A stretch of DNA of 64,000 nucleotides, taken from contig JAFRJK010000001.1 of the NCBI GenBank assembly GCA_017432305.1, positions 1-64,000 on the forward strand, written 5' to 3'. Shown here piece by piece: positions 1 to 64,000 of the stretch. Positions within the stretch are counted from its first letter, which is position 1. Each line of letters begins with the position of its first letter. The notes beneath the pieces were generated by a model. That model was not told where the DNA came from, made no database searches, and worked only from the letters and a program-made list of their open reading frames with translations. The stretch comes from Candidatus Saccharimonadota bacterium. GTDB taxonomy: Bacteria; Patescibacteriota; Saccharimonadia; Saccharimonadales; Saccharimonadaceae. The translations under genes were made by a program, and so were the position numbers.

Positions 1-2
1 AC

Positions 3-98
3 TCTTTTTCTATACCACGACGAGTACCGGACGAAGATCTGGGCGCAGTCCTGGATAGAAAAAGAGATTTTCTTGACGTGAGCGGTATGGAAGAATAG
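3..98 (+). CDS. possible 3' end of a CDS running in from upstream
   Basis: The third forward frame is open from the window edge to TAG at 96-98, giving 31 residues ending in GMEE. It is the longest of the three forward frames here (frame 1 stops at 79-81) and ends 47 nt before the next start. No domain can be recognised from so short a piece, and a chance open frame is possible. Confidence 0.3.
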   Translation, partial: SFSIPRRVPDEDLGAVLDRKRDFLDVSGMEE

Positions 99-132
99 TT
101 AGGTGTTGGTTGGTTTTGTCATACCACTTATG

Positions 133-138
133 CTATAA
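133..138 (+). promoter_or_regulatory. -10 box of a leaderless promoter
   Basis: TATAAT preceded by TGC ends 7 nt before the ATG at 146, so the expected transcription start falls on or next to the start codon. No Shine-Dalgarno sequence lies between them. Confidence 0.6.
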
Positions 139-145
139 TTACCTT

Positions 146-952
146 ATGGCTGAGATATTAAAAAGCTCTGAAAAAGATGAAAAATCACAAGAAGAGCTGG
201 CCTATGAAGAGCACGAACGCTGGCTAAAAGATGAGATTTTCCTGACTTCCGACCGTAACGCCGGCTATGTTTCTAGTGCTGGAAAAGAATATGGCGAAAT
301 TTATAAAAAATCTGGCCACGAAAACGCCGAAGATGTCGAAGAATTGTTTAAAGACCTCTCTAGCGGCATGAAAACTACCTCTAGGGCAACCCTAGAAACC
401 TTAATCGGTTATGTTAATAAAAAATTCCCATCCCCATACGAAAAACCTGAAGAAACCGCTTGGGACACCTTAGATGAATCTGAAAACGAAGAAAAAACCG
501 AGAATATGTTTGAATTTGAATATCGTCGCGCTGCCGAAAAACAGGGCGAAATTGAAAGTGGCGGGATTTTAGAGATTGCGAAACTGCTCGCCGATGGAAA
601 CCAAGATGAGCTCCATATTGCAAATAGTTTAAGACACCTTGCGGACGGTTCAATTGATTATTCTAATGATTTTGCTAAAAAACTTGTTGATTACGCTAAT
701 AATCCTACCACTATAACTCGTCAACATCTTGTCCATACTCAAGGCGACCACGAAGGCGTTTTAACGAATAGTCTCTTTAATATTGCGACTGCTTTCGACG
801 AGATGAATACTGATTTAAGTAATAAAATGTTTGATCCAACTATCACCCTTGCGACCATGGTTACTAGGGGTAGTGAGGAACTTTTTGGGAGTATTATGGA
901 CTATTTGAAATTTAAAATGGATTCTTCCCTTGAAAAACCAAGTGAAAAGTGA
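146..952 (+). CDS. hypothetical acidic soluble protein
   Basis: A 268-residue protein rich in Glu, Asp and Lys, with no signal peptide or membrane segment. I recognise no family. The ATG at 146 is chosen over in-frame upstream codons because a TATAAT box lies at 133-138; an upstream start would precede the transcript. The gene would therefore be translated from a leaderless mRNA. It sits in front of rpmF with a 39-nt gap, and rpmF has its own ribosome binding site, so the two may be co-transcribed. Function unknown. Confidence 0.75.
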   Translation: MAEILKSSEKDEKSQEELAYEEHERWLKDEIFLTSDRNAGYVSSAGKEYGEIYKKSGHENAEDVEELFKDLSSGMKTTSRATLETLIGYVNKKFPSPYEKPEETAWDTLDESENEEKTENMFEFEYRRAAEKQGEIESGGILEIAKLLADGNQDELHIANSLRHLADGSIDYSNDFAKKLVDYANNPTTITRQHLVHTQGDHEGVLTNSLFNIATAFDEMNTDLSNKMFDPTITLATMVTRGSEELFGSIMDYLKFKMDSSLEKPSEK

Positions 953-991
953 TATTATAGTTAAAATTATGTATTAAAATAAGGAGCATTA

Positions 992-1183
992 ATGCCTGAA
1001 CCTAAAAAACAGAGCAGCCCACGTAAAACCGGCCTTCGCCGCAGTCATTTACGCTTAAAGCTTGCTCGCACGGTTAACAAGAAATCTCCGGTCAAAGCTT
1101 TTGAGACCGCTAAGAAAACACCTAATCTAAAGGTTAAAACCTGTAAAACCTGTAAAAAAACTAAAGAAGATAAGAAGAAATAA
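992..1183 (+). CDS. rpmF: 50S ribosomal protein bL32
   Basis: This 63-residue basic protein has the bL32 N-terminal pattern ([16 protein letters not shown]) followed by a LARTVN segment. The usual bL32 zinc ribbon has two CxxC pairs; only one is visible here (CKTC near residues 50-53), followed by a Lys-rich tail. The ribosome binding site AAGGAG precedes ATG 992. Its stop overlaps the nusB start by one base (TAATG). The order rpmF-nusB-nudix-rnc suggests a translation/RNA-processing operon. Confidence 0.9.
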
Positions 1184-1704
1184 TGGCAAGTAATCGGCAC
1201 TTAGGCAGAATCATATCGTTGCAAAGCTTGTACGAATACGAGTTTCGCATTAAGGCGGGCGACGCTACAGCCGATATTGATACTATTATTGCAAAAAATA
1301 TTGAACCCTATGCTAAGGCTCTCGGCGACACCGAGTTTGTTTATGAACTCTCTAAGGGAGTCGTCGATAATATGAAAAAATTAGACGAGGAACTTCGACC
1401 TCTCGCTCCGGAGTGGCCTATCGACACTATTGCTGCAATCGACCGAAACGTCCTTCGAATTGGGCTTTATGAACTCGAAGCGCGCTTAGTTCCACCTAAA
1501 GTCGCAATTAACGAAGCTGTTGAGCTTGCAAAAGCTTTCGGCTCAGATAATTCATCGAGATTTATTAACGGCGTTCTCGGGACCGCCTTCAAAGAGCTTG
1601 GCTTAGGAGATGATGAGGAAAAGAACAATGGTAAATCAGACTCCAAGAAGTCGAAAGCCGGCGGCAAAAAAGCCGGAACCGACGACAAAGAGACCAAAGC
1701 GTAA
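1183..1704 (+). CDS. nusB: transcription antitermination factor NusB
   Basis: A 173-residue protein with the NusB helical fold signature: an N-terminal [11 protein letters not shown] segment, then [14 protein letters not shown] and [25 protein letters not shown] near residues 87-133. NusB binds boxA RNA with S10 (NusE) in rRNA antitermination. The last ~25 residues form a Lys/Gly/Asp-rich tail beyond the normal domain, and this tail overlaps the next gene. Starts with a one-base overlap on rpmF. Confidence 0.9.
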
Positions 1705-2227
1705 AATTCCAGAAGCTTTGCCGGAAAAGCAAAGCGAGTCAACTTTTTCTAAAATTCACTCAAAGATTTTTCATAAAAAACCAGCCATCCAAGAGATTGT
1801 GCGTGAGCCGACCTCTGGCGGAATTGTCTTTCGGATGACTCCAGATGGAAAAGATATCGAAATCCTCTTAATCCAGGATTCTAAAGACCGTTGGACCATT
1901 CCAAAAGGGCATATTGAACAGGGTGAGACCGCGAAACAAACCGCGATTCGTGAAATTGGTGAAGAAGCTGGCCTCCAACATATCCAGGTTTTAACCTGGC
2001 TCGGAAAAATCCATTTTAAGTATCGTCGACTTGATAAATTAGTCCTTATGACAACACAAGTCTATCTTGTTCGTGCAATCGATAAGACTGAAACCCCGAC
2101 AAAAGAAAAGTGGATGAACGGAATTAGATGGTTTAAGTTTAATGAAGCTCTCGAGGCAATCGAATATGAAGACATTGAAAAATTAATGCTAATTGCAAAA
2201 AAGAAAATTAGGGCGGGAGAATTTTAA
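1628..2227 (+). CDS. Nudix hydrolase
   Basis: A 199-residue protein whose Nudix box (G-x5-E-x7-REIGEEAG) spans residues 94-116, with GGIVFR starting the domain near residue 64. Nudix enzymes hydrolyse a nucleoside diphosphate linked to another group; the substrate cannot be read from sequence. About 60 basic, Pro-rich residues precede the domain. The ATG at 1628 is chosen because GAGGAAA lies just upstream; an in-frame ATG at 1610 is the alternative. It overlaps the nusB tail by 77 nt and ends with a one-base overlap on rnc. Confidence 0.85.
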
Positions 2228-3069
2228 TGAACGAAGGACTAGATCCGAAAGAATTTGGAATTTCAATTGAAGAAATCGATAAAAAAGCGGATATTTTACT
2301 AGAAAATAAGGAGGATAAACGTCCCCCAGAGCATTTTACACGCGATACTCTCGATAAATATCAAGAATTTGCAAAAGAACATCTCGGCTTTGAATTTCAT
2401 GATATCACACTTTTTATTACCGCTTTAACACATCGAAGCTATGTTAACGAGTATAAAAAGATTCATATTGAACACAACGAGCGTCTTGAATTCCTCGGTG
2501 ATGCGATTTTAGAGCTTGTTACCTCTGATTTTCTCTATCGCAATTTTAATGAGCCAGAGGGGATTATGACCCCTTGGCGTTCAGCTCTAGTCCGTACTGA
2601 ATCAATTGCTGAAGCAAGTGAAGAAATCGGCTATGTCGACCTAATTCGCCTATCTAAAGGGGAAAGAAGTGGGAAAAACGACCATGAACGAGCTCGTCTT
2701 TCGATTATTGCGGATTGCTTTGAAGCTGTAACGGGCGCAATTTACATGGATCAGGGCTACGAAGCTGCAAAACGCCATATCTATAAATATATTCTCTCAA
2801 AGATGGGGAAAATGGTTGAAGAGGAAACTTGGCGCGACCCAAAGTCCTATCTCCAAGAGTTATCACAGAAAATCGACGGCGTTATTCCGACCTACCGCAC
2901 AGTTAAGGACGAGGGCCCAGACCACTTCAAGACTTATGAAATTGTTGTCCAAATTGGCGACTCTATTAGAGGTAAAGGCACCGGTCATAGTAAGCAGGAA
3001 GCCCAAACTATGGCCGCAAAAGAGGCGATTTCTTATTATAAGGCCTTAAAAGAGGCGAAAAAAGCGTAA
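2227..3069 (+). CDS. rnc: ribonuclease III
   Basis: A 280-residue protein with the RNase III signature NERLEFLGD at residues 84-92 and the second acidic cluster in DCFEAVTGAIYMD. A double-stranded RNA-binding domain follows from about residue 206 to the C terminus. It cleaves rRNA precursors and other duplex RNA. The N terminus carries ~45 extra residues compared with minimal RNase III. It is the last gene of the rpmF-nusB-nudix-rnc unit and is followed by a terminator hairpin. Confidence 0.95.
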   Translation: MNEGLDPKEFGISIEEIDKKADILLENKEDKRPPEHFTRDTLDKYQEFAKEHLGFEFHDITLFITALTHRSYVNEYKKIHIEHNERLEFLGDAILELVTSDFLYRNFNEPEGIMTPWRSALVRTESIAEASEEIGYVDLIRLSKGERSGKNDHERARLSIIADCFEAVTGAIYMDQGYEAAKRHIYKYILSKMGKMVEEETWRDPKSYLQELSQKIDGVIPTYRTVKDEGPDHFKTYEIVVQIGDSIRGKGTGHSKQEAQTMAAKEAISYYKALKEAKKA

Positions 3070-3102
3070 AAATAGGTAAAAATACCTAAAAACAGGGACA
3101 AT

Positions 3103-3137
3103 AAAGTCAACTTTTATGTAATAGGAGTTGACTTTTT
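3103..3137 (+). terminator. Rho-independent terminator after rnc
   Basis: Ten-base arms AAAGTCAACT and AGTTGACTTT run into a T tract. The 3' arm also contains the TTGACT -35 box of the next gene, so terminator and promoter overlap. Confidence 0.8.
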
Positions 3138-3156
3138 ATTGAACTTATGCTATAAT
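3128..3156 (+). promoter_or_regulatory. sigma70-type promoter
   Basis: TTGACT (3128-3133), 17-bp spacer, TATAAT (3151-3156). Confidence 0.8.
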
Positions 3157-3199
3157 AGAAGCAGTGATTTAGCTATTCATACTAAAGGGGGTGTCAAGG

Positions 3200-3877
3200 A
3201 TGGCAGAAACAAGCACAAAGAGACGTCAGTCTAGTATACCTGGACAGATGTCCATGGATATAGACCTTTCTGGCAATTTCCACGGCTACAAAGAAAGTAG
3301 CCGAGACGTAGATGTGGCGAGGAAATATTGGAGAAAATTTGATAAATTCCTCGACCTATCCGGGGTCTACGCGAGGTATCATAATTTTCTCATTCAGGTC
3401 GAATCTGATCCAACCTGGAAGGAAATAAAGCTTATGAAAGACTCGGTGGAAAAGGAGAAAATAACCAGCGACAAAATACGTCATCTTAGCCTTATGAAAG
3501 GGGTATACAACAGTAGAGATGTTGATACTCTAAAGAAGAAGACTGAAAGGCGTAAGTTCGAATATAGAAATGGTTACGACTCGCTCATCATGGCCGCTCG
3601 CGAGGCTGGCGTGGATCCGAAAATTCGGGATTCCTACGTCGAAACCCTCCTTGATGCATTTGTCTTATCAGACACTTGCACAAAAGGCGGTGCCAGAAGA
3701 GAGTTTTACCGACGAAAATTCGTCCGACCGGCCCTAAAAAAGCTGGAAAAAGACGAATATTTTGCCCCAGTAGATATTAGAGATATTGAAAAGGCATTCG
3801 AAAAGGATACGGGTTTTCTCGCTTCCTACTATCGGAAAAAGGAAAACTCAAAGAAGAAGCTAAAAAAATCCGGCTAG
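3200..3877 (+). CDS. hypothetical protein
   Basis: A 225-residue charged protein with no membrane segment, basic at the C terminus (KKLKKSG). No family recognised. ATG 3200 is preferred over GTG 3191 because the AAAGGGGG ribosome binding site is correctly spaced only for the ATG. It has its own consensus promoter and is closed by a terminator at 3901, so it is a monocistronic unit between rnc and rpsP. Confidence 0.75.
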   Translation: MAETSTKRRQSSIPGQMSMDIDLSGNFHGYKESSRDVDVARKYWRKFDKFLDLSGVYARYHNFLIQVESDPTWKEIKLMKDSVEKEKITSDKIRHLSLMKGVYNSRDVDTLKKKTERRKFEYRNGYDSLIMAAREAGVDPKIRDSYVETLLDAFVLSDTCTKGGARREFYRRKFVRPALKKLEKDEYFAPVDIRDIEKAFEKDTGFLASYYRKKENSKKKLKKSG

Positions 3878-3900
3878 GCTAAATCACTATTGTAACTTAT

Positions 3901-3933
3901 AAACCCTGAGCTAAAAACTCGGGGTTTATTTTT
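3901..3933 (+). terminator. Rho-independent terminator
   Basis: AAACCCTGAG and CTCGGGGTTT pair with one G-U; the tail is ATTTTTCT. Confidence 0.8.
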
Positions 3934-3936
3934 CTC

Positions 3937-3965
3937 TTGAAAAATCCTAAATTTTGTGGTAAAAT
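3937..3965 (+). promoter_or_regulatory. rpsP promoter
   Basis: TTGAAA (3937-3942), 17-bp spacer, TAAAAT (3960-3965) with the upstream TGTGG extension seen at many promoters in this window. Confidence 0.75.
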
Positions 3966-3993
3966 AAGCGAAGTAATTAATTTAAGGAGAAAA

Positions 3994-4404
3994 ATGCTCG
4001 CTATTCGTTTACAACGTAATGGTCGTACACATTTACCGGTGTATAGAATAATCGTCCAAGAATCGCAGCGTCACCCTCTTTCGGGACGTATTGTGGCTGA
4101 GGTCGGTAACTATAATCCACACACTAAAAAAGTCGTCCTCGATAAAGAGAAGGTCGAATTTTATCTTAAAAACGGCGCACAGCCAAGTTCTCGTGTTGCC
4201 CGTATCTTAAAACTAGAGAAAATTAAACTTCCAGATTGGTTCAAAGAAGCTCCTAAAAAGGAATCGAAGGCAAAACACGCCGACAAACTTCGCAAGAATC
4301 AATCAAAAGAAGAAGCCCCAGCTGAAGCTCCGGCAGAAACTACCGAGGCTCCTGCTGAAGAAACCCCTTCTGAAGCACCTGCTGAGGAAGCAAAAGAAGC
4401 ATAA
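3994..4404 (+). CDS. rpsP: 30S ribosomal protein bS16
   Basis: Residues 1-80 match bS16 (IRLQRNGRTHLPVYRI, then VAEVGNYNPHTKK). The protein is 136 residues, well above the usual ~80-90, because of a low-complexity tail of Ala, Pro and Glu from about residue 105. ATG 3994 follows AAGGAG; upstream in-frame codons would lie before the promoter. A terminator follows immediately. Confidence 0.92.
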   Translation: MLAIRLQRNGRTHLPVYRIIVQESQRHPLSGRIVAEVGNYNPHTKKVVLDKEKVEFYLKNGAQPSSRVARILKLEKIKLPDWFKEAPKKESKAKHADKLRKNQSKEEAPAEAPAETTEAPAEETPSEAPAEEAKEA

Positions 4405-4407
4405 TAA

Positions 4408-4434
4408 AAAATCTCGCATTTTGCGAGATTTTTT
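4408..4434 (+). terminator. Rho-independent terminator after rpsP
   Basis: AAATCTCGCA and TGCGAGATTT form a perfect 10-bp stem ending in a T run. Confidence 0.85.
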
Positions 4435-4446
4435 AAATGGTTATGA

Positions 4447-4452
4447 TATAAT
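4447..4452 (+). promoter_or_regulatory. -10 box for khpA
   Basis: TATAAT preceded by TGA; ATG lies 36 nt downstream, leaving room for the GGAGA ribosome binding site. Confidence 0.55.
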
Positions 4453-4488
4453 TGAGACAGTAATAAATTAACATTTTTGGAGATTCCT

Positions 4489-4926
4489 ATGGCAACTATC
4501 GACCAGCAATTCGTAGAATATATTGTAAAAACTCTCGTTAATAACCCTGATAAAGTTAATATAGACCGCGTAATCGATGAAAAAGGCGTTCTTCTTAGCC
4601 TTAGCGTCGATCCTGAAGATGTTGGACGCGTAATTGGTCGTCGTGGCGCAACCGCACAATCGATTAGAACTCTTCTCCGCGCTCTCGGTACAAAGAATGA
4701 TGCCCGCTATAACCTTAAAATTGTTAACACTGATGGCGAACGCGTTGGCGGCTCGAACGAAACTGATTACGAACACACTGAACCGACTGCAGCTCGTACT
4801 GTCGAAGACATCGACGCACCAGCTCCAGCTGAAGATGAAGCTGAAGACGAAATCGAAGAACCAACTTCCGATCTCGCTGAAAAAACTCGCGCCGATCTCG
4901 CAGATCTCGATGATCTCGATATTTAA
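4489..4926 (+). CDS. khpA: KH-domain RNA-binding protein KhpA
   Basis: A single KH domain occupies the first ~80 residues, with the RNA-gripping GXXG loop as GRRG at residues 50-53 inside DVGRVIGRRGATAQSIR. KhpA-type proteins bind RNA with KhpB and affect division and cell-wall synthesis in Firmicutes; following rpsP is their usual position. The 145-residue length exceeds the usual ~80 because of an acidic tail. ATG 4489 follows GGAGATTCCT. Confidence 0.9.
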   Translation: MATIDQQFVEYIVKTLVNNPDKVNIDRVIDEKGVLLSLSVDPEDVGRVIGRRGATAQSIRTLLRALGTKNDARYNLKIVNTDGERVGGSNETDYEHTEPTAARTVEDIDAPAPAEDEAEDEIEEPTSDLAEKTRADLADLDDLDI

Positions 4927-4958
4927 TTTAGAAAACCCGTTGCCTCTGGGGTTGTTAC

Positions 4959-4990
4959 AAAAAGTAGTGGAGAAAAACCACTACTTTTTT
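4959..4990 (+). terminator. Rho-independent terminator after khpA
   Basis: AAAGTAGTGG and CCACTACTTT form a 10-bp perfect stem followed by T residues. Confidence 0.85.
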
Positions 4991-5043
4991 AGTTTTGTTG
5001 TGAAAAAAACATAAACGCTTTCCACAAATATAACAGAGGTAAA

Positions 5044-5100
5044 ATGACAAAATGTTGTAAAAAATACATAAAAATATTAAAGAAAAAACTTGCAAAATAA
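5044..5100 (+). CDS. possible 18-residue cationic peptide
   Basis: ATG 5044 follows AGAGG at good spacing and reads MTKCCKKYIKILKKKLAK then TAA. The peptide is strongly basic and could form an amphipathic helix. The region is A-rich, so a Lys-rich short frame may arise by chance, and the frame overlaps the -35 of the next promoter. Speculative. Confidence 0.22.
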   Translation: MTKCCKKYIKILKKKLAK

Positions 5101-5118
5101 AACCATATCCGCTATACT
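5090..5118 (+). promoter_or_regulatory. sigma70-type promoter of a candidate small RNA
   Basis: TTGCAA (5090-5095), exactly 17 bp, TATACT (5113-5118). Nothing with a start codon and ribosome binding site follows before the terminator at 5195-5226. Confidence 0.65.
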
Positions 5119-5124
5119 AAAAAC

Positions 5125-5226
5125 AAGTTCTAAAACGAAAAGCTAAACTGCGAGTCTTAGCTTAGAAGATAAGTTGAGAGCTTATATGACTAACAAACCG
5201 CTAAGAGTTGAGACTGGCGGTTTTTT
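5125..5226 (+). ncRNA. candidate ~100-nt structured RNA or attenuated leader
   Basis: From the expected start near 5125 the RNA can form a 7-bp hairpin (AAGCTAA with TTAGCTT), a second small hairpin (ATAAG with CTTAT) and a terminator (AAACCGC with GCGGTTT plus six T). The segment TCTTAGC, which closes the first hairpin, is also fully complementary to GCTAAGA in the terminator hairpin, so the structures could compete as terminator and antiterminator. No known RNA family is recognised. Its 3' end overlaps, antisense, the tail of the first surface-domain cassette. Confidence 0.45.
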
Positions 5227-5433
5227 GGTACGCAACGGATACGTCCACCCGTCTGGATAAACTCAGAACCTGCAATAGAGATGGTAGGAGTATCGCCTAA
5301 GTAGGACTGTAAACCATCGCCTACGGGACCAGAGCTAGTATTGCGAAATAGGTTCGCCCACCAAAACCCATGATTATCTCGAAGCTTAATGGCCCCTTCA
5401 CTGCGTCTATAACTCCCACCCCTCCAAAAATAT
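5190..5433 (-). other. FISUMP-like C-terminal cassette 1
   Basis: The reverse strand reads YFWRGGSY, then variable sequence containing FWWANLF, then GGRIRCVPK, and stops at 5190-5192. The pattern F-R-x-G-x-Y ... WW/S ... G-x-(S/R)-(V/I)-RC-V is what I know from C-terminal ends of TM7 FISUMP-like (Fib_succ_major) surface proteins. There is no credible start codon or ribosome binding site upstream of FWRGG, and only the last ~70 codons of such a protein are present. It is the only cassette in the block with a natural-looking 3' end (IRCVPK) rather than a shared palindromic junction. Confidence 0.6.
5415..5433 (-). repeat. cassette head repeat, copy 1
   Basis: The reverse-strand copy differs from the 19-bp consensus CCCACCCCTCCAAAAATCC only at the last two bases (TA for CC). 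Confidence 0.8.
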
Positions 5434-5482
5434 AACAGAGCATAATTAGTTCTTTTAATATTATAGTAATATTGTTCCGATT

Positions 5483-5501
5483 GGATTTTTGGAGGGGTGG
5501 G
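5483..5501 (+). repeat. cassette head repeat, copy 2
   Basis: Exact copy of the 19-bp repeat GGATTTTTGGAGGGGTGGG, which encodes DFWRGG in the cassette frame. Confidence 0.9.
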
Positions 5502-5670
5502 AATTATCGCCGAAGTAACGGTGGGATCGGCAATCGCCCGACAGCTGGGCATGCTTGGTCTGGCGCAGCGCCATATAATGACCATACTGCAGTAGCTCTT
5601 CATACCTACAATAATGATAATGGAAGTAGCCGAGTTTGGATGCCGGCTGATAGTAGAGGGCTTGGATTCT

Positions 5671-5690
5671 CTATCCGTGCGCAACGGATA
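5671..5690. repeat. palindromic tail junction, copy 1
   Basis: CTATCCGTGCGCAACGGATA, an inverted repeat with arms TATCCGT and ACGGATA around a GCGCA centre. It is the shared 3' end of cassettes 2 and 3. Confidence 0.8.
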
Positions 5691-5872
5691 CGATATCCAC
5701 TTCCCCTTGTATTGTTGCCATTAGGCCACCAATACCCCGTGCCATTGCCAATATGTGAATTTATATTGTAAGCGTACAGTGGCGATTGATGCACTGTATT
5801 AGTCCACCAGTTCGCATTATAGGTACGCCACGAAACTGAACCATATTCGTTAGTACTCGCAGGACGATAAGT

Positions 5873-5891
5873 CCCACCCCTCCAAAAATCC
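5873..5891 (-). repeat. cassette head repeat, copy 3
   Basis: Exact reverse-strand copy of the 19-bp repeat. Confidence 0.9.
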
Positions 5892-5927
5892 AAGAGAACA
5901 CCAAAGAACTATAATAATGCTCTGTTA

Positions 5928-5946
5928 GGATTTTTGGAGGGGTGGG
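5928..5946 (+). repeat. cassette head repeat, copy 4
   Basis: Exact forward copy of the 19-bp repeat. Confidence 0.9.
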
Positions 5947-6112
5947 TGGTATCCTGGTCGCGCTATCCATAACAGGCTGGACGCTTATATGCTTCGAGGT
6001 AATCGTAATCTGTCTGGCAATGGTGCCACAAACTTTAATTCTGGACTGTGGGGTACTGCTGAGGGTGTTACTGTTGCTCCTCAGGGTTCGGACACCAGGA
6101 AGTCGGGGATGT

Positions 6113-6132
6113 CTATCCGTGCGCAACGGATA
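6113..6132. repeat. palindromic tail junction, copy 2
   Basis: Identical to the 20 bases at 5671-5690; shared 3' end of cassettes 4 and 5. Confidence 0.8.
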
Positions 6133-6299
6133 AGACGCCCACGCCCTCTGCCAACGCCAATCATAGGCGAAACCTTGCCGGAACCATCATTAACATATAT
6201 GTATAGAGTGTGTGCCAACGTAGAACCATCAGAAAGATTTGACCACCAAAAAGCATAGATAGCACGATCATGAACGTGACCGCCTTGAGAATTATAAAC

Positions 6300-6318
6300 C
6301 CCACCCCTCCAAAAATCC
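6300..6318 (-). repeat. cassette head repeat, copy 5
   Basis: Exact reverse-strand copy of the 19-bp repeat. Confidence 0.9.
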
Positions 6319-6460
6319 TAACAGAACATTATATCTAACCTTGCATAACGGCGTTCTTGTGTCAAATATACTGTTTAGCTACGACCAACTTATGTATGGA
6401 TTTCAAATCCGTTGCGTAGCGCAGAAGTTTTTGGCGGCGTCTAACAAAGGTAAAACTTGA
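6319..6460 (+). pseudogene. orphan 3' end of a FISUMP-like gene
   Basis: Forward frame ending at TGA 6458-6460 reads TLYLTLHNGVLVSN, then YGFQIRCVAQKFLAA. The YGF-(S/Q)-(V/I)-RCVA ending is the natural terminus of TM7 FISUMP-like proteins. The upstream part of the protein is absent: cassette 5, on the opposite strand, abuts it. It may mark where an expressed gene once lay or where cassettes were inserted. Short and read by motif only. Confidence 0.45.
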
Positions 6461-6485
6461 CATTTTAGTATGAGTATTATATAGT
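6457..6485 (+). promoter_or_regulatory. strong sigma70-type promoter
   Basis: Perfect TTGACA (6457-6462), 17-bp spacer, TATAGT (6480-6485). Confidence 0.8.
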
Positions 6486-6525
6486 ATAAATAGAATAATT
6501 CTTTTGTGAAAGGTGGTGACTATGG

Positions 6526-7104
6526 GTGAAAGAATTTTTAGCAGTTCCAAAAGATGAATTTTGCGTTGAAGACTATAATCGGTGGTTTGACGAGGCGAAA
6601 GATGATTTTGAGGATAGGATAAAACATTCTGGCCCCGAAGAACGTCTCGAATTGATCGCTAAGATTGACGAGCTGATATATGAGCTTGAACAAGCAGACA
6701 AACGAATTACCGATTATCGTGACTCTATGACGTATCGCCAACCTGGTAGGTTTATAGCGACAGTGGTGTTTTATTCGGTTATATTATTGATTATCCCAAC
6801 TATTACTATGAGTGTTATGCTCGTGTATGGTTGTGATACTTCCGAAACACTCCTCGTGTCCTATGTAGTTATCCCGGTTATCTTATTTTTCCTTTTATCT
6901 CAAGAAGAAGGTTACCAAAGAAATAGGGATGTTGATGTCTTAGAAGAAATTGCCCTTGTAACAGATTCTGTTAAAGATTTTCTGAGATTTAGGATTATTA
7001 AGAAGACCGATAAGTACCAGAAGGTTATGGAGTCTAAGAAAACAACAGTAAAATTCATCCACAAATTAAAGAAAGTTAAGAGAAAACTTCTCTTAGCAAG
7101 ATAA
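6526..7104 (+). CDS. hypothetical two-TM membrane protein
   Basis: A 192-residue protein with a charged, probably helical N-terminal segment (residues 35-70), two membrane segments (about 77-100 and 107-125) and a basic C-terminal part. No family recognised. GTG 6526 is used: AAGGTGG lies ~10 nt upstream, whereas the overlapping ATG at 6521 runs into a stop after 11 codons. It has its own promoter and terminator. The layout resembles the two-TM protein at 41546-42160, without clear sequence identity. Confidence 0.75.
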   Translation: MKEFLAVPKDEFCVEDYNRWFDEAKDDFEDRIKHSGPEERLELIAKIDELIYELEQADKRITDYRDSMTYRQPGRFIATVVFYSVILLIIPTITMSVMLVYGCDTSETLLVSYVVIPVILFFLLSQEEGYQRNRDVDVLEEIALVTDSVKDFLRFRIIKKTDKYQKVMESKKTTVKFIHKLKKVKRKLLLAR

Positions 7105-7107
7105 CTT

Positions 7108-7136
7108 AATCCTCCGGTTCGTCCGGAGGATTTTTT
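7108..7136 (+). terminator. Rho-independent terminator
   Basis: AATCCTCCG and CGGAGGATT pair perfectly, followed by TTTT. Confidence 0.85.
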
Positions 7137-7162
7137 AAAACCTATATTTTTCTAAATTTCTC

Positions 7163-7191
7163 TTGCATTTCCCACTAAATTGGTGTATATT
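7163..7191 (+). promoter_or_regulatory. rpoB promoter
   Basis: TTGCAT (7163-7168), 17-bp spacer, TATATT (7186-7191). The mRNA would start near 7198, giving a ~119-nt leader. Confidence 0.65.
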
Positions 7192-7197
7192 TAAAGG

Positions 7198-7316
7198 TAG
7201 AAGCAGTTTGTTTAAATTTTTTTGTGGAGCGATGCGCTCAAGGGGACGGCGTGTTGTAAAATTTAAACAGTATCTTCAGCCCCTGAAGATAATAACTAAT
7301 ACTTATAGAGGTAAAA
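7198..7316 (+). promoter_or_regulatory. structured 5' leader of rpoB
   Basis: An 11-bp perfect long-range stem (GTTTAAATTTT at 7210-7220 with AAAATTTAAAC at 7258-7268) encloses a small hairpin (GAGCG-ATG-CGCTC, 7227-7239) and a single-stranded GGGGACGGCG stretch. A separate 8-bp hairpin (ATCTTCAG with CTGAAGAT, 7272-7290) follows. rplJ and rplL, which precede rpoB in many bacteria and carry the L10-binding leader, are not upstream here. A regulatory role is inference. Confidence 0.5.
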
Positions 7317-10300
7317 GTGAGTACAAAAACCACTACGAAAGTAGGGAAGCGTATCTTTTTCACTGAAGGTGATGAGCTACCAATCCCTGATTTGACTGCC
7401 CACCAAAAGGATTCTTTTGAGGACTTCGTCAAATCTGGCCTTCGCGAGGTCTTTACCGAACTTAACCCGATTGACGACTACACCGGGCAAAAGTTCTCGC
7501 TTAGCTTCCGCGACTACGAGTTCAAAGAACCAAAGATGACCGTAGAAGAAGCTAAATATAACATGACGACTTATGAAGCACCACTTCACGTCACTGTTGA
7601 ATTATTAAATAAAGTAACCGGCGAGAAGAAGGAGCAAGATATTTACTTCGGTGATTATCCTTGGATGACCGACCGCGCAACGTTCATTATTAATGGTACT
7701 GAACGTGTTGTCGTCTCTCAGCTTATCCGTTCCGCTGGCGTTTTCTTTACTGCTGATAATATCGGTGGAAAGAATTTCTACGGTGCAAAGGTGATTCCTG
7801 GTCGTGGCGCATGGCTCGAATTCGAAACCGCAGCTAATGGCTGTATCTCAGTTAAAATCGACCGTCGTCGTAAAATCCCAGTAACGACTTTCCTTCGTGC
7901 ACTTGGAATGCAAAAAGATAGCGAAATTAAAAAGACTTTCGAAAAAGTCGATAACGGTCCGATTAAATATATCGAATCAACAATCGACAAAGATACTTCG
8001 ACCTCTCAGGCTCAAGCCCTTCTCGAAGTTTATCGTCGTCTTCGTCCAGGCGATCTCGCTACAGTTGAAAACGCTAAATCAATGGTCGAACGCACTTTCT
8101 TTGACTATAAACGCTATGACTATAGCCGCGTCGGTCGCTTTAAGATGAACCAAAGACTTGGCTTCGACACTCCTAATGATAGCGAACACAGAACTCTCCA
8201 AATGCAAGATCTCGTTGCTATTATTAGCGAAATCATCCGTCTTAATAATACTCAAGAACCAGCAGATGATATCGACTCTCTCGCAAACCGTCGCGTGAAA
8301 CTCGTTGGCGAACTCGTCCAAAGACAATTCCGTCTCGGTATGCTCCGCTTACAACGTAACATTCTCGACCGTATGTCGATGGCAAATCCTGAAGAAGTCA
8401 CCCCAAGTCAACTTCTTAACTCTCGCCCAGTCGTAGCGGCAGTTAAAGAGTTCTTCTCGACTTCTCAGCTTTCTCAGCTCATGGATGAGACAAACCCGTT
8501 CTCTGAGCTTGCACATAAGCGCCGTCTTAGCTCGATGGGTCCTGGTGGTCTTACTCGTGAACGTGCTGGCTTTGATGTTCGTGACGCTCACCCAACCCAC
8601 TACGGTCGTATCTGTACTGTCGAAACCCCAGAAGGTGGTAACGTCGGTCTCGTGCTTAACCTCGCAACTTATGCTCGTATTAACGAATATGGCTTTATTG
8701 AAGCTCCATATCGCGTCGTGAAAAACGGCAAAGTCACTGATGAAGTTGTCTATGTTGACGCTTCGGAAGAAGAGGATATGATTATTGCTGATACCTCTGT
8801 TAAACTTGATAAAAACGGTAAATTTGTTGATGAATGGGTTTCCGCTCGTGTCCACGGCCAACCTGCACAAGTTGAATCATCTCGTGTCACTCACGTTGAT
8901 GCCGCTCACAAGGAAATTCTTGGTGTCTCCGCATCACTTATTCCATTTGTCGAGAAAAACCGTGTCGACCGCTCACTCATGGCCTGCGCCATGCAGAAAC
9001 AGGCAGTTCCTCTACTCCACACTGAGGCGCCAACGGTTGGTACTGGTATTGAAAAAGACGTTGCTAGAAACACTTCCCAACTCGTCGTTGCAGAAGCTAA
9101 AGGTACCGTCGAAAAAGCTGATGGTGAATCAGTCATCGTTAACTACGATTCGAAACTTGGTAAGAAAGAATACAAACTTGAACACTTTGAAAAGACTAAT
9201 GACGACCGCTGCTATAACCAACGCACCGTCGTCTCTCGTGGCCAAAAAGTTAATAAAGGTGACGTCCTTATCGAAGGTGCATCGATCTCTAACGGCGAAC
9301 TTGCCCTCGGTCAAAACCTCGTTGTTGCATTTATGCCATGGCGCGGTTACAACATGGATGACGCTATCGTTATCTCTCGTCGTCTCGTCGAGGATGACTC
9401 TCTAACTAGTATTAATATTAAAGACTTCGACGTTGAAGTCCGTGAAACAAAACTCGGTCCAGAACAAGTTACTCGTGATATTCCAAACGTTTCTGAACAC
9501 GCTCTTCGTCACCTCGGTGAAGATGGTATTGTAACGGTTGGTAGTGAAGTTTCTTCTGGCGATATCCTCGTCGGTAAGATTACTCCAAAAGGCGAACAAG
9601 AACTCAGCTCTGAAGAGCGTCTTCTTCGTGCTATCTTTGGCGAAAAAGCTAAAGACGTTCGTGATACTTCAGTCCGCATGACTGCTGGAACTTCTGGTAA
9701 AGTTGTCGGTGTCCGCGTCTATACTCGCGAACAAGGTCACGAACTTAAAGCTGGTGTCTTAATGCAAATCAAAATCTTCGTCGCAGAAATGCGCAAGATT
9801 CAAGTTGGCGATAAGCTTTCTGGTCGTCACGGCAACAAAGGTGTTGTCTCGCGTATTCTCCCAGTTGAGGATATGCCATTTATGGAAGACGGTACTCCAA
9901 TCGACGTCATACTTTCGCCAATGGGTGTGCCATCTCGTATGAACCTCGGTCAGCTCTTTGAAATTCACCTTGGTATGGCAGCTCGCGCTCTCGGGTATGA
10001 GGTCGCAACCCCATCATTTAACGGTGTTTCTGACGAAAAAATCTCTGACGAGCTCGAAAAAGCTGGCTTTGATCGTAATGGCCGTGTCCAACTTTACGAT
10101 GGCTTAACTGGTGAACCATTTAATGAAAAGACCTCTGTTGGTGTGATGCATATGATTAAACTTCACCACATGGTTGAAGACAAAATTCACGCCCGCTCGA
10201 CTGGTCCGTACACTATGGTTACCCAACAGCCACTCGGTGGTAAGGCTCAAAACGGTGGTCAGCGTTTCGGTGAAATGGAGGTGTGGGCACTTGAAGCTTA

Positions 10301-10751
10301 TGGTGCAGCCTCGACTCTCCAAGAGATGTTGACGATTAAGTCTGATGATGTTTATGGCCGTGCTAAAGCCTATGAATCAATCATCAAACACGAACCAATC
10401 GAAGGTCCGAAACTCCCTGAAGGCTTTAATGTCCTCGTGAAAGAGTTACAAGGTCTTGGTCTTAAAGTTGACCTCCTTGATAATGGAGAATCGACCGATG
10501 CTGACGCTGTAATCGAAAAAACCTCTCGTGAAATTGAGAAGGCTCAAGATGATAGCTTAATCTATAAGAAACATGGAGAAGAGCTTGGAGATGATACAAT
10601 CGATCTCACTGACGAAGAGTCGCAAGCTGCTCTAGATGAAGAAGGAATAACAATAACCGACGAAGACGGCGAAGAAATTGCCGAGCCTAGCGACGAAGAA
10701 CTTGAAGCTAGCGAAGGCGCTGTTGACTTCGGTGATGAGGAGGAGCTCTAA
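7317..10751 (+). CDS. rpoB: DNA-directed RNA polymerase subunit beta
   Basis: A 1144-residue beta subunit with the conserved HKRRLSSMGPGGL and HPTHYGRI blocks, the RGYNMDDA motif, the KLSGRHGNKGVVS block and the C-terminal QPLGGKAQNGGQRFGEMEVWALEAYGAA clamp segment. It forms the catalytic core with the beta' subunit encoded directly downstream. It is shorter than the E. coli protein because lineage-specific insertions are absent. The last ~60 residues are a very acidic tail not part of the core fold. The start is GTG 7317 behind AGAGGTAAAA. Confidence 0.97.
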   Translation: MSTKTTTKVGKRIFFTEGDELPIPDLTAHQKDSFEDFVKSGLREVFTELNPIDDYTGQKFSLSFRDYEFKEPKMTVEEAKYNMTTYEAPLHVTVELLNKVTGEKKEQDIYFGDYPWMTDRATFIINGTERVVVSQLIRSAGVFFTADNIGGKNFYGAKVIPGRGAWLEFETAANGCISVKIDRRRKIPVTTFLRALGMQKDSEIKKTFEKVDNGPIKYIESTIDKDTSTSQAQALLEVYRRLRPGDLATVENAKSMVERTFFDYKRYDYSRVGRFKMNQRLGFDTPNDSEHRTLQMQDLVAIISEIIRLNNTQEPADDIDSLANRRVKLVGELVQRQFRLGMLRLQRNILDRMSMANPEEVTPSQLLNSRPVVAAVKEFFSTSQLSQLMDETNPFSELAHKRRLSSMGPGGLTRERAGFDVRDAHPTHYGRICTVETPEGGNVGLVLNLATYARINEYGFIEAPYRVVKNGKVTDEVVYVDASEEEDMIIADTSVKLDKNGKFVDEWVSARVHGQPAQVESSRVTHVDAAHKEILGVSASLIPFVEKNRVDRSLMACAMQKQAVPLLHTEAPTVGTGIEKDVARNTSQLVVAEAKGTVEKADGESVIVNYDSKLGKKEYKLEHFEKTNDDRCYNQRTVVSRGQKVNKGDVLIEGASISNGELALGQNLVVAFMPWRGYNMDDAIVISRRLVEDDSLTSINIKDFDVEVRETKLGPEQVTRDIPNVSEHALRHLGEDGIVTVGSEVSSGDILVGKITPKGEQELSSEERLLRAIFGEKAKDVRDTSVRMTAGTSGKVVGVRVYTREQGHELKAGVLMQIKIFVAEMRKIQVGDKLSGRHGNKGVVSRILPVEDMPFMEDGTPIDVILSPMGVPSRMNLGQLFEIHLGMAARALGYEVATPSFNGVSDEKISDELEKAGFDRNGRVQLYDGLTGEPFNEKTSVGVMHMIKLHHMVEDKIHARSTGPYTMVTQQPLGGKAQNGGQRFGEMEVWALEAYGAASTLQEMLTIKSDDVYGRAKAYESIIKHEPIEGPKLPEGFNVLVKELQGLGLKVDLLDNGESTDADAVIEKTSREIEKAQDDSLIYKKHGEELGDDTIDLTDEESQAALDEEGITITDEDGEEIAEPSDEELEASEGAVDFGDEEEL

Positions 10752-10752
10752 T

Positions 10753-13700
10753 ATGGCTTGGATGGATAATTATATTTCAGCTTCTGACTTTGATTCGATT
10801 CGTCTTAGTATCGCTAGCCCAGAAGATATTCTTAACTGGAGCTACGGCGAAGTAACGAAGCCAGAAACAATTAACTATCGTACCCAAAAACCTGAGCGTG
10901 ACGGTCTTTTCTGCGAACGTATCTTCGGTCCAGTAAAAGATATTAACCCGCATGACTCAAAACTTAAAGGCGTACGTTCTCGCGAAGCTGCTGTCGATAA
11001 GGATGGCAACCTCGTTACAAAGTCAATCGTTCGTCGTGAACGTATGGGCCACATTAAACTTGCTGCGCCAGTTGCGCACGTCTGGTTTATGCGTGGAACC
11101 CCATCGGCTTTGTCTCTACTTCTTGACTTAACTGTTAAGAATATTGAAAAAGTCGTCTACTTTGCATCATATCTTATTATTGACGCAAAAGATGATGAAA
11201 TCACAACAACTTTGAACGATTTAATGGCGCAACACGATGCTGCTCTCTCGGCAATTAAGATTCGTTACGAGAAAGAAGCTAAAGCAAAAGATGCCGACGC
11301 AAAGAAACTTGCTGAGCTTGAAACTAAAGAAGTTGAAGAGCTCGAAGGTGATTTCTTAACTAGAAAAAGTATCCTCGAAGGCCTTAAGAAAGGTGCAACA
11401 ATCTCCGAAGTTGATTATCGTAATCTCCCTGAGGAATATGAAGATTTCATTACCGCAGAGATGGGCGCTTCCGCAATTAAGAAGATGCTTGACGAAATCG
11501 ACGTCGATCAAATGATTGAGACCTTAACTGCTGAAGCTGAGAAAGCTAAAGGTCAAAAAGAACGCAAATTAATCAAGAGGATTAAACTTCTTGAAGGCAT
11601 GAAGAACTCGAATATTAAACCGTCTGATCTCGTTCTAACGGTTATCCCAGTTATCCCACCAGATCTTCGTCCAATGATTAGTCTTCCTGGCGGTCGTTTC
11701 GCAACGAGCGATCTTAACGATCTCTACCGCCGTGTTATTAACCGTAATAACCGTTTGAAGAAACTTCTTGATCTCAATGCTCCAGAGGTGATTGTTCACA
11801 ACGAAATGCGTATGCTCCAAGAAGCTGTCGATGCGCTTATTGATAACAACGCATCCCACGGACGTTCTGCAAACTCTCAAAACGGTCGTAGAAAACTTAA
11901 ATCTCTCTCCGATCTCTTGAAAGGTAAGCAAGGTCGCTTCCGCCAAAACCTTCTCGGTAAACGTGTCGACTACTCTGGCCGTTCTGTGATTGTCGTTGGT
12001 CCAGAGCTAAAACTTAACGAATGCGGTCTTCCAAAACAAATGGCTCTTGAGCTCTTTAAACCATTCGTTATCTCTTGGCTTATTGCTAATGAACATGCAA
12101 CAAACCCACGTATCGCTTCTCGTATGATTGAAGCTGGCGAGGCTGTAGTCTGGGACGCACTTGATGAAGTCATTAAAGGACGCTACGTCCTCTTAAACCG
12201 TGCTCCATCGCTTCACCGTCTCTCGATTCAAGCTTTCCAACCAAGATTGATTGAAGGTAAAGCTATCCAACTTCACCCACTCGTAGCATCTGGTTTCAAC
12301 GCCGACTACGATGGTGACCAAATGGCTGTCCACCTTCCACTCTCGGATGAGGCTCAAGCCGAAGCTCGTGAGCTCATGTCTGCTGGTAAAAACTTGCTTA
12401 AACCAGCTGATGGTGCGCCAGTGCTCGCTATCTACCAGGATGTCGTGCTTGGTATTTACTACTTGACTTATGACAAACCTGGAACTGATACTGATGATGT
12501 AAAGGCCTTCTCCTCAATTTATGAAGCAGAGATGGCTTATGATAACGGTGATATTAAACTCCAAACTCCAATTCGCGTCTTTGCGAAGAAGGAAATTAGG
12601 AATACCACCCTCGGTCGTGTGATCTTCAACGAAATTCTTCCAGAAGATTATCCGTTCGATAACAGCGTCCAAACTTCGAAACAGCTCAAAAAAGTCATGG
12701 CGAACATTTTCGACCAATACGGTCCAGAAGTTACCGTTAAGACTGCTGATGCTTTGAAGAACTTGGCGTTTGAATATGAAACAGTTGCTTCAGTCTCTAC
12801 TTGTAAGGACGACTACCCAACTTATCCAGAAATTCAAGATTTCATCGCAGAAGGCGACAGTAAGACTGCTCTTATCCAAGACCAATTTAACCAAGGTCTC
12901 GTTACTGATGAAGAGCGTCAAAAACTCACAATTGCTAACTGGCGTGATATCGATAAAAAGATCTCAGACTTCCTTAAAGATAAGCTCTCCGATCTCGATA
13001 CTGATATCGCAGTGATGACGAACTCTGGTGCTCGTGGTTCTATCTCGAACATTAAGCTCGCTTCGGCTGAAATTGGTATCATGGTCGATATTAACAACAA
13101 CGAAATCGAGCTCCCAGTTAAATCTTCATATAAGAAAGGTCTAAACACCCTTGAATCTTTCATTGCAACTCGTGGTGCACGTCAGGGTCAGGTCTCGACC
13201 GCTCTTCGTACTGCGGACTCTGGTTATCTAACTCGTCGTCTCGTCGATGTGGCACAAGATGTCTTCACTACTGATGAAGTTGCTGAAGATCCAGGCTTCA
13301 CCGTTATTAAGAGTGAAGTTGAAGCTGCTGGTGTTGAATTTAGCGCTTGGGTTTCCGGACGTTACACCGCTGCTCCAGTTCCTGGTTATCTTGAAGCAGA
13401 CGAGCTTATCACCCCAGAAATTGCTGCCCAAATCGCTGAAGATGATAATATTGAATCAATCAAGATCCAATCCATCTTAACGACTAAAGCAATTAATGGC
13501 ATCCCACAGAAGGCTTATGGTATCGATATGGCTACTCGTAACCTTGTCGAGCCAAACCAACCAGTCGGCGTGATCGCTGCGCAATCACTTGGTGAGCCTG
13601 GTACTCAGCTTACACTTGATACTAAACACGGTTCTGGTGTTGCTGGTTCTGGTGCAATCGCACGTGGTCTTCCTCGTGTTGAAGAGCTTCTCGAAGCTCG

Positions 13701-14616
13701 TACTCCGAAAGGTCAAGCTTGGATTTCGCCAATTGAAGGTACTTGCGAAGTTTGGGAAGATGGCAACCACTATGTTGTCCAAATCACCCCAACTGCTGGT
13801 AAGACCGAAAAAATCGAACTCGGTAACCGTCGCGCTAAAGTTAAAGATGGCGCAAGCGTTAAAACTGGCGATGTTATCGCAAGCCGTAACAAAGGTGTCG
13901 ATCCAATCATCGCTTCCTTTGACGGTATTGCACAACTCGTTGAAGGCGCAATTGTCTTGACTGCCAACGCTGGTGGTCCAGTCAAAGTTGAAATCCCGAA
14001 CGATGCTGAAATGCTCGTTAAATCTGGAGATACTGTCGAAGCAGGTGATCGTCTCACAACCGGTTCTCTTAACCTCCAAGACCAATTGAAGTATAAAGGT
14101 GCCGAAGAGACTGCTCGCTACATTATGAATGATGTTCTTGCGGTTTATGCTGCACAAGGCCACGAAATCTCGGCAAAACACCTTGAGATTATCGTTCGTC
14201 AAATGTTCTCTCGTGTCGCAATCGACGACGAGGGTGACTCTAGCTTTGTTATGGGCGACATCGTATCAATGTCTGCTGTAACAGCTGAAAATGAAGAGCT
14301 AATTAAAGCTGGAAAGAAACCGGCAAGATTTACCCAACTTCTTCTCGGTATTACTAAGGTTTCTATCTGGTCTGACTCCTTCCTCTCAGCTGCATCCTTC
14401 CAAGATACAACCCGTGTCCTTATTAACGCCTCGATTAACGGTCGTGTTGATAAACTCCACGGTTTGAAAGAAAACGTCATTATCGGTCGCAAGATTCCTG
14501 TAGGAACTGGCAAAAACCCAATTGCTGCCGAAGATCCTACCGAAGTCCAAGCCCGTCTTGACGCCGAAGAAGAATCGGCTGACGAACCAGTCGCTGAAGA
14601 CATCGCGAACGTCTAA
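10753..14616 (+). CDS. rpoC: DNA-directed RNA polymerase subunit beta' lacking both zinc sites
   Basis: A 1287-residue beta' subunit with the catalytic NADYDGDQ at residues 516-523 (Asp 518, 520, 522), RAPSLHRLSIQAF upstream and GEPGTQLTLDT in the second half. Where other bacteria have the N-terminal zinc ribbon (four Cys between FGPVKD and VRRERMGH), residues 63-90 contain none. The second site is also lost: the usual CETRRGVCAKC block reads TTKAINGIPQK near residue 910, and its distant first Cys is replaced in EDPGF. ATG 10753 follows GAGGAGG inside the rpoB end; the two genes are one operon. Confidence 0.96.
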   Translation: MAWMDNYISASDFDSIRLSIASPEDILNWSYGEVTKPETINYRTQKPERDGLFCERIFGPVKDINPHDSKLKGVRSREAAVDKDGNLVTKSIVRRERMGHIKLAAPVAHVWFMRGTPSALSLLLDLTVKNIEKVVYFASYLIIDAKDDEITTTLNDLMAQHDAALSAIKIRYEKEAKAKDADAKKLAELETKEVEELEGDFLTRKSILEGLKKGATISEVDYRNLPEEYEDFITAEMGASAIKKMLDEIDVDQMIETLTAEAEKAKGQKERKLIKRIKLLEGMKNSNIKPSDLVLTVIPVIPPDLRPMISLPGGRFATSDLNDLYRRVINRNNRLKKLLDLNAPEVIVHNEMRMLQEAVDALIDNNASHGRSANSQNGRRKLKSLSDLLKGKQGRFRQNLLGKRVDYSGRSVIVVGPELKLNECGLPKQMALELFKPFVISWLIANEHATNPRIASRMIEAGEAVVWDALDEVIKGRYVLLNRAPSLHRLSIQAFQPRLIEGKAIQLHPLVASGFNADYDGDQMAVHLPLSDEAQAEARELMSAGKNLLKPADGAPVLAIYQDVVLGIYYLTYDKPGTDTDDVKAFSSIYEAEMAYDNGDIKLQTPIRVFAKKEIRNTTLGRVIFNEILPEDYPFDNSVQTSKQLKKVMANIFDQYGPEVTVKTADALKNLAFEYETVASVSTCKDDYPTYPEIQDFIAEGDSKTALIQDQFNQGLVTDEERQKLTIANWRDIDKKISDFLKDKLSDLDTDIAVMTNSGARGSISNIKLASAEIGIMVDINNNEIELPVKSSYKKGLNTLESFIATRGARQGQVSTALRTADSGYLTRRLVDVAQDVFTTDEVAEDPGFTVIKSEVEAAGVEFSAWVSGRYTAAPVPGYLEADELITPEIAAQIAEDDNIESIKIQSILTTKAINGIPQKAYGIDMATRNLVEPNQPVGVIAAQSLGEPGTQLTLDTKHGSGVAGSGAIARGLPRVEELLEARTPKGQAWISPIEGTCEVWEDGNHYVVQITPTAGKTEKIELGNRRAKVKDGASVKTGDVIASRNKGVDPIIASFDGIAQLVEGAIVLTANAGGPVKVEIPNDAEMLVKSGDTVEAGDRLTTGSLNLQDQLKYKGAEETARYIMNDVLAVYAAQGHEISAKHLEIIVRQMFSRVAIDDEGDSSFVMGDIVSMSAVTAENEELIKAGKKPARFTQLLLGITKVSIWSDSFLSAASFQDTTRVLINASINGRVDKLHGLKENVIIGRKIPVGTGKNPIAAEDPTEVQARLDAEEESADEPVAEDIANV

Positions 14617-14621
14617 AATTC

Positions 14622-14650
14622 AAAAAACAAGGGCTTTGCCCTTGTTTTTT
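14622..14650 (+). terminator. Rho-independent terminator after rpoC
   Basis: AAAAAACAAGGGC and GCCCTTGTTTTTT form a long stem with a TTT loop. The 3' arm overlaps the -35 of the rplC promoter. Confidence 0.85.
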
Positions 14651-14670
14651 GTTGGGTTTTGTGGTACAAT
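14642..14670 (+). promoter_or_regulatory. promoter of the S10-type ribosomal operon
   Basis: TTGTTT (14642-14647), 17-bp spacer, TACAAT (14665-14670) with TGTGG extension. Confidence 0.6.
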
Positions 14671-14676
14671 ACGAAA

Positions 14677-14846
14677 GTATAGTTTATCAAGGTGACATTT
14701 GAATAACTAGACAAGAGGGAAAGCCACACGCTTCCTACTGTATTTTTTCTTTAGTGTTTAGAGAAATAATGGCCAAAACAGTGAAACGTGTTGGAACTGC
14801 TCATATTGTCTAGGGTTAAAAGTGTCCCGTTAAAGGAAAGGATAAG
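14677..14846 (+). promoter_or_regulatory. long structured leader of rplC
   Basis: About 170 nt separate the expected transcript start from rplC. CTAGACAA (14707-14714) and TTGTCTAG (14806-14813) are perfectly complementary over 8 bp and would close the leader. Inside lies a 14-codon open frame (14769-14813) whose stop is in the 3' arm of that stem. In E. coli the S10 leader is bound by L4, whose gene is second in this operon; the same role here is only inferred. Confidence 0.45.
14769..14813 (+). CDS. possible 14-residue leader peptide
   Basis: ATG 14769 reads MAKTVKRVGTAHIV and stops at TAG 14811-14813. The upstream AGAGAAATA is only a weak ribosome binding site. Translation to the stop would melt the 3' arm of the 8-bp leader stem. 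Confidence 0.25.
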   Translation: MAKTVKRVGTAHIV

Positions 14847-15458
14847 ATGAAAGTTATCATCGGCACCAAAGTTGGTATGACCCAGATCATCGGTGAAGAT
14901 GGACTTGTTACTCCTGTAACAATCCTCCAAGCCGGCCCGGTTACAGCGACTCAGATTAAAACTGTCGATAAAGATGGTTATAACGCTGTTCAATTCGGTT
15001 ACGGTCAGGGTAAGAATCTGAGCAAGTCGGTTACTGGCCACGTCAAAGGGGCTAGTGTCACTCCTAAAATCTTAAAGGAATTTCGTACGGATTCCGAAAC
15101 CGAGCTCAAAGTCGGCGACAGTATCTCTGTTGACGCATTTGAGATTGGCGATAAGGTTACTGTGACTGGCACAAGCAAGGGAAAAGGCTTCGCTGGTACC
15201 GTAAAGCGTTGGAACTTCCAAGAATCACGCAATACCCACGGCTTTAAAGGTAACATTAGAAGAGTTGGTTCTATCGGCTCAATGTATCCACAAAAAGTCT
15301 TCAAGGGTAAGCGTATGCCAGGTCGCATGGGCCATGATCAGGTTACAGTTAAGAACCTTATCGTTGCTTACATCGACAAAGAAAACAACATCTTAGGTCT
15401 TAAAGGCGCAGTCCCAGGCCCTAAGAAAGGAATTGTAACTGTGGAGGGAAAGGAGTAA
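14847..15458 (+). CDS. rplC: 50S ribosomal protein uL3
   Basis: A 203-residue uL3, recognised by GTKVGMTQI at the start, GTSKGKGFAGTVKRWNF near residue 110 and the MPGRMG loop near residue 153 that reaches the peptidyl-transferase region. It opens the operon; rpsJ (S10), which normally comes first, is missing at this position. The start follows AAGGAAAGG. Confidence 0.96.
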   Translation: MKVIIGTKVGMTQIIGEDGLVTPVTILQAGPVTATQIKTVDKDGYNAVQFGYGQGKNLSKSVTGHVKGASVTPKILKEFRTDSETELKVGDSISVDAFEIGDKVTVTGTSKGKGFAGTVKRWNFQESRNTHGFKGNIRRVGSIGSMYPQKVFKGKRMPGRMGHDQVTVKNLIVAYIDKENNILGLKGAVPGPKKGIVTVEGKE

Positions 15459-15459
15459 T

Positions 15460-16065
15460 ATGGCAGAATTAAATGCAAATATCTTCGGTCTCGAAGTTAC
15501 AAATTATGAATTAATTAAAGTTGCTTATGACGCTTATCTTGCTAATTCTCGTAGCTCTCACGCTAAAACTTTAAAGCGTAGTGAAGTTAGCGGTGGTGGT
15601 AAGAAACCTTGGAAACAGAAAGGAACTGGTCGTGCACGTTTTGGTTCGACTAGAAACCCGATCTGGCGCCATGGTGGTGTAGCTGGCGGTCGTACTGGTG
15701 AAGAGAATTTCACAAAGAACCTCGCTAGAAACGCTAAAAAAGTTGCTGTCATGCAAGCACTTTCAATTAAGAATAAAGACAAAGCTGTTATTACTATTGA
15801 CAGTCTCGGAATTAAACAAGGTAAAGTTAAAGAAACTCTTAAAGCTTTAGCTACTGCTAAAGTTGCTAAAACTGAGAACACTCTTCTCATCGTAAAAGAG
15901 AAAGATAACCTCACTCTTCGCGCAACTTCTAACATCGCTAACTTAAAAGTTGTTCGCCCAACTTACCTTAATGTCTTTGATCTTATGAATGCAGACAAAG
16001 TCGTTATCGTTAAAGATGCTTTAAACGATCTCGAGAGCTGGTTGCTCGGAAAGGAGAATAAATAA
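15460..16065 (+). CDS. rplD: 50S ribosomal protein uL4
   Basis: A 201-residue uL4 with the exit-tunnel loop GGGKKPWKQKGTGRARFG near residues 46-63 and the RHGGVAGG segment. In E. coli L4 also represses its own operon through the leader; a long leader is present here. The gene lies one base after the rplC stop and overlaps rplW by one base. Confidence 0.96.
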   Translation: MAELNANIFGLEVTNYELIKVAYDAYLANSRSSHAKTLKRSEVSGGGKKPWKQKGTGRARFGSTRNPIWRHGGVAGGRTGEENFTKNLARNAKKVAVMQALSIKNKDKAVITIDSLGIKQGKVKETLKALATAKVAKTENTLLIVKEKDNLTLRATSNIANLKVVRPTYLNVFDLMNADKVVIVKDALNDLESWLLGKENK

Positions 16066-16400
16066 TGTTAGTTATTCCACGCGCAACTGAAAAAGCTTAC
16101 ACAGAACAAACTAAAAACACTTATATCTTTAATGTTCCTGAAGGTGGTTCAAAGCAATCTATTGCTAAAGCTATCGAAGAACAATTCAATGTCACCGTAA
16201 AAGATATTCGCGTCTTAACCCGTAAGGGTAAAGCTACCCGCTTTTCAAAGGGGAAACATGCTTATCCAGGCACAACTTATCGCCGCGATAAGAAAATCGC
16301 TTACGTTACTCTAAAAGATGGAGATAAAATCAAAGTTTTCGAAGAGGAAACAAAAGCTGAAGCTAAAGAAACTAAGAAATCCGAGAAAGGAGAAAAGTAA
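16065..16400 (+). CDS. rplW: 50S ribosomal protein uL23
   Basis: A 111-residue uL23: PRATEKAY at the start, YIFNVPEGGSKQSIAKAIE, then VRVLTRKGK-like sequence. uL23 sits at the tunnel exit and docks trigger factor and SRP. A Lys/Glu-rich tail of about 20 residues extends the normal length. One-base overlaps on both sides. Confidence 0.95.
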   Translation: MLVIPRATEKAYTEQTKNTYIFNVPEGGSKQSIAKAIEEQFNVTVKDIRVLTRKGKATRFSKGKHAYPGTTYRRDKKIAYVTLKDGDKIKVFEEETKAEAKETKKSEKGEK

Positions 16401-17233
16401 TGGCAATTAAAGCTTATCGTCCAACTACTCCTGCACAACGTCAAAAGACGACACAGGATTTCGATCAAATTACAACTAAAAAGCCTCTAAAATCGCTTTT
16501 AAAGGCTAAAAAGCAAAATGCTGGTAAGAATAACCAAGGTCGTATCACTGTTCGCCACCGCGGTGGAGGTGTAAAACGCCATTATCGTCTTCTTACCCAC
16601 AATCTCCCAAAAGGTCTTACTTTGACTGTTGAGGAAATTGAATACGATCCAAACCGCAGTAGTAGAATTGCTCGCGTTAAAGATCAAAATGACGTATATT
16701 ACTACATTACCGCTGATACAAACATGAAGAAAGGCATGAAGATTAAAACTGGCGCAGAAGCTCCTGTTGAAGAATCTAACCGCCTTCCACTCGATATGAT
16801 TCCAGTTGGTACTGTCGTTTATGCAATCGAACTTACTCCTGGCCGTGGTGCCCAAATGGTCCGCTCTGCTGGGGCAAGTGCACAACTTATGGCAAAAGAA
16901 GATGGTTATGCTACTCTTCGTATGCCTTCTGGTGAAGTTCGTAAAGTTCTAGTATCTTGTGAAGCTTCGATCGGTACAGTTTCAAACTTACAACATCAAA
17001 ACGTTAAGAAAGGTGCCGCTGGCCGTAATCGCCGCAAAGGTATCCGTCCAACCGTTCGTGGTGTCGTAATGAACGCAACAGATCACCCACACGGTGGTGG
17101 TGACGGTGGTCGTCATGGTTCCGGTAAAGCTCCTCGTACTCCATGGGGACAACTCACCCTTGGCTACAGAACTCGCCACAATAAGAAAACTAATAAAATG
17201 ATCGTGCGTAGTCGTCACGAAGGAAAGAGGTAA
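16400..17233 (+). CDS. rplB: 50S ribosomal protein uL2
   Basis: A 277-residue uL2 of normal length with GRITVRHRGGGVKRHYR near residue 47 and the highly conserved NATDHPHGGGDGG block near residue 224, which carries the His close to the peptidyl-transferase centre. Coupled to rplW by a one-base overlap. Confidence 0.97.
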   Translation: MAIKAYRPTTPAQRQKTTQDFDQITTKKPLKSLLKAKKQNAGKNNQGRITVRHRGGGVKRHYRLLTHNLPKGLTLTVEEIEYDPNRSSRIARVKDQNDVYYYITADTNMKKGMKIKTGAEAPVEESNRLPLDMIPVGTVVYAIELTPGRGAQMVRSAGASAQLMAKEDGYATLRMPSGEVRKVLVSCEASIGTVSNLQHQNVKKGAAGRNRRKGIRPTVRGVVMNATDHPHGGGDGGRHGSGKAPRTPWGQLTLGYRTRHNKKTNKMIVRSRHEGKR

Positions 17234-17239
17234 TAGTCT

Positions 17240-17533
17240 ATGAGTAGAAGCCTGAAAAAAGGTCCATTCGTGGATTATAAGCTTGAAAAGAAGATTAAAG
17301 CTCTTTCACTCGAGGATCGTACCATTATCAAAACTTGGGCACGTTACTCAACAATCTCTCCGGAGATGGTTGGTCGTACAATCGCCGTTCATAACGGTCG
17401 AAAGCACATCCCAGTTTTAATTTCAGAAAACATGGTCGGTCATAAACTTGGTGAATTTGCTCCAACCCGTACTTTCAAGCGTCATGGCGGTAAGAAAGCC
17501 GCTGAAGCTGCTGCTGCAAAGGGAGGTAACTAA
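17240..17533 (+). CDS. rpsS: 30S ribosomal protein uS19
   Basis: A 97-residue uS19: [12 protein letters not shown] start, [16 protein letters not shown], and [17 protein letters not shown] near the end. It contacts the A-site tRNA region of the small-subunit head with S13. An Ala-rich C terminus follows. Confidence 0.96.
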
Positions 17534-17535
17534 TT

Positions 17536-17934
17536 ATGGCTACTAAATTTGCGCATGCATATATTAAAGGTATCGACAGTATGCCGAGAAAAACTAGCAT
17601 CGTCGCTAGCCTCGCACGTGATCGTTATGTCGCTGACGCAATCGTAATCTTAGAAAATACACCTCGTCGTGCTGCAAAGCCGGTGAGAAAAGCTATTGAA
17701 TCCGCTAAAGCAAATCTTTTAAACTCTGGCGCTTCAATCGATCCAAAGACTATTCGCGTCGCTCGCATCTCAGTCACTGCGGGTACTCGCATCCGCCGTT
17801 ATGTCCCAGCATCTCGTGGACGTGCTTTACCTTTCGAGAAAGTATCTAGCAACATCTTTGTCGAAGTTGCTGGTGAAGAGAAAGCTAAAAAAGCTGAAGC
17901 GAAAAAAGCTGGTGAAAAGAAGGAGGACAAGTAA
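17536..17934 (+). CDS. rplV: 50S ribosomal protein uL22
   Basis: A 132-residue uL22 with the SMPRKTSIVASLARDRYVADA-type helix start and a hairpin-tip region near RRYVPASRGRALPFEK that lines the exit tunnel. A Lys/Glu-rich tail extends the protein. One-base overlap with rpsC. Confidence 0.93.
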   Translation: MATKFAHAYIKGIDSMPRKTSIVASLARDRYVADAIVILENTPRRAAKPVRKAIESAKANLLNSGASIDPKTIRVARISVTAGTRIRRYVPASRGRALPFEKVSSNIFVEVAGEEKAKKAEAKKAGEKKEDK

Positions 17935-18560
17935 TGGGACAAAAAGTTAACCCAGTATCTTACCGTCTTCAAATCAGCAAAGATTGGTCTTCGAAGTGGT
18001 TCACTAAGAAAACCGACTTTAAAAAATGGTTAGTTGAAGATATTAAGATTCGTGAAGTCATTGAAGAACGCTTTAAGGCTCGTCCAACTATCGCTAAGAT
18101 TAACATCGAGCGTACTGATAACTTAACCACAATTACGATTCAAACCGCAAAAGCTGGTGCAGTTATTGGGAAACAAGGCGCTGGAATCAATGAATTAAAG
18201 AAAGAACTTGAGAAATTTACTTCTCAACCAGTTCGTTTAAATGTCGAAGAAGTCAAAAAACCTGAACTATCAAGCAAATTGGTCGCCGAGAATATCGGTT
18301 TCCAGCTTGGAAAGCGTATGAACTTCCGCCGTGCAGTCAAAATGGCTTGCCAATCAACTATGGCAGCTGGCGCTAAAGGTGTTCGTATTGAGGTTGCTGG
18401 TCGTCTTAACGGCGCAGAAATGTCTCGTCGCGAAAAGTTTATTGAAGGCTCGGTCCCTCTACATACTCTTCGTGCAGATATTGACTTCTATTGCCATCAC
18501 GCACCAACAATTGCTGGTATCGTCGGCGTGAAGGTTTGGATCTATAAAGGGGAGAAATAA
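17934..18560 (+). CDS. rpsC: 30S ribosomal protein uS3
   Basis: A 208-residue uS3: MGQKVNPVSYRL start, a KH domain with VIGKQGAGINELKKEL near residues 76-92, and the C-terminal GRLNGAEMSRREKF block. uS3 lines the mRNA entry channel. Length is near the compact end for the family. Confidence 0.96.
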   Translation: MGQKVNPVSYRLQISKDWSSKWFTKKTDFKKWLVEDIKIREVIEERFKARPTIAKINIERTDNLTTITIQTAKAGAVIGKQGAGINELKKELEKFTSQPVRLNVEEVKKPELSSKLVAENIGFQLGKRMNFRRAVKMACQSTMAAGAKGVRIEVAGRLNGAEMSRREKFIEGSVPLHTLRADIDFYCHHAPTIAGIVGVKVWIYKGEK

Positions 18561-18562
18561 TT

Positions 18563-18982
18563 ATGGCAATTTTACTACCAAGAAAAACTTCTCACCGTAA
18601 GGTCCGCAAGGGTAAAAACGAAGGTATCGCAACTCGTTGCAACTATGTTGCATTCGGTGAATATGGTCTTATGTCACTCGACAATGAACGTATCAACTCG
18701 AAACAAATCGAGGCAGCACGTCAGTCTATCACTCGTTATATCAAACGTGGTGGTAAAATCTGGATTCGTATTTTCCCACACACCCCAGTCACAAAGAAAC
18801 CTCTCGATGTTAAAATGGGTTCCGGTAAAGGTGAACCACAATTCTTCGTCGCGAAGGTTAAGGCTGGCACTGTGATGTTTGAACTCGCAGATGTTACCGA
18901 AGAACAAGCAAAAGAAGCTCTTCGTCTAGCATCCCACAAACTTCCAGTTCGTTGTAAGATTATTAAGAGAGAGGAGTTCTAA
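18563..18982 (+). CDS. rplP: 50S ribosomal protein uL16
   Basis: A 139-residue uL16 of normal length: LPRKTSHRKVRKGKNEG start, GGKIWIRIFPHTPVTKKP in the middle and MGSGKGEP near residue 79. It organises the tRNA-binding sites of the large subunit. Confidence 0.96.
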   Translation: MAILLPRKTSHRKVRKGKNEGIATRCNYVAFGEYGLMSLDNERINSKQIEAARQSITRYIKRGGKIWIRIFPHTPVTKKPLDVKMGSGKGEPQFFVAKVKAGTVMFELADVTEEQAKEALRLASHKLPVRCKIIKREEF

Positions 18983-18984
18983 TT

Positions 18985-19200
18985 ATGGCCGATAAAAAAG
19001 CTGCAAAAAAGACCGCTCCTAAAAGCTCAGATCTTTCGAAAAAGACTGTCTTAGAGTTAAAAGCTGACTTGCTTCTAGCAAGAAAAGGGCTATTTGATGG
19101 AACTCTCGCTAATCCACATCACATTAAAGCGATCCGTAAAGAGATTGCTCGTAAGTTAACTGCCGAGAACTCGGCGAAAGCAGAGAAAGGAGATAAGTAA
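18985..19200 (+). CDS. rpmC: 50S ribosomal protein uL29
   Basis: A 71-residue uL29 with the two-helix pattern SDLSKKTVLELKADLLLARKG and an NPHHIKAIRKEIARKLT segment. The Lys/Ala-rich N terminus is an extension. One-base overlap with rpsQ. Confidence 0.9.
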   Translation: MADKKAAKKTAPKSSDLSKKTVLELKADLLLARKGLFDGTLANPHHIKAIRKEIARKLTAENSAKAEKGDK

Positions 19201-19523
19201 TGGCACAGACTCTTATTGGTACCGTTACTTCCGACAAGCGCGATAAGACAATCACCGTCTCTATCACCTCTCGTGAAACTCATCCTCTCTATCGCAAGCA
19301 ATATTCACACACTCGTAAATATACCGCTCACGACGAGAAGAATGAAGCAAAACTTGGTGATAAGGTCGAGATTGAAGCCTGCCGTCCATTCTCTAAGACT
19401 TGTAGCTATAAATTAGTGAAAGTCCTCGAGAAGTCTCATGGCACTATCGCTTTGAAGGATGAAGTTAATGAAGTTGAAGGCGTCGCTAAAAAGGTCGAAG
19501 ACGCTGAAGAAGGAGATAAATAA
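19200..19523 (+). CDS. rpsQ: 30S ribosomal protein uS17
   Basis: A 107-residue uS17: LIGTVTSDKRDKTITVSI start, HPLYRKQYSHTRKYTAHDE and an EACRPFSKTCSYKLVKVLE end of the OB fold. The last ~25 residues are an acidic tail not found in the usual ~85-residue protein. Confidence 0.94.
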   Translation: MAQTLIGTVTSDKRDKTITVSITSRETHPLYRKQYSHTRKYTAHDEKNEAKLGDKVEIEACRPFSKTCSYKLVKVLEKSHGTIALKDEVNEVEGVAKKVEDAEEGDK

Positions 19524-19892
19524 ATGATCCAACAGGAAACTAGATTACACGTCGCTGACAACAGTGGCGCCAAGGAACTTGGAGTGATCCGTGTCCTCGG
19601 TGGTACTCGCGCCCGCTACGCACGCGTCGGTGATATCGTCACCGCTAGTGTGAAAGACGCTTCCCCAACTGGTGGCGTTAAGAAGAAAGCTGTCGTTCGC
19701 GCTGTTATCGTTCGTACTCGTGGCCAAATCCGTCGCCCAGATGGTTCAACCATTCGTTTCGACGATAATGCTGCCGTCCTTATTAACGACGACAAAACTC
19801 CACGTGGTACCCGTGTCTTCGGACCAGTTCCACGCGAGCTTCGTGACCTCGGCTTCAACAAGATTATTAGCTTAGCACCGGAGGTACTATAA
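19524..19892 (+). CDS. rplN: 50S ribosomal protein uL14
   Basis: A 122-residue uL14 of canonical length: [18 protein letters not shown] start, [19 protein letters not shown] and the [12 protein letters not shown] end. It forms part of the intersubunit bridge. Starts directly after the rpsQ stop. Confidence 0.97.
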
Positions 19893-20116
19893 TGGCACAG
19901 AATTTGAAATCCGGCGATAAAGTAACTATTATTGCAGGTGGAAACAAGGGTAAATCTGGCAAAATCGTTAAGATGGACCTTAAAAACCATAAAGCAATGA
20001 TTGAGGGAGTCGGTATCCGCGAACGTCATATGTCGAAAAATGCTTACCGCCAAGGTGGCAAAAAAGACATCCACGTCGGTATCGACCTATCTAACCTCAA
20101 GAAGGAGGGCAAGTAG
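19892..20116 (+). CDS. rplX: 50S ribosomal protein uL24
   Basis: A short uL24 (74 residues against the usual ~100) that keeps the KOW core LKSGDKVTIIAGGNKGKSGKIVKM at residues 4-27. The C-terminal extension of longer homologues is reduced. One-base overlap with rplN. Confidence 0.93.
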   Translation: MAQNLKSGDKVTIIAGGNKGKSGKIVKMDLKNHKAMIEGVGIRERHMSKNAYRQGGKKDIHVGIDLSNLKKEGK

Positions 20117-20117
20117 T

Positions 20118-20687
20118 ATGGCTGAGAAATATATCCCAAGATTAAAAGAAGCTTATAATAAAGATTACGTTAAGGCTCTTGAAAAAGATCTTAAAATCGA
20201 CAATGTTAATAAGCTCCCTAAACTTGAAAAAGTTGTTGTGTCTTGTGGTGTTGGTAAAAAACGTGAGGATAAACGTTTCATTGAAACTGTCAACACAACT
20301 CTTACGAAAATTACCGGCCAAGCTCCAACTTCTAGACTAGCTAAGAAATCGATTGCAACCTTTAAAATTCGTAAAGGTATGGGCGATCCAGTAGGATACC
20401 TTGTAACTTTAAGAAATGATAAAATGTATGAATTCGTTGACCGCCTTATCAACGTTGCTCTCCCACACGTCCGTGATTTTCATGGCGTTTCGAGAAAATC
20501 ATTTGATAAGCAAGGCAACTATTCGTTGGGCCTAAAAGAACAAACTGTCTTCCCAGAAATTACTTTCGAAGATTCGAGCGTTCTCCACGGTCTTGAAATT
20601 ACATTCATTATTAAGAATGGTTCAAAGGAAGGAAGTACTAAATTGTTAGAACTCTTCGGTATGCCATTTGAGAAGGAGGAAAAGTAG
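20118..20687 (+). CDS. rplE: 50S ribosomal protein uL5
   Basis: A 189-residue uL5 with [13 protein letters not shown] at the start, [22 protein letters not shown] in the middle and [15 protein letters not shown] near the end. It binds 5S rRNA. ATG 20118 is chosen since GAAGGAGGG lies 7-8 nt upstream and it starts one base after rplX. Confidence 0.95.
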
Positions 20688-20688
20688 T

Positions 20689-20958
20689 ATGGCTAAGAAA
20701 TCTGCAGTCCTCCGTGATCAAAAAAGGCAAAAGATGTACGATAAATACAAAGACAAAAGAGCTGCGCTTAAAGCTGCTGGCGATCTTGAAGGTCTCCAAA
20801 AACTTCCACGCAACTCTTCAATTACGCGTCTTAAAAACCGCGATATGCTCGATGGGCGTCCACGTGGTTATATGCGCCGCTTTGGTATGAGTCGTATTAC
20901 CTTCCGTGAAAAAGCAAGCAAGGGTGAGATCCCTGGCGTAACAAAGAGTAGCTGGTAA
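20689..20958 (+). CDS. rpsN: 30S ribosomal protein uS14, zinc-free type
   Basis: An 89-residue uS14 with the [23 protein letters not shown] and [11 protein letters not shown] blocks. It is the longer cysteine-free (C-) type; the CxxC pairs of the zinc-binding short form are absent. ATG 20689 follows AGAAGGAGG. Confidence 0.95.
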
Positions 20959-20976
20959 AGGAGAAAGGAGTAAGTT

Positions 20977-21378
20977 ATGTCATTACAATCAACAGATCAA
21001 ATTGCAGACCTTATCACCCGTATCCGCAACGCTATTCTTGTCGGTAAAACCGAAATTCGCGTTCCAACTTCAAAATTGAAAGTTGCGGTCGCTGAAGGTC
21101 TTAAAAAAGGTGGCTACATCGAAGACGTCGAAGTCGAAGATGCAAAACCTCGTGGAATCCTCCATATCGTCATCAATAAGGTTGGCGAAATTGCTAAGAT
21201 CAACGAAATCTCGAAAGTTTCTAAACCTGGTCGCCGCGTTTACGCAGCAGCCGATGAAATTCCTAAAGTAAAGTCTGGCCGTGGTATCGTCCTCGTCTCG
21301 ACCTCTAAAGGAATTATGTCTGGCGAAGAAGCTAGAAAAAACCGCCTTGGTGGAGAGATTTTAGTTAAAGTTTACTAA
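20977..21378 (+). CDS. rpsH: 30S ribosomal protein uS8
   Basis: A 133-residue uS8: DQIADLITRIRNAI start and the C-terminal STSKGIMSGEEARKNRLGGEILVKVY. It binds the central domain of 16S rRNA and represses the spc operon in E. coli. The run of ribosomal genes is broken here by a terminator. Confidence 0.96.
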   Translation: MSLQSTDQIADLITRIRNAILVGKTEIRVPTSKLKVAVAEGLKKGGYIEDVEVEDAKPRGILHIVINKVGEIAKINEISKVSKPGRRVYAAADEIPKVKSGRGIVLVSTSKGIMSGEEARKNRLGGEILVKVY

Positions 21379-21395
21379 AATCCCGCTTTAACCTC

Positions 21396-21423
21396 AAAAA
21401 ATCCCCTATCTAGGGGATTTTTT
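21396..21423. terminator. bidirectional Rho-independent terminator after rpsH
   Basis: AAATCCCCTA and TAGGGGATTT with A and T runs on both flanks, so it can work in both directions; a reverse promoter faces it from 21449-21476. Confidence 0.85.
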
Positions 21424-21448
21424 GTGTCTTTATACTATATACCTCCAT

Positions 21449-21476
21449 TATAGCACATTTTTCAAAAAAGTCAAGT
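21449..21476 (-). promoter_or_regulatory. reverse-strand promoter facing the rpsH terminator
   Basis: On the reverse strand TTGACT, a 16-bp spacer ending TGTGC, then TATAAT. Only ~45 nt lie between its start site and the terminator, with no credible gene. Confidence 0.4.
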
Positions 21477-21538
21477 AAGCATAACTATTATAACATAAAA
21501 ACACCGATTTTAGCATAAGCATAACAGGGGTAGAACGA

Positions 21539-21567
21539 TTGACTATATGACGTGTTAGTGCTATAAT
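21539..21567 (+). promoter_or_regulatory. promoter of the inserted sugar-transferase gene
   Basis: TTGACT (21539-21544), 17-bp spacer, TATAAT (21562-21567). Confidence 0.8.
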
Positions 21568-21601
21568 AAGAACTAATAAAGGTTAGTTTTTGGAGTTGGA
21601 A

Positions 21602-22360
21602 TTGAGCGCAATCGAAAGGGCTATTTATATCAATCGCGTGGTGGAAATGCCACTGCTTCTTGGTAATAAAAAATCCCGCTCAGTTCGCTTTATCCTCTTA
21701 AAACGCCGACTCTGGTATCTAAATTTCGGGATTTATTCGGCGTTTAAACGTGTTTTCGGACTTTTAATCGCGCTAATTTTATTAGTTTTACTCTCCCCAC
21801 TCTTCCTCATTGTCTCAATCTTAATTAAGAGAGAAGACGGCGGAAAAATCCTCTTTAAACAGCTTCGAACTGGCCGCGACGGAAAAGAGTTTTATATCTA
21901 TAAATTCCGCACCATGGTTGAAAATAACGACATCCACGACAAAAGTTGCGCCGATAAACACACAAAAATTGGAAAATTCCTCCGAAACACCTCAATCGAC
22001 GAACTTCCGCAACTCTTTAATATTGTAAAAGGCGAGATGGCATTTATCGGTCCACGCCCTTGGATCACCGACTATTATGAAGCGATGAATGCTCGTGAAC
22101 GCGCCCGAACGATTGTCCGCCCAGGAATCACTGGTCTTGCCCAAGCAAACGGTCGAAATGGCATTACAATTTTTGAGAAAATTAACTACGACCTCGAATA
22201 TGTAAAGGGTTACTCGATTTTGACCGACCTTCGTGTGATTTTTGAATCGATTAAAGCTGTCATCTCGAAAGCCGACGCTGACGCTGGAAAAAACATCATT
22301 CATAACGAACTAAAAGAGCTCCGCGTCAAAAACGCCTTAAGGGCTATTACTCTCTTATAA
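21602..22360 (+). CDS. polyprenyl-phosphate sugar-1-phosphate transferase (bacterial sugar transferase family)
   Basis: A ~252-residue membrane enzyme: one hydrophobic segment (GLLIALILLVLLSPLFLIVSIL) is followed by the sugar-transferase core, including FKQLRTGRDGKEF, YKFRTM, SIDELPQLFNIVKGEM and GPRPW. Such enzymes start extracellular glycan assembly by loading a sugar phosphate onto undecaprenyl phosphate. The start is probably TTG 21602, seven bases after GGAG; an upstream TTG (21590) and ATG 21644 are alternatives. It interrupts the spc ribosomal operon and may serve the polysaccharide locus at 57.6-64 kb. Confidence 0.9.
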   Translation: MSAIERAIYINRVVEMPLLLGNKKSRSVRFILLKRRLWYLNFGIYSAFKRVFGLLIALILLVLLSPLFLIVSILIKREDGGKILFKQLRTGRDGKEFYIYKFRTMVENNDIHDKSCADKHTKIGKFLRNTSIDELPQLFNIVKGEMAFIGPRPWITDYYEAMNARERARTIVRPGITGLAQANGRNGITIFEKINYDLEYVKGYSILTDLRVIFESIKAVISKADADAGKNIIHNELKELRVKNALRAITLL

Positions 22361-22392
22361 TTTCAACACTAGCATTATCCCCTCTCACATGT

Positions 22393-22398
22393 TATACT
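22393..22398 (+). promoter_or_regulatory. -10 box before the acidic protein gene
   Basis: TATACT, 24 nt upstream of ATG 22423, with AGAGAGG as ribosome binding site between. Confidence 0.45.
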
Positions 22399-22422
22399 AG
22401 AAAAAGATAAAGAGAGGTTTTG

Positions 22423-24000
22423 ATGGATAAAAAAGAAGTTGAGCATTCTCCTACAGAGGCAGAAAAGGAAGAAATCATCGACGAGCTTTTTAGTAAAGAT
22501 GGCATGGATGATTTTATTGCTGAAAAAGAAACCGAAGAAGATAATTCTAAAATGAAAGGTTCTGACGACAAAAAGTCCGAAGAAGAAATCGAGGAAATTG
22601 ATATTGACCTCGAAGAGGCAATCGAGAAAAACAGCTCCGCTGAAGACGATGACGATTTAGTCGAAAAAATTGCCGACGAGCTCTCGAAAGAGGAAAAAGT
22701 TCGAAAGAAAGTTGAGAAAAAAGAGCCTGACCTCGGCCCGGTTCTCCCGGAGCTAGAAAAAGCTTTCGAAGAAAATAAAATCGAATATTATAAAATCGGC
22801 GCGATGGAAGCCTTCTCAAACGGAACTCTCTCTGTTCTTCCGGAAAAATTTATCTACGACGGTTTTATGGAAAAAGACGGCGAACTTTTCTTGAAGAAAA
22901 TTGAAGATTTAGAGGAAGATTCCCCTAGTGACAAAGATGATAAAAGTGCCTATCTTTTTATTGAAGCGAAGAAGAAATCTCTTGAAGTTGCTGGGGAAAT
23001 TGCTTGGGAAAAACTCGAAAAGGTTGAAGAGGAAATTATTTCAATCGCGATTGCGCGCGGTGCGAGGTTAAAAGTCGATGCGACCGGAAAAGAAGATCTC
23101 GTCTTCACTATCCCGACCGACCAAGCTTCCACCGCTAAATTTATGACGAATTACGGCCTTGACCCGGCTGATTTAAAAACTCGAAAACTCTCTTTTATCG
23201 GTTTTAGTAATATCATTCGAAAAATGGCCGACACGATTTCCGACGACACTCGTGAAAAGACCGAAAAAAGTGAAATTTTGGACCGTGGCTTAAAACAACT
23301 AGATTGGTATTACGACACTTTTAAATACCGTTCGAATTTTCTCCAATTTATGAATTATACCTATGGCTCTTATGAGGTCTCCGGGAAAGTGAATCGAAAC
23401 ATTCTCCAGGATTTTCTGAATGGCCGAAAAGAATATAAGGCTATTTTCCCGGAGGAAGAAGTTCTTGAAAAGAAAATAAAAGACGAGTGCCATCGCATTT
23501 CTACTGCCGAAAAAGTCTCATTTAAGGACTTTGTCGACTTTACGAATGATATTATCAAAAAGGTCTCGAAAGGACTATCTAGCGAAGAAAAAGTTTCTTA
23601 CATTAGAAATAAAATCAACCGTTATCTCGAGGAAGCTGAAAAAATTAAGGAAGCTGATCCACATGCTGAATTTTATGTAGAACGCCTTGCTGGTGGACGA
23701 ATTAACGGCGATGGTGGAATCATTAAAATGACCCCGAAATTCCCATTTTTAATTATTCGTTTCGGAAACACAGAATATGGCGAAAACTGTATCTATGCCG
23801 AATCAACGAGTTTTTCTAGCCCATTCTATGCTTGGAAGGGCAAAGATAGCGGCGATACTTGGCGTGAAGTCTTTAAGGGCTCGAAGGGGACAATAAAATC
23901 CGCGAAAAAGATTAAAACTTTCTTCCACTATGACGCCCAAAAAATCGACACGCTCGATGAATTCTATGACAAGGTTCACTCCTACGTCCCATACTCTTAA
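22423..24000 (+). CDS. hypothetical large protein with acidic N terminus
   Basis: A 525-residue soluble protein. The first ~110 residues are very rich in Glu, Asp and Lys; the rest is mixed alpha/beta-like with a C-terminal block containing FPFLIIRFGNTEYGENCIYAE. No membrane segment and no family recognised. ATG 22423 follows AGAGAGG. It sits with the sugar transferase between rpsH and rplF, both with own promoters, so the pair is probably a lineage-specific insertion. Confidence 0.75.
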   Translation: MDKKEVEHSPTEAEKEEIIDELFSKDGMDDFIAEKETEEDNSKMKGSDDKKSEEEIEEIDIDLEEAIEKNSSAEDDDDLVEKIADELSKEEKVRKKVEKKEPDLGPVLPELEKAFEENKIEYYKIGAMEAFSNGTLSVLPEKFIYDGFMEKDGELFLKKIEDLEEDSPSDKDDKSAYLFIEAKKKSLEVAGEIAWEKLEKVEEEIISIAIARGARLKVDATGKEDLVFTIPTDQASTAKFMTNYGLDPADLKTRKLSFIGFSNIIRKMADTISDDTREKTEKSEILDRGLKQLDWYYDTFKYRSNFLQFMNYTYGSYEVSGKVNRNILQDFLNGRKEYKAIFPEEEVLEKKIKDECHRISTAEKVSFKDFVDFTNDIIKKVSKGLSSEEKVSYIRNKINRYLEEAEKIKEADPHAEFYVERLAGGRINGDGGIIKMTPKFPFLIIRFGNTEYGENCIYAESTSFSSPFYAWKGKDSGDTWREVFKGSKGTIKSAKKIKTFFHYDAQKIDTLDEFYDKVHSYVPYS

Positions 24001-24017
24001 TTTTTCGAGCTATTCTC

Positions 24018-24046
24018 TTGTAAAAAACTTCTTTTTGTGCTAAAAT
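24018..24046 (+). promoter_or_regulatory. rplF promoter
   Basis: TTGTAA (24018-24023), 17-bp spacer with TGTGC extension, TAAAAT (24041-24046). It restarts the ribosomal operon after the insertion. Confidence 0.7.
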
Positions 24047-24080
24047 ATTAGGGATATTAACTTTAATAGGAAGTTTTTTA

Positions 24081-24617
24081 ATGAGTCGTATCGGAAAACT
24101 ACCTGTGGACATTCCTGCAGGCGTGACAATCACGGTCGGCGACGAGATTATTACCGTCACTGGCCCGAAAGGCACGCTTGAAGTTCCTGTTCAACAGAAT
24201 ACAACCACTAAGGTTGAAGAAAACAAAATTGTAGTAACCCGTAAAGATGACGAGCCAAAGTCGAAAGCTTGGCACGGTCTTCAACGTGCTTTACTACAAA
24301 ACGCTGTAGAAGGCGTAACGAAGGGTTTCGAAAAGAAACTCGAAATTAACGGTGTTGGTTTCCGTCTTTCTGGCGGTCCAAAAGACATCGAAATGGCACT
24401 TGGTTTTTCACACCCTGTAAAATACTCTGCTCCAGAAGGTATTACTCTTACCACAAATAAGATGGAGATTACCGTTTCTGGAATCGATAAACAGAAAGTT
24501 GGCCAAGTTGCTGCAGAAATTAGAAGTCTTAAGAAGCCTGAACCTTATAAGGGCAAAGGTATTAAATATGTTGACGAGTATATCGTCCGTAAGGCTGGAA
24601 AGGCAGGTAAGAAATAA
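24081..24617 (+). CDS. rplF: 50S ribosomal protein uL6
   Basis: A 178-residue uL6: MSRIGKLPVDIPAGV start, GPKGTLEVPV, and the C-terminal KPEPYKGKGIKY motif. It lies near the sarcin-ricin loop. In the usual spc order rplF follows rpsH directly; here 2.7 kb separate them. One-base overlap with rplR. Confidence 0.96.
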   Translation: MSRIGKLPVDIPAGVTITVGDEIITVTGPKGTLEVPVQQNTTTKVEENKIVVTRKDDEPKSKAWHGLQRALLQNAVEGVTKGFEKKLEINGVGFRLSGGPKDIEMALGFSHPVKYSAPEGITLTTNKMEITVSGIDKQKVGQVAAEIRSLKKPEPYKGKGIKYVDEYIVRKAGKAGKK

Positions 24618-24946
24618 TGGATGCTATCTATCGTGCTAACCGCACACGCGCAAAAATTCATGGTACTGCTGAACGCCCACGCCTAACGGTAAAAATCAGC
24701 AATTTACATATCACTGCACAAATTGTCGATGATGACGCTAAGAAAACTTTAGCTTATGCTACAACCGTCGGTTCTAAAGCCAAAGGCACAAAAACTGAAA
24801 AATGTGCATTAGTTGGGAAAGAAATCGCCGAAAAAGCTAAAAAAGCTAAAGTGAAAAAAGTAGTTTTCGACCGTGGTGCAAACGCTTATGCTGGTCGCCT
24901 CTCTGCATTAGCAGACGCTGCCAGAAAGGAAGGATTGGAGTTTTAA
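24617..24946 (+). CDS. rplR: 50S ribosomal protein uL18
   Basis: A 109-residue uL18: RANRTRAKIHGTAERPRLTV start and FDRGANAYAGRLSALADAAR end. It binds 5S rRNA with uL5. The next gene starts right after its stop. Confidence 0.95.
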   Translation: MDAIYRANRTRAKIHGTAERPRLTVKISNLHITAQIVDDDAKKTLAYATTVGSKAKGTKTEKCALVGKEIAEKAKKAKVKKVVFDRGANAYAGRLSALADAARKEGLEF

Positions 24947-25585
24947 ATGGCTGAGAATAATGCAAAAGAACCACGCGTAATTAATAAATCCGGAACTCTT
25001 AAGATGACCGATAAGGTCGCGGCAACTAAAGAAGCTCGCGATATGTCTGGTCGTCCAATGCGTAGAAATAACCGTCGCGATCGCGTTAAAGCTGACGCTG
25101 CGCCAAAAGAGTTTGAAGAAGTAACAATTAACATTGACCGCGTTTCTCGTACTGTTGCTGGTGGTCGTCGTATGCGCTTTAAAGCTCTCGTCGCTATTGG
25201 GAACAAGAAAAATAAAGTTGGTGTTGGTGTTGCTAAGGGTAACGATGTTACGACTGCTGTTGCTAAAGCAACTGCAAAAGCTAAAAAGAACATGATTGTC
25301 TTTAGCATGGATGGCGAAACAATCTGCCACGAAGTCGAAACGAAGGTAACCGGTGCAGACGTGCTTATGAAGCCTGCTGCTCCTGGTACTGGTATTATCG
25401 CTGGTGGCGTTGTCCGTTCAATTATTGGTCTTACTGGAATTAAGAACCTTATTTCGAAATCTCTAGGTAGTACCAACAAAGTCAACATCGCTTACGCTGT
25501 TATTGACGGCCTTAAGGCTCAAGTTCCACGCGAAAAATGGAATACTACAGCTACTAAAAAGGCTGCAAAAAAGGAGAGTAAGTAA
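24947..25585 (+). CDS. rpsE: 30S ribosomal protein uS5
   Basis: A 212-residue uS5 with VSRTVAGGRRMRFKALVAIG at the double-stranded RNA-binding domain and GVGVAKGNDVTTAVAKA, then PAAPGTGIIAGGVVRSI. An N-terminal extension of ~55 basic residues precedes the domain. rpmD (L30), which normally follows rpsE, is absent: rplO overlaps its stop by one base. Confidence 0.95.
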   Translation: MAENNAKEPRVINKSGTLKMTDKVAATKEARDMSGRPMRRNNRRDRVKADAAPKEFEEVTINIDRVSRTVAGGRRMRFKALVAIGNKKNKVGVGVAKGNDVTTAVAKATAKAKKNMIVFSMDGETICHEVETKVTGADVLMKPAAPGTGIIAGGVVRSIIGLTGIKNLISKSLGSTNKVNIAYAVIDGLKAQVPREKWNTTATKKAAKKESK

Positions 25586-26049
25586 TGAAGTATAATGATT
25601 TAACTGTAGAGAAAAACGCTCGTCCTACCCGTTCTGGTCGTGGTATTTCGGCTGGTCGCGGTAAAACTGCTGGCCGTGGTACGAAAGGTCAAAAATCTCG
25701 TACCGGTCATCACAAAATGCCAGCTGGCTTCATGGGTGGTCAACGTGCAATTATGCAAGCTATCCCAAAGCTCAAAGGTTTCAAATCTATCCACCCGAAA
25801 GCTGAAGTTGTCTATACCGATAACTTAAACGGTCTTTCTGGCGAAGTTGATAACTTTAAACTTACTGAAAAGAGCCTAATTTCTAGCCCATACAACAAAG
25901 TAAAAGTCATCCTTCGTGGTGAGATTACAGCTAAAATTACCCTTTCTACTCAATTTGCTTCTAAAAGTGCTATAAAGGCAATCGAAAAAGCTGGCGGAAA
26001 GTTTAAAAAAGTAGCTGTCCCAAAAAGAGCGAAAAAATCTGAAAAATAA
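25585..26049 (+). CDS. rplO: 50S ribosomal protein uL15
   Basis: A 154-residue uL15: the Gly-rich GRGISAGRGKTAGRGTKGQKSR start, GGQRAIMQAIPKLKGF near residue 52 and a basic C terminus. The gene is followed by a terminator, unlike the continuous rplO-secY transcript of many bacteria. Confidence 0.94.
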   Translation: MKYNDLTVEKNARPTRSGRGISAGRGKTAGRGTKGQKSRTGHHKMPAGFMGGQRAIMQAIPKLKGFKSIHPKAEVVYTDNLNGLSGEVDNFKLTEKSLISSPYNKVKVILRGEITAKITLSTQFASKSAIKAIEKAGGKFKKVAVPKRAKKSEK

Positions 26050-26059
26050 TTAAAAAACT

Positions 26060-26089
26060 AAAAAGTCGTCTAGCAATAGACGACTTTTT
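26060..26089 (+). terminator. Rho-independent terminator between rplO and secY
   Basis: AAAAGTCGTCTA and TAGACGACTTTT with a GCAA loop and a trailing T. Confidence 0.85.
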
Positions 26090-26093
26090 GTGA

Positions 26094-26099
26094 TATGAT
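26094..26099 (+). promoter_or_regulatory. -10 box before secY
   Basis: TATGAT with TGTGA upstream, directly after the terminator; ATG lies 34 nt downstream. Confidence 0.4.
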
Positions 26100-26133
26100 T
26101 ATTAGAGAAGTATTACAGAGAGGCTTATTTTAA

Positions 26134-27549
26134 ATGCATTTCAAGACTATTTTCAAATCGTTCAAGAATAAAGACATGTTGAAGCGTATTGGTATCGTGA
26201 TCGGTATTCTTGTTGTTTACAGATTTTTAGCGCATATTCCAGTTCCGATGGGCGATGCTACCACATTTAGAGATGCAATGGAAAACTTGATCTCTCGTTC
26301 TGATTTTGGAAACTTCATTAATCTCATTTCTGGCGGCGGGTTAGCGAGCTTCTCAGTTATTCTTGTTGGTATGTCTCCTTATATCACCGCCTCGATTATT
26401 ACTCAACTCTTAACAAAAGCGATTCCACGTCTTGAGGAACTCTCGGAAGATGGTGAAACTGGACGTCGAAAGATTAATCAATGGACTCGTATGCTTGCGG
26501 TTCCTCTTGCAGTTGTTCAATCAATCGCCTATATCTACATTCTCTTTAAATCGATGGGCTCTTACTCTACAACCGCTTTCGAGCCAACTTTCCACGATTG
26601 GTTCCTCGCGATTACCGCTATGACCGCTGGCTCGATTATCTTAATGTGGCTCGGCGAACTTATTACTGAACAGGGTATTGGGAACGGTATCTCGATGATT
26701 ATCTTCATCTCGATTATTTCTCAATTCCAAACCACCGCCGCTCAAATCGGTTCTGAACTCTTTAATACAAGTAGTGGTAGCCTTAGCCTCTTCGGTTGGT
26801 TGAATCTCCCGGTAAATCCGACTGTATTCTGGATACTTCTTGGGTTTGGAGTGGCACTTATTATTGCATTCTATTTCCTTGTAAAAGTGAATGAGGCTCA
26901 GCGTATTATTACGATTAATTATGCAAAACGCGTCCACGGTAACCAAGCTTATGGTGGGATTAAATCAATTCTCCCGATTAAACTTATTGCAGCTGGCGTG
27001 ATCCCGGTGATTTTTGCGACTGCCTTTCTCTCGCTTCCGGCGCTCGTTGGCCAATTTATTACTTCCGCGAATCCAGATAGTGGCCTTGGCACAACTTTAA
27101 CTAGTGTCTTTACCGCTCCAAGCGCTCAAAACTTCGAAACGATGTACCCTAATGGTATCACTGGGCAATGGTTCATTTATCCAGCACTTTATTTCTTACT
27201 TGTTGTCATGTTTACTTACTTCTATACAAGTATCATCTTCAACACGAAAGAAATTGCTGATAATCTCCAGAAACAAGGTGGCTTTATCGAAGGTGTCCGC
27301 CCGGGTCTTACAACTGCTAAATATCTCGATAAAACCGTCGTTCGTCTTAATTTCTTTGGTTCTTTGACGCTTGGCTTTATTGCTATGATTCCGTTTATTA
27401 CCGATTATGTCTTTATTATGTTGGTTGGGAAACCACTTGGTCTTTCGATTTCCGGTACCGGTCTTCTCATCGTCGTGACGGTTGCTCTCGAGAATCTCCG
27501 CTCGATTGATTCGCGTGCTCTAATGGTAACTTATGACGATTATAAATAA
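26134..27549 (+). CDS. secY: preprotein translocase subunit SecY
   Basis: A 471-residue integral membrane protein with about ten hydrophobic segments, the plug-region GGLASFSVILVGMSPYITASIITQLL and the cytoplasmic KQGGFIEGVRPGLTTAKYL loop. It forms the Sec channel through which the sortase and SleB-like proteins of this window would be exported. adk and map, the usual next genes, are missing here. Confidence 0.96.
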   Translation: MHFKTIFKSFKNKDMLKRIGIVIGILVVYRFLAHIPVPMGDATTFRDAMENLISRSDFGNFINLISGGGLASFSVILVGMSPYITASIITQLLTKAIPRLEELSEDGETGRRKINQWTRMLAVPLAVVQSIAYIYILFKSMGSYSTTAFEPTFHDWFLAITAMTAGSIILMWLGELITEQGIGNGISMIIFISIISQFQTTAAQIGSELFNTSSGSLSLFGWLNLPVNPTVFWILLGFGVALIIAFYFLVKVNEAQRIITINYAKRVHGNQAYGGIKSILPIKLIAAGVIPVIFATAFLSLPALVGQFITSANPDSGLGTTLTSVFTAPSAQNFETMYPNGITGQWFIYPALYFLLVVMFTYFYTSIIFNTKEIADNLQKQGGFIEGVRPGLTTAKYLDKTVVRLNFFGSLTLGFIAMIPFITDYVFIMLVGKPLGLSISGTGLLIVVTVALENLRSIDSRALMVTYDDYK

Positions 27550-27568
27550 CGAAAAACAGGGTGAGGGA

Positions 27569-28261
27569 ATGAGCTTAGAAGTTAAAAAATCAATTAAACA
27601 ATATCTCCCAAAGATTATCGGCGGAACTTTGCTTTTTATTCTTGCGATTTGTGTACTTAGAATTGCAATCTGGGAAAAACATTACTATGCCGAAAAAGAG
27701 GGTTCGGAACGTGCTGTAGCGGGCGTAGTGGGTGACGTAGATAGTTCTAATAACGTCTCGGATGAAGTCGTAACGGACGAACAAAGAAGTGAATATGTTG
27801 TTGCGGCAAATAAACCGCGCTATCTAACAATCGAAAAACTTGGAGTAAAGAACGCTCGTATCTTTGAGATGGGTGTAAATAATAAGGGTCAAATGGAGAC
27901 GCCAAACACAAATTATGATGCTGGGTGGTATAAAAAGTCCTCGCTCCCTGGAAAAGGCGGAACAGCGATCTTTAATGGCCATAATGGTGGCCCAAGCAGT
28001 TATGGAATTTTCAAGAAATTAAACACTCTTGTCGCTGGCGATTTGATCAAAATTGAAATGGGCGATGGGCGTGTCTTCACTTATCGGGTTTATGATAATT
28101 TTGAAGTAAAACTCTCTGAAGCAAATAAGAAGATGTCTATGCTTTCCACTACCCCTGCTCCTGGCGAAGAATCAATCTCGATTATCTCTTGTATCGGCGA
28201 GTGGAGTCTAAAACAAAAGACCTATCTTTCTCGTCAATTCCTCCGCGCAACTAAAGTCTAG
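27569..28261 (+). CDS. sortase
   Basis: A 230-residue membrane-anchored transpeptidase: hydrophobic anchor at residues 14-34, catalytic His 138 in NGHNGG, catalytic Cys 208 in SIISCIG and Arg 222 or 226 near the C terminus. Sortases cut a C-terminal sorting signal and link the protein to cell-wall or pilin acceptors. The class cannot be fixed by eye. ATG 27569 follows GGGTGAGGGA; an upstream frame would start inside secY. It stands where adk/map normally lie in the ribosomal cluster. Confidence 0.9.
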   Translation: MSLEVKKSIKQYLPKIIGGTLLFILAICVLRIAIWEKHYYAEKEGSERAVAGVVGDVDSSNNVSDEVVTDEQRSEYVVAANKPRYLTIEKLGVKNARIFEMGVNNKGQMETPNTNYDAGWYKKSSLPGKGGTAIFNGHNGGPSSYGIFKKLNTLVAGDLIKIEMGDGRVFTYRVYDNFEVKLSEANKKMSMLSTTPAPGEESISIISCIGEWSLKQKTYLSRQFLRATKV

Positions 28262-28292
28262 CTAAAAATCTTAAAAATCTTTTAAAAACCTC

Positions 28293-28321
28293 TTGCAAAA
28301 ATAGAGATTTTTTGGTATAAT
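28293..28321 (+). promoter_or_regulatory. infA promoter
   Basis: TTGCAA (28293-28298), 17-bp spacer, TATAAT (28316-28321). Confidence 0.8.
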
Positions 28322-28334
28322 TACGAGGTAATTT

Positions 28335-28556
28335 ATGGCTAGTCAAAAGGAAGTGATTAAACTCGCCGGTAAAGTCGTTGAGGCTTTGCCGAACACGCAA
28401 TTTCGCGTGGAACTTGAGAATGGTCATATTGTCATTGCGCACATGAGCGGAAAAATGCGCAAAAACTTTATCCGTTTAGTGCCTGGTGATAAGGTAGAAG
28501 TTGAGTTAACCCCTTACGATCTTACAAAGGGTAGAATCAGTTTCCGCCTGAAATAA
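28335..28556 (+). CDS. infA: translation initiation factor IF-1
   Basis: A 73-residue single OB-fold protein with the IF-1 signatures [38 protein letters not shown] and [11 protein letters not shown]. It blocks the A site during initiation. Its start lies only 13 nt from the -10 box, giving a very short leader. Confidence 0.96.
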
Positions 28557-28683
28557 TATCAACCGTCTTCTGAGGCGAAATTGATATTAAAGTTGAAAAC
28601 GAGTATTTTTCCGCTACTCGTGTTCTCTTTATATCTAAAGTACCTTCTAAAGACTTAAATTAAGAAAGGATTTTGACACTTCT
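28555..28683 (+). promoter_or_regulatory. structured spacer between infA and rpmJ
   Basis: AATATCAA and TTGATATT (28555-28562, 28581-28588) close an 8-bp stem over an inner 5-bp hairpin (CGTCT/AGGCG). A second hairpin (ACGAGTA with TACTCGT) lies at 28599-28621. No poly-T tract follows directly, so a terminator is unlikely; an alpha-operon regulatory element is a possible reading. Confidence 0.4.
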
Positions 28684-28800
28684 ATGAAAGTACGCGCAAG
28701 TGTTAAAAAAATTTCACCTGATGACATTATTGTTCGCCGTAAAGGGGTACTTCGTGTCATCAATAAGAAAAAACCTAAGAATAAGCAAAGGCAGGGTTAA
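28684..28800 (+). CDS. rpmJ: 50S ribosomal protein bL36, zinc-free type
   Basis: A 38-residue bL36: [10 protein letters not shown] start and KNKQRQG end. The four zinc ligands of the common form (CxxC, a third Cys, and His) are replaced: the CRNC region reads SPDD and the VICS-DPRH region reads VINK-KPKN. It is therefore the C- paralogue type. Confidence 0.95.
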
Positions 28801-28802
28801 GC

Positions 28803-29189
28803 ATGGCAAGAATTGCAAGCGTCGTCATCCCTTCCGAGAAGCAAGTTTGGATTGCCCTTACTTACGTCTATGGAATCGGTCGTACGACCTCTAAAGCCAT
28901 CCTTGCGGAGGCCAAAATTGAGCCTACCACTCGGGTGAAAGATCTCACCGAGGCTGAAGAACAGAAAATCAACGACATTATTTCATCGAAATATCAGGTC
29001 GAAGGTGATCTAAAACGCCTCGTAACAAACAACGTAAAACGCATTAAGGATATCAACTCTTATAAAGGTATCCGCCACAAGGCTGGACTTCCAGTCAACG
29101 GCCAACGTACCCGCACGAACGCACGTACTCGTAAGGGTAAGGCGATCGCGGTCGGTGGTGCACAACCAAAAGCAGCAAGTAAGACCTAA
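28803..29189 (+). CDS. rpsM: 30S ribosomal protein uS13
   Basis: A 128-residue uS13: [26 protein letters not shown] start, then [33 protein letters not shown] near the end, which contacts P-site tRNA. It begins two bases after the rpmJ stop. Confidence 0.96.
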
Positions 29190-29210
29190 AATAGGAGAAA
29201 GGATTATAAT

Positions 29211-29657
29211 ATGGCAGAAGAAATTGAAAAAACTGCAAAAGAAACCGCTCCTGTTGAGGCTCCTGTTGCAGCTACCACTACCACAAAGAAAAAGAAGGGT
29301 AAACGCGTTGTAAACGCTGGCCAGGTTCACATCCAGGCTACCTTCAATAATACAATTATCAGCATTTCTGACAAAAAAGGGCAAGTTTTAATTGCTTCCT
29401 CAGCTGGGGCAAATGGTTTCCGTGGTTCTAAGAAAGGAACTGCTTATGCCGCTCAAATCGCTGCAGAAAAAGCTGGTGAAATTGCTAAGAAAGACTACGG
29501 TCTAAATTCCGTCGACGTTTATGTTAAAGGAATTGGGCTTGGTCGTGATAGCGCAATTCGTGCTATCTCGTCTCTTGGCATCAAAATTGACAGTATTACC
29601 GACAAAACACCTATCGCACATGGTGGTGTTCGTCCTAAGGGAGAAAGGAAACCATAA
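29211..29657 (+). CDS. rpsK: 30S ribosomal protein uS11
   Basis: A 148-residue uS11 with HIQATFNNTIISISD, SSAGANGFRGSKKGTAYAAQ and the C-terminal DKTPIAHGGVRPKGERKP. The first ~35 residues form an Ala/Glu then Lys-rich extension. One-base overlap with rpsD. Confidence 0.96.
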   Translation: MAEEIEKTAKETAPVEAPVAATTTTKKKKGKRVVNAGQVHIQATFNNTIISISDKKGQVLIASSAGANGFRGSKKGTAYAAQIAAEKAGEIAKKDYGLNSVDVYVKGIGLGRDSAIRAISSLGIKIDSITDKTPIAHGGVRPKGERKP

Positions 29658-30274
29658 TGGCACGTGATATATCTCCTATCGTAAAACAATCGCGTCGTGA
29701 GAGCTGGGCTCTCGCTCCAAAGGCGCACAAGGTAATGGCTAAAAAATCTGGAATTCCAGGTGAACACGGCGACATGCGCGTCCGTGGTGGCAGCCTCTAC
29801 CTTACCCAAATGCGCGAAAAACAGAAAGTTCGTCGTCTTTACGGTCTTCTTGAGAAGCAATTTGCTAAACTCATGAAGGAAGCTCAAAAAACTGAAGGCC
29901 TAACCGGTGAAAACCTTCTTCAATTCTTAGAGCGCCGTGCTGATAATGCTGTTTACCGTGCAGGCTTTGCGACAACCCGTCGTGGGGCACGTCAACTCGT
30001 TTCTCATGGACATTTTACCTTAAACGGTCGCAGAATCGATATTCCATCAATTCGTTTGAACCCTGGGGACGTCCTTGAGGTCCGTGCAAAAAGCCAAAAA
30101 ACTGAATACTTTAAGAATCTTGATAACGTCGTTGCCGCTGCTGGTCAACAAAGCCTTAGCTGGATGAAAGCAGACGCAAAGAAAATGAAGATTGAAGTAA
30201 CCGGTTTGCCAAAGCGCGAAGAAGCAGAGGCGGGCATTAACGAACAATTAATCGTTGAGTACTACTCACGCTAA
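29657..30274 (+). CDS. rpsD: 30S ribosomal protein uS4, cysteine-free
   Basis: A 205-residue uS4: ARDISPIVKQSRRE start, KQKVRRLYGLLEKQF, and the S4 RNA-binding domain with ERRADNAVYRAGFATTRRGARQLVSHGHF near residues 94-122. The N-terminal zinc-binding cysteines found in many S4 proteins are absent. uS4 initiates 30S assembly and represses the alpha operon in E. coli. Confidence 0.96.
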   Translation: MARDISPIVKQSRRESWALAPKAHKVMAKKSGIPGEHGDMRVRGGSLYLTQMREKQKVRRLYGLLEKQFAKLMKEAQKTEGLTGENLLQFLERRADNAVYRAGFATTRRGARQLVSHGHFTLNGRRIDIPSIRLNPGDVLEVRAKSQKTEYFKNLDNVVAAAGQQSLSWMKADAKKMKIEVTGLPKREEAEAGINEQLIVEYYSR

Positions 30275-30282
30275 GGAGGAAA

Positions 30283-31233
30283 ATGACTACAAAAGTAATT
30301 CACGAAGCAAATCTCGCTGAAGTCAAAGAGTTTTCGAAAACAAGTGCAGCTTTTGTCATTAAGCCACTTTACTATGGCTATGGCAACACTCTTGGGAACT
30401 CCCTCCGACGCGTTTTGCTCTCGAGCGTCAAAGGCGCCGCAATCACCTCTTTCTCGATTGAAGGAACTAGCCACGAATTTACCGCAATTAAAGGCATTCG
30501 TGAAGATGTCGTTGACATCATGCTAAACCTCAAGAACATTCGAGTTAAGAGCCACACCGACGCTCCAGTTGAGCTCGAGCTTACCATCAAAGGTAAAGAT
30601 CAAAGCACTAAAGATGGCGATCCTCGTGTCGTCGCTGGCGATATTAAACTTCCTTCTGAAGTTGAAATTGCTAACCCGAACCAAACCATTTGTCACATCG
30701 ATGATCCAAATTACACTCTTAAGATGCACTTTGTCGTCGAATCTGGCCGTGGTTATCTCACAATCGAGAAATCTGGCGAAGAACGCATCCATAGCGATAT
30801 GATTGCTCTTGATGCTGTCTTTACCCCAGTCCTACGTGTTCGCTACAAAGTTGAGAACACTCGTGTTGGCCAAGATACTAACCTTCAACAGCTCACTTTA
30901 ACCGTCGACACCGATGGTACAATCACCCCGAAAGAAGCTTTCGAGGAAGCAGCTGCTATCTTAGTCAACCAATACACCGCCCTCGCTGGCAGCACTACAG
31001 TCGAATCTGCTCCAGCTCCAGGCGCTAATGATGAGCAAGAAGATACAGGCCTCGCTCTTCCAATTGAAGAACTTGGACTTTCTGCTCGTACCGCCAACGC
31101 TCTTATTAATAACGAAATCAAGACCATCCGCGATCTCGTTGTCCTTTCCGACAGCGACCTCAAGGAACTTAAAGGTTTCGGACAAAAAGCGCTTGACGAA
31201 GTTAAAGAAAAGTTAACGGAGTTAAATATTTAA
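30283..31233 (+). CDS. rpoA: DNA-directed RNA polymerase subunit alpha
   Basis: A 316-residue alpha subunit. The N-terminal assembly domain has YGYGNTLGNSLRRVLLSS near residues 31-48; a short linker leads to the C-terminal domain (about 245-316) with IEELGLSARTANALINNEIKTI and LKGFGQKALDEVKEKL, which contacts UP elements and activators. AAGGAGG precedes the start. Confidence 0.97.
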   Translation: MTTKVIHEANLAEVKEFSKTSAAFVIKPLYYGYGNTLGNSLRRVLLSSVKGAAITSFSIEGTSHEFTAIKGIREDVVDIMLNLKNIRVKSHTDAPVELELTIKGKDQSTKDGDPRVVAGDIKLPSEVEIANPNQTICHIDDPNYTLKMHFVVESGRGYLTIEKSGEERIHSDMIALDAVFTPVLRVRYKVENTRVGQDTNLQQLTLTVDTDGTITPKEAFEEAAAILVNQYTALAGSTTVESAPAPGANDEQEDTGLALPIEELGLSARTANALINNEIKTIRDLVVLSDSDLKELKGFGQKALDEVKEKLTELNI

Positions 31234-31234
31234 A

Positions 31235-31618
31235 ATGCACCGCCACGGATATAAAGGTCGTAAATTCGGCCGTGAAACCGACCAGAGACGCGCTCTCCTT
31301 CGTGGGCTCGAGTGCTCTTTGATCAAATATCAGTCAATCACGGTTACTACTGCTCGTGCAAAAGAGATGCGACGCGAAACTGAAAAGCTTATCACTCTTG
31401 CTAAAAAAGGTGGTTTAGCTAATCGTCGCCTCCTTATCGCTCGCTTAGACGATATCGAGTCTGCAGATCTTTTAATCGATGTTATCGCACCGCAAATTAA
31501 GCGTGATTCTGGCTACCTTCGTATCGAGAAAGCTGAAAACAGAGTTGGAGACAACTCCGAAATGTCAACTATCTCGTTCGTCGATCCAATCGATTTAACG
31601 AAAAAGGAGAGTAAGTAA
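31235..31618 (+). CDS. rplQ: 50S ribosomal protein bL17
   Basis: A 127-residue bL17: MHRHGYKGRKFGRETDQRRALLRGL start and the TTARAKEMRRETEKLITLA segment. It lies at the tunnel exit. One base after rpoA and overlapping rplM by one base. Confidence 0.95.
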   Translation: MHRHGYKGRKFGRETDQRRALLRGLECSLIKYQSITVTTARAKEMRRETEKLITLAKKGGLANRRLLIARLDDIESADLLIDVIAPQIKRDSGYLRIEKAENRVGDNSEMSTISFVDPIDLTKKESK

Positions 31619-32043
31619 TGAAAACCTATTCTCAAAAATCATCTGAAATTAAGCGTGAATGGTATCTTATCGACGCAAAAAGTCTTCCTCTTGGAAAACT
31701 TGCCGTAGTTATCGCTGATAAACTCATGGGTAAGTCGAAAGTTACCTACACTCCACATATTGATAATGGTGACTATGTCGTTGTTATTAACGCTAAAGAC
31801 CTCGTTGTTACTGGCAATAAAATGACCGATAAAATGTATCACCGTCATAGTGGTTTCCCAGGTGGCCTTACTTCTTTGAAACTCGAAGAAGTGGTTGAAA
31901 AGGATCCATCTTACGCAATTAAAGAAGCCGTTAAGGGTATGCTCCCAAAGAACAAGCTCGCAGCTGATCGTTTAGCTCGTCTTCGTATCTTTTCTGGGAG
32001 TGAACACACCCACGCTGCTCAAAATCCAAAGGAGATTAAGTAA
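31618..32043 (+). CDS. rplM: 50S ribosomal protein uL13
   Basis: A 141-residue uL13: REWYLIDAKSLPLGKLAVVIADKLMGK start, NAKDLVVTGNKMTDKMYHRHSGFPGG in the centre and MLPKNKLA near residue 107. It is needed early in 50S assembly. Paired with rpsI as in most bacteria. Confidence 0.96.
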   Translation: MKTYSQKSSEIKREWYLIDAKSLPLGKLAVVIADKLMGKSKVTYTPHIDNGDYVVVINAKDLVVTGNKMTDKMYHRHSGFPGGLTSLKLEEVVEKDPSYAIKEAVKGMLPKNKLAADRLARLRIFSGSEHTHAAQNPKEIK

Positions 32044-32438
32044 TGGCAGAGAAATATACCTACGGTCTTGGTCGCCGCAAAGCAGCAACCGCTCGTGCTC
32101 GTCTCTACAAGGGTAAAGGTGAAATCACAATTAATGATAAACCAGCTCTTGAATATCTCTCGAATAACAAAACCTATCTCGCAGAGATTACCGATCCACT
32201 AGCACTCACTCAGAAACAAAGGGAATATAATATCACAATCCGCGTTTCTGGTGGTGGACTTGCAGGCCAAGTCGATGCAATTAAACTCGCTATTTCAAAA
32301 GCTCTACAGACCGAGTTTCCAGATCTTCGCCCAATCCTAAAGAAGGCAGGATTTGTTAAACGCGATCCACGCGAAAAAGAGCGCAAGAAATACGGTCTTC
32401 GTTCTGCTCGTAAGAAAGAGCAGTTCTCGAAACGTTAA
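32043..32438 (+). CDS. rpsI: 30S ribosomal protein uS9
   Basis: A 131-residue uS9: YGLGRRKAATARARLYKGKG start, SGGGLAGQVDAIKLAISKAL and the C-terminal KYGLRSARKKEQFSKR tail that touches P-site tRNA. It ends the supercluster and is followed by a terminator. Confidence 0.96.
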   Translation: MAEKYTYGLGRRKAATARARLYKGKGEITINDKPALEYLSNNKTYLAEITDPLALTQKQREYNITIRVSGGGLAGQVDAIKLAISKALQTEFPDLRPILKKAGFVKRDPREKERKKYGLRSARKKEQFSKR

Positions 32439-32456
32439 TCTTTCGAGCCAACCGAC

Positions 32457-32487
32457 AAAAATACCCTGGTCTTACGGGGTATTTTTG
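32457..32487 (+). terminator. Rho-independent terminator after rpsI
   Basis: AAAAATACCCT and GGGGTATTTTT pair with one G-U. Confidence 0.8.
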
Positions 32488-32506
32488 ATTTTTAACAGGG
32501 ACAAAC

Positions 32507-32535
32507 TTGAAAAAATATCAATTCTGTGGTATAAT
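32507..32535 (+). promoter_or_regulatory. sigma70-type promoter
   Basis: TTGAAA (32507-32512), 17-bp spacer ending TGTGG, TATAAT (32530-32535). Confidence 0.8.
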
Positions 32536-32579
32536 ATAAGTATAGGCACTTTTACAGTTCAGCTTAGGGAGGGTAAGCT

Positions 32580-32999
32580 ATGAAGAAATTGACTAATAGA
32601 GATAAATTGATTCTAGATAAAATACTCAGGCATGGTTTGATTAGTCTCGGGAGAATTCCGAACGAGGACCGGTCTTGGCCGGAACCGAAAGAGGTAAAAC
32701 CTCGTCACTACTACAAAATTTTTCCCGACGAAGAGTATGCCGAAGATAACGAGATCTTCGGTGAGAGTCTCAAATGTTTCGAGATTGATGATAGCGAAGA
32801 TGTCGAGTATATCGACTTCTCGAGGGAGGAAAAGCCCAAGGAAGCCCGTAGGGTGGACAAGGCGCGAGAACGCCGTGAGATAATAAGTGATATAGAGGGA
32901 GACGTAATTTTCCTCGGCGTTTTCGCCCTTGGGGCAATCATCACTCTCGCTGGGCTTAAATCAATCTTTAGAACCTGTAAAAAATTATTAGAACTGTAA
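32580..32999 (+). CDS. hypothetical single-TM protein
   Basis: A 139-residue acidic protein with one membrane segment near the C terminus (about residues 109-127, VIFLGVFALGAIITLAGL) and a short basic tail, suggesting a tail-anchored cytoplasmic protein. No family recognised. AGGGAGGG precedes ATG 32580, and promoter and terminator isolate it as a single gene. Confidence 0.7.
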   Translation: MKKLTNRDKLILDKILRHGLISLGRIPNEDRSWPEPKEVKPRHYYKIFPDEEYAEDNEIFGESLKCFEIDDSEDVEYIDFSREEKPKEARRVDKARERREIISDIEGDVIFLGVFALGAIITLAGLKSIFRTCKKLLEL

Positions 33000-33013
33000 A
33001 AGCCTAAAAAGTT

Positions 33014-33047
33014 GGCCCGGATGAATTTCCGGGCCTTTGTCTTTTTT
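33014..33047 (+). terminator. Rho-independent terminator
   Basis: GGCCCGGA and TCCGGGCC form an 8-bp GC stem, followed by TTTGTCTTTTTT. Confidence 0.8.
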
Positions 33048-33062
33048 GACGATTTATTAGTT

Positions 33063-34466
33063 TTAAATCGACGGAACAGGGAATTTCACTGCCATTTTTA
33101 CGACTTCATCGTGGATTTTCTCAAGTTCTCCCTTATAATCTTTCTCTAAAGTCTCGAAATCTCCAGCTTTAACGCATAAATCGACTACTTTTTTCATCCA
33201 GTCGCCAATCTTTTCCATCTCTGGAACACTCATCCCGCGGGTGGTAATCGCTGGCGTCCCTAGTCGAACTCCACCTGGTTTAAATGCCCCGCCTTTATCG
33301 CCTGGAAGTGCGTTTGCATTTAATGTTAATCCGACAAGATCAAGCGCTTTTTCATAGAATTTCCCGTTCACTCCGAAACTCTCATCAACTTTAACGAGGA
33401 CAAGGTGGTTTTCAGTCCCATCACCTTGCAAAATAAACCCGTTTTTCATAAGTCTCTCAGCAAGTGCCTTTGCGTTCTCGACAATTTTCTTTGCGTAATC
33501 TTTAAACTCTGGTTTTAAGGCCTCACCGAACGCAACTGCTTTTGCGGCAATGATATGCTCTAGTGGCCCGCCTTGTGTCCCAGGGAAAACTGCTCGGTCA
33601 ATTAAAATTGGGATGTTCTTAAGGGTTTTCTCTGGTTTTTTAAGAGGTGAAGCGACGTTCCCGTTCGACAGAATAATTCCGCCGCGAGGTCCACGCAAAG
33701 TTTTATGGGTTGTGGTTGTAACGACATTAAACCCGAAATCGAGTGGATTTGGATGCGCCCCGCCGGCGATTAGGCCTGCAACGTGTGCCATGTCTGCCAT
33801 AAGTAGAATTTCGTGCCCCCACTTTTTCTCCGCCTTATCTCGAATCTCTGCTACTCTCTTAAAATCTGGAATTTTCATGAACGCCGAGTAGCCAATTAAG
33901 ATAATCTTCACATCCTCAGATAAAGCTTTATCCTCGATATCGCTATAATCTAAATCACCGTCTGGAGTTGTCCCATAAGCGATGAAATTATAGATTTTCG
34001 CTGAACGAGTAACCGGGGAACCATGAGTAAGATGACCACCGTGACCGAGGTTCATCGCTAAAATCTTATCACCAGGCTCACACCAAGCAAAATAAACTGC
34101 CTCGTTCGCATTCGCGCCAGAATGTGGTTGAACGTTTGCATGGTCACAGTGAAATAGTCGGCAAGCTCTCGAAATTGCGAGACGCTCGATTCGATCGACA
34201 TTTCTCTGGCCTCCGTAATAACGATAATTCCCGAGAATTTCCTCCCCGATTTTTGTCTCTTTCTTCGCGTAGTCCGCCTCGCTCTCGCCGTCGTAACCAG
34301 TATCTTTAAAATTCGGGTATCCTTCGGAATATTTGTTTGTAAGAACCGATCCCATCGCCGAAAGCACCTCTTTCGAAACGTAATTTTCGCTCGGAATGAG
34401 CTCTAGCCCCTCGGTTTGGCGAGTTTTTTCTTCATCAATCAAATTAAAAACAATATCTTTTTCCAT
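33063..34466 (-). CDS. glyA: serine hydroxymethyltransferase
   Basis: A 467-residue PLP enzyme that converts serine and tetrahydrofolate to glycine and 5,10-methylene-THF. The PLP lysine is Lys 255 in TTTTHKTLRGPRGG; GLELIPSEN (20-28), QPHSGANAN (113-121) and LMADMAHVAGLIAGG (222-236) are diagnostic. About 30 extra residues (roughly 52-81) separate NKYSEGYP from RYYGG, which are adjacent in E. coli GlyA. With folA and thyA on the same strand it supplies the one-carbon unit for dTMP synthesis. Confidence 0.96.
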   Translation of the reverse strand: MEKDIVFNLIDEEKTRQTEGLELIPSENYVSKEVLSAMGSVLTNKYSEGYPNFKDTGYDGESEADYAKKETKIGEEILGNYRYYGGQRNVDRIERLAISRACRLFHCDHANVQPHSGANANEAVYFAWCEPGDKILAMNLGHGGHLTHGSPVTRSAKIYNFIAYGTTPDGDLDYSDIEDKALSEDVKIILIGYSAFMKIPDFKRVAEIRDKAEKKWGHEILLMADMAHVAGLIAGGAHPNPLDFGFNVVTTTTHKTLRGPRGGIILSNGNVASPLKKPEKTLKNIPILIDRAVFPGTQGGPLEHIIAAKAVAFGEALKPEFKDYAKKIVENAKALAERLMKNGFILQGDGTENHLVLVKVDESFGVNGKFYEKALDLVGLTLNANALPGDKGGAFKPGGVRLGTPAITTRGMSVPEMEKIGDWMKKVVDLCVKAGDFETLEKDYKGELEKIHDEVVKMAVKFPVPSI

Positions 34467-34512
34467 AAAACCTCCTATGATTAATCAAACCTCCACCAAA
34501 AAGACTGTTAGA

Positions 34513-35007
34513 TCATAGTCCTTCTTTCTTCGTATAAACGACCATATCATAAGGAATCCCGTGATTTTTTGATTTTCCACTCGAAACGACCGTCTTCTCA
34601 TAATTTCCTTGGTCAAATTTTGGGAAGAAAACGTCCGCCTCTTTGTCGAACGCATCAATTTCGGTCAGATAAATTTTATCGCAAAACGGCAAGAACATCT
34701 CATAAATCGCCCCGCCCCCAATCACAAACACTTCATCCTCGAGCCGCGAAAACTCATTTATCGCCTCCATAAGAGAGTGTATAACGACAACATCTTCCGG
34801 AAAATCATCTGAACGCGACAAAACGACATTTGTGCGTCCCGGAAGTGGCGCCTTAAGACTTCTAAAAGTGTTCCCGCCCATAATCACCGGATGATCGAGC
34901 GTGGTTTGTTTGAAATATTTCATATCTTCAGGAAGTCTAAAACAAAGCTGCCCCTTTTTCCCGAGCTCCATATTTCTTCCAACTGCTGCAATAATACTAA
35001 AACTCAT
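34513..35007 (-). CDS. folA: dihydrofolate reductase
   Basis: A 164-residue DHFR: IIAAVGRNMELGKKG at residues 5-19, LPEDMKYFKQTT, PVIMGGNTFRSL and FVIGGGAIYEMFLP near residue 94. It regenerates tetrahydrofolate from the dihydrofolate produced by thymidylate synthase, encoded 3 nt upstream in the same transcript. Confidence 0.95.
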   Translation of the reverse strand: MSFSIIAAVGRNMELGKKGQLCFRLPEDMKYFKQTTLDHPVIMGGNTFRSLKAPLPGRTNVVLSRSDDFPEDVVVIHSLMEAINEFSRLEDEVFVIGGGAIYEMFLPFCDKIYLTEIDAFDKEADVFFPKFDQGNYEKTVVSSGKSKNHGIPYDMVVYTKKEGL

Positions 35008-35010
35008 TTT

Positions 35011-35967
35011 CTACTCCGTTATCGGCATTTTAATTGTTCCTAGATGCTCGTAACCTTCAAGCTTGATATCTTTTAGCTCTTTCGAATTATCAAATTTAAA
35101 GAAATCTTTCACCTCTGGATTAATCCAAAGTTTCGGCGCCTTCGGTAAATCTTTCCCTTCGTTCGCATCCTCGTAGCGTTTAATCTGTTCCTTAATCCCA
35201 TCAATCTGATTTTCATAGATATGAGCGTCATTGGTAATAAAAGTAAATTGACCTGGTTCCGCCCCAATACATTGTGCGATGAGACAGCATAAAGTTGCGT
35301 ATTGCACGATATTAAACGGCAATCCGAGCGGAACGTCGGTACTTCTCGAGGTAACGAGAAGATTCAGTTTTCCATCAATTAAGTTCCATTGGCTATTCCA
35401 AACACAACTCGGTAACGCGGCAGTCTCTAGCCACTCATTTTGCCAAAGACTCATAACCATCCGGCGATTTCCCGGGTTTTCTTTTAAAGTTTCAATTAAG
35501 TTTTGGACGAGTGAATATCTCTTCACAATCCAGCCATAAGCGGTACCGATTGTCCCGACCGGGTCTTCGTCTAGACCATGTTTTTTGTAAAGTACTTTAA
35601 AATCGCGCCCTTGGTAAATTCCATCCTCCGGAACTTCCCACTCGTCCCAGATATGAACACCACGGTCATTTAGCCAAGAGACTTTGTTACTCTGGACTTG
35701 ATAAATCCATAAAATCTCGAGTATCGCGGACTTAAACCCGACCTTTTTCGAGGTTAAAATTGGAAATTCTTCTGATAAATCAAATTCTAAAATTTGGTGC
35801 GGTAGTCGAATTGTTCGCGACTCACTGGCTCCTTGAGCGGCATGATCCGGAATTGCGGTCGAAACTGAAGCGGAGCGATCGTCAGTCTTCTTATAATTTA
35901 AAACTTTTTCACCCTGAGAAAGAATTCTTCGGCATAAATCAATATATTGATCGTCAAACTTGCTCAT
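35011..35967 (-). CDS. thyA: thymidylate synthase
   Basis: A 318-residue ThyA that methylates dUMP using methylene-THF. The nucleophile is Cys 188 in ALPSCVW; GNRRMVMSLWQ (166-176) and RSTDVPLGLPFNIVQYA bind dUMP phosphate and base. The canonical PCH triad at the nucleophile is SCV here, so the residues on both sides of the Cys differ. First gene of the thyA-folA-glyA unit; TGGAGG precedes its ATG. Confidence 0.95.
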   Translation of the reverse strand: MSKFDDQYIDLCRRILSQGEKVLNYKKTDDRSASVSTAIPDHAAQGASESRTIRLPHQILEFDLSEEFPILTSKKVGFKSAILEILWIYQVQSNKVSWLNDRGVHIWDEWEVPEDGIYQGRDFKVLYKKHGLDEDPVGTIGTAYGWIVKRYSLVQNLIETLKENPGNRRMVMSLWQNEWLETAALPSCVWNSQWNLIDGKLNLLVTSRSTDVPLGLPFNIVQYATLCCLIAQCIGAEPGQFTFITNDAHIYENQIDGIKEQIKRYEDANEGKDLPKAPKLWINPEVKDFFKFDNSKELKDIKLEGYEHLGTIKMPITE

Positions 35968-35986
35968 CTAACCTCCATTTTTTACC

Positions 35987-35992
35987 ATTATA
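35987..35992 (-). promoter_or_regulatory. -10 box of the thyA-folA-glyA operon
   Basis: Reverse-strand TATAAT with TGTGG upstream, 19 nt before the start codon, leaving room for TGGAGG. Confidence 0.65.
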
Positions 35993-36034
35993 CCACAAAA
36001 AACGGAGCCCTAACTATAAGCAGCTCCGTATTTT

Positions 36035-36784
36035 TTACTGAAGAAGGATTTTAATCGCCCACTGATAGAGTGGTGCCGATTTTGGCTCGCCTGTCCGACC
36101 ATGTTTTGTCTCAATTTGGATATGTTTCGCAAACGCGAATCTCTCGAGAATCTGGTCGTTTTTTAGGAGTTCGTCTTCGGTCGACAATATTATTTTGATA
36201 TTACTAATATTCTGATACTTTGGACTCCCCCACATCGACCAGAAAAACTGATCTGAGAGCAGCGCAAGAGAATACTTATTCCCCATATCTCCGATCGGAA
36301 GCGGTATGACCGAAAGCCATCCGAGACCATAAGAGATAACCTCGAGTAAGATACTTGCGACCTTCATGAAGGGATTATCGAGTTTTACCGTATCAGGGTA
36401 AACGCAAGGGTTTATTAAAATCACTTTATGTCCCGCGTCCATTCCGGAATAGATGATCGCTTTTGCCCCAACCGAAATTCCCATCACGACTGCGCCCTCT
36501 TGTCGACAAAGCACGTCGATTTGGTCTCCAGCATTTATCGGATTGAACCCGAAAAGGCTAAAATCGAGCGGAACAGTATATTTGTCCGGAAAATCGATTA
36601 GAGAATAGGCCGTCGAAGCCTGGTTATTCATCCCGGCGATCAAATAAGCTGTCGGCTTGTCTCGCCTCGAACTATTCCGGATATCTTCGCCAGATACGAC
36701 CAGCTTCCCGCCTTGTATTATCCGAGCAGTTAAACAGGTTATTATATTAACAACTATTAGCAATATAATTAAAGTTTTTATCAT
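36035..36784 (-). CDS. membrane-anchored alpha/beta-hydrolase-like protein
   Basis: About 249 residues with an N-terminal hydrophobic anchor (residues 3-20) and a GISVGA nucleophile-elbow motif (Ser 104) in a strand-turn-helix context, typical of alpha/beta hydrolases; Asp and His partners are not assigned. Substrate unknown. Two strong ribosome binding sites lie upstream: AAGGGGG serves ATG 36784, and AAGGAGG could serve an in-frame TTG at 36808. The leader carries a GCCTC/GAGGC hairpin followed by TTTTATT. Confidence 0.6.
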   Translation of the reverse strand: MIKTLIILLIVVNIITCLTARIIQGGKLVVSGEDIRNSSRRDKPTAYLIAGMNNQASTAYSLIDFPDKYTVPLDFSLFGFNPINAGDQIDVLCRQEGAVVMGISVGAKAIIYSGMDAGHKVILINPCVYPDTVKLDNPFMKVASILLEVISYGLGWLSVIPLPIGDMGNKYSLALLSDQFFWSMWGSPKYQNISNIKIILSTEDELLKNDQILERFAFAKHIQIETKHGRTGEPKSAPLYQWAIKILLQ

Positions 36785-36872
36785 CTTTTTCACCCCCTTG
36801 TTTTTCAAGATGTCCACCTCCTTCTTCAGATGTTAAATTACAATAAAAGCCTCCAAAGAGGCCTTCTCTTAT

Positions 36873-36901
36873 ATTATACCACAAAAACGCTTATTTTTCA
36901 A
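36873..36901 (-). promoter_or_regulatory. sigma70-type promoter
   Basis: Reverse-strand TTGAAA (36896-36901), 17-bp spacer ending TGTGG, TATAAT (36873-36878). Confidence 0.8.
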
Positions 36902-36936
36902 GATGAGATATAAAACCCTTGCGGGGGGTAATAGGC

Positions 36937-36942
36937 TATAAT
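36937..36942 (+). promoter_or_regulatory. -10 box before a small membrane ORF
   Basis: TATAAT preceded by GGC; no -35 at proper distance. Confidence 0.4.
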
Positions 36943-36957
36943 GTAAATGTAGTTGTT

Positions 36958-37080
36958 ATGTCAATAGTTTTTCCGGTAATGGCTCTATGTTTATTCGCAA
37001 AAATATATCTCGATCTAGTTACCGGGAATAATGTAGGCAATCTCTCGACTATGGTAGGTATTATATTTTTAGGATCATAA
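36958..37080 (+). CDS. possible 40-residue small membrane protein
   Basis: ATG 36958 to TAA 37080 encodes 40 residues with two hydrophobic stretches (VFPVMALCLFAKIYL and MVGIIFLG) around a polar turn. A TATAAT box ends 15 nt upstream and no ribosome binding site is visible. It fills the gap between a reverse-strand promoter and tRNA-Ala. Size and composition suit a small inner-membrane protein; a chance frame cannot be excluded. Confidence 0.4.
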   Translation: MSIVFPVMALCLFAKIYLDLVTGNNVGNLSTMVGIIFLGS

Positions 37081-37085
37081 AAAAA

Positions 37086-37161
37086 TGGTGGAGTAGATGG
37101 GAATCAAACCCACGACCTTACGAATGCGAATCGTACGCTCTATCAACTGAGCTACTACCCC
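37086..37161 (-). tRNA. tRNA-Ala (anticodon CGC)
   Basis: 76 nt including an encoded CCA. The reverse strand folds as GGGGTAG/CTACTCC acceptor, GCTC/GAGC D-stem, TACGA/TCGTA anticodon stem with loop TTCGCAT, and GTGGG/CCCAT T-stem. The acceptor contains G3-U70, the identity pair of alanine tRNAs. A run of T follows. Confidence 0.92.
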
Positions 37162-37196
37162 GCGCTCCACTATTATACCACATTTTAAAAGTTTAA

Positions 37197-37223
37197 AAGC
37201 CCCCGATAAAGCTGGGGGCCTTT
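37197..37223 (-). terminator. Rho-independent terminator of the HD-like gene
   Basis: Reverse-strand GGCCCCC/GGGGGC stem with a T run after it. Confidence 0.75.
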
Positions 37224-37230
37224 CTGGTGG

Positions 37231-38118
37231 TTAAACTCCGTATGTATTGAGTATTGTTTCCGGAAAAATATTCCGCCTCTCTAAAAACTTCTTAAGCCAG
37301 AAGAAATTTCTTCCGCGCACGTCGATGCAGGCCTCGATGATAATATCGATAAAAATCTTCAAATGATCGTAACTATTATACTTGTCGATCATATGCGCGA
37401 ACCAAACATCCGCCTGGTCATAAGTCTCGATTTCATCGATATAGTTCATATCCTGCTCGGTCAAGGCCTCGAAATGCTTCTGTTTATAGAGTAGAGAACC
37501 TTTTCTTCCTTGAGCTTCATAGATTAAGGCCGAAAGCGGCGCATCTGCCTTATCGCAGAGCTTTGCGAATTGCATAATCTCGCGATCTCTAGGCTCCCAC
37601 CTCTCGTCTCCAGCGTTTTCGAAGATAATAAAATCCCGAATCAACTCATATTGAACGCCGGCCGGAAGATATTGAATATTCTTCGCGAATTCGACCAACT
37701 CTTCCTCAAACTTGCCTTCGCGCGGACGATCATCGGTCTTGTCTTCTCTCTCACCACGATCGTGATAAACTAAAAAGTTCACAATCCGAGTTATCTCTTC
37801 CGGTAAGAAAAGATCCGTATAAAACCGACAGGTATTCCTCGCTAATTCCGAAGCCGAAGAAGCGTGCATCGTATCATTCTCGACGTAGCTCTCATCCCGA
37901 GGCTCGCTTAATTTGAACGGATAGCATCCGCATTCGCCGGACCCGGAACGGATTACTTTGTTGCCTTCGGCGTGAGAAAGTTGCATCTTCCAGATCCCGA
38001 GCGGAGCCGGAATCATCACATCATCTCCGCCCATTCTTGAAACGTCAATCTGCCCCTCAGGGCTTACCGTAATCGTCGTAACACCATATTTAGTTTCAAC
38101 TGCTACTTCTCTAATCAT
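37231..38118 (-). CDS. probable HD-superfamily hydrolase
   Basis: A 295-residue soluble protein. His 85 (HASSASELA) and the His-Asp pair in YHDRGE (119-120) match the H...HD.GE pattern of YfbR/HDDC2-type HD phosphohydrolases, which act on nucleoside monophosphates; this assignment rests on that motif alone. The first ~75 residues and the C-terminal third are unfamiliar. ATG 38118 follows GGGAGGG; earlier in-frame codons lack a ribosome binding site. Confidence 0.5.
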   Translation of the reverse strand: MIREVAVETKYGVTTITVSPEGQIDVSRMGGDDVMIPAPLGIWKMQLSHAEGNKVIRSGSGECGCYPFKLSEPRDESYVENDTMHASSASELARNTCRFYTDLFLPEEITRIVNFLVYHDRGEREDKTDDRPREGKFEEELVEFAKNIQYLPAGVQYELIRDFIIFENAGDERWEPRDREIMQFAKLCDKADAPLSALIYEAQGRKGSLLYKQKHFEALTEQDMNYIDEIETYDQADVWFAHMIDKYNSYDHLKIFIDIIIEACIDVRGRNFFWLKKFLERRNIFPETILNTYGV

Positions 38119-38238
38119 AAAGATCCCTCCCTTAGAAAACCGAAGTTTAATCACCAATATTAACGTTCGCCACCTCTATCAGAATACCATATCTCCCCTT
38201 AAAAGTCTAATCTTACGACCTCATTTACAGGGTATGGA

Positions 38239-38267
38239 TTGACTTTTTTGACGTTTTGTGCTATAAT
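38239..38267 (+). promoter_or_regulatory. promoter of the SleB-like gene
   Basis: TTGACT (38239-38244), 17-bp spacer ending TGTGC, TATAAT (38262-38267). A hairpin (GAGGTG/CACCTC, 38280-38305) with a T-rich tail lies in the ~75-nt leader and could attenuate transcription. Confidence 0.75.
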
Positions 38268-38348
38268 AGAAGTATAGAGGAGGTGTTTTGAGATTTTATC
38301 ACCTCTATTTTGTTGCAAAAAATCTAGCAAATTAAAAGGAGAGTAGAA

Positions 38349-38918
38349 ATGAAGAAAAAATTAGGCAAAACGCCTACTGTAGCTAAAATCACCTTAGGAC
38401 TTGTCTTTGCGGCGTTAACCAGTATTTTAGCTCCAGTAAAAGCCCGAGCTACAGAAACGGTAAATATTGCAGTCATCCAACCTGCGGCCTCTGTCGGTCC
38501 AACTTACACCGAGGAGGATTTAAGGCTTCTCGCCATCCTCGTGACGAACGAAGCTGGCGGAATTGACTCGAAAACCGAGAAATCGCAGGTCGTCTGGTCG
38601 GTCCTAAACCGAGTAGATAGCCCAGAGTGGCCAGACACGATCCAAGAGGTAATTTCCCAAAGCGGACAATACGCCGGCTACCGGAAATCGGGAAATTATT
38701 TCCCGGATTGTTATGAGATTTCAAGGGACGTGCTCAACCGTTGGCTCCTCGAAAAATCAATCGAGACCAGCCTCGGAGAGGGCGCGAATCCGGACGTAGG
38801 ACGTACATTGCCAAAAACTTTTCTCTATTTCAATGGCGCAAACGGCCACAACCACTTTAAGAGAACTGAAAATGGCGAATCTTATAGCGGCGGCCTGGAG
38901 AGCCCCTACGATTCTTAA
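38349..38918 (+). CDS. secreted SleB-like cell-wall hydrolase
   Basis: A 189-residue protein with a Sec signal peptide (basic start, hydrophobic core about 13-27, ARA cleavage near residue 34). The mature part has the Hydrolase_2/SleB pattern: TEEDLRLLAILVTNEAGG, then VVWSVLNRV, QEVISQSGQYAGY and a late FNGANGHNHF. Members cleave peptidoglycan; the Glu in TNEAGG is the likely acid. It could remodel the cell's own wall or that of a host bacterium. AAAGGAGAG precedes the start. Confidence 0.85.
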   Translation: MKKKLGKTPTVAKITLGLVFAALTSILAPVKARATETVNIAVIQPAASVGPTYTEEDLRLLAILVTNEAGGIDSKTEKSQVVWSVLNRVDSPEWPDTIQEVISQSGQYAGYRKSGNYFPDCYEISRDVLNRWLLEKSIETSLGEGANPDVGRTLPKTFLYFNGANGHNHFKRTENGESYSGGLESPYDS

Positions 38919-38922
38919 AACT

Positions 38923-38951
38923 AAAAGGTCGCTTTAAAAGGCGGCCTTTTT
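38923..38951 (+). terminator. Rho-independent terminator
   Basis: AAAAGGTCGC and GCGGCCTTTT with one G-U pair; followed at once by the -10 of the next gene. Confidence 0.75.
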
Positions 38952-38955
38952 ATGT

Positions 38956-38961
38956 TATAAT
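38956..38961 (+). promoter_or_regulatory. -10 box of a leaderless promoter
   Basis: TATAAT ends 6 nt before ATG 38968. Confidence 0.6.
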
Positions 38962-38967
38962 ATACCT

Positions 38968-39885
38968 ATGATTATCACTGGGAAAAAGTTTTCAAAACCT
39001 GAGCTTTCGCGCGTTATTAATGGCGACGTTGAGCTTTCTGATGATAAAAAAGTCGAGAAATTCCGCCTTGATAAGGTACTTGTCGAGCTCTTTCCAGATT
39101 ATAATCGTTCAACTCTCCAAACTTTTATCAAATCTGGCTACGTGCTCGTTAATGAAAAACCAGCGTTAAAACCAAATACTTTGATTGAAAAAGATGCGAA
39201 AATTGAGCTAAATCTCCCTGAAGAACTCGTAAACGAGGATTTAAAAAAGGCCGCCATTGAAAAAATGCGTCCAAAAACGATTTTTGAAGATGAAAATGTT
39301 CTCGTACTTGATAAACCGAGCGGGCTTTTATCGATGAGTAAGGGTGAATATTCTGCCGAGCCAACTCTCGAAGATTATGGGCTTCTCGTTCATCGCCTCG
39401 ATCGCGACACTTCTGGCGTGGTTATTCTCGGGAAAAATGAAAAAACCCAGAAAATGTTACGGAAGCAATTTCAAGATCGAAAAGCACATAAAACCTACTA
39501 TGCAATTGTCGAAGGTCGCCCAAAACTAGATAGCGCAATGATTGATCTCCCGATGTCCCGAAATATTAAACACCCAACAACTTTTGTCGTCGACGCAAAC
39601 GGAAAACCAGCCCAAACCTATTACAAGGTTATTTCCTCGAACGAAAAGTATAGTCTTCTTGAACTCCGCCCGACTACTGGTCGCACCCATCAACTTCGCG
39701 TTCACCTTAAATACCTTGGCACTCCAATCCTTGGCGATCGCGTCTATGGCACAGCAAATCCAGATACTAACCTCCGTCTCTTCCTCCATGCAAAAACTCT
39801 CGAAATCACTATCCCAAAGAGTAAACGTGTTACTTTTGAATCGCCACTTCCGAAAGAGTTCGACGAAGTTCTAAATAAGAGGTAA
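38968..39885 (+). CDS. rluD: RluA/RluD-family 23S rRNA pseudouridine synthase
   Basis: A 305-residue protein with an N-terminal S4-like RNA-binding domain (about 33-80), the VLDKPSGLLS strand and the catalytic HRLDRDTSG at 142-150 with Asp 145. The RPTTGRTHQLRVHL motif follows near residue 234. It isomerises uridines in large-subunit rRNA; the exact family member (RluC or RluD) is not certain. Probably translated from a leaderless transcript. Confidence 0.88.
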   Translation: MIITGKKFSKPELSRVINGDVELSDDKKVEKFRLDKVLVELFPDYNRSTLQTFIKSGYVLVNEKPALKPNTLIEKDAKIELNLPEELVNEDLKKAAIEKMRPKTIFEDENVLVLDKPSGLLSMSKGEYSAEPTLEDYGLLVHRLDRDTSGVVILGKNEKTQKMLRKQFQDRKAHKTYYAIVEGRPKLDSAMIDLPMSRNIKHPTTFVVDANGKPAQTYYKVISSNEKYSLLELRPTTGRTHQLRVHLKYLGTPILGDRVYGTANPDTNLRLFLHAKTLEITIPKSKRVTFESPLPKEFDEVLNKR

Positions 39886-39887
39886 CT

Positions 39888-40583
39888 ATGTTTTTTAAGA
39901 GTTTAGATGAGCTAAAGAATATCCTCGAAAACTCTGGAACGACGATTATTTGTCTAGAAGAGGGAGGAAAAGTTGGAAATGAAGTCTTTTCTTTTGATAA
40001 TCTTAAGAAAGACCTCGGCGAAACCTTTATTATCGACGAATATACAATCGAAAAAGTCCGCGAAATTATTACTTTAACCTCTACAAAAGCTATAAATCCG
40101 CGTTTTTTTATCTTTAAAAATGCTGAAAAATTTCCTGAAGTCACCCAAAATGCCGCTCTAAAACTTCTCGAGGAGCCGAAAGAAAATTACCATTTTTCAC
40201 TCTTTACGAGCTCTCCAGAGGCTCTCCTTCCGACGATTCGCTCAAGAAGCCTTATCTATGCTCCCCTAAGGAAAAACTCCCTAGAAACGCCGAGAGAGGC
40301 CGAAAAGGACATTTTTGAGACCGCAAAACGCCTTCTTGTTGCAAAAAATGACGAAATCTACACTATTGCCGAGGAGTTACATAAGAAAAAGGACTCTAAA
40401 GAGATTTCAAAGCGCGATTTTACCCTAAAGGTCCTTGAAACGACGATTGATCTTGCCGAAAAATCCTATTTTAAGACTAAAAATGAGGCTTTTACAAAGA
40501 AAATCAACGGCCTTATTCTTGCTCATGATACAATCAAAAAAAATGGAATAATCCGTCTCCAAATCGTCGCAAACCTTGTCTAA
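39888..40583 (+). CDS. holB: DNA polymerase III delta'-like subunit
   Basis: A 231-residue protein resembling the clamp-loader delta' subunit: FIFKNAEKFPEVTQNAALKLLEEP near residues 65-88 and the TIRSRSLIY arginine-finger region near 113-121. No Walker A motif is present, as expected for delta', but the N-terminal strand region is short compared with E. coli HolB (334 residues). Two bases after rluD, so co-transcribed. Confidence 0.75.
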   Translation: MFFKSLDELKNILENSGTTIICLEEGGKVGNEVFSFDNLKKDLGETFIIDEYTIEKVREIITLTSTKAINPRFFIFKNAEKFPEVTQNAALKLLEEPKENYHFSLFTSSPEALLPTIRSRSLIYAPLRKNSLETPREAEKDIFETAKRLLVAKNDEIYTIAEELHKKKDSKEISKRDFTLKVLETTIDLAEKSYFKTKNEAFTKKINGLILAHDTIKKNGIIRLQIVANLV

Positions 40584-40599
40584 ACTAATGTTTTTATGG

Positions 40600-40605
40600 T
40601 AAAAT
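40600..40605 (+). promoter_or_regulatory. -10 box of a leaderless promoter
   Basis: TAAAAT with ATGG upstream ends 6 nt before ATG 40612. Confidence 0.5.
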
Positions 40606-40611
40606 TAACCC

Positions 40612-41400
40612 ATGTTAGGCGCTAGCGTACTGCTTGTTTTATGTATTTATATTATCTTTTTGTATCCAATTCGAAAGCCTGCCGAAGTCCGCGAAGCTGA
40701 GGAAAAAGCTGAACGAAGCGATAAATATAATTCCCAGATGAAAAAACTTTGGGACGTTGCGCAAACCTCTATGAAGGACCGAAAACCGCTCCGTGCCGAA
40801 AAAGCACTTCTTACTATCCTCAAATTCGACGAGAAAAATGCCGCCGCTTATAATCGTCTCGGCATTCTCTATGCTAAAGAGCAAAATTATGACGAAGCAA
40901 TTGAATGTTTTGAAATCGCTCAATCTCTCGATAATAACGCCTCATCGCTCCATAATGTTGGCTTGATTTATCTTGAAACTGGCGCCTATGAAAAGGCTGT
41001 CATGGCGTTTGAACAAGCCCTCGATCTCGAAGATAGTGTTCCTTCGCGCCATATCGCCCTCTCTAAAGCCTACGAAAAAATGGGCCAAAGAAAGAAAGCG
41101 ATTGAAGCGTTAGAAAACGCCTATAAACTCGACCACTCGACCGCAACACTCCGTCTTATGCTTTCAATCTATGAAGAAGCAGAAGATCTTGAGATGGTTG
41201 CCGAAACTACCGCGAGGATCGAGAAGAAAATCGCCGATGATAACGCTCGCCGTGCTGCTGAAGCAACTGTCAAAAAGAACCGCACCCGCCATTTTGTGAA
41301 AAAACAAACGAAGATTCTTTATCCGAAAAAACGTGCTGTCTCGACAAAAAAGGCCATAGTTACTAAAACTCGTCCGAAAAAACCTGGAAAAATCATGTAA
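40612..41400 (+). CDS. membrane-anchored TPR protein
   Basis: A 262-residue protein with an N-terminal hydrophobic anchor (residues 2-19) and at least three tetratricopeptide repeats between about 70 and 190 (AAYNRLGILYAKEQNYDEAIECF, LHNVGLIYLETGAYEKAVMAF, RHIALSKAYEKMGQRKKAIEAL patterns). The C terminus is very basic. TPRs mediate protein-protein contacts; partner unknown. Confidence 0.85.
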   Translation: MLGASVLLVLCIYIIFLYPIRKPAEVREAEEKAERSDKYNSQMKKLWDVAQTSMKDRKPLRAEKALLTILKFDEKNAAAYNRLGILYAKEQNYDEAIECFEIAQSLDNNASSLHNVGLIYLETGAYEKAVMAFEQALDLEDSVPSRHIALSKAYEKMGQRKKAIEALENAYKLDHSTATLRLMLSIYEEAEDLEMVAETTARIEKKIADDNARRAAEATVKKNRTRHFVKKQTKILYPKKRAVSTKKAIVTKTRPKKPGKIM

Positions 41401-41406
41401 TTATAG

Positions 41407-41412
41407 TATAAT
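41407..41412 (+). promoter_or_regulatory. -10 box of tRNA-Thr(GGT)
   Basis: TATAAT, 15 nt upstream of the mature tRNA 5' end. Confidence 0.55.
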
Positions 41413-41427
41413 AGAACAATAACGAAT

Positions 41428-41503
41428 GCCACTATAGCTCAGTTGGTAGAGCGCATCCATGGTAAGGATGAGGTCACCGGTTCAAACCCGGTTGGTGGCT
41501 CCA
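41428..41503 (+). tRNA. tRNA-Thr (anticodon GGT)
   Basis: 76 nt with encoded CCA. GCCACTA/TGGTGGC acceptor, GCTC/GAGC D-stem, CATCC/GGATG anticodon stem with loop ATGGTAA, and an ACCGG/CCGGT T-stem. A T run follows. Confidence 0.92.
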
Positions 41504-41518
41504 TTTTTTTGACGTAAA

Positions 41519-41541
41519 AAAGGCTGCAAACTCGCAGCCTT
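41519..41541 (-). terminator. terminator of the reverse-strand membrane gene
   Basis: AAGGCTGC and GCAGCCTT with a reverse-strand T run; it also faces the end of the forward tRNA transcript. Confidence 0.75.
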
Positions 41542-41545
41542 CTTC

Positions 41546-42160
41546 TCATTTTAGATCATCGTCTTCCTCTTCATCAATATCATCATCATCTTCTTCTTCG
41601 TTATTCTCCGCACCTTTATCCTTATCCCTTAAGACCTCGTGAATCAGCTGATGTTCAGCTAAGACTTTTTCACGATTTTTAAAGTCATCATACATCAGCA
41701 TAAAATCACGTTCAGCTATTTTCCTGAAGAAATTACGCTTAGCAAGGCAAAAAACCATAGCGGCGAAGAAGATAAAAAAATCGACTAGAAAATAAGCGAA
41801 TCCCGACACTTCAAATTCTGAGCGACTTAAGAAAAAAATAAATAAATCGGCAAAGGCCACGAAGCATAGCGGGAGTAAGACAATATAAAACATACTCCAT
41901 CGATTCATATAATTCGTCTTTGAATTGAGTTTTTCTCTGTCACGCTTCAAAGCTTTCTTTATCTCATCTATGCTAATTGTAATCGCCCGATCAGCAATCT
42001 CCTCCTCTTCATCAGTTAACTTCGCCTCCTTAAGCAGGGCTTCATAATATAACCTCGAATGCCCACCTTCGAATACGACTGTAGAATAGAAAAAGTGCCC
42101 ATAGCTAATCGCTTTCTTTCTCTCCTCATAACGATCTAAAAATGCTCTATAAATGTTCAT
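41546..42160 (-). CDS. hypothetical two-TM membrane protein with acidic tail
   Basis: A 204-residue protein: a charged helical N-terminal domain (1-85), two membrane segments (about 90-112 and 119-139), a second charged region, and a C-terminal tail almost entirely of Asp and Glu. No family recognised. ATG 42160 follows GAAGGAGGAAAAGG; the earlier in-frame codons would precede the TATAAT box. Divergent from the DUF308-like gene. Confidence 0.7.
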   Translation of the reverse strand: MNIYRAFLDRYEERKKAISYGHFFYSTVVFEGGHSRLYYEALLKEAKLTDEEEEIADRAITISIDEIKKALKRDREKLNSKTNYMNRWSMFYIVLLPLCFVAFADLFIFFLSRSEFEVSGFAYFLVDFFIFFAAMVFCLAKRNFFRKIAERDFMLMYDDFKNREKVLAEHQLIHEVLRDKDKGAENNEEEDDDDIDEEEDDDLK

Positions 42161-42243
42161 AACCTTTTCCTCCTTCCCCAGAAAAACGTCACCTCCGCCA
42201 TTATAACATAAAAAACTTATTGGAAAAAAGTTAAGCATTAAGA

Positions 42244-42249
42244 TATAAT
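42244..42249 (+). promoter_or_regulatory. -10 box of a leaderless promoter
   Basis: TATAAT ends 6 nt before ATG 42256. Confidence 0.6.
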
Positions 42250-42255
42250 AAAGTC

Positions 42256-42984
42256 ATGAACAAGATTTTAAAACGTGGGATGGGAGCATGGCTCATCTTT
42301 ATTAAAAACCGACTTGCAGGCTCGGTTATGATGTTTATCTCTGGGCTAATGATGGCAATCGCTGGCCTAAACGGGAATGGAAACGACACTAAAACTCTCC
42401 CGGCTATTATTGTTCTAGCTGGCACAGTCCTGGGTTTCTGGGGTTTTTATCGTATCGGTTATCTAAAATCGAACATGGATAGAGAGAAAAACCGCGAAGA
42501 AAAAGTCGCTATAAGAAAGACTTTCTATCTTCAAATTGTTGAAGCGCTAATCTATCTTGTTATTACATCCCTCGGCGTCTATCTTTACATCAACGAAGGC
42601 TTTACAAACACCGTCCTTGACCTAATGTGTGGTGGATTTACGATCTTTAACGGCGTAATGGGGGTAGTTTACATTGTAAAACACAGCGATAATAGGAACT
42701 TTGGCTGGAAATTTAGAATTGGGTTAACTATTCTCGAATTTGCAATGGGAGCTTACTTCATTTTTGCTTCGAACACGATTAGTAGTAACGGCTATCTTAT
42801 TATGGGCTCGATCACGACCGTCGCTGGTGTAATTGAAGTTGCCCACGCTATCGCCGAACACGCTATTAAAGACGCAATTAGAGATAGTAAAGACATCGTA
42901 AAAACTCTAAAGGATGAAAAAGAAGAACCTGAAGAAGACCAAAAAGAACTCGACCCAGAGATCGACCTCAGTGAACCCGATTAG
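42256..42984 (+). CDS. HdeD/DUF308-like membrane protein
   Basis: A 242-residue protein with about six hydrophobic segments arranged in pairs, each ending in a Gly-rich turn (GLMMAIAGLN, LDLMCGGFTIFNGVMGVVY, YLIMGSITTVAGVIEVAHAI), the pattern of DUF308/HdeD short-repeat membrane proteins. The last ~40 residues are an acidic cytoplasmic tail. HdeD is linked to acid resistance in E. coli; function here unknown. Confidence 0.6.
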   Translation: MNKILKRGMGAWLIFIKNRLAGSVMMFISGLMMAIAGLNGNGNDTKTLPAIIVLAGTVLGFWGFYRIGYLKSNMDREKNREEKVAIRKTFYLQIVEALIYLVITSLGVYLYINEGFTNTVLDLMCGGFTIFNGVMGVVYIVKHSDNRNFGWKFRIGLTILEFAMGAYFIFASNTISSNGYLIMGSITTVAGVIEVAHAIAEHAIKDAIRDSKDIVKTLKDEKEEPEEDQKELDPEIDLSEPD

Positions 42985-43004
42985 CCAAAACGCTAAAATT
43001 ATGG

Positions 43005-43010
43005 TATAAT
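43005..43010 (+). promoter_or_regulatory. -10 box of the queA-tgt unit
   Basis: TATAAT preceded by ATGG ends 7 nt before ATG 43018, predicting a leaderless message. Confidence 0.6.
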
Positions 43011-43017
43011 TATCGGA

Positions 43018-44118
43018 ATGAAAACTGATGATTTCGATTTTGTTTTACCGGAAGAGTTAATCGCCCAGACGCCGTTAAAAGACCGTTCTAGCTCAAGACT
43101 CTTAATTTTAAACCGTGAAAATCCTGAGACCATCAAAGAAAAACATTTTTCGGATATTTTAGACTATTTTAACCCTGGCGATGCCCTTGTTTTAAACGAG
43201 ACCAAAGTCCTCCCAGCTCGCATTTTTGGTCATCGTGCTGATACTGGCGGGAAGATTGAAGTCTTACTCCTAAAGGACCTTGGGAACGACACTTGGGAGT
43301 GTTTAACTCGCCCTCAAAAACGTCTAAAAAACGGCAAATCCATCCTCTTTTTTAAAAATGAAAATGACAAAGAGCCTCTTATGAGTGCACACGTCGAAGA
43401 GCTAAAAGAAGAGGGAATTACCGTCCTAAAGTTTACTTATGCCGGTGTTTTTCTCGAAATTTTAGATAAATTAGGTTCGATGCCACTTCCACCTTACATC
43501 CATGAGAAACTTAAAGATAAGGATCGCTATCAAACCGTCTATGCGAAAAACTTGGGCTCCGCTGCCGCTCCGACCGCTGGACTTCATTTCACTCCAGAGC
43601 TTCTAAAAAAGGCTAAAAATAGGGGAATAAAAATCATTAAAATCACTCTTCATGTTGGGCTCGGAACTTTTCGCCCGGTTAACGTTGACGACGTAAAAAA
43701 GCATAAAATGCACACCGAAACCTACGTAATTACAGAGGAAGCGGCAAAAGAAATCGAAGAAGTCCGGGCTAGTGGCGGGAAAATTATCGCCGTTGGAACG
43801 ACCACTGTTCGAACTCTTGAAACTGTTGCAAAGAAATTTGATGGAAAAATCATCGCCGATAGAGGTGAAACTGATATTTTTATCTATCCAGGCTTTAAAT
43901 TTGAGGTTGTTAATCATCTAATTACGAATTTCCACCTCCCGAAATCGACACTTTTGATGCTCGTTTCCGCCTTTATGGAGGAAAAATTGCCCGAAAAAAG
44001 CCCTTTTAAGGCCTCTTCTAGCCTCCCAGGGCGCGATTTAGTCTTAAGAGCCTATGACTACGCGATTGAAAATAAGTTCCGTTTCTTTAGCTTTGGGGAC
44101 GCGATGTTGATATTATAG
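43018..44118 (+). CDS. queA: S-adenosylmethionine:tRNA ribosyltransferase-isomerase
   Basis: A 366-residue QueA: FVLPEELIAQTPLKDRSSSRLL start, LVLNETKVLPARIFG, APTAGLHFTPELL, LHVGLGTFRPV and NFHLPKSTLLMLVSAF. It converts the preQ1 base in tRNA to epoxyqueuosine. Upstream of tgt with a 9-nt gap, so both act in tRNA queuosine modification. No preQ1 synthesis genes are seen in the window, so the base may be salvaged. Confidence 0.96.
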   Translation: MKTDDFDFVLPEELIAQTPLKDRSSSRLLILNRENPETIKEKHFSDILDYFNPGDALVLNETKVLPARIFGHRADTGGKIEVLLLKDLGNDTWECLTRPQKRLKNGKSILFFKNENDKEPLMSAHVEELKEEGITVLKFTYAGVFLEILDKLGSMPLPPYIHEKLKDKDRYQTVYAKNLGSAAAPTAGLHFTPELLKKAKNRGIKIIKITLHVGLGTFRPVNVDDVKKHKMHTETYVITEEAAKEIEEVRASGGKIIAVGTTTVRTLETVAKKFDGKIIADRGETDIFIYPGFKFEVVNHLITNFHLPKSTLLMLVSAFMEEKLPEKSPFKASSSLPGRDLVLRAYDYAIENKFRFFSFGDAMLIL

Positions 44119-44124
44119 AGGTAA

Positions 44125-45288
<1,164 letters not shown>

Positions 45289-45294
45289 TATAAT
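45289..45294 (+). promoter_or_regulatory. -10 box of a leaderless promoter
   Basis: TATAAT straddling the tgt stop region ends 6 nt before ATG 45301. Confidence 0.55.
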
Positions 45295-45300
45295 TTTAAT

Positions 45301-46377
45301 ATGAAATATGTCACAGTTGAAGGGATGGACAGTGAAGAATCGCGTTTTAATGCCGTCGAAAAGGCGAGAACCGATATCGAGAAAGTCGCCGAAAAATTAG
45401 GTTACAAAAGACTTAATATTCCGACCGTTTTTGGTGTAAAAACGAAAAAATGGCAAAAGCCAATTCAACTCTATCACTATAAGAATAACGCTAGAAAATG
45501 GAATAAAATCTTCAATTCGCTTGAAAAAGACGACACGATTTTAATCCAATACCCCTTAATTAATACTGCCTTTAACTTCTTTGAAATTGTTAAAAAATAT
45601 AGCTCTAAAGTAAAAGTTATCGTCGTAGTACATGATCTTGAATCACTCCGTTTTAAAGATGATCCCGAAAAAAGTCAGGCTTATCTAAAGCGCGTTAATG
45701 AAAATGACCTAAATGTCCTAAATAGCGCTTATAAAGTCATCTCACACAACGAAAAAATGAGCTCCAGCCTGATTAAAATGGGTGTAAAAAAGGAAAAACT
45801 CGTTAATCTTGGGGTGTTTGACTACCTCTACGATAAAAAAACCTGCGCAAAGACTGGTTTAGATGACGGCATTATTATCGCTGGGAACCTAAAAATTGCT
45901 GAAAAATCTGGATTTTTAAAGGATTTAAAGACAATTAAGGGCTCGAGTTTTAATCTTTATGGCGTAAATTTTGACAAAAAATGCGAGGGGGAAAATATCG
46001 ATTATAGAGGGGCATTTAAGCCAGATGAGCTAATCTCGCATCTTTCAGGCTCTTTTGGGTTAATTTGGGATGGTCCGAGTGTAAAAACCTGCACCGGCCA
46101 ATTCGGAAAATACCTGAAAATTAATAATCCCCATAAAACTTCGCTCTATCTTGCGTCTGGGCTTCCGATTATTATCTATAAAGACGCTGCGCTCGCTCCA
46201 TTTGTCGAGAAAAATGGGCTCGGAATTACGGTAAAATCTCTTGATGAAATCCCAGGAAAATTAAAGAAAATCACGAAGAAAGATTACGAAAAAATGCTAA
46301 AAAATGTCGAAAAAGTCAAAAAAGATGTAAGAACTGGGAAGTTTTTCGAAAAAGCCTTAAAGGAGGCAGAAAAATAA
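45301..46377 (+). CDS. glycosyltransferase, GT4-like / galactofuranosyltransferase type
   Basis: A 358-residue two-domain GT-B-like protein. VHDLESLRF near residues 109-117, the GFGLIWDGPSV-type segment near 251-262 (FGLIWDG) and NPHKTSLYLASGLPIII near 277-293 resemble WbbI-like beta-1,6-galactofuranosyltransferases and accessory glycosyltransferases of Gram-positives. Donor and acceptor unknown; it may decorate a surface polymer. Confidence 0.75.
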   Translation: MKYVTVEGMDSEESRFNAVEKARTDIEKVAEKLGYKRLNIPTVFGVKTKKWQKPIQLYHYKNNARKWNKIFNSLEKDDTILIQYPLINTAFNFFEIVKKYSSKVKVIVVVHDLESLRFKDDPEKSQAYLKRVNENDLNVLNSAYKVISHNEKMSSSLIKMGVKKEKLVNLGVFDYLYDKKTCAKTGLDDGIIIAGNLKIAEKSGFLKDLKTIKGSSFNLYGVNFDKKCEGENIDYRGAFKPDELISHLSGSFGLIWDGPSVKTCTGQFGKYLKINNPHKTSLYLASGLPIIIYKDAALAPFVEKNGLGITVKSLDEIPGKLKKITKKDYEKMLKNVEKVKKDVRTGKFFEKALKEAEK

Positions 46378-46386
46378 AGGAATAAG

Positions 46387-47115
46387 ATGCCCGAAAAAAC
46401 CTCGAAAAAACCAAAAATTGTCGCGATTTTTATCGCCATTACCGCCGTTTTAGCCGTTTTAATCTTCCTCGCTTTGTCGAGCAGCAAACCAATCACCTCT
46501 TTAAGCGAGCTAAAAACCGATCTTGAGAGTGTAACTTTAGATATTACTTTCGGAAATTATTGTTCGGTTAATAAAACCTATGAAATTGACTTTAAGAAGC
46601 ACGATTCTCTCGTTACCCAAGAAGATGCTTCCGAATCGACCTATTTCTCGAAACGCTATTTCCTCGGCTCAAAAGAAAACGCAGTTTACCAGAAATACCT
46701 CTCTAACAGTTGGCAAAAAATAGAAACCAACGAAGGTTTTACTCTCCCAGACGCAATTGTAAAACAAATCCTTGAAAGCTTAAAAGATAGCGAAAGCGAA
46801 AAGACCAACGGCGAGGGTGGATCGCTCATCTTCGATGTTAAAGAGGTAAAAGACGCCGAAACTGTCTATGCAAGCGTAAATGGCCTTGTTGGATTTGGAA
46901 ATAATTGGGGCGCGAAGAATTTTAAGTCAATCACCGCAAAAGCTTATTTAAAATCGAGCGGGAATATCGAGAAAATCGTTTTTTACCCGGTCGGAATTGT
47001 CGAAAAGACCGAATGGGACGCATTCGACGCGATTAGCGAGTGTGAAGAAGTAATCTTTACTTTCTCGAACATAAATCGTACAAAAGTGGAATATCAAGAA
47101 GTTTTAAGCCTCTAA
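46387..47115 (+). CDS. hypothetical membrane-anchored extracellular protein
   Basis: A 242-residue protein with a basic N terminus and one hydrophobic anchor (about residues 10-30, IVAIFIAITAVLAVLIFLAL); the rest is polar and beta-strand-like and should face outside. No family recognised. Nine bases after the glycosyltransferase with AAAGGAATAAG before the start, so in the same transcript. Confidence 0.65.
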   Translation: MPEKTSKKPKIVAIFIAITAVLAVLIFLALSSSKPITSLSELKTDLESVTLDITFGNYCSVNKTYEIDFKKHDSLVTQEDASESTYFSKRYFLGSKENAVYQKYLSNSWQKIETNEGFTLPDAIVKQILESLKDSESEKTNGEGGSLIFDVKEVKDAETVYASVNGLVGFGNNWGAKNFKSITAKAYLKSSGNIEKIVFYPVGIVEKTEWDAFDAISECEEVIFTFSNINRTKVEYQEVLSL

Positions 47116-47159
47116 AAAATGCAAGCATTTTGCTTGCAATCCGTCGTGGAGCCATCTGT
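47115..47159. repeat. 45-bp direct repeat, copy 1 (partial tRNA-Thr 3' end)
   Basis: Identical to 47195-47239, exactly 80 bp downstream. Contains the GCAAGC/GCTTGC terminator hairpin of the tRNA gene and the last bases of the tRNA (CCA and acceptor strand) without the remaining tRNA. Confidence 0.85.
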
Positions 47160-47194
47160 ACTCCGTTCAAATTACTCCACTCCGTCTTATAAGC

Positions 47195-47239
47195 AAAAAT
47201 GCAAGCATTTTGCTTGCAATCCGTCGTGGAGCCATCTGT
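47195..47239. repeat. 45-bp direct repeat, copy 2 (true tRNA-Thr 3' end)
   Basis: The functional copy: the 3' end of tRNA-Thr(TGT) plus its reverse-strand terminator hairpin. Confidence 0.85.
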
Positions 47240-47303
47240 CGGATTTGAACCGACGACCTGCCGCTTACAAGGCGGCTGCTCTAGCCAACTGAGCTAAGAT
47301 GGC
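47227..47303 (-). tRNA. tRNA-Thr (anticodon TGT)
   Basis: 77 nt with encoded CCA. GCCATCT/AGATGGC acceptor, GCTC/GAGC D-stem, GCCGC/GCGGC anticodon stem with loop CTTGTAA and GTCGG/CCGAC T-stem. A reverse-strand TATAAT (47312-47317) sits just upstream. Confidence 0.92.
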
Positions 47304-47760
47304 TTGCACCACAATTATAAAAAGTGGTGCTCAATAGTAAACGAAGTTAGAACCTTGATAGAAGAGGATTTGACCTCTGGTAAGAAGGTCTGGTTTGTCT
47401 ACAATCGAGCAAATTTTACTGATTGCCTTACAAATTGTTAAACAATCTCTTTTAATTATACCACAAAACATAATTTTGGGGTATATCAAAACGTTACATT
47501 TTATACATTTTCCCGCAAGAAATATTCCACAAAGGAAAAAGTAAACAGAAAGAAAAAGAAAACAATAAATAATTTTAGGGTTAGGAATTCTTTGCATTTC
47601 ATACATTTTTTATTTTTTCTTTCTTTTTGTAGTGATTTTGTGTAAAATGTAGTTGTTTTAGTGGGGTTAAAATTATTTCTTGTTGGGTTTTACATAAAAT
47701 ATAGTATTCTGGGTGGCAATAAAAATATTATGTCCTTTTTGCGGACTTTTTATATTATTA
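47304..47760. other. AT-rich gene-free stretch at the left edge of the mobile element
   Basis: Apart from the tRNA promoter at 47312-47317 and a second reverse-strand TGTGGTATAAT (47455-47465), no start with a ribosome binding site is visible. The reverse-strand frame downstream of that second box ends in a protein-like 35-residue sequence (47331-47438) but lacks a normal start codon. The left border of the element is probably in this stretch; I see no clear attachment repeat. Confidence 0.4.
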
Positions 47761-47789
47761 TTGCAGCACGCCGCAATTTTTGGTAAAAT
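47761..47789 (+). promoter_or_regulatory. promoter of the methyltransferase
   Basis: TTGCAG (47761-47766), 17-bp spacer ending TTTGG, TAAAAT (47784-47789). Confidence 0.65.
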
Positions 47790-47816
47790 AGTAATAAGTA
47801 ATAAGCGAGGAATATA

Positions 47817-48785
47817 ATGAAAAAACTAAAATGTGCATCGTTCTTTGCAGGGGTAGGTGGTATAGACAAGGGTTTTGAAAAAACTGGGGCGTTTGAGACG
47901 ATATACGCTAACGAGTTCGACCCATACCCAGCAGAAACAATGGAACTAAACTTTCCAATCAAGGTTGATATCAGAGACATCAACGACGTAAAAGCCGACG
48001 AAATACCAGATTTCGATGTTATGCTTGCTGGTTTTCCGTGCCAGGCGTTCAGTATCGCAGGTCTTCGCAAGGGGTTTGATGACGAAAAAGGGCGCGGCGT
48101 GCTATTCTTCGAGCTTCTCCGCATCATCAAGGTCAAAAAACCGAGCATCGTGTTCCTCGAAAATGTTAAGAACCTCGTCAGCCACGATGGTGGTAATACT
48201 TTCCGTGTGATTTTAAGCGAACTTGAGAAAGAGGGCTACCACGTTAAATATGCCGTCTTGAATGCTATGGAATACGGTAACGTGCCACAAAACCGTGAGC
48301 GCATCTACATCGTCGGTTTTAAGGATGTCGAACAATATAAAAACTTCGAGTTCCCACATCCAGTTGAACTTACCGCAAAACTGGACGACATCATCGACTT
48401 CGACACCAAGATGGATGATAAATACTACTACACCGAGGGTAAGTATAAGGGCGACATCTACGAGAAACTCGTAGAAGCGATGGATGATGACCGCTCGGTC
48501 TACCAGTGGCGTCGTCGCTACGTTCGCAAGAACAAGAGTGGCGTCGTCCCTACTCTAACCGCCAACCAAGGCGAGGGCGGACATAACGTGTGTTTAATTA
48601 AAGCAAAAGATGGCATCCGCAAGATGACGCCACACGAGTGCTTTAATACTCAAGGTTTCGACAAAGACTTCAAACTACCACCAAAACAGGCAGAGTCTCG
48701 TCTCTATAAACAGGCAGGTAACTCTGTATGCGTATCCGTCATCAACCGCATCGCCGAGAATATCGCAGAAGCGATTAAAGAGTAA
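47817..48785 (+). CDS. DNA (cytosine-5-)-methyltransferase
   Basis: A 322-residue C5 methyltransferase: SAM-binding FFAGVGGIDKGF (9-20), catalytic Cys 75 in AGFPCQAFS, ENV motif (115-117), NVPQNRERIYIVGF and the C-terminal YKQAGNSVCV. The short target-recognition region lies around 190-250. It would protect the element and host from the convergent probable endonuclease. Recognition sequence unknown. The 3' ends of the two genes overlap by 11 bp. Confidence 0.94.
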   Translation: MKKLKCASFFAGVGGIDKGFEKTGAFETIYANEFDPYPAETMELNFPIKVDIRDINDVKADEIPDFDVMLAGFPCQAFSIAGLRKGFDDEKGRGVLFFELLRIIKVKKPSIVFLENVKNLVSHDGGNTFRVILSELEKEGYHVKYAVLNAMEYGNVPQNRERIYIVGFKDVEQYKNFEFPHPVELTAKLDDIIDFDTKMDDKYYYTEGKYKGDIYEKLVEAMDDDRSVYQWRRRYVRKNKSGVVPTLTANQGEGGHNVCLIKAKDGIRKMTPHECFNTQGFDKDFKLPPKQAESRLYKQAGNSVCVSVINRIAENIAEAIKE

Positions 48786-49956
48786 TTTCATCAGGCTCGT
48801 CTTCGTCTTCCGAATCCATAAAGTCTTCGTAGCTACCGATTTTGGCGAAGTTAATCTTATACTTGCCGTCGGCAATTTTCTCTATTTCTACCGAGTCGAT
48901 GCCATATTTTTCCAGCATCTCATAAGTAATCACGGTGCTTGGCGACACCTTTAGCACATCGTCGATGAGCCAGTGCCCCAAAGCCTCATTTGGGTTAGAC
49001 ATTAAAGCTTTGTCGTTTTGCTGACAGATTTTTGCGGAGATGTGCTTGCCGTTTGGTAGAAGTAAATCGAACGGCACGTCGGACGGTGGGAAAAAGTCTC
49101 GATGCAACTTATTGAAAGCACTGCGGACAGGGATATAAACCTCGTATGGACTGCGTGGACGACCTTTTGCGAAGCGGATGTTCAAGCCACTCGCAGGCAT
49201 CACTTCCTTGCCTCTAGCTTTCGTATAAGAATAGAGCGGTAAATAAACCGTGTTTTCTTTCGGCTCGTCGACAGGAGTGGACTGGGCAATTACAAAACTT
49301 GCATCGCCGTAGAACTTGTCTTCGAGAACATCAAATGGGTCAGGAATAATTTTGACTGGGAGTTCCTTGATGATTTGTATCGACGAGAAGTTTTTGTAGA
49401 GCGTGCTTTTTGGGACGCTGAACTGATAGTCGTTAAGTCCATCAGTGAACGAGATGGTATTTCTACTTCTGCCAACGCCACGCCTGATATCGTGGATATT
49501 GCCAACATCAACAGGCTCAAGTGGGCACTCGGCGATTTTAATTACGCCTGCATCTCTGATGGTGCAGTGATAAATCATTTCGCTCAAGCCGTTAGTTCGC
49601 TCTGTAAAAGCGATACGGTCATTACGCAAATCTGCTATAATTCTGACGATTTCTTCATCACTCTTACCCTCATAATCAGGGCGAGAAGCATCAAACTCTG
49701 CGATTTTCTGGATGTTGGAGTCGACCCAAGTCTTGATACCAATGCCGATATTGCCTTTCTTGGCGTCAGCTGTGATGTCCGACCTCGATAGGTTTTCCGC
49801 TTTCAAGCACTTACAAAATAGGTTTTCGGTTACTCGGTAGTGCAGAAACGGCTTTTTGCTCGTCGAAAACAGATTAGATAACGACCCCATCATCGTTATC
49901 ATACGGTCGTAGTATGCTTGTTCCTCCGTTGTAGTTTTGTCTTGATAAAATGACAT
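48775..49956 (-). CDS. probable type II restriction endonuclease
   Basis: A 393-residue protein facing the methyltransferase. The N-terminal part has a possible PD-(D/E)XK-type core around SDITADAKKGNIGIGIKTW (residues 58-76), followed by QKIAEF and ELRNDRIAFTE-like sequence (ADLRNDRIAFTE). The C-terminal part (YLPLYSYTKARGKEVMPASGLNIRF, then EVYIPVRSAFNKLHRDFFP and KICQQNDKAL) resembles the B3-like DNA-binding domain of NgoFVII/BfiI-type enzymes. The pairing with a methyltransferase supports the call; specificity and catalytic residues are not established. Confidence 0.65.
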   Translation of the reverse strand: MSFYQDKTTTEEQAYYDRMITMMGSLSNLFSTSKKPFLHYRVTENLFCKCLKAENLSRSDITADAKKGNIGIGIKTWVDSNIQKIAEFDASRPDYEGKSDEEIVRIIADLRNDRIAFTERTNGLSEMIYHCTIRDAGVIKIAECPLEPVDVGNIHDIRRGVGRSRNTISFTDGLNDYQFSVPKSTLYKNFSSIQIIKELPVKIIPDPFDVLEDKFYGDASFVIAQSTPVDEPKENTVYLPLYSYTKARGKEVMPASGLNIRFAKGRPRSPYEVYIPVRSAFNKLHRDFFPPSDVPFDLLLPNGKHISAKICQQNDKALMSNPNEALGHWLIDDVLKVSPSTVITYEMLEKYGIDSVEIEKIADGKYKINFAKIGSYEDFMDSEDEDEPDEITL

Positions 49957-50040
49957 CTTGCTACTATTTTATCATAAGACAGCTAATTATCCAGTTCTAT
50001 TATTTAACGAATTTACTGAAACGATAATAGATATTTACTA

Positions 50041-50568
50041 CTAAAAAACTACGCCGAAACAAATATCTTCATCCTTGCCAAGATATTTTCTTTCATAAGT
50101 ATCAATTCGCATTGTCTGTAAAATACCTTCTTTCGTAAAACGTTCTACCATTCCATTATTACCGTTGATGTAAAAATCTGTTGGATATTTTGTTGGATAA
50201 GTAAACAGAACTGGTAAACCAGCGTAAAATTGTTTATTTGGTTGTTGTTGGATTGGCTTGGAGAAATGCTCTTTAAGCGCGCTGGAAGGCTCTGTGAGCG
50301 GTTTTTCTGGCAAAGGCGGTAGCTTCTTCACTACCTTTCGTTTATAGCCACGATAATGATATTTTGCAAAGGCTTCGGCGTTCTCCCAGCCTTTTCTTGT
50401 AGCCTCATCAATAAGCCTATCAAATTCAATGTCTGAATTTCGCCAACGATTAAAAGTCGAGGTCGATATATTTGTTGCTTCACAAGCATCTTTGACCGTT
50501 AAACCAGACCGAATGAAGTCGGCTAGTTTCAGTTTCAATTCATCATTCTTCTTTGTTGGTCGTGCCAT
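50041..50568 (-). CDS. HTH protein of the element (paralogue 1)
   Basis: A 175-residue protein starting MARPTKKNDEL, with a helix-turn-helix at about residues 19-46 (LTVKDACEATNISTSTFNRWRN), as in phage small-terminase-like and phBC6A51-type HTH proteins. A linker with YKRKVVKKLPPLPEKPL follows, shared with the smaller paralogue at 51779-52108. The last ~80 residues are unique. It may be a regulator or DNA-packaging-type binder. ATG 50568 is chosen because MARPTK aligns with the MSRPTK start of the paralogue. Confidence 0.65.
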   Translation of the reverse strand: MARPTKKNDELKLKLADFIRSGLTVKDACEATNISTSTFNRWRNSDIEFDRLIDEATRKGWENAEAFAKYHYRGYKRKVVKKLPPLPEKPLTEPSSALKEHFSKPIQQQPNKQFYAGLPVLFTYPTKYPTDFYINGNNGMVERFTKEGILQTMRIDTYERKYLGKDEDICFGVVF

Positions 50569-50689
50569 ACTCTTATTGTATGGCAAATTTAAGATTATTT
50601 TTTTCATCTCTATATATATGCAGCAAAAAACGTTTACCAGAAAAGAAAGTCCAATTGTGACCCAAAACCCCCAAAATCCCAAAACTGCT

Positions 50690-51556
50690 CTACTTTTGAT
50701 AGATTACGATATGTAGTTTTTTATTACTAGCAGAATAAGACCACTCTATACTGAAATCATCCCATTCATCTTTTCGTGTCCTATCCATAGACGCTGTTTG
50801 ACCTATAGCATCTCTTATTCTATATGGCATATTAAGTGCGGTACATATACAGTTCATCTTATCTGTATAGTCATCACCTTCGGTCTCCATCATTATTGTT
50901 TTTCCATCATCAAATAATTCTAAAGTTCCAAAGCCAATATATGGCATCGTGTTGTAGGAAGGCTCCGTAGTATTATCTATATTTTTCCTGAATTCTGGGT
51001 TATTATTTACAACATATTTGACGCTGTCAAGGTCGTCAACATCACGGACTTTTACACGCATTACTGCCGAAAATTTCTCAATCATAGATTCTTTACCAAT
51101 AATCTCAAGGGTAGCGAGCATCTCCTGATTATTTTCATTAACATATTCCTGATACATTTTTTCATATTCCTCTTCGGAGGTCGAATACTCAACATTTTTG
51201 GCTTTTCCAAACGTTCTCATAATACTAGCCATAGATTCGAGTGTCTCTTTAGATGTGCCAGATTTAAAATAAATCGTAGCATCATCTCTTTTGCTATTCG
51301 TTTCTTCTGCTTCTGCTTCAAGTTTTGTAAATTCATCCGTGCATTTATTGTATGCGTCAGAAAGTTTTGTAGGCTTGTTCCCAAATATAACTACGCAAAC
51401 AATAATGACAATTACTACAAAAATTCCTGCTATTGTTGCCCAAAGCCATATCTTTTTAGCGTGGGAATTAGATTTAGGTCTATTCTTATATTTGTCGCCC
51501 TGATTCTTTTTCTCTTTGGCTGGGTTTGATATGTCGGACTTTTTATGGCTTATCAT
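50690..51556 (-). CDS. single-pass protein with FtsX-like extracellular domain
   Basis: A 288-residue protein: ~35 basic residues, one membrane segment (about 37-58, WLWATIAGIFVVIVIIVCVVIF), then an extracellular part. Residues ~94-195 follow the FtsX extracellular-domain pattern: ATIYFKSGTSKETLESM, NVEYSTSEEEYEKMYQEY, and FSAVMRVKVRDVDDLDSVKYVV. In FtsX that domain binds and activates peptidoglycan hydrolases or their adaptors; the permease membrane bundle of real FtsX is missing. A C-terminal ~90-residue part is unfamiliar. The gene has a long structured leader. An interfering or substitute FtsX domain is inference. Confidence 0.6.
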   Translation of the reverse strand: MISHKKSDISNPAKEKKNQGDKYKNRPKSNSHAKKIWLWATIAGIFVVIVIIVCVVIFGNKPTKLSDAYNKCTDEFTKLEAEAEETNSKRDDATIYFKSGTSKETLESMASIMRTFGKAKNVEYSTSEEEYEKMYQEYVNENNQEMLATLEIIGKESMIEKFSAVMRVKVRDVDDLDSVKYVVNNNPEFRKNIDNTTEPSYNTMPYIGFGTLELFDDGKTIMMETEGDDYTDKMNCICTALNMPYRIRDAIGQTASMDRTRKDEWDDFSIEWSYSASNKKLHIVIYQK

Positions 51557-51742
51557 ATGAGGTCTCCTTTTATTATAAATACCCCATAAACCAAGTGGAA
51601 CACCCCGCTATGGAGTGTTCTGAACTTCATTTTCTACAGACTGGCTTTTGACCTGACTGGAGCGAGGTGCTCCACACGGAGGTCAAATATTTAACCATCT
51701 TGTCACAGATAGACCAGTGTGTAAAATTGAAATTCAGAACAC
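51557..51742 (-). ncRNA. structured RNA leader with mutually exclusive stems (riboswitch-like)
   Basis: The reverse-strand transcript from the promoter at 51747-51752 begins with GTGTTCTGAA, which pairs perfectly over 10 bp with TTCAGAACAC 108 nt later (51733-51742 with 51615-51624). Inside lie a TTTGACCT/AGGTCAAA stem and a GGAGC/GCTCC hairpin. The 3' arm of the closing stem can instead pair with a downstream GGGGTGTTC (hairpin 51598-51620). Closing stem and hairpin cannot coexist, as in switch-type leaders. The gene starts ~40 nt later behind AAAGGAGA. No known family recognised. Confidence 0.5.
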
Positions 51743-51746
51743 TTTA

Positions 51747-51752
51747 ATTATA
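51747..51752 (-). promoter_or_regulatory. -10 box of the FtsX-like gene
   Basis: Reverse-strand TATAAT with TATGA upstream; the expected start is at the first base or two of the 10-bp closing stem. Confidence 0.55.
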
Positions 51753-51778
51753 TCATAAACATAGCGAAAAATACATTG

Positions 51779-52108
51779 TCAAACCCTACTTGAACCAATA
51801 ACAATAGAATAGTTCTGCGACGCATTTAAACCGCTTTCTAGGGGCTTTTCGGCAAAAGATGGTAGTTTATTGGTCTTTCGCTTGTAAACCCTAATTCCAG
51901 ACCTGTGAAGGTTGTCTATGTTTATCCATTGCTTACTGGTTGCTTTGTTTAGAGCGTCCAAAAAATCTGGGTAGCGTTTCTTCCAACGGCTCAAGGTCAT
52001 ATCCGTGATTCCAGTCTTCTTACACGCAAGTTTTACAGTATAACCCTCTTCAACAAGTTTGAGAAATTCCGAAGTGGTCTCCTGATTGTATTTAGTTGGT
52101 CTACTCAT
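51779..52108 (-). CDS. HTH protein of the element (paralogue 2)
   Basis: A 109-residue protein starting MSRPTKYNQET with a helix-turn-helix at about residues 20-48 (YTVKLACKKTGITDMTLSRWKK). It shares its start, HTH spacing and an R-x-YKRKxxKLPxxxEKPL segment with the larger protein at 50041-50568. A reverse-strand TATAAT ends 6 nt before its ATG, so the mRNA is probably leaderless. A DNA-binding role, perhaps regulating the element, is likely; target unknown. Confidence 0.65.
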   Translation of the reverse strand: MSRPTKYNQETTSEFLKLVEEGYTVKLACKKTGITDMTLSRWKKRYPDFLDALNKATSKQWINIDNLHRSGIRVYKRKTNKLPSFAEKPLESGLNASQNYSIVIGSSRV

Positions 52109-52114
52109 ATTCCT

Positions 52115-52120
52115 ATTATA
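52115..52120 (-). promoter_or_regulatory. -10 box of a leaderless promoter
   Basis: Reverse-strand TATAAT, 6 nt before ATG 52108. Confidence 0.6.
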
Positions 52121-52340
52121 CCTTGAAATGTTAGTAATTTTTTGTATGTTCGCAAGAAACGTAAGCGGTATAGTAGAAAACTAGTCGTGATATTTTTTCA
52201 GGCTTTTACAGATTAGATTTGCTGATTAGTTTTGGGTTCTTGAAAAAATAGTGATGGAGAAAAAAGCCCGTTTCAAAGCCCGCCCGCATATGAGGGGTGG
52301 GTAGATTAGTTTCAGATTTGCTAATTGATTAACGAAATGG

Positions 52341-52346
52341 TATAAT
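52341..52346 (+). promoter_or_regulatory. -10 box
   Basis: TATAAT with ATGG upstream, 9 nt before ATG 52356; no ribosome binding site. Confidence 0.5.
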
Positions 52347-52355
52347 ATAGAGAAT

Positions 52356-53096
52356 ATGAGACCTGATACCTATGAAATGCTAGAAGAGTTAGCCTATGAT
52401 TATTGGCATAAAATCCTCACTACTAATGAAGGGCTAATTCACGGATTCTCATCAAATATAAATCACGGGATTGAGAGCCCGTTTGAACAAACTGTTCCCG
52501 ACGAAGACCAGGGTGACTGGGTTCAAGCAATGAACGCAATGTCTGCCTATGGGGTATTCAGTTTTGAAATGATAGAAGATTGGGATTTGTCTGACCCGTT
52601 TAATCCTGAACCAACTGGCACATTCAAATATAAAGTTTCAGATTTTAATAAAAGCCGTTTTATCGAGTTTTGTTCCGCCTTCGGAATTGACCTAAAAAAG
52701 AATATTGATTTTACCAGTGCGACACTAGCGCTTGACGGCAATGTGCCAATTATAACGATTAAAAACAAAGAGCACAGATTAAGCAAAATAAATGAATCCA
52801 CGATGTTACGCATCTTAAAAGTAGCATTTTGCCATCCATATGAGCCCCTAGAAGTAAAAGACTTGAACGAAAAATTTGAAAAAGAACCCGATACCAAACG
52901 AATGCTGAATGGTAAAAAATTAAAACTAGTAGAAAGTACAAAAATCAAAAGAGACTACTTCCGTCGCAATAAGACAATTCCCGAAGCAGTTAGATTCTTT
53001 TTTGACATAGAAGATTCCTATATTCTTTGCAAAAATCCCTACGATTTGAACAAAAGAAAACTACAGAAATTATTGTCTTTACTCCCGACGGAATAA
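52356..53096 (+). CDS. hypothetical protein of the element
   Basis: A 246-residue soluble protein with no signal or membrane segment. The C-terminal third is basic and contains RDYFRRNKTIPEAVRFFF. No family recognised. It is the first gene of the forward-strand half of the element and ends just before the iteron-like repeats upstream of the primase. Confidence 0.65.
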   Translation: MRPDTYEMLEELAYDYWHKILTTNEGLIHGFSSNINHGIESPFEQTVPDEDQGDWVQAMNAMSAYGVFSFEMIEDWDLSDPFNPEPTGTFKYKVSDFNKSRFIEFCSAFGIDLKKNIDFTSATLALDGNVPIITIKNKEHRLSKINESTMLRILKVAFCHPYEPLEVKDLNEKFEKEPDTKRMLNGKKLKLVESTKIKRDYFRRNKTIPEAVRFFFDIEDSYILCKNPYDLNKRKLQKLLSLLPTE

Positions 53097-53107
53097 CCGA
53101 AAAATAT

Positions 53108-53131
53108 TGCCCAAAGTAATGGGCATTTTTT
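53108..53131 (+). terminator. possible terminator
   Basis: TGCCCA and TGGGCA form a 6-bp stem followed by TTTTTT. The 3' arm is also the first iteron-like unit. Confidence 0.55.
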
Positions 53132-53177
53132 GACATCTTTGGGCATTTTTAGACAGTGCTTTTGGGCACTTTTGGTC
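53121..53177 (+). repeat. iteron-like GGGCATTTTT repeats, candidate origin
   Basis: Three related units: GGGCATTTTTTGACA (53121), GGGCATTTTTAGACA (53141) and GGGCACTTTTGGTC (53164), spaced 20 and 23 bp. Their position just upstream of the primase-helicase suggests a replication origin or a site for autoregulation. Only three units, so weak. Confidence 0.4.
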
Positions 53178-53232
53178 GGACTCTACCTCTGTTATTGACC
53201 TACTTTTTGAGGTATTTTAAAATGGCTGACAA

Positions 53233-53290
53233 GTGGGGCTAAAAGGACGTTGCTTGAATAATATCAAACCCCCACACGGGCAATGTCCTT
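53233..53290 (+). promoter_or_regulatory. candidate H-type pseudoknot in the primase leader
   Basis: GTGGGG (53233-53238) can pair with CCCCAC (within 53269-53275), and AAGGACGTTGC (53243-53253) pairs over 11 bp, one G-U, with GCAATGTCCTT (53280-53290). The two stems interleave, which defines an H-type pseudoknot. A TTGACC-17-TAAAAT promoter ends just upstream near 53223, and AAAGG before the 58-residue ORF follows directly. Confidence 0.45.
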
Positions 53291-53304
53291 CGCAAAGGTT
53301 ATTT

Positions 53305-53481
53305 ATGAGATGTAGTAAAAACATCGTCCAAAGATTTCAAAAACAGTATAAAAAATCTTATGGATTAGACATCACGATGGAGTCAGCAGATGCGGAATTA
53401 TACCATCTTATGCGACTCGTAGAAATCGTATTTTTATCAATGTTAAATAACGGAGATGACGACTATGACGGAAATCAGTAA
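53305..53481 (+). CDS. hypothetical 58-residue protein
   Basis: Starts at ATG 53305 behind CGCAAAGG and ends 17 nt inside the primase gene, so the two are probably translationally coupled. The protein is basic at first and ends in an Asp-rich stretch. No family recognised. Its position between a structured leader and the replication gene suggests a copy-control leader protein, by analogy with plasmid replicons. Confidence 0.55.
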   Translation: MRCSKNIVQRFQKQYKKSYGLDITMESADAELYHLMRLVEIVFLSMLNNGDDDYDGNQ

Positions 53482-55651
53482 CGAAGCATATAGAAATCCA
53501 AAACCAGGTGAGGTGGAAGATTATCTCAAATCCAAAAATTTAGATTACTACGTTAAGGATGAGGAAATTCAGTTCCCGTGTCCACACGGAGATTGCGATA
53601 CTAATCGTGAGCATCCAAATATGAAGAACTTCCATTGCAGTATCAATGCTATGACTGGACAATATCACTGCGTAAAGTGCGGTCAGAGTGGAAATTTGAC
53701 CACTTTGAAACGCTTGCTCGGTGATACTACTAACAAGACGAGCGAAAAGTCTTATGCTTCAACGTTGCGAAACCCAGAGAAAATTGCAAAGGCTTGCCAC
53801 GATGATATGGTGAATAAACATCGAGAATACGTTGACTATTTCTTGGGAAGAGGAATCTCTCTTGCGAGTATGAACTCTCACAGATTTGGTTGTGGTGAAT
53901 TCTATCACGGTAAAATGTTTCTCACAATTCCAATCGAAGAAAACGGCAAAGTATTCTTAAAACTTCGTCGCCCACCTGAAGAAGAAGACCGTGAGCCAAA
54001 GTATATGGTTTACCCTAAAGGCTCGGTGGCGACTGTATATGGAGGTGACGAACTCCTTAAATCAACTAAAGACTCTGTGTTAATCTGTGGTGGTGAACTT
54101 GATAAGATTATTGCAGACCAGATGGGCTTTGGAATGCCCGCAATCTCTAGCACTGGTGGTGAGTCAACTTTTAAGGAGGCTTGGGTTGACAAATATTTAA
54201 AGAATCGTCGCAATGCCTATATCTGTTTCGATGCGGATGAGGCTGGCAGAAATGCTACAGAATCCCTTGCGGAATTGCTGAAAGAAAAATGTCCGAAGAT
54301 GTCAGTTTTTAAAATTGTAATCCCGAAGGATTTAGGCGAACACGCCGACCTCACTGATGCCAATTTAGCAGGCATTACAGCAAAGCAACTCCTAGAATCC
54401 GCAGAATATCTCGGAGGTGCAAAGCCAATCAATAAGGATGCATTTAAGGAACTATCCGTCGCCGATTTGACTAAAACTTTAGGTCTGACCATTAAACACG
54501 ATGACGTAAACAAAGCCATTATTTTCTTGGCAATGCTGTCGACATACACGGAGGAAGACCAACTCAATGTATTCCTAAACGCAAGGTCATCGAGTGGTAA
54601 AAGTTATCTTGTCCAGGAAGTATCAAAGTTTTTTCCATCAACAGATATTCTCGTGTTCGGAAAAGTCTCGCCGACGGCATTCTATTACAGTGAGAGCGTT
54701 AAAAAGATTGGAGAGGATGGCGAGGTCTACATTGACCTAGAGCGTAAGATTCTAATCTTTCTAGACCAGGTCAATTTCTCTCTTCAAGAAAATCTTCGCT
54801 CGTTACTCTCGCACGACGAGAAACGGTTGCCTTTTATGAATACTAACAAGAATAAGAAAGGTGCGAATACCGCCGAAACGGTCTATCTTGTGGGCTTCCC
54901 GTCAGCGTTTTTCTGTTCCGCCTATATGAAGATGGACGAACAAGAGCAAACTAGAGCCTTTTTATTAAGTCCTGAAGTAACGCAAGAAAAAATTAAAGAC
55001 GGCGTTGACCTTGTTCAAGCGAAAACGGGAAATAAAACCGCCTTTAATAAAATGCTAGACGAGAATATGGAACGACAACTACTAATTGACAGAGTCTATT
55101 ACATTAAAGAGTTAGAGGTCAAAGAAATCCTGATTCCTAATGAGTTTAAAGTCGCTGAACGTTTCAAGGGTATGTTTAAGAGATTACAGCCTCGCTCACA
55201 AAGAGACATTCAACATTTGAATTCTCTGATTAAGGCGGTAACACTTTTGAATGCACCTTTCAGAATGAGTGAAGATGGTGTTCTTGTAGCCAAGCAATCT
55301 GACGTTGACCAAGCCTTTGAATTGTGGATTCCTCTCAATCGAAGCCAAAGATATGGCGTTTCGCCTCAAGCACTGGACTTCTACGAGCAAATTATCCTCC
55401 CAGCGTTTAAAGAGTTAAAAACGAGTTTAACGATGAAGGATTTGCATAACTATAACCTAAAGATGACGGGGGCACCACTTAATCAAAATTTTTGTCGAAA
55501 TCAGTATATTCCAGTTCTAGAGTCCGCTGGGCTTATCAGTTACGAGAAGAATCCCGACAATGGCAGAGAGATGTTAATTACCCCGTTGATTTTAGAAATC
55601 GAATCAACTGATGAAAGTAGTAACAAATCGGAAAGGGAGGGCAATATGTAA
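53465..55651 (+). CDS. primase-helicase of the mobile element
   Basis: A 728-residue multidomain protein. An N-terminal zinc finger (Cys 39, 44, 58, 69, 72 in CPHGDC...FHC...YHCVKC) is followed by a TOPRIM domain (VLICGGELDKII and YICFDADEAGRN, about 205-280) and an ATPase domain with Walker A ARSSSGKS (373-380) and Walker B KILIFLDQ. It probably primes and unwinds DNA for replication of the element. ATG 53465 has GGAG at 9 nt; ATG 53456 abuts the GGAG and is less likely. Walker B ends in Asp-Gln instead of Asp-Glu. Confidence 0.85.
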   Translation: MTEISNEAYRNPKPGEVEDYLKSKNLDYYVKDEEIQFPCPHGDCDTNREHPNMKNFHCSINAMTGQYHCVKCGQSGNLTTLKRLLGDTTNKTSEKSYASTLRNPEKIAKACHDDMVNKHREYVDYFLGRGISLASMNSHRFGCGEFYHGKMFLTIPIEENGKVFLKLRRPPEEEDREPKYMVYPKGSVATVYGGDELLKSTKDSVLICGGELDKIIADQMGFGMPAISSTGGESTFKEAWVDKYLKNRRNAYICFDADEAGRNATESLAELLKEKCPKMSVFKIVIPKDLGEHADLTDANLAGITAKQLLESAEYLGGAKPINKDAFKELSVADLTKTLGLTIKHDDVNKAIIFLAMLSTYTEEDQLNVFLNARSSSGKSYLVQEVSKFFPSTDILVFGKVSPTAFYYSESVKKIGEDGEVYIDLERKILIFLDQVNFSLQENLRSLLSHDEKRLPFMNTNKNKKGANTAETVYLVGFPSAFFCSAYMKMDEQEQTRAFLLSPEVTQEKIKDGVDLVQAKTGNKTAFNKMLDENMERQLLIDRVYYIKELEVKEILIPNEFKVAERFKGMFKRLQPRSQRDIQHLNSLIKAVTLLNAPFRMSEDGVLVAKQSDVDQAFELWIPLNRSQRYGVSPQALDFYEQIILPAFKELKTSLTMKDLHNYNLKMTGAPLNQNFCRNQYIPVLESAGLISYEKNPDNGREMLITPLILEIESTDESSNKSEREGNM

Positions 55652-55664
55652 CAGATAAAACCGT

Positions 55665-55697
55665 AAGGCGAGGGTTTGACGACTATGCCCTCGCCTT
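55665..55697. repeat. 10-bp inverted repeat between primase and recombinase
   Basis: AAGGCGAGGG and CCCTCGCCTT are perfect 10-bp arms with a 13-nt loop. No T run follows (GCTCG), so it is a weak terminator at best. Confidence 0.5.
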
Positions 55698-55766
55698 GCT
55701 CGTAAGGTGTAGAAGTCGTATAATAATAAGTAATAGTGCATCAAAGCACAGGAAGAAAATAGTATT

Positions 55767-57386
55767 ATGTCGAACAAGAAATTAGACAAGAAGAGTTGTA
55801 AGTATATTATTTACGCTCGTAAAAGTACTGAAGCAAAAGATAAACAAGTTCAATCAATTGATGACCAAATTCGTATTATGAAAGAACGTGCAAAGCGTGA
55901 TAGTCTTACAATCGTAAAAGTAATTTCAGAAGCAAAATCTGGCGGTCATCCAGGCACTCGTCCAGGATTTGCCAAAATGGTTCAGATGATTGAGGACGGT
56001 GACGCAAACGGAATCCTCACTTGGAAACTTGATAGAATCTCCCGTAATCCACTAGACAGTGGCTATATCCACCAGATGATGAACGACGGTAAACTCTCTT
56101 GGATTTTAACTGATGGGAGAGACTACAACGAAGATGATGACCTCCTCTTTGATGTTGAATCCAGTATGGATGCTAAATATCGCAAAGATTTGATGGTAAA
56201 CGTTCGTCGTGGATTATCCAGTAAAGCAGACAAGGGCTGGAGACCTCATATGGCACCGATTGGCTATCTTAATGACCGCACTGATAAGACCATTATTCCC
56301 GACCCTGATAACTGGGATTTAGTACGTAAAGTATTCGATAAGTATCTTACTGGTACCATTTCGCCAGCACAATTAACAAATTACGCCAAAGAAATTGGAT
56401 TACGGACTCATCGTCGTAAACAAATTGGCGGTAAGCCACTGACGAGCAGTGGACTTCGTTCTATGCTAACTAATGTCTTTTATACTGGTAAATATGAATA
56501 CGCTGATAAAGATGGGAATAAGAGAATCGTCAATGGCAATCATCCCCCTATGATTACGATGGAGGAACACGAACGGATTTTGGAGTTACTTGGAGGCAAG
56601 CACAACAATCGCCCACAAAAAGACCCGTACAGCTATCTTTTTAGAGGCACAATGAAGTGTGCAACCTGTGGTTTTGCCATTGTCACTGAAAAACATAAGA
56701 AAACCTACAAAAGTGGTAAGACTCAAGAGTTTGTTTATTGCCGTTGTAGTGGCAAATGTAGAGATTTTCATTGTCCTCAATCCAGTATTAACATTCCAGA
56801 AAAAGAACTTGTTGAACAGGTGAAAGCAGAACTCGCCAAATATACTATCGACCAAAGGTTCTTCGACCTTGCCATTGAAGCACTTGCGGAAGAGGAAGAT
56901 AGGCGTATTGCTGGGCAAGAAAAAAAGATTCGTGAACTCCGTCGCCAAGAGGATGCGAAGAAAAACGAACTTTCTGGTCTTCGTAGGATGCGTTATTGTG
57001 GCGAAATTACAGACCAGGCTTGGTTTATTGAAGAGTCGAATAATCTTGAGGGGCAAATTAAAGCAATTCAAGACTCTATTGCGAGAGTCGAAGTCGCCGA
57101 AAAACGTTGGCGTGATATTGCAAACGATGTATTTATGTTCGCTCGCTACGCCAAAGAAGATTTCGACAGTGACGATTTAGAACGCAAACAATACGTTTTG
57201 AAGGCTCTTGGAGCGGAACTCAAACTTTCGGGTAGAACCATTATCTTTTCCCCTGTTAAGTACTTAATTCCAATCGAAAAAGCGGTTAAAAATCTCAACG
57301 CTGATAACGATTTGGTTAGAACCTGTTCACAACAGAGAAAAAATGACCCCGAAGGGTCAAATAATTCAACGTGGTGCTGGAAGTAG
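55767..57386 (+). CDS. large serine recombinase / integrase
   Basis: A 539-residue enzyme. The catalytic domain begins YIIYARKSTEAKDKQVQSIDDQ with the nucleophile Ser near residue 18; LTWKLDRISRNPLDSG and the recombinase domain (PHMAPIGYLND, then LRSMLTNVFYTGKYEY) follow, then a zinc ribbon (CATCGF...YCRCSGKC) and a coiled coil near 375-435. It would integrate and excise the element. Its last ~5 codons and stop lie inside the 3' end of the oppositely oriented tRNA-Tyr gene, so the attachment site should be close. Confidence 0.93.
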   Translation: MSNKKLDKKSCKYIIYARKSTEAKDKQVQSIDDQIRIMKERAKRDSLTIVKVISEAKSGGHPGTRPGFAKMVQMIEDGDANGILTWKLDRISRNPLDSGYIHQMMNDGKLSWILTDGRDYNEDDDLLFDVESSMDAKYRKDLMVNVRRGLSSKADKGWRPHMAPIGYLNDRTDKTIIPDPDNWDLVRKVFDKYLTGTISPAQLTNYAKEIGLRTHRRKQIGGKPLTSSGLRSMLTNVFYTGKYEYADKDGNKRIVNGNHPPMITMEEHERILELLGGKHNNRPQKDPYSYLFRGTMKCATCGFAIVTEKHKKTYKSGKTQEFVYCRCSGKCRDFHCPQSSINIPEKELVEQVKAELAKYTIDQRFFDLAIEALAEEEDRRIAGQEKKIRELRRQEDAKKNELSGLRRMRYCGEITDQAWFIEESNNLEGQIKAIQDSIARVEVAEKRWRDIANDVFMFARYAKEDFDSDDLERKQYVLKALGAELKLSGRTIIFSPVKYLIPIEKAVKNLNADNDLVRTCSQQRKNDPEGSNNSTWCWK

Positions 57387-57456
57387 GACTCGAACCTACG
57401 AAGGCCGAAGCCGGGAGATTTACAGTCTCCTGTGATTGCCGCTACACGATTCCAGC
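57372..57456 (-). tRNA. tRNA-Tyr (anticodon GTA)
   Basis: 85 nt with encoded CCA and a long variable arm. GCTGGAA/TTCCAGC acceptor, GGAGA/TCTCC anticodon stem with loop CTGTAAA, and GTAGG/CCTAC T-stem. Its 3' end carries the recombinase stop codon on the other strand. Confidence 0.92.
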
Positions 57457-57553
57457 GTATCAGAGAGCTCGGCTCGCGCCAACCACACTCTGACGTTCCT
57501 AATTATAACAAAACAGGCTACTTTTATCAACCCTAGTTTTTATGTTGTTATTA

Positions 57554-57582
57554 TTGACTATTCTATCTGTTTGTGCTATAAT
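57554..57582 (+). promoter_or_regulatory. promoter of the polysaccharide locus
   Basis: TTGACT (57554-57559), 17-bp spacer ending TGTGC, TATAAT (57577-57582). Confidence 0.8.
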
Positions 57583-57612
57583 AATGAACATACATTAGTT
57601 TTTGGAGAAAAA

Positions 57613-58284
57613 ATGGAAGAGTTTAACCTAAGAGAGGTTCTCTCATACCTATTGCAAAAAATCTGGCTAGTTATAGTCATAATTTTTCTAGTTGTAACTG
57701 GTGGTGAGATTTATACTAACCTCTTAAAAACCCCGCTTTATGAATCTTATACGAACGTAGTTCTTATTTCTGATTCGTCGAGCAAAACCGAAATTACGAA
57801 TAATGATATTACCCTCTCAAACAACCTTGTGAAGACCTATTCCGAGATTGTTAAGAGCCGCAATGTCTTATCTCAAGTTATTGATAATCTAAAACTTAAT
57901 ACTAGTTACGAGGCTCTAAAAGGACGTGTCGCCGTTTCGTCTGCCACTTCTACCCAGCTCTTAAGTATTAAAGCTTCTGACGAGAACAAAACTCGCGCAA
58001 AGGAAATCGCTGATAATATCAGTATTGTCTTTAAGAACGAGGTTAAAAACATCTACGGCATCGATAACGTCCAAATTGTTGATAAGGCCGTCGAGTCTTC
58101 CTCTCCAGCTAACATCAACATTGTTAAAGAATCTATCATCTATTTTGTCGCCGGGCTTATCCTCGGTGTCGGCGCAGTTTATCTCATGTATCTCCTTGAT
58201 AAAACAATCAAAGACACCGAAACCGTCGAAAATAAGCTTAAATTAACCGTAATTGGGGTTGTCCCAGAAGTGGAGAATAAATAA
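57613..58284 (+). CDS. Wzz/CapA-type polysaccharide co-polymerase
   Basis: A 223-residue membrane protein with two membrane segments (about 18-37 and 172-194) flanking an extracellular domain, the topology of Wzz/CpsC/CapA proteins that set chain length and activate the partner BY-kinase. The short cytoplasmic tail ends right before the kinase gene, which overlaps its stop by one base. TTTTGGAG precedes ATG 57613. Confidence 0.9.
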   Translation: MEEFNLREVLSYLLQKIWLVIVIIFLVVTGGEIYTNLLKTPLYESYTNVVLISDSSSKTEITNNDITLSNNLVKTYSEIVKSRNVLSQVIDNLKLNTSYEALKGRVAVSSATSTQLLSIKASDENKTRAKEIADNISIVFKNEVKNIYGIDNVQIVDKAVESSSPANINIVKESIIYFVAGLILGVGAVYLMYLLDKTIKDTETVENKLKLTVIGVVPEVENK

Positions 58285-59024
58285 TGGAAGATCTAATTGT
58301 CGCAACAAACCCTAAATCCTCCTTTGCTGAGGCGATCAAACTTATTAAAACGAATGTCACTTTCTCATCAATTGGTACTGGTTTTAAAACTATCCTCATG
58401 ACCTCTCCAGAATCCGGTGACGGAAAATCCTTCTTAATTGCTAACCTTGCTTCTGCTTTCGCTCAAGAGGGGAAACAAGTCTTAATTATTGATGCTGACC
58501 TTCGCCGTGGTCGTCAACATAAAATCTTCAAAGTTGAACGCGAAAATGCCTTTGGCTATTCAAATCTTATCTTAAATATCGCTCAAAACCAAGAGAAAAA
58601 CACCACAAACGCAAAAAATGACAAAGAGATTCTTTCCTACGCGAAAGATACAAATGTCCGTGGCGTAAAACTTATTCCTGCTGGCCCAACTCCACCAAAC
58701 CCACTCGAACTTCTCTCTTCTGACACCAACCGCTACATCATTGAACGTCTAAAAGAGAAATTCGATGTTATCTTCATCGACTGTCCACCAGCCCTCGGCC
58801 TTTCTGACGCGCTCGTTGCAAGTAAATATTCTGACGTTAACATTGTCGTAATTTCTAACGCAAAAACCACTATCGACCAACTTGAAAGCGTTAAGAAAAA
58901 CTTTGCTCGTGTCAATTCAAAAATCACCGGCGTAGTTATTAATCGTGCTAAGGTGAAGAAAAGTTCTTATAGTTCATACTACACAAACGACAAGTACTAC
59001 ACCGACAACAATATTAAAAAATAG
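58284..59024 (+). CDS. tyrosine-protein kinase (BY-kinase, CpsD/CapB type)
   Basis: A 246-residue BY-kinase: Walker A SPESGDGKS (41-49), Walker A' VLIIDADLRRGR (70-81) and Walker B VIFIDCPP. The C terminus has a Tyr cluster (SSYSSYYTNDKYY) for autophosphorylation. With the Wzz-like protein upstream and the PHP phosphatase downstream it forms the phosphorelay that controls exopolysaccharide assembly in Gram-positives. Confidence 0.95.
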   Translation: MEDLIVATNPKSSFAEAIKLIKTNVTFSSIGTGFKTILMTSPESGDGKSFLIANLASAFAQEGKQVLIIDADLRRGRQHKIFKVERENAFGYSNLILNIAQNQEKNTTNAKNDKEILSYAKDTNVRGVKLIPAGPTPPNPLELLSSDTNRYIIERLKEKFDVIFIDCPPALGLSDALVASKYSDVNIVVISNAKTTIDQLESVKKNFARVNSKITGVVINRAKVKKSSYSSYYTNDKYYTDNNIKK

Positions 59025-59031
59025 GTAGTTT

Positions 59032-59751
59032 ATGATTGATATCCATTGTCATATTATGCCAGGGGTGGACGATGGTAGTAAAAACCTCGAAGAGAGTTTA
59101 GCTATTTTTGAGAACGCTGCCACTTCCGGAATTACGGATATCATTTTAACTCCACACTACATTAAAGGCACTCGCTATCAATACGATAACGAAAATAAAG
59201 AGAAACTTGCCGAGATTTTAAGAGAAGCTCTTCGTCGTGCCGAACTTGATATAAATGTCTATATTGGGAACGAGATTTATATTGATGAAAGTGTTCCAAA
59301 ACTTCTCGATGAGCATAAAATTGCAACCTTAGCTGGCTCAAGATATATTCTTATTGAACTTCCAGTTAACTCTGAATTTCACTCTGCTCCAGAGCTTATC
59401 TTTAAGCTAATCTCAAGCGACTTCATACCAGTTATTGCCCACCCAGAACGCTATATTTATTTCCAAAAACATCCCGAAAAAGTTGACCGCTATATTGAAC
59501 TTGGATGTCTAATGCAAGGAAATTATATGTCCCTCCTTGGAAAATATGGTAAAAAGGCTAAATCAACCCTAAAATACCTACTCCAAGAGAGAAAAATTGA
59601 TCTTCTTGCCTCGGATATCCACCACTCTTATCATGAATACCGCCTCCCTGAAGCCGAGAAAAAAGTCCTAAGAATCGTAAGAGATAAAGATCTCGTCCAA
59701 AAATTATTTATCGAAAATCCAGAGAAAATCATTAAAAACCAGGAGATTTAA
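59032..59751 (+). CDS. PHP-type tyrosine-protein phosphatase (CpsB/CapC)
   Basis: A 239-residue metal-dependent phosphatase: HCH at residues 5-7 (MIDIHCHIMPGVDDGS), TPHY near 41, ELP and PVIAHPERY near 142-150, and LASDIHH near 202, all metal ligands of the PHP fold. It removes phosphate from the BY-kinase tail. Eight bases after the kinase gene. Confidence 0.95.
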   Translation: MIDIHCHIMPGVDDGSKNLEESLAIFENAATSGITDIILTPHYIKGTRYQYDNENKEKLAEILREALRRAELDINVYIGNEIYIDESVPKLLDEHKIATLAGSRYILIELPVNSEFHSAPELIFKLISSDFIPVIAHPERYIYFQKHPEKVDRYIELGCLMQGNYMSLLGKYGKKAKSTLKYLLQERKIDLLASDIHHSYHEYRLPEAEKKVLRIVRDKDLVQKLFIENPEKIIKNQEI

Positions 59752-59752
59752 T

Positions 59753-61219
59753 ATGAAAGATCGCGAAACACTTAACTTAATTTCAAAAATCCTACTAGCT
59801 CTCTTTCTAGTCGTCGCAACCGTCTTTATGATTAGAATTGCCACGATGGCCTTTCTCCCAGCTAAATTCTTTTATCCACTTCTCCTCGTTATCGTTATCT
59901 TCGCTATTTTCTTTGGATTTTTCACCTTCTATCGCCGTTCTAGTCGCGTCACAAAAACGGTTTTTAATATTATTTCAATTGTTTTAACCGTCGTTATGGC
60001 ATTTTCTACCTTTAAGATTAACGAAATTGCGGGCTTTCTAAATAAGAACCTAGAGAATCATAAAACCTATTCCGTCTATAACCTAATTGTTAAAAAAGAT
60101 TCAAAAATCGAAGGTTTAAACGATCTAAACGCTCCGGAAATCTTCACCTATGAAGAACCAGTAAAAGAAATTTCAGATGTTAAACTAACAGAAACTGTCG
60201 AAAATAAGGTTAAAAACGCTAACTTAATCTTTAAAGACGATCTCTCTAGCGTGATGGAACGTGTTGTAAGAATTGCTGACACTACGGCTCTCATTAATAA
60301 CGGTACCTATGAATCCTATATCTCTGTTAATGAAGACTATGAAGAAAAAATCAAAATTATCGCAACTTTCGAGATTGAGGTCGAAGGAAAAGTTGGTGAC
60401 GAAAACAGCAATGTCACTTCTGATACTATTGCAAACACCCCGTTCATTCTCTTTATTAACGGTATCGATACTAGAACAGATATGATGCCGGCTCACTCTC
60501 TCTCTGACGTCAATATCCTCGCCGCAGTTAATCCAAAAACTAAAAAGATTCTTCTTGTCGCTATCCCACGCGACACCTACGTCCAACTTCATGGCACAAC
60601 CGGTCTTATGGATAAACTTACTCACGCTGGTTCCCGTGGTGGGGTTAACCTTTCTATCTCAACCATTGAAGACTTCATGGGTGTGAAAATCGACCGCTAT
60701 ATCCGTGTGAACTTTAATTTCGTTAAAGACCTTGTTAATTCTATCGGTGGCATTACCGTCACAAACTACGAAAATTACACTGTTATCGCTGCTGACCGTG
60801 CCTGCAAATTCACCCCTGGCGACAACAACGTTGATGGGCGCTGTGCTTTAGCCTTCGCTCGTGAAAGAAAATCCTATAAAACTGGTGACCGCCATCGTGG
60901 TGAAAACCAAGAACAAGTAATCGAACGCTTAGTTGATAAGATTAGTAAAGATTCCAACCTTATTAAAAACTACTCGACAATTATGAATGCTCTTAACGGC
61001 TCGTTTGATACTAACATCACGACCGAAGATATTACTTCGATTGTCCGCTTACAACTCGAAAATATGTCTGGGTGGAAGGTTGAAAGTTACAACGTCAATG
61101 GGGCTGGCGCAATGGCCCGCACAAATAGCTACCCAGGCCAAGATCTCTACGTCTTAATGCCAGACGTAAACACCGTTACAACCGCAAGAAAGAAAATTGA
61201 AGCCATCCTCGCCGAATAG
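59753..61219 (+). CDS. LytR-CpsA-Psr (LCP) family glycopolymer ligase
   Basis: A 488-residue membrane protein with about three N-terminal hydrophobic segments (residues ~10-90) and an extracellular LCP domain: PFILFINGIDTR, LSDVNILAAVNPKTKKILLVAIPRDTYV, DRYIRVNFNFVKDLVNSIGGI and ALAFARERKSYKTGDRHRGENQEQVI. The Arg and Asp residues of those motifs bind the polyprenyl-phosphate donor. LCP enzymes attach the finished polymer to peptidoglycan. Confidence 0.95.
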   Translation: MKDRETLNLISKILLALFLVVATVFMIRIATMAFLPAKFFYPLLLVIVIFAIFFGFFTFYRRSSRVTKTVFNIISIVLTVVMAFSTFKINEIAGFLNKNLENHKTYSVYNLIVKKDSKIEGLNDLNAPEIFTYEEPVKEISDVKLTETVENKVKNANLIFKDDLSSVMERVVRIADTTALINNGTYESYISVNEDYEEKIKIIATFEIEVEGKVGDENSNVTSDTIANTPFILFINGIDTRTDMMPAHSLSDVNILAAVNPKTKKILLVAIPRDTYVQLHGTTGLMDKLTHAGSRGGVNLSISTIEDFMGVKIDRYIRVNFNFVKDLVNSIGGITVTNYENYTVIAADRACKFTPGDNNVDGRCALAFARERKSYKTGDRHRGENQEQVIERLVDKISKDSNLIKNYSTIMNALNGSFDTNITTEDITSIVRLQLENMSGWKVESYNVNGAGAMARTNSYPGQDLYVLMPDVNTVTTARKKIEAILAE

Positions 61220-61250
61220 CTTTCGCTATGCAATATCGCCTTGTGCTATA
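61219..61250. repeat. 32-bp direct repeat, copy 1
   Basis: Identical to 61299-61330, exactly 80 bp downstream. Ends in GTGCTATA, here followed by CTCACTCC. Confidence 0.85.
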
Positions 61251-61276
61251 CTCACTCCGTTCGCAGCACGTCGCTC

Positions 61277-61314
61277 ATTGCATAATGAAAGCATAGGTGC
61301 TTTCGCTATGCAAT
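61277..61314. repeat. imperfect 17-bp palindrome
   Basis: ATTGCATAATGAAAGCA and TGCTTTCGCTATGCAAT pair with two mismatches around a TAGG loop. The right arm belongs to the second 32-bp repeat. Confidence 0.7.
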
Positions 61315-61330
61315 ATCGCCTTGTGCTATA
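61299..61330. repeat. 32-bp direct repeat, copy 2 with promoter
   Basis: This copy runs into the TATAAT box (61327-61332) used by the next gene. Confidence 0.85.
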
Positions 61331-61332
61331 AT
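61327..61332 (+). promoter_or_regulatory. -10 box of a leaderless promoter
   Basis: TATAAT with TGTGC upstream ends 6 nt before ATG 61339. Confidence 0.6.
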
Positions 61333-61338
61333 AAAGCC

Positions 61339-62283
61339 ATGGTTACTAAGAAACACCCAAAGGCTTGCATTATCATGGCAACCTATAACGGAGAGAAATA
61401 TCTCCGTGAACAGCTCGACTCGATTATCGCTCAAACCTACAAAGATTGGGTGCTCTATATTTCTGATGATGGCTCGAAAGATAATACTGTCAAAATTTTG
61501 AAGGAATACCAAAAGAAGCTTGGAAAAGATAAACTAATTATCACTAAAAATTCAAGATCTAAACACGGCGCAAAAGAGAACTTCTGTTTCGCAATCGATA
61601 CTGCGCCAGAAGCTGATTTTTATTTCTTTTCAGACCAGGATGATGTCTGGGAGAAAGATAAAGTAAAACTCCAGCTAGAAGAGATTGAGAAGCTCTCTGG
61701 GCCGTCTCTAGTTTATTGTGACGGTAAGATTGTCGATGAAAACCTAAAGCCTATCACCGAAAAAACCATTAGTGAACAATTCTCGAAAATTCCAAAGAAA
61801 AAACCACTTAACCGTTCTGTCTTTGCAAACCGCGTTGCTGGTTGCACGATGTGCATTAATCGAGAGCTACTCGAAGCCGCAAAGAACCTTAATCCCGAGA
61901 AAATCATCATGCACGACTTCTACATTGTTCTCTACGCTCTATCCTTTGGGAATCTTGTATTTCTCGATAAGGTCCTAAATCTCTATCGTCAACATGGGAA
62001 TAATGCTATGGGTGCAGGTGTAGATTACGTCCAAACGTCTTTAAAAACGAAAATTTCAAAATTTTTCAACAAAAATTTCCATAAAAAGTGGCGTGAAGAT
62101 ACAAGAAAATACCTCGTCCAGGCCGAACATCTCATCGAGAAAAATCCCGACAAAGAAAACCCCGTCATGGAAAAATTCATTAAAATTTCGAAATATAAAA
62201 ACGGTGCTCACCGTGTAATTAGTTTTTATATCAATCACTATCGTACTGAAGATTGGTGGGTGTTAATTGAACGTGGTTTTTAG
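61339..62283 (+). CDS. GT2-family glycosyltransferase
   Basis: A 314-residue enzyme: IIMATYNGEKYLREQLDSI start, the nucleotide-binding ISDDGSKDNT (41-50) and FFSDQDDVW with the DxD metal site. The pattern is that of rhamnosyl- or galactosyltransferases that build surface glycans, consistent with the dTDP-rhamnose genes downstream. ATG 61339 is chosen since the TATAAT box lies 6 nt upstream; longer frames would start before the transcript. Confidence 0.92.
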   Translation: MVTKKHPKACIIMATYNGEKYLREQLDSIIAQTYKDWVLYISDDGSKDNTVKILKEYQKKLGKDKLIITKNSRSKHGAKENFCFAIDTAPEADFYFFSDQDDVWEKDKVKLQLEEIEKLSGPSLVYCDGKIVDENLKPITEKTISEQFSKIPKKKPLNRSVFANRVAGCTMCINRELLEAAKNLNPEKIIMHDFYIVLYALSFGNLVFLDKVLNLYRQHGNNAMGAGVDYVQTSLKTKISKFFNKNFHKKWREDTRKYLVQAEHLIEKNPDKENPVMEKFIKISKYKNGAHRVISFYINHYRTEDWWVLIERGF

Positions 62284-62306
62284 ACGAAAATACTATCTTT
62301 TTATGA

Positions 62307-62312
62307 TATAAT
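62307..62312 (+). promoter_or_regulatory. -10 box before rfbD
   Basis: TATAAT with ATGA upstream ends 9 nt before ATG 62322; only a short AAAGAGA lies between. Confidence 0.5.
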
Positions 62313-62321
62313 TAAAGAGAT

Positions 62322-63191
62322 ATGAGGATTTTAATCACAGGTGCAAACGGGATGCTTGCGCAATCCGTTAAAGCAAAATTTGAAAAAGAAAACGAGTTAA
62401 TTTTAACCGATTCGAAAGAGCTCGACATTACAGATAAAGATGCCGTAATTTCTGAAGTTAGTAAGCTAAAACCGGAACTTATCATAAACTGCGCTGCCTA
62501 TACAAACGTTGATGGCGCTGAAGAAAATGTAGAATTATGTGAAAGAGTAAATGCCCTCGGCCCGACAAACCTCGCAATCGTCGCAAAGTTAGTCGACGCT
62601 CCGCTCGTTCACATTTCGACTGATTATGTCTTTGGTGGTAATAAACCGATAACTGAAGAATACTCCGAAGATGACGAAAAAGCTCCAGAATCAGTTTACG
62701 GGAAAACAAAACTAGCAGGTGAAGTAGGAATTATTAAAAACACCGATAAATTCTATATTTTCCGTACCGCTTGGCTCTACGGTGAAGGAAAAAATTTCGT
62801 CCGCACAATGTTAAACGCCGGAAAAACCCATGACGAAGTTACTGTCGTAGATGACCAACACGGTTCTCCGACCTACGCCGAAGATTTAACCTCTATTATT
62901 TACGAAGCTATAACGAAAAAAATCCCGTTTGGTATTTATAATTCAACTAACGAAGGTTATACGACTTGGTGCGATTTCACAAAGAAAATTTATGAACTCT
63001 CTAACCTAAAAACGAAAGTTACCGGGATTTCGACCGCAGAATATATGGAGAATGCAAAAAAGCCAGTTGCAAAACGCCCACTAAATTCGAAAATGAGTAA
63101 AGATAAATTAAAATCCGCCGGGATTGATGTCCCGACTTGGGAAGATGCTTTAAAACGTTATTTAGTTAAAGAAGGAGAAATAAATGGCTAG
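62322..63191 (+). CDS. rfbD: dTDP-4-dehydrorhamnose reductase
   Basis: A 289-residue short-chain reductase: Rossmann motif [10 protein letters not shown] (3-12), [12 protein letters not shown] near 61-72, [10 protein letters not shown] near 98-107 and the catalytic Tyr-Lys pair in [11 protein letters not shown]. It makes dTDP-L-rhamnose, the last step of the pathway whose first enzyme is encoded next. It overlaps rfbA by 8 bp. Confidence 0.95.
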
Positions 63192-64000
63192 AAAAGGTAT
63201 TATTCTTGCAGGAGGCTCGGGGACAAGACTTTATCCTCTGACGCTTGCCACTTCAAAACAACTTATGCCGGTTTATGATAAACCAATGATCTATTATCCA
63301 CTTGCCACCTTGATGGATGCTGGAATTCGTGAAGTTTTAGTTATCACCACCCCGCGTGATAATGAAGCATTTAAAAATCTCCTTGGCGACGGTAAAAAAT
63401 GGGGAATGAGAATCGAGTATAAAATTCAAGAGAATCCGAACGGCCTCGCTGAAGCTTTCATTATTGGCGAAGAATTTATCGGAAGCGATAATGTCGTCCT
63501 CATTCTCGGCGATAATCTTTTCTACGGTGAAAGCTTTAAAGAAATTTTAAAGCGCGCCACTTCTCGCGAAGATGAATCGACCATCTTCGGCTATCACGTT
63601 GATGATCCAAGGCGCTATGGCGTTGTCGAAATCGACGAAAGCGGAAAAGCTATCTCCATCGAAGAAAAACCAGAAAATCCAAAGAGTGATTTTGCTGTTC
63701 CTGGACTTTATTTCTACACAAATGACGTAGTTAACATCGCAAAAACGATTCAACCTTCCGACCGTGGAGAACTCGAAATTACCTCTGTTAATGAGGAATA
63801 TATGAAAAATCGCAAGCTCCATGTCGAAAAACTTGGTCGTGGAATTGCTTGGTTTGATACCGGTACTCATGACGCCCTTATTGAAACCTCCCAATTCGTC
63901 CAAACAATTGAAAAGCGCCAAGGTATGCAAATTTGTTGCCCAGACGAAATTGCTTTTGAAAATGGTTGGATTTCTGCCGACGAATTGAAAGTCCTAGCTG
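63184..64000 (+). CDS. rfbA: glucose-1-phosphate thymidylyltransferase (partial)
   Basis: The first 272 codons, cut by the window edge; the family is about 290 residues, so only the C-terminal end is missing. [36 protein letters not shown] at the start, [10 protein letters not shown] near 110 and [16 protein letters not shown] near 220 are diagnostic of RmlA. It forms dTDP-glucose for rhamnose synthesis. AAGGAG precedes ATG 63184 inside rfbD. Confidence 0.95.

Follow-up and report, generated by a model that had tools for sequence, protein, structure and literature searches.

A bank of silent cassettes apparently archived from the variable region of a diversity-generating retroelement in Saccharibacteria

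Sequence comparison indicates that variable regions (VRs) made by a diversity-generating retroelement (DGR) are archived as silent cassettes, which probably (at roughly two chances in three) trade sequence with the expression site through homologous recombination. The archiving is evident from the copies themselves; the re-expression of cassettes is inferred. Slightly better than even confidence attaches to the wider reading of a two-layer system, in which a retroelement would write variants, about 100 silent cassettes would store them as a heritable library and recombination would recall them: a mutagenic retroelement with a genomic memory, present in four or more species of a single Saccharibacteria genus, with cassettes that differ between them. 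The source genome (G000, 748 kb) is a draft assembly broken at the cassette repeats themselves, and was compared with one genome per species. The window is the 64,000-nucleotide stretch of this genome that was analysed.

The cluster in the window and the genome-wide bank

The cassette cluster in the window (positions 5190-6460; Table 1) contains, as the sequence-only reading had described at the same coordinates, five segments with a common head, GGATTTTTGGAGGGGTGGG, identical in four of the five and carrying two changes in the fifth (TATTTTTGG...), none of which has an internal stop before its terminal IRC or IRA. The two tail-to-tail pairs noticed earlier were found again, each abutting at the near-palindrome TATCCGTGCGCAACGGATA. 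Neighbouring cassettes lie head to head or tail to tail, with heads 40-60 nt apart. The orphan tail is a remnant at the cluster edge. Between the cluster and rpoB lies an ORF of 192 aa with hydrophobic stretches (window 6526-7104, + strand), which has no family match above cut-off and no counterpart in the corresponding interval of four congeners (G175, G235, G134, G216).

Table 1. Coordinates of the window cluster and of the retroelement locus of the source genome
Sequence	Positions	Strand	Feature	Details
Window	5232..5432	-	Silent cassette 1	Y-type head TATTTTTGGAGGGGTGGG; 67 codons; end GGRIRC; no gene part upstream of head
Window	5433..5483	.	Head-to-head spacer, AT-rich	Spacer families recur at other clusters next to unrelated cassettes
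Window	5484..5681	+	Silent cassette 2	D-type head; 66 codons; end SIRA
Window	5672..5690	.	Tail-to-tail junction	TATCCGTGCGCAACGGATA; near-palindrome made by two abutting tails
Window	5681..5890	-	Silent cassette 3	D-type head; 70 codons; end RIRC
Window	5891..5928	.	Head-to-head spacer	Between cassettes 3 and 4
Window	5929..6123	+	Silent cassette 4	D-type head; 65 codons; end SIRA
Window	6114..6132	.	Tail-to-tail junction	TATCCGTGCGCAACGGATA, near-palindromic; between cassettes 4 and 5
Window	6123..6317	-	Silent cassette 5	D-type head; 65 codons; end LIRC
Window	6407..6422	+	Orphan tail	ATCCGTTGCGTAGCGC; matches nt 1-16 of the expressed gene's IMH-like end (21 nt long); no cassette ahead
C8, C5	C8:9273-10856 into C5:1-198		Constant gene	Crosses contig break (72-nt overlap); 570 aa
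C5	291-1283		Accessory ORF	Directly downstream of constant gene
C5	1258-2403		Reverse transcriptase	After accessory ORF
C5	2837-3067		Template repeat (TR)	Strand opposite to constant gene, accessory ORF and reverse transcriptase

The genome search for the head repeat that had been proposed for this block found the 18-bp head GATTTTTGGAGGGGTGGG 119 times in 748 kb (59 forward and 60 reverse, with up to three mismatches), versus no occurrence of a reversed control pattern; the five-cassette block is thus far from chance. A tblastn search with one cassette reached 97 places in the genome, nearly all free of internal stops, and about 110 complete silent cassettes could be read, mostly 61-72 codons long, along with two broken ones (truncated or frameshifted). 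They form approximately 27 clusters, the window block being one, and occupy about 3% of the genome. Orientation is opposite in 79 of 81 neighbouring pairs; heads are 381-412 nt apart in tail-to-tail pairs and mostly 40-60 nt apart where they face each other. The clusters are intergenic, flanked by complete genes on long contigs and present even midway along a contig of 168 kb. The bank would explain why the contigs of such genomes break at these sites. No single cassette gave a Pfam match above cut-off.

The retroelement and the origin of the cassettes

The sequence-only reading took the segments for silent C-terminal cassettes of a FISUMP-like surface protein of TM7 bacteria and proposed a search for a full-length gene with FWRGG near its 3' end. 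Such a gene was found, and it bears the claim out: it encodes a protein of 570 aa with a hydrophobic N-terminal anchor, similarity to FISUMP (TIGR02145, E=8e-9; Pfam, 0.0028; both below the curated cut-offs) and a C-terminal domain, DFWRGG...YIRC, that is the domain of the cassettes. The observation that no constant 5' part adjoins the window block extends to every cluster, but a constant gene does exist, on another contig. Its product is membrane-anchored and probably serves in attachment to host cells or in evasion of phages or immunity. AlphaFold models of the whole protein and of its C-terminal domain were of low confidence (mean pLDDT 43 both times), and we assign no fold; a profile search of PDB sequences found nothing.

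The reverse transcriptase matches RVT_1 (2.9e-9) and the PHROG reverse transcriptase family (6.5e-76), contains the motif IGNLTSQ and has its best PDB match (E=4e-24) in 8ub7, the BPP-1 DGR enzyme. TR and expressed VR differ at 26 positions, of which 19 are TR adenines; the others are at the edges, mostly in the 21-nt IMH-like end, where five differences resemble an IMH/IMH* pair, and a common GC-rich stretch follows both TR and VR. Judged by the adenine-specific changes from TR to VR, the locus on C8 and C5 appears to be a canonical DGR. The predicted DNA folding of the GC-rich stretch after the VR is ordinary for its composition (z -0.97) and no stronger than that of shuffled DNA. A bare IMH with the GC-rich downstream stretch, devoid of a VR body, is located between the reverse transcriptase gene and the TR (C5 (L033) 2450-2523, - strand). 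A second, 5'-truncated copy of the 3' end of the target gene appears to extend over the end of C6 (L032) and the start of C8 (L031); known from contig ends, it has kept the IMH and hairpin, its VR ends are identical to those of the expressed VR, and it is perhaps a recent duplicate or conversion.

Two cassettes of the source genome (C7:66329 and 66772) are copies of the TR with adenine-specific changes, diverging from it by 4% and 12% at non-A sites. The remaining cassettes are too diverged to be traced to the present TR, nearly all differing at about half of the non-A sites. Younger copies are plentiful in congeners. A cassette profile search matched 96 of 118 genomes of the genus, several of them with dozens of matches, and independent banks of mostly silent copies were recognized in G134 (about 55 copies), G216 (about 90) and G161 (at least 24), with heads that differ from those of the source genome: GILSEPFAFPRSG, RRYPLSYVFSG and ALLMAPLGFARAG. 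Compared with the local TR, seven G161 copies differ at 48% of A sites and 2.5% of non-A sites, 27 recent G134 copies at 40% and 4.9%, and 32 recent G216 copies at 37% and 4.9%; older copies extend the series continuously to a non-A divergence of about 45-50%. On this pattern the silent cassettes of these three congeners are clearly DGR products kept in an archive.

The heads reach beyond the upstream limit of the TR/VR homology and there match sequence that the expressed gene alone contains, which argues for descent from the VR and not from the TR. The silent cassettes of the source genome share only the first 9-16 nt of the IMH; in the fetched sequence of this genome, full IMH and hairpin occur at the expressed VR, in the one truncated copy and in the one bare copy near the TR, and at no silent cassette. 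BPP-1 homing requires the IMH plus the downstream hairpin (PMC3240598), so the cassettes are unlikely to have been written in place by the DGR. They were evidently copied from the expressed VR, and not directly from the TR.

The two closest relatives found with an orthologous DGR, from goat duodenum (G175) and roe deer rumen (G235), have the full-length target gene and the TR and almost no other copies. Both have an empty site at the window locus, where the interval between the KH gene and rpoB is free of cassettes; the same interval carries cassettes in the source genome and in G216. Conserved cluster sites between species are not claimed, because beyond this interval sites were matched only loosely. 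An exact search for the head of the source genome had no match in 150 other genomes of the family, suggesting a species-specific oddity, a notion overturned by the profile searches that revealed banks with other heads. The head was not found in viral contigs (0 matches).

Other members of the genus vary. G178 has 27 cassette-like matches and no match to the DGR reverse transcriptase, and may possess a bank left without its DGR. Many cassette matches in G199, G239 and G246 lie inside long frames of 400-750 codons, which suggests families of complete target genes rather than a silent bank. First-look candidates of the cassette profile, of which 21 per genome were scored, number 48-149 in G347, G190 and G241 of the genus and in G059 and G003 of other genera of the family; these may be further large banks or gene families, also outside the genus. 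DGR-type TR/VR pairs are found at similar surface genes (L087 and L088 in G181 and G225, L074 in G216), and several congeners have two reverse transcriptase matches, so DGRs appear to be common in this genus.

Selection, recombination and alternative explanations

Across 7,033 codons read in frame, the cassettes of the source genome contain two stops; each of the other five frames has between 204 and 625, and 3.3 stops per cassette would be expected from shuffled cores. Mean pairwise identity of the cores is 23%. Head and tail, to which identity at the DNA level is confined, are nearly identical, third bases included, and the invariant glycine codons of the core differ in their free third bases; thus it seems that the ends are conserved at the DNA level and the core at the protein level. 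Selection has evidently acted on the frame and scaffold of the cassettes.

Segmental exchange among cassettes is likewise evident. The G216 cassette L102:4822 is a mosaic whose 5' half is that of L073:10590 and whose 3' half is that of L110:4568, with shared derived runs of 9 and 12 against a null maximum of 7. C5:62322 and C3:8710 of the source genome have only the last 95 nt or so in common, other cassettes there have partial shared blocks, and shared 3' blocks also occur in G134. A stricter scan for mosaics, over whole prefixes and suffixes, returned no triples. Spacer families of the source genome recur at up to four or five places next to unrelated cassettes, as if cassettes were exchanged between fixed frames.

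The mechanism that we favour would begin with the DGR copying the TR into the VR with random changes at adenines, as the TR/VR comparisons display. The VR, together with a short gene-specific head that is absent from the TR, would then be copied to intergenic sites as promoterless, sharp-ended cassettes; the origin from the VR is apparent in the heads, and homologous recombination is the most likely means of copying. Cassettes recombine segmentally with each other, as the mosaics attest. With the expression site they would exchange by way of their conserved ends, a head of about 28 nt and a tail of about 10 nt, and so be re-expressed. This exchange would explain how silent DNA keeps its frame: stored variants would be kept open by selection through re-expression. 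Several points count against it. Transfer from bank to expression site was not seen, because the expressed or likely expressed VR in each of G000, G134, G216 and G161 has a core almost or wholly free of non-A changes, as a newly made DGR product would, and is not an old cassette; the tail homology is short (9-16 nt); only two cassettes of the source genome are traceable to its present TR; and the expression site spans a contig break.

The same fresh state of the expressed VRs would suit a one-way graveyard, in which VRs are copied out by ectopic recombination and then decay unused. The two truncated or frameshifted cassettes and the orphan tail at 6407 could be signs of such decay, and young copies would be open for free, since changes of AAY to NNY create no stops. 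However, nearly all cassettes of the source genome have diverged from the TR at about half of the non-A sites and yet have the two stops mentioned above, whereas neutral decay would give about three stops per cassette; scaffold residues are conserved while third bases drift; and old G216 cassettes are open too, with a stop in 3 of 84. Decay without use is therefore unlikely. Less probable by far is that the cassettes are untranscribed remote DGR targets, recipients of mutagenic retrohoming: they do contain VR sequence with the start of the IMH, and the truncated copy on C6 and C8 does keep IMH and hairpin, but no silent cassette in the fetched sequence of the source genome has both in full, and the non-A divergence of most cassettes from the TR is far too high for recent recipients. 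It is harder still to credit that they are small proteins in their own right, or parts of intact surface genes broken by assembly. Their frames are open, and a TTG that could act as a start often stands before D-type heads, but Y-type heads lack a start and often follow directly on a TAG, the heads begin abruptly within the domain, and clusters sit between complete genes on long contigs.

Least probable of all is a shufflon-like or integrase-driven system with the inverted head repeats as recombination sites, one of two mechanisms put forward in the sequence-only reading. The strict alternation, the inverted 18-bp heads and the abutting near-palindromic tails of the source genome resemble it, but the constant gene adjoins no cluster, inversion of a tail-to-tail pair could express nothing, and other banks are tandem or mixed instead of alternating. 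Nor do the bank genomes appear to have a dedicated recombinase in common: G161 has a single PF00589 tyrosine recombinase, whose type occurs in each of the six genomes tested, and lacks any PF00239 hit. The source genome itself does have a second PF00589 protein and two PF00239 proteins. Two large serine recombinases (frames of about 550-570 aa), in the window (55806-56237, + strand) and at C7:63252-63695 of the source genome, probably belong to mobile elements. The earlier preference for a donor bank over local inversion holds; that a DGR targets the expressed gene, and that the cassettes come from its VR, had been missed.

Comparison with known systems

The retroelement resembles known DGRs, those of the Bordetella phage BPP-1 type and of the CPR, in its 8ub7-related reverse transcriptase, its TR and VR with adenine-specific changes, its 21-nt IMH-like end with five TR/VR differences and a GC-rich stretch downstream, and the C-terminal position of the VR in a surface-type protein. 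In known DGRs the VRs number one or a few and lie within complete target genes, whereas here there are about 110 additional silent, intergenic copies without IMH and hairpin. The remote targets of Treponema denticola (PMC4891356) are similar in that several VR copies lie far from the reverse transcriptase, but they are described as VRs in target genes, not as promoterless fragments. The shufflon of the R64 type, with double-ended invertible segments, also has inverted C-terminal alternatives between short repeats; it differs from the present system, in which a constant gene is not adjacent and no dedicated recombinase appears to be common to the bank genomes.

A search of the full text of open-licence papers on DGRs in connection with silent cassettes, gene conversion, antigenic variation or Saccharibacteria, PMC8144416, PMC10907252 and PMC4891356 among them, came upon no system of this sort. 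The DGR and the silent donor bank are each known, and their union is, as far as the open-licence literature goes, undescribed. The commitment of about 3% of a strongly reduced genome to the bank suggests strong selection, plausibly for binding to the host bacterium or for evasion of phages, and how obligate episymbionts keep pace with changing hosts becomes testable.

The closest parallels to the bank are vlsE/vls of Borrelia, pilE/pilS of Neisseria and tprK of Treponema, which likewise combine a single expression site with many open, promoterless cassettes encoding one variable domain, and which also have conserved flanks and show segmental mosaicism. In contrast to these, new variation here comes from a retroelement, the cassettes are dispersed over about 27 sites in alternating orientation, the system is not known to act against animal immunity, and transfer to the expression site is deduced rather than observed. 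DGRs are regarded as overwriting devices, each homing event destroying the previous variant. A bank of kept VRs would give the DGR a memory, and would link it to antigenic variation from cassettes, the other main way in which bacteria vary their surface.
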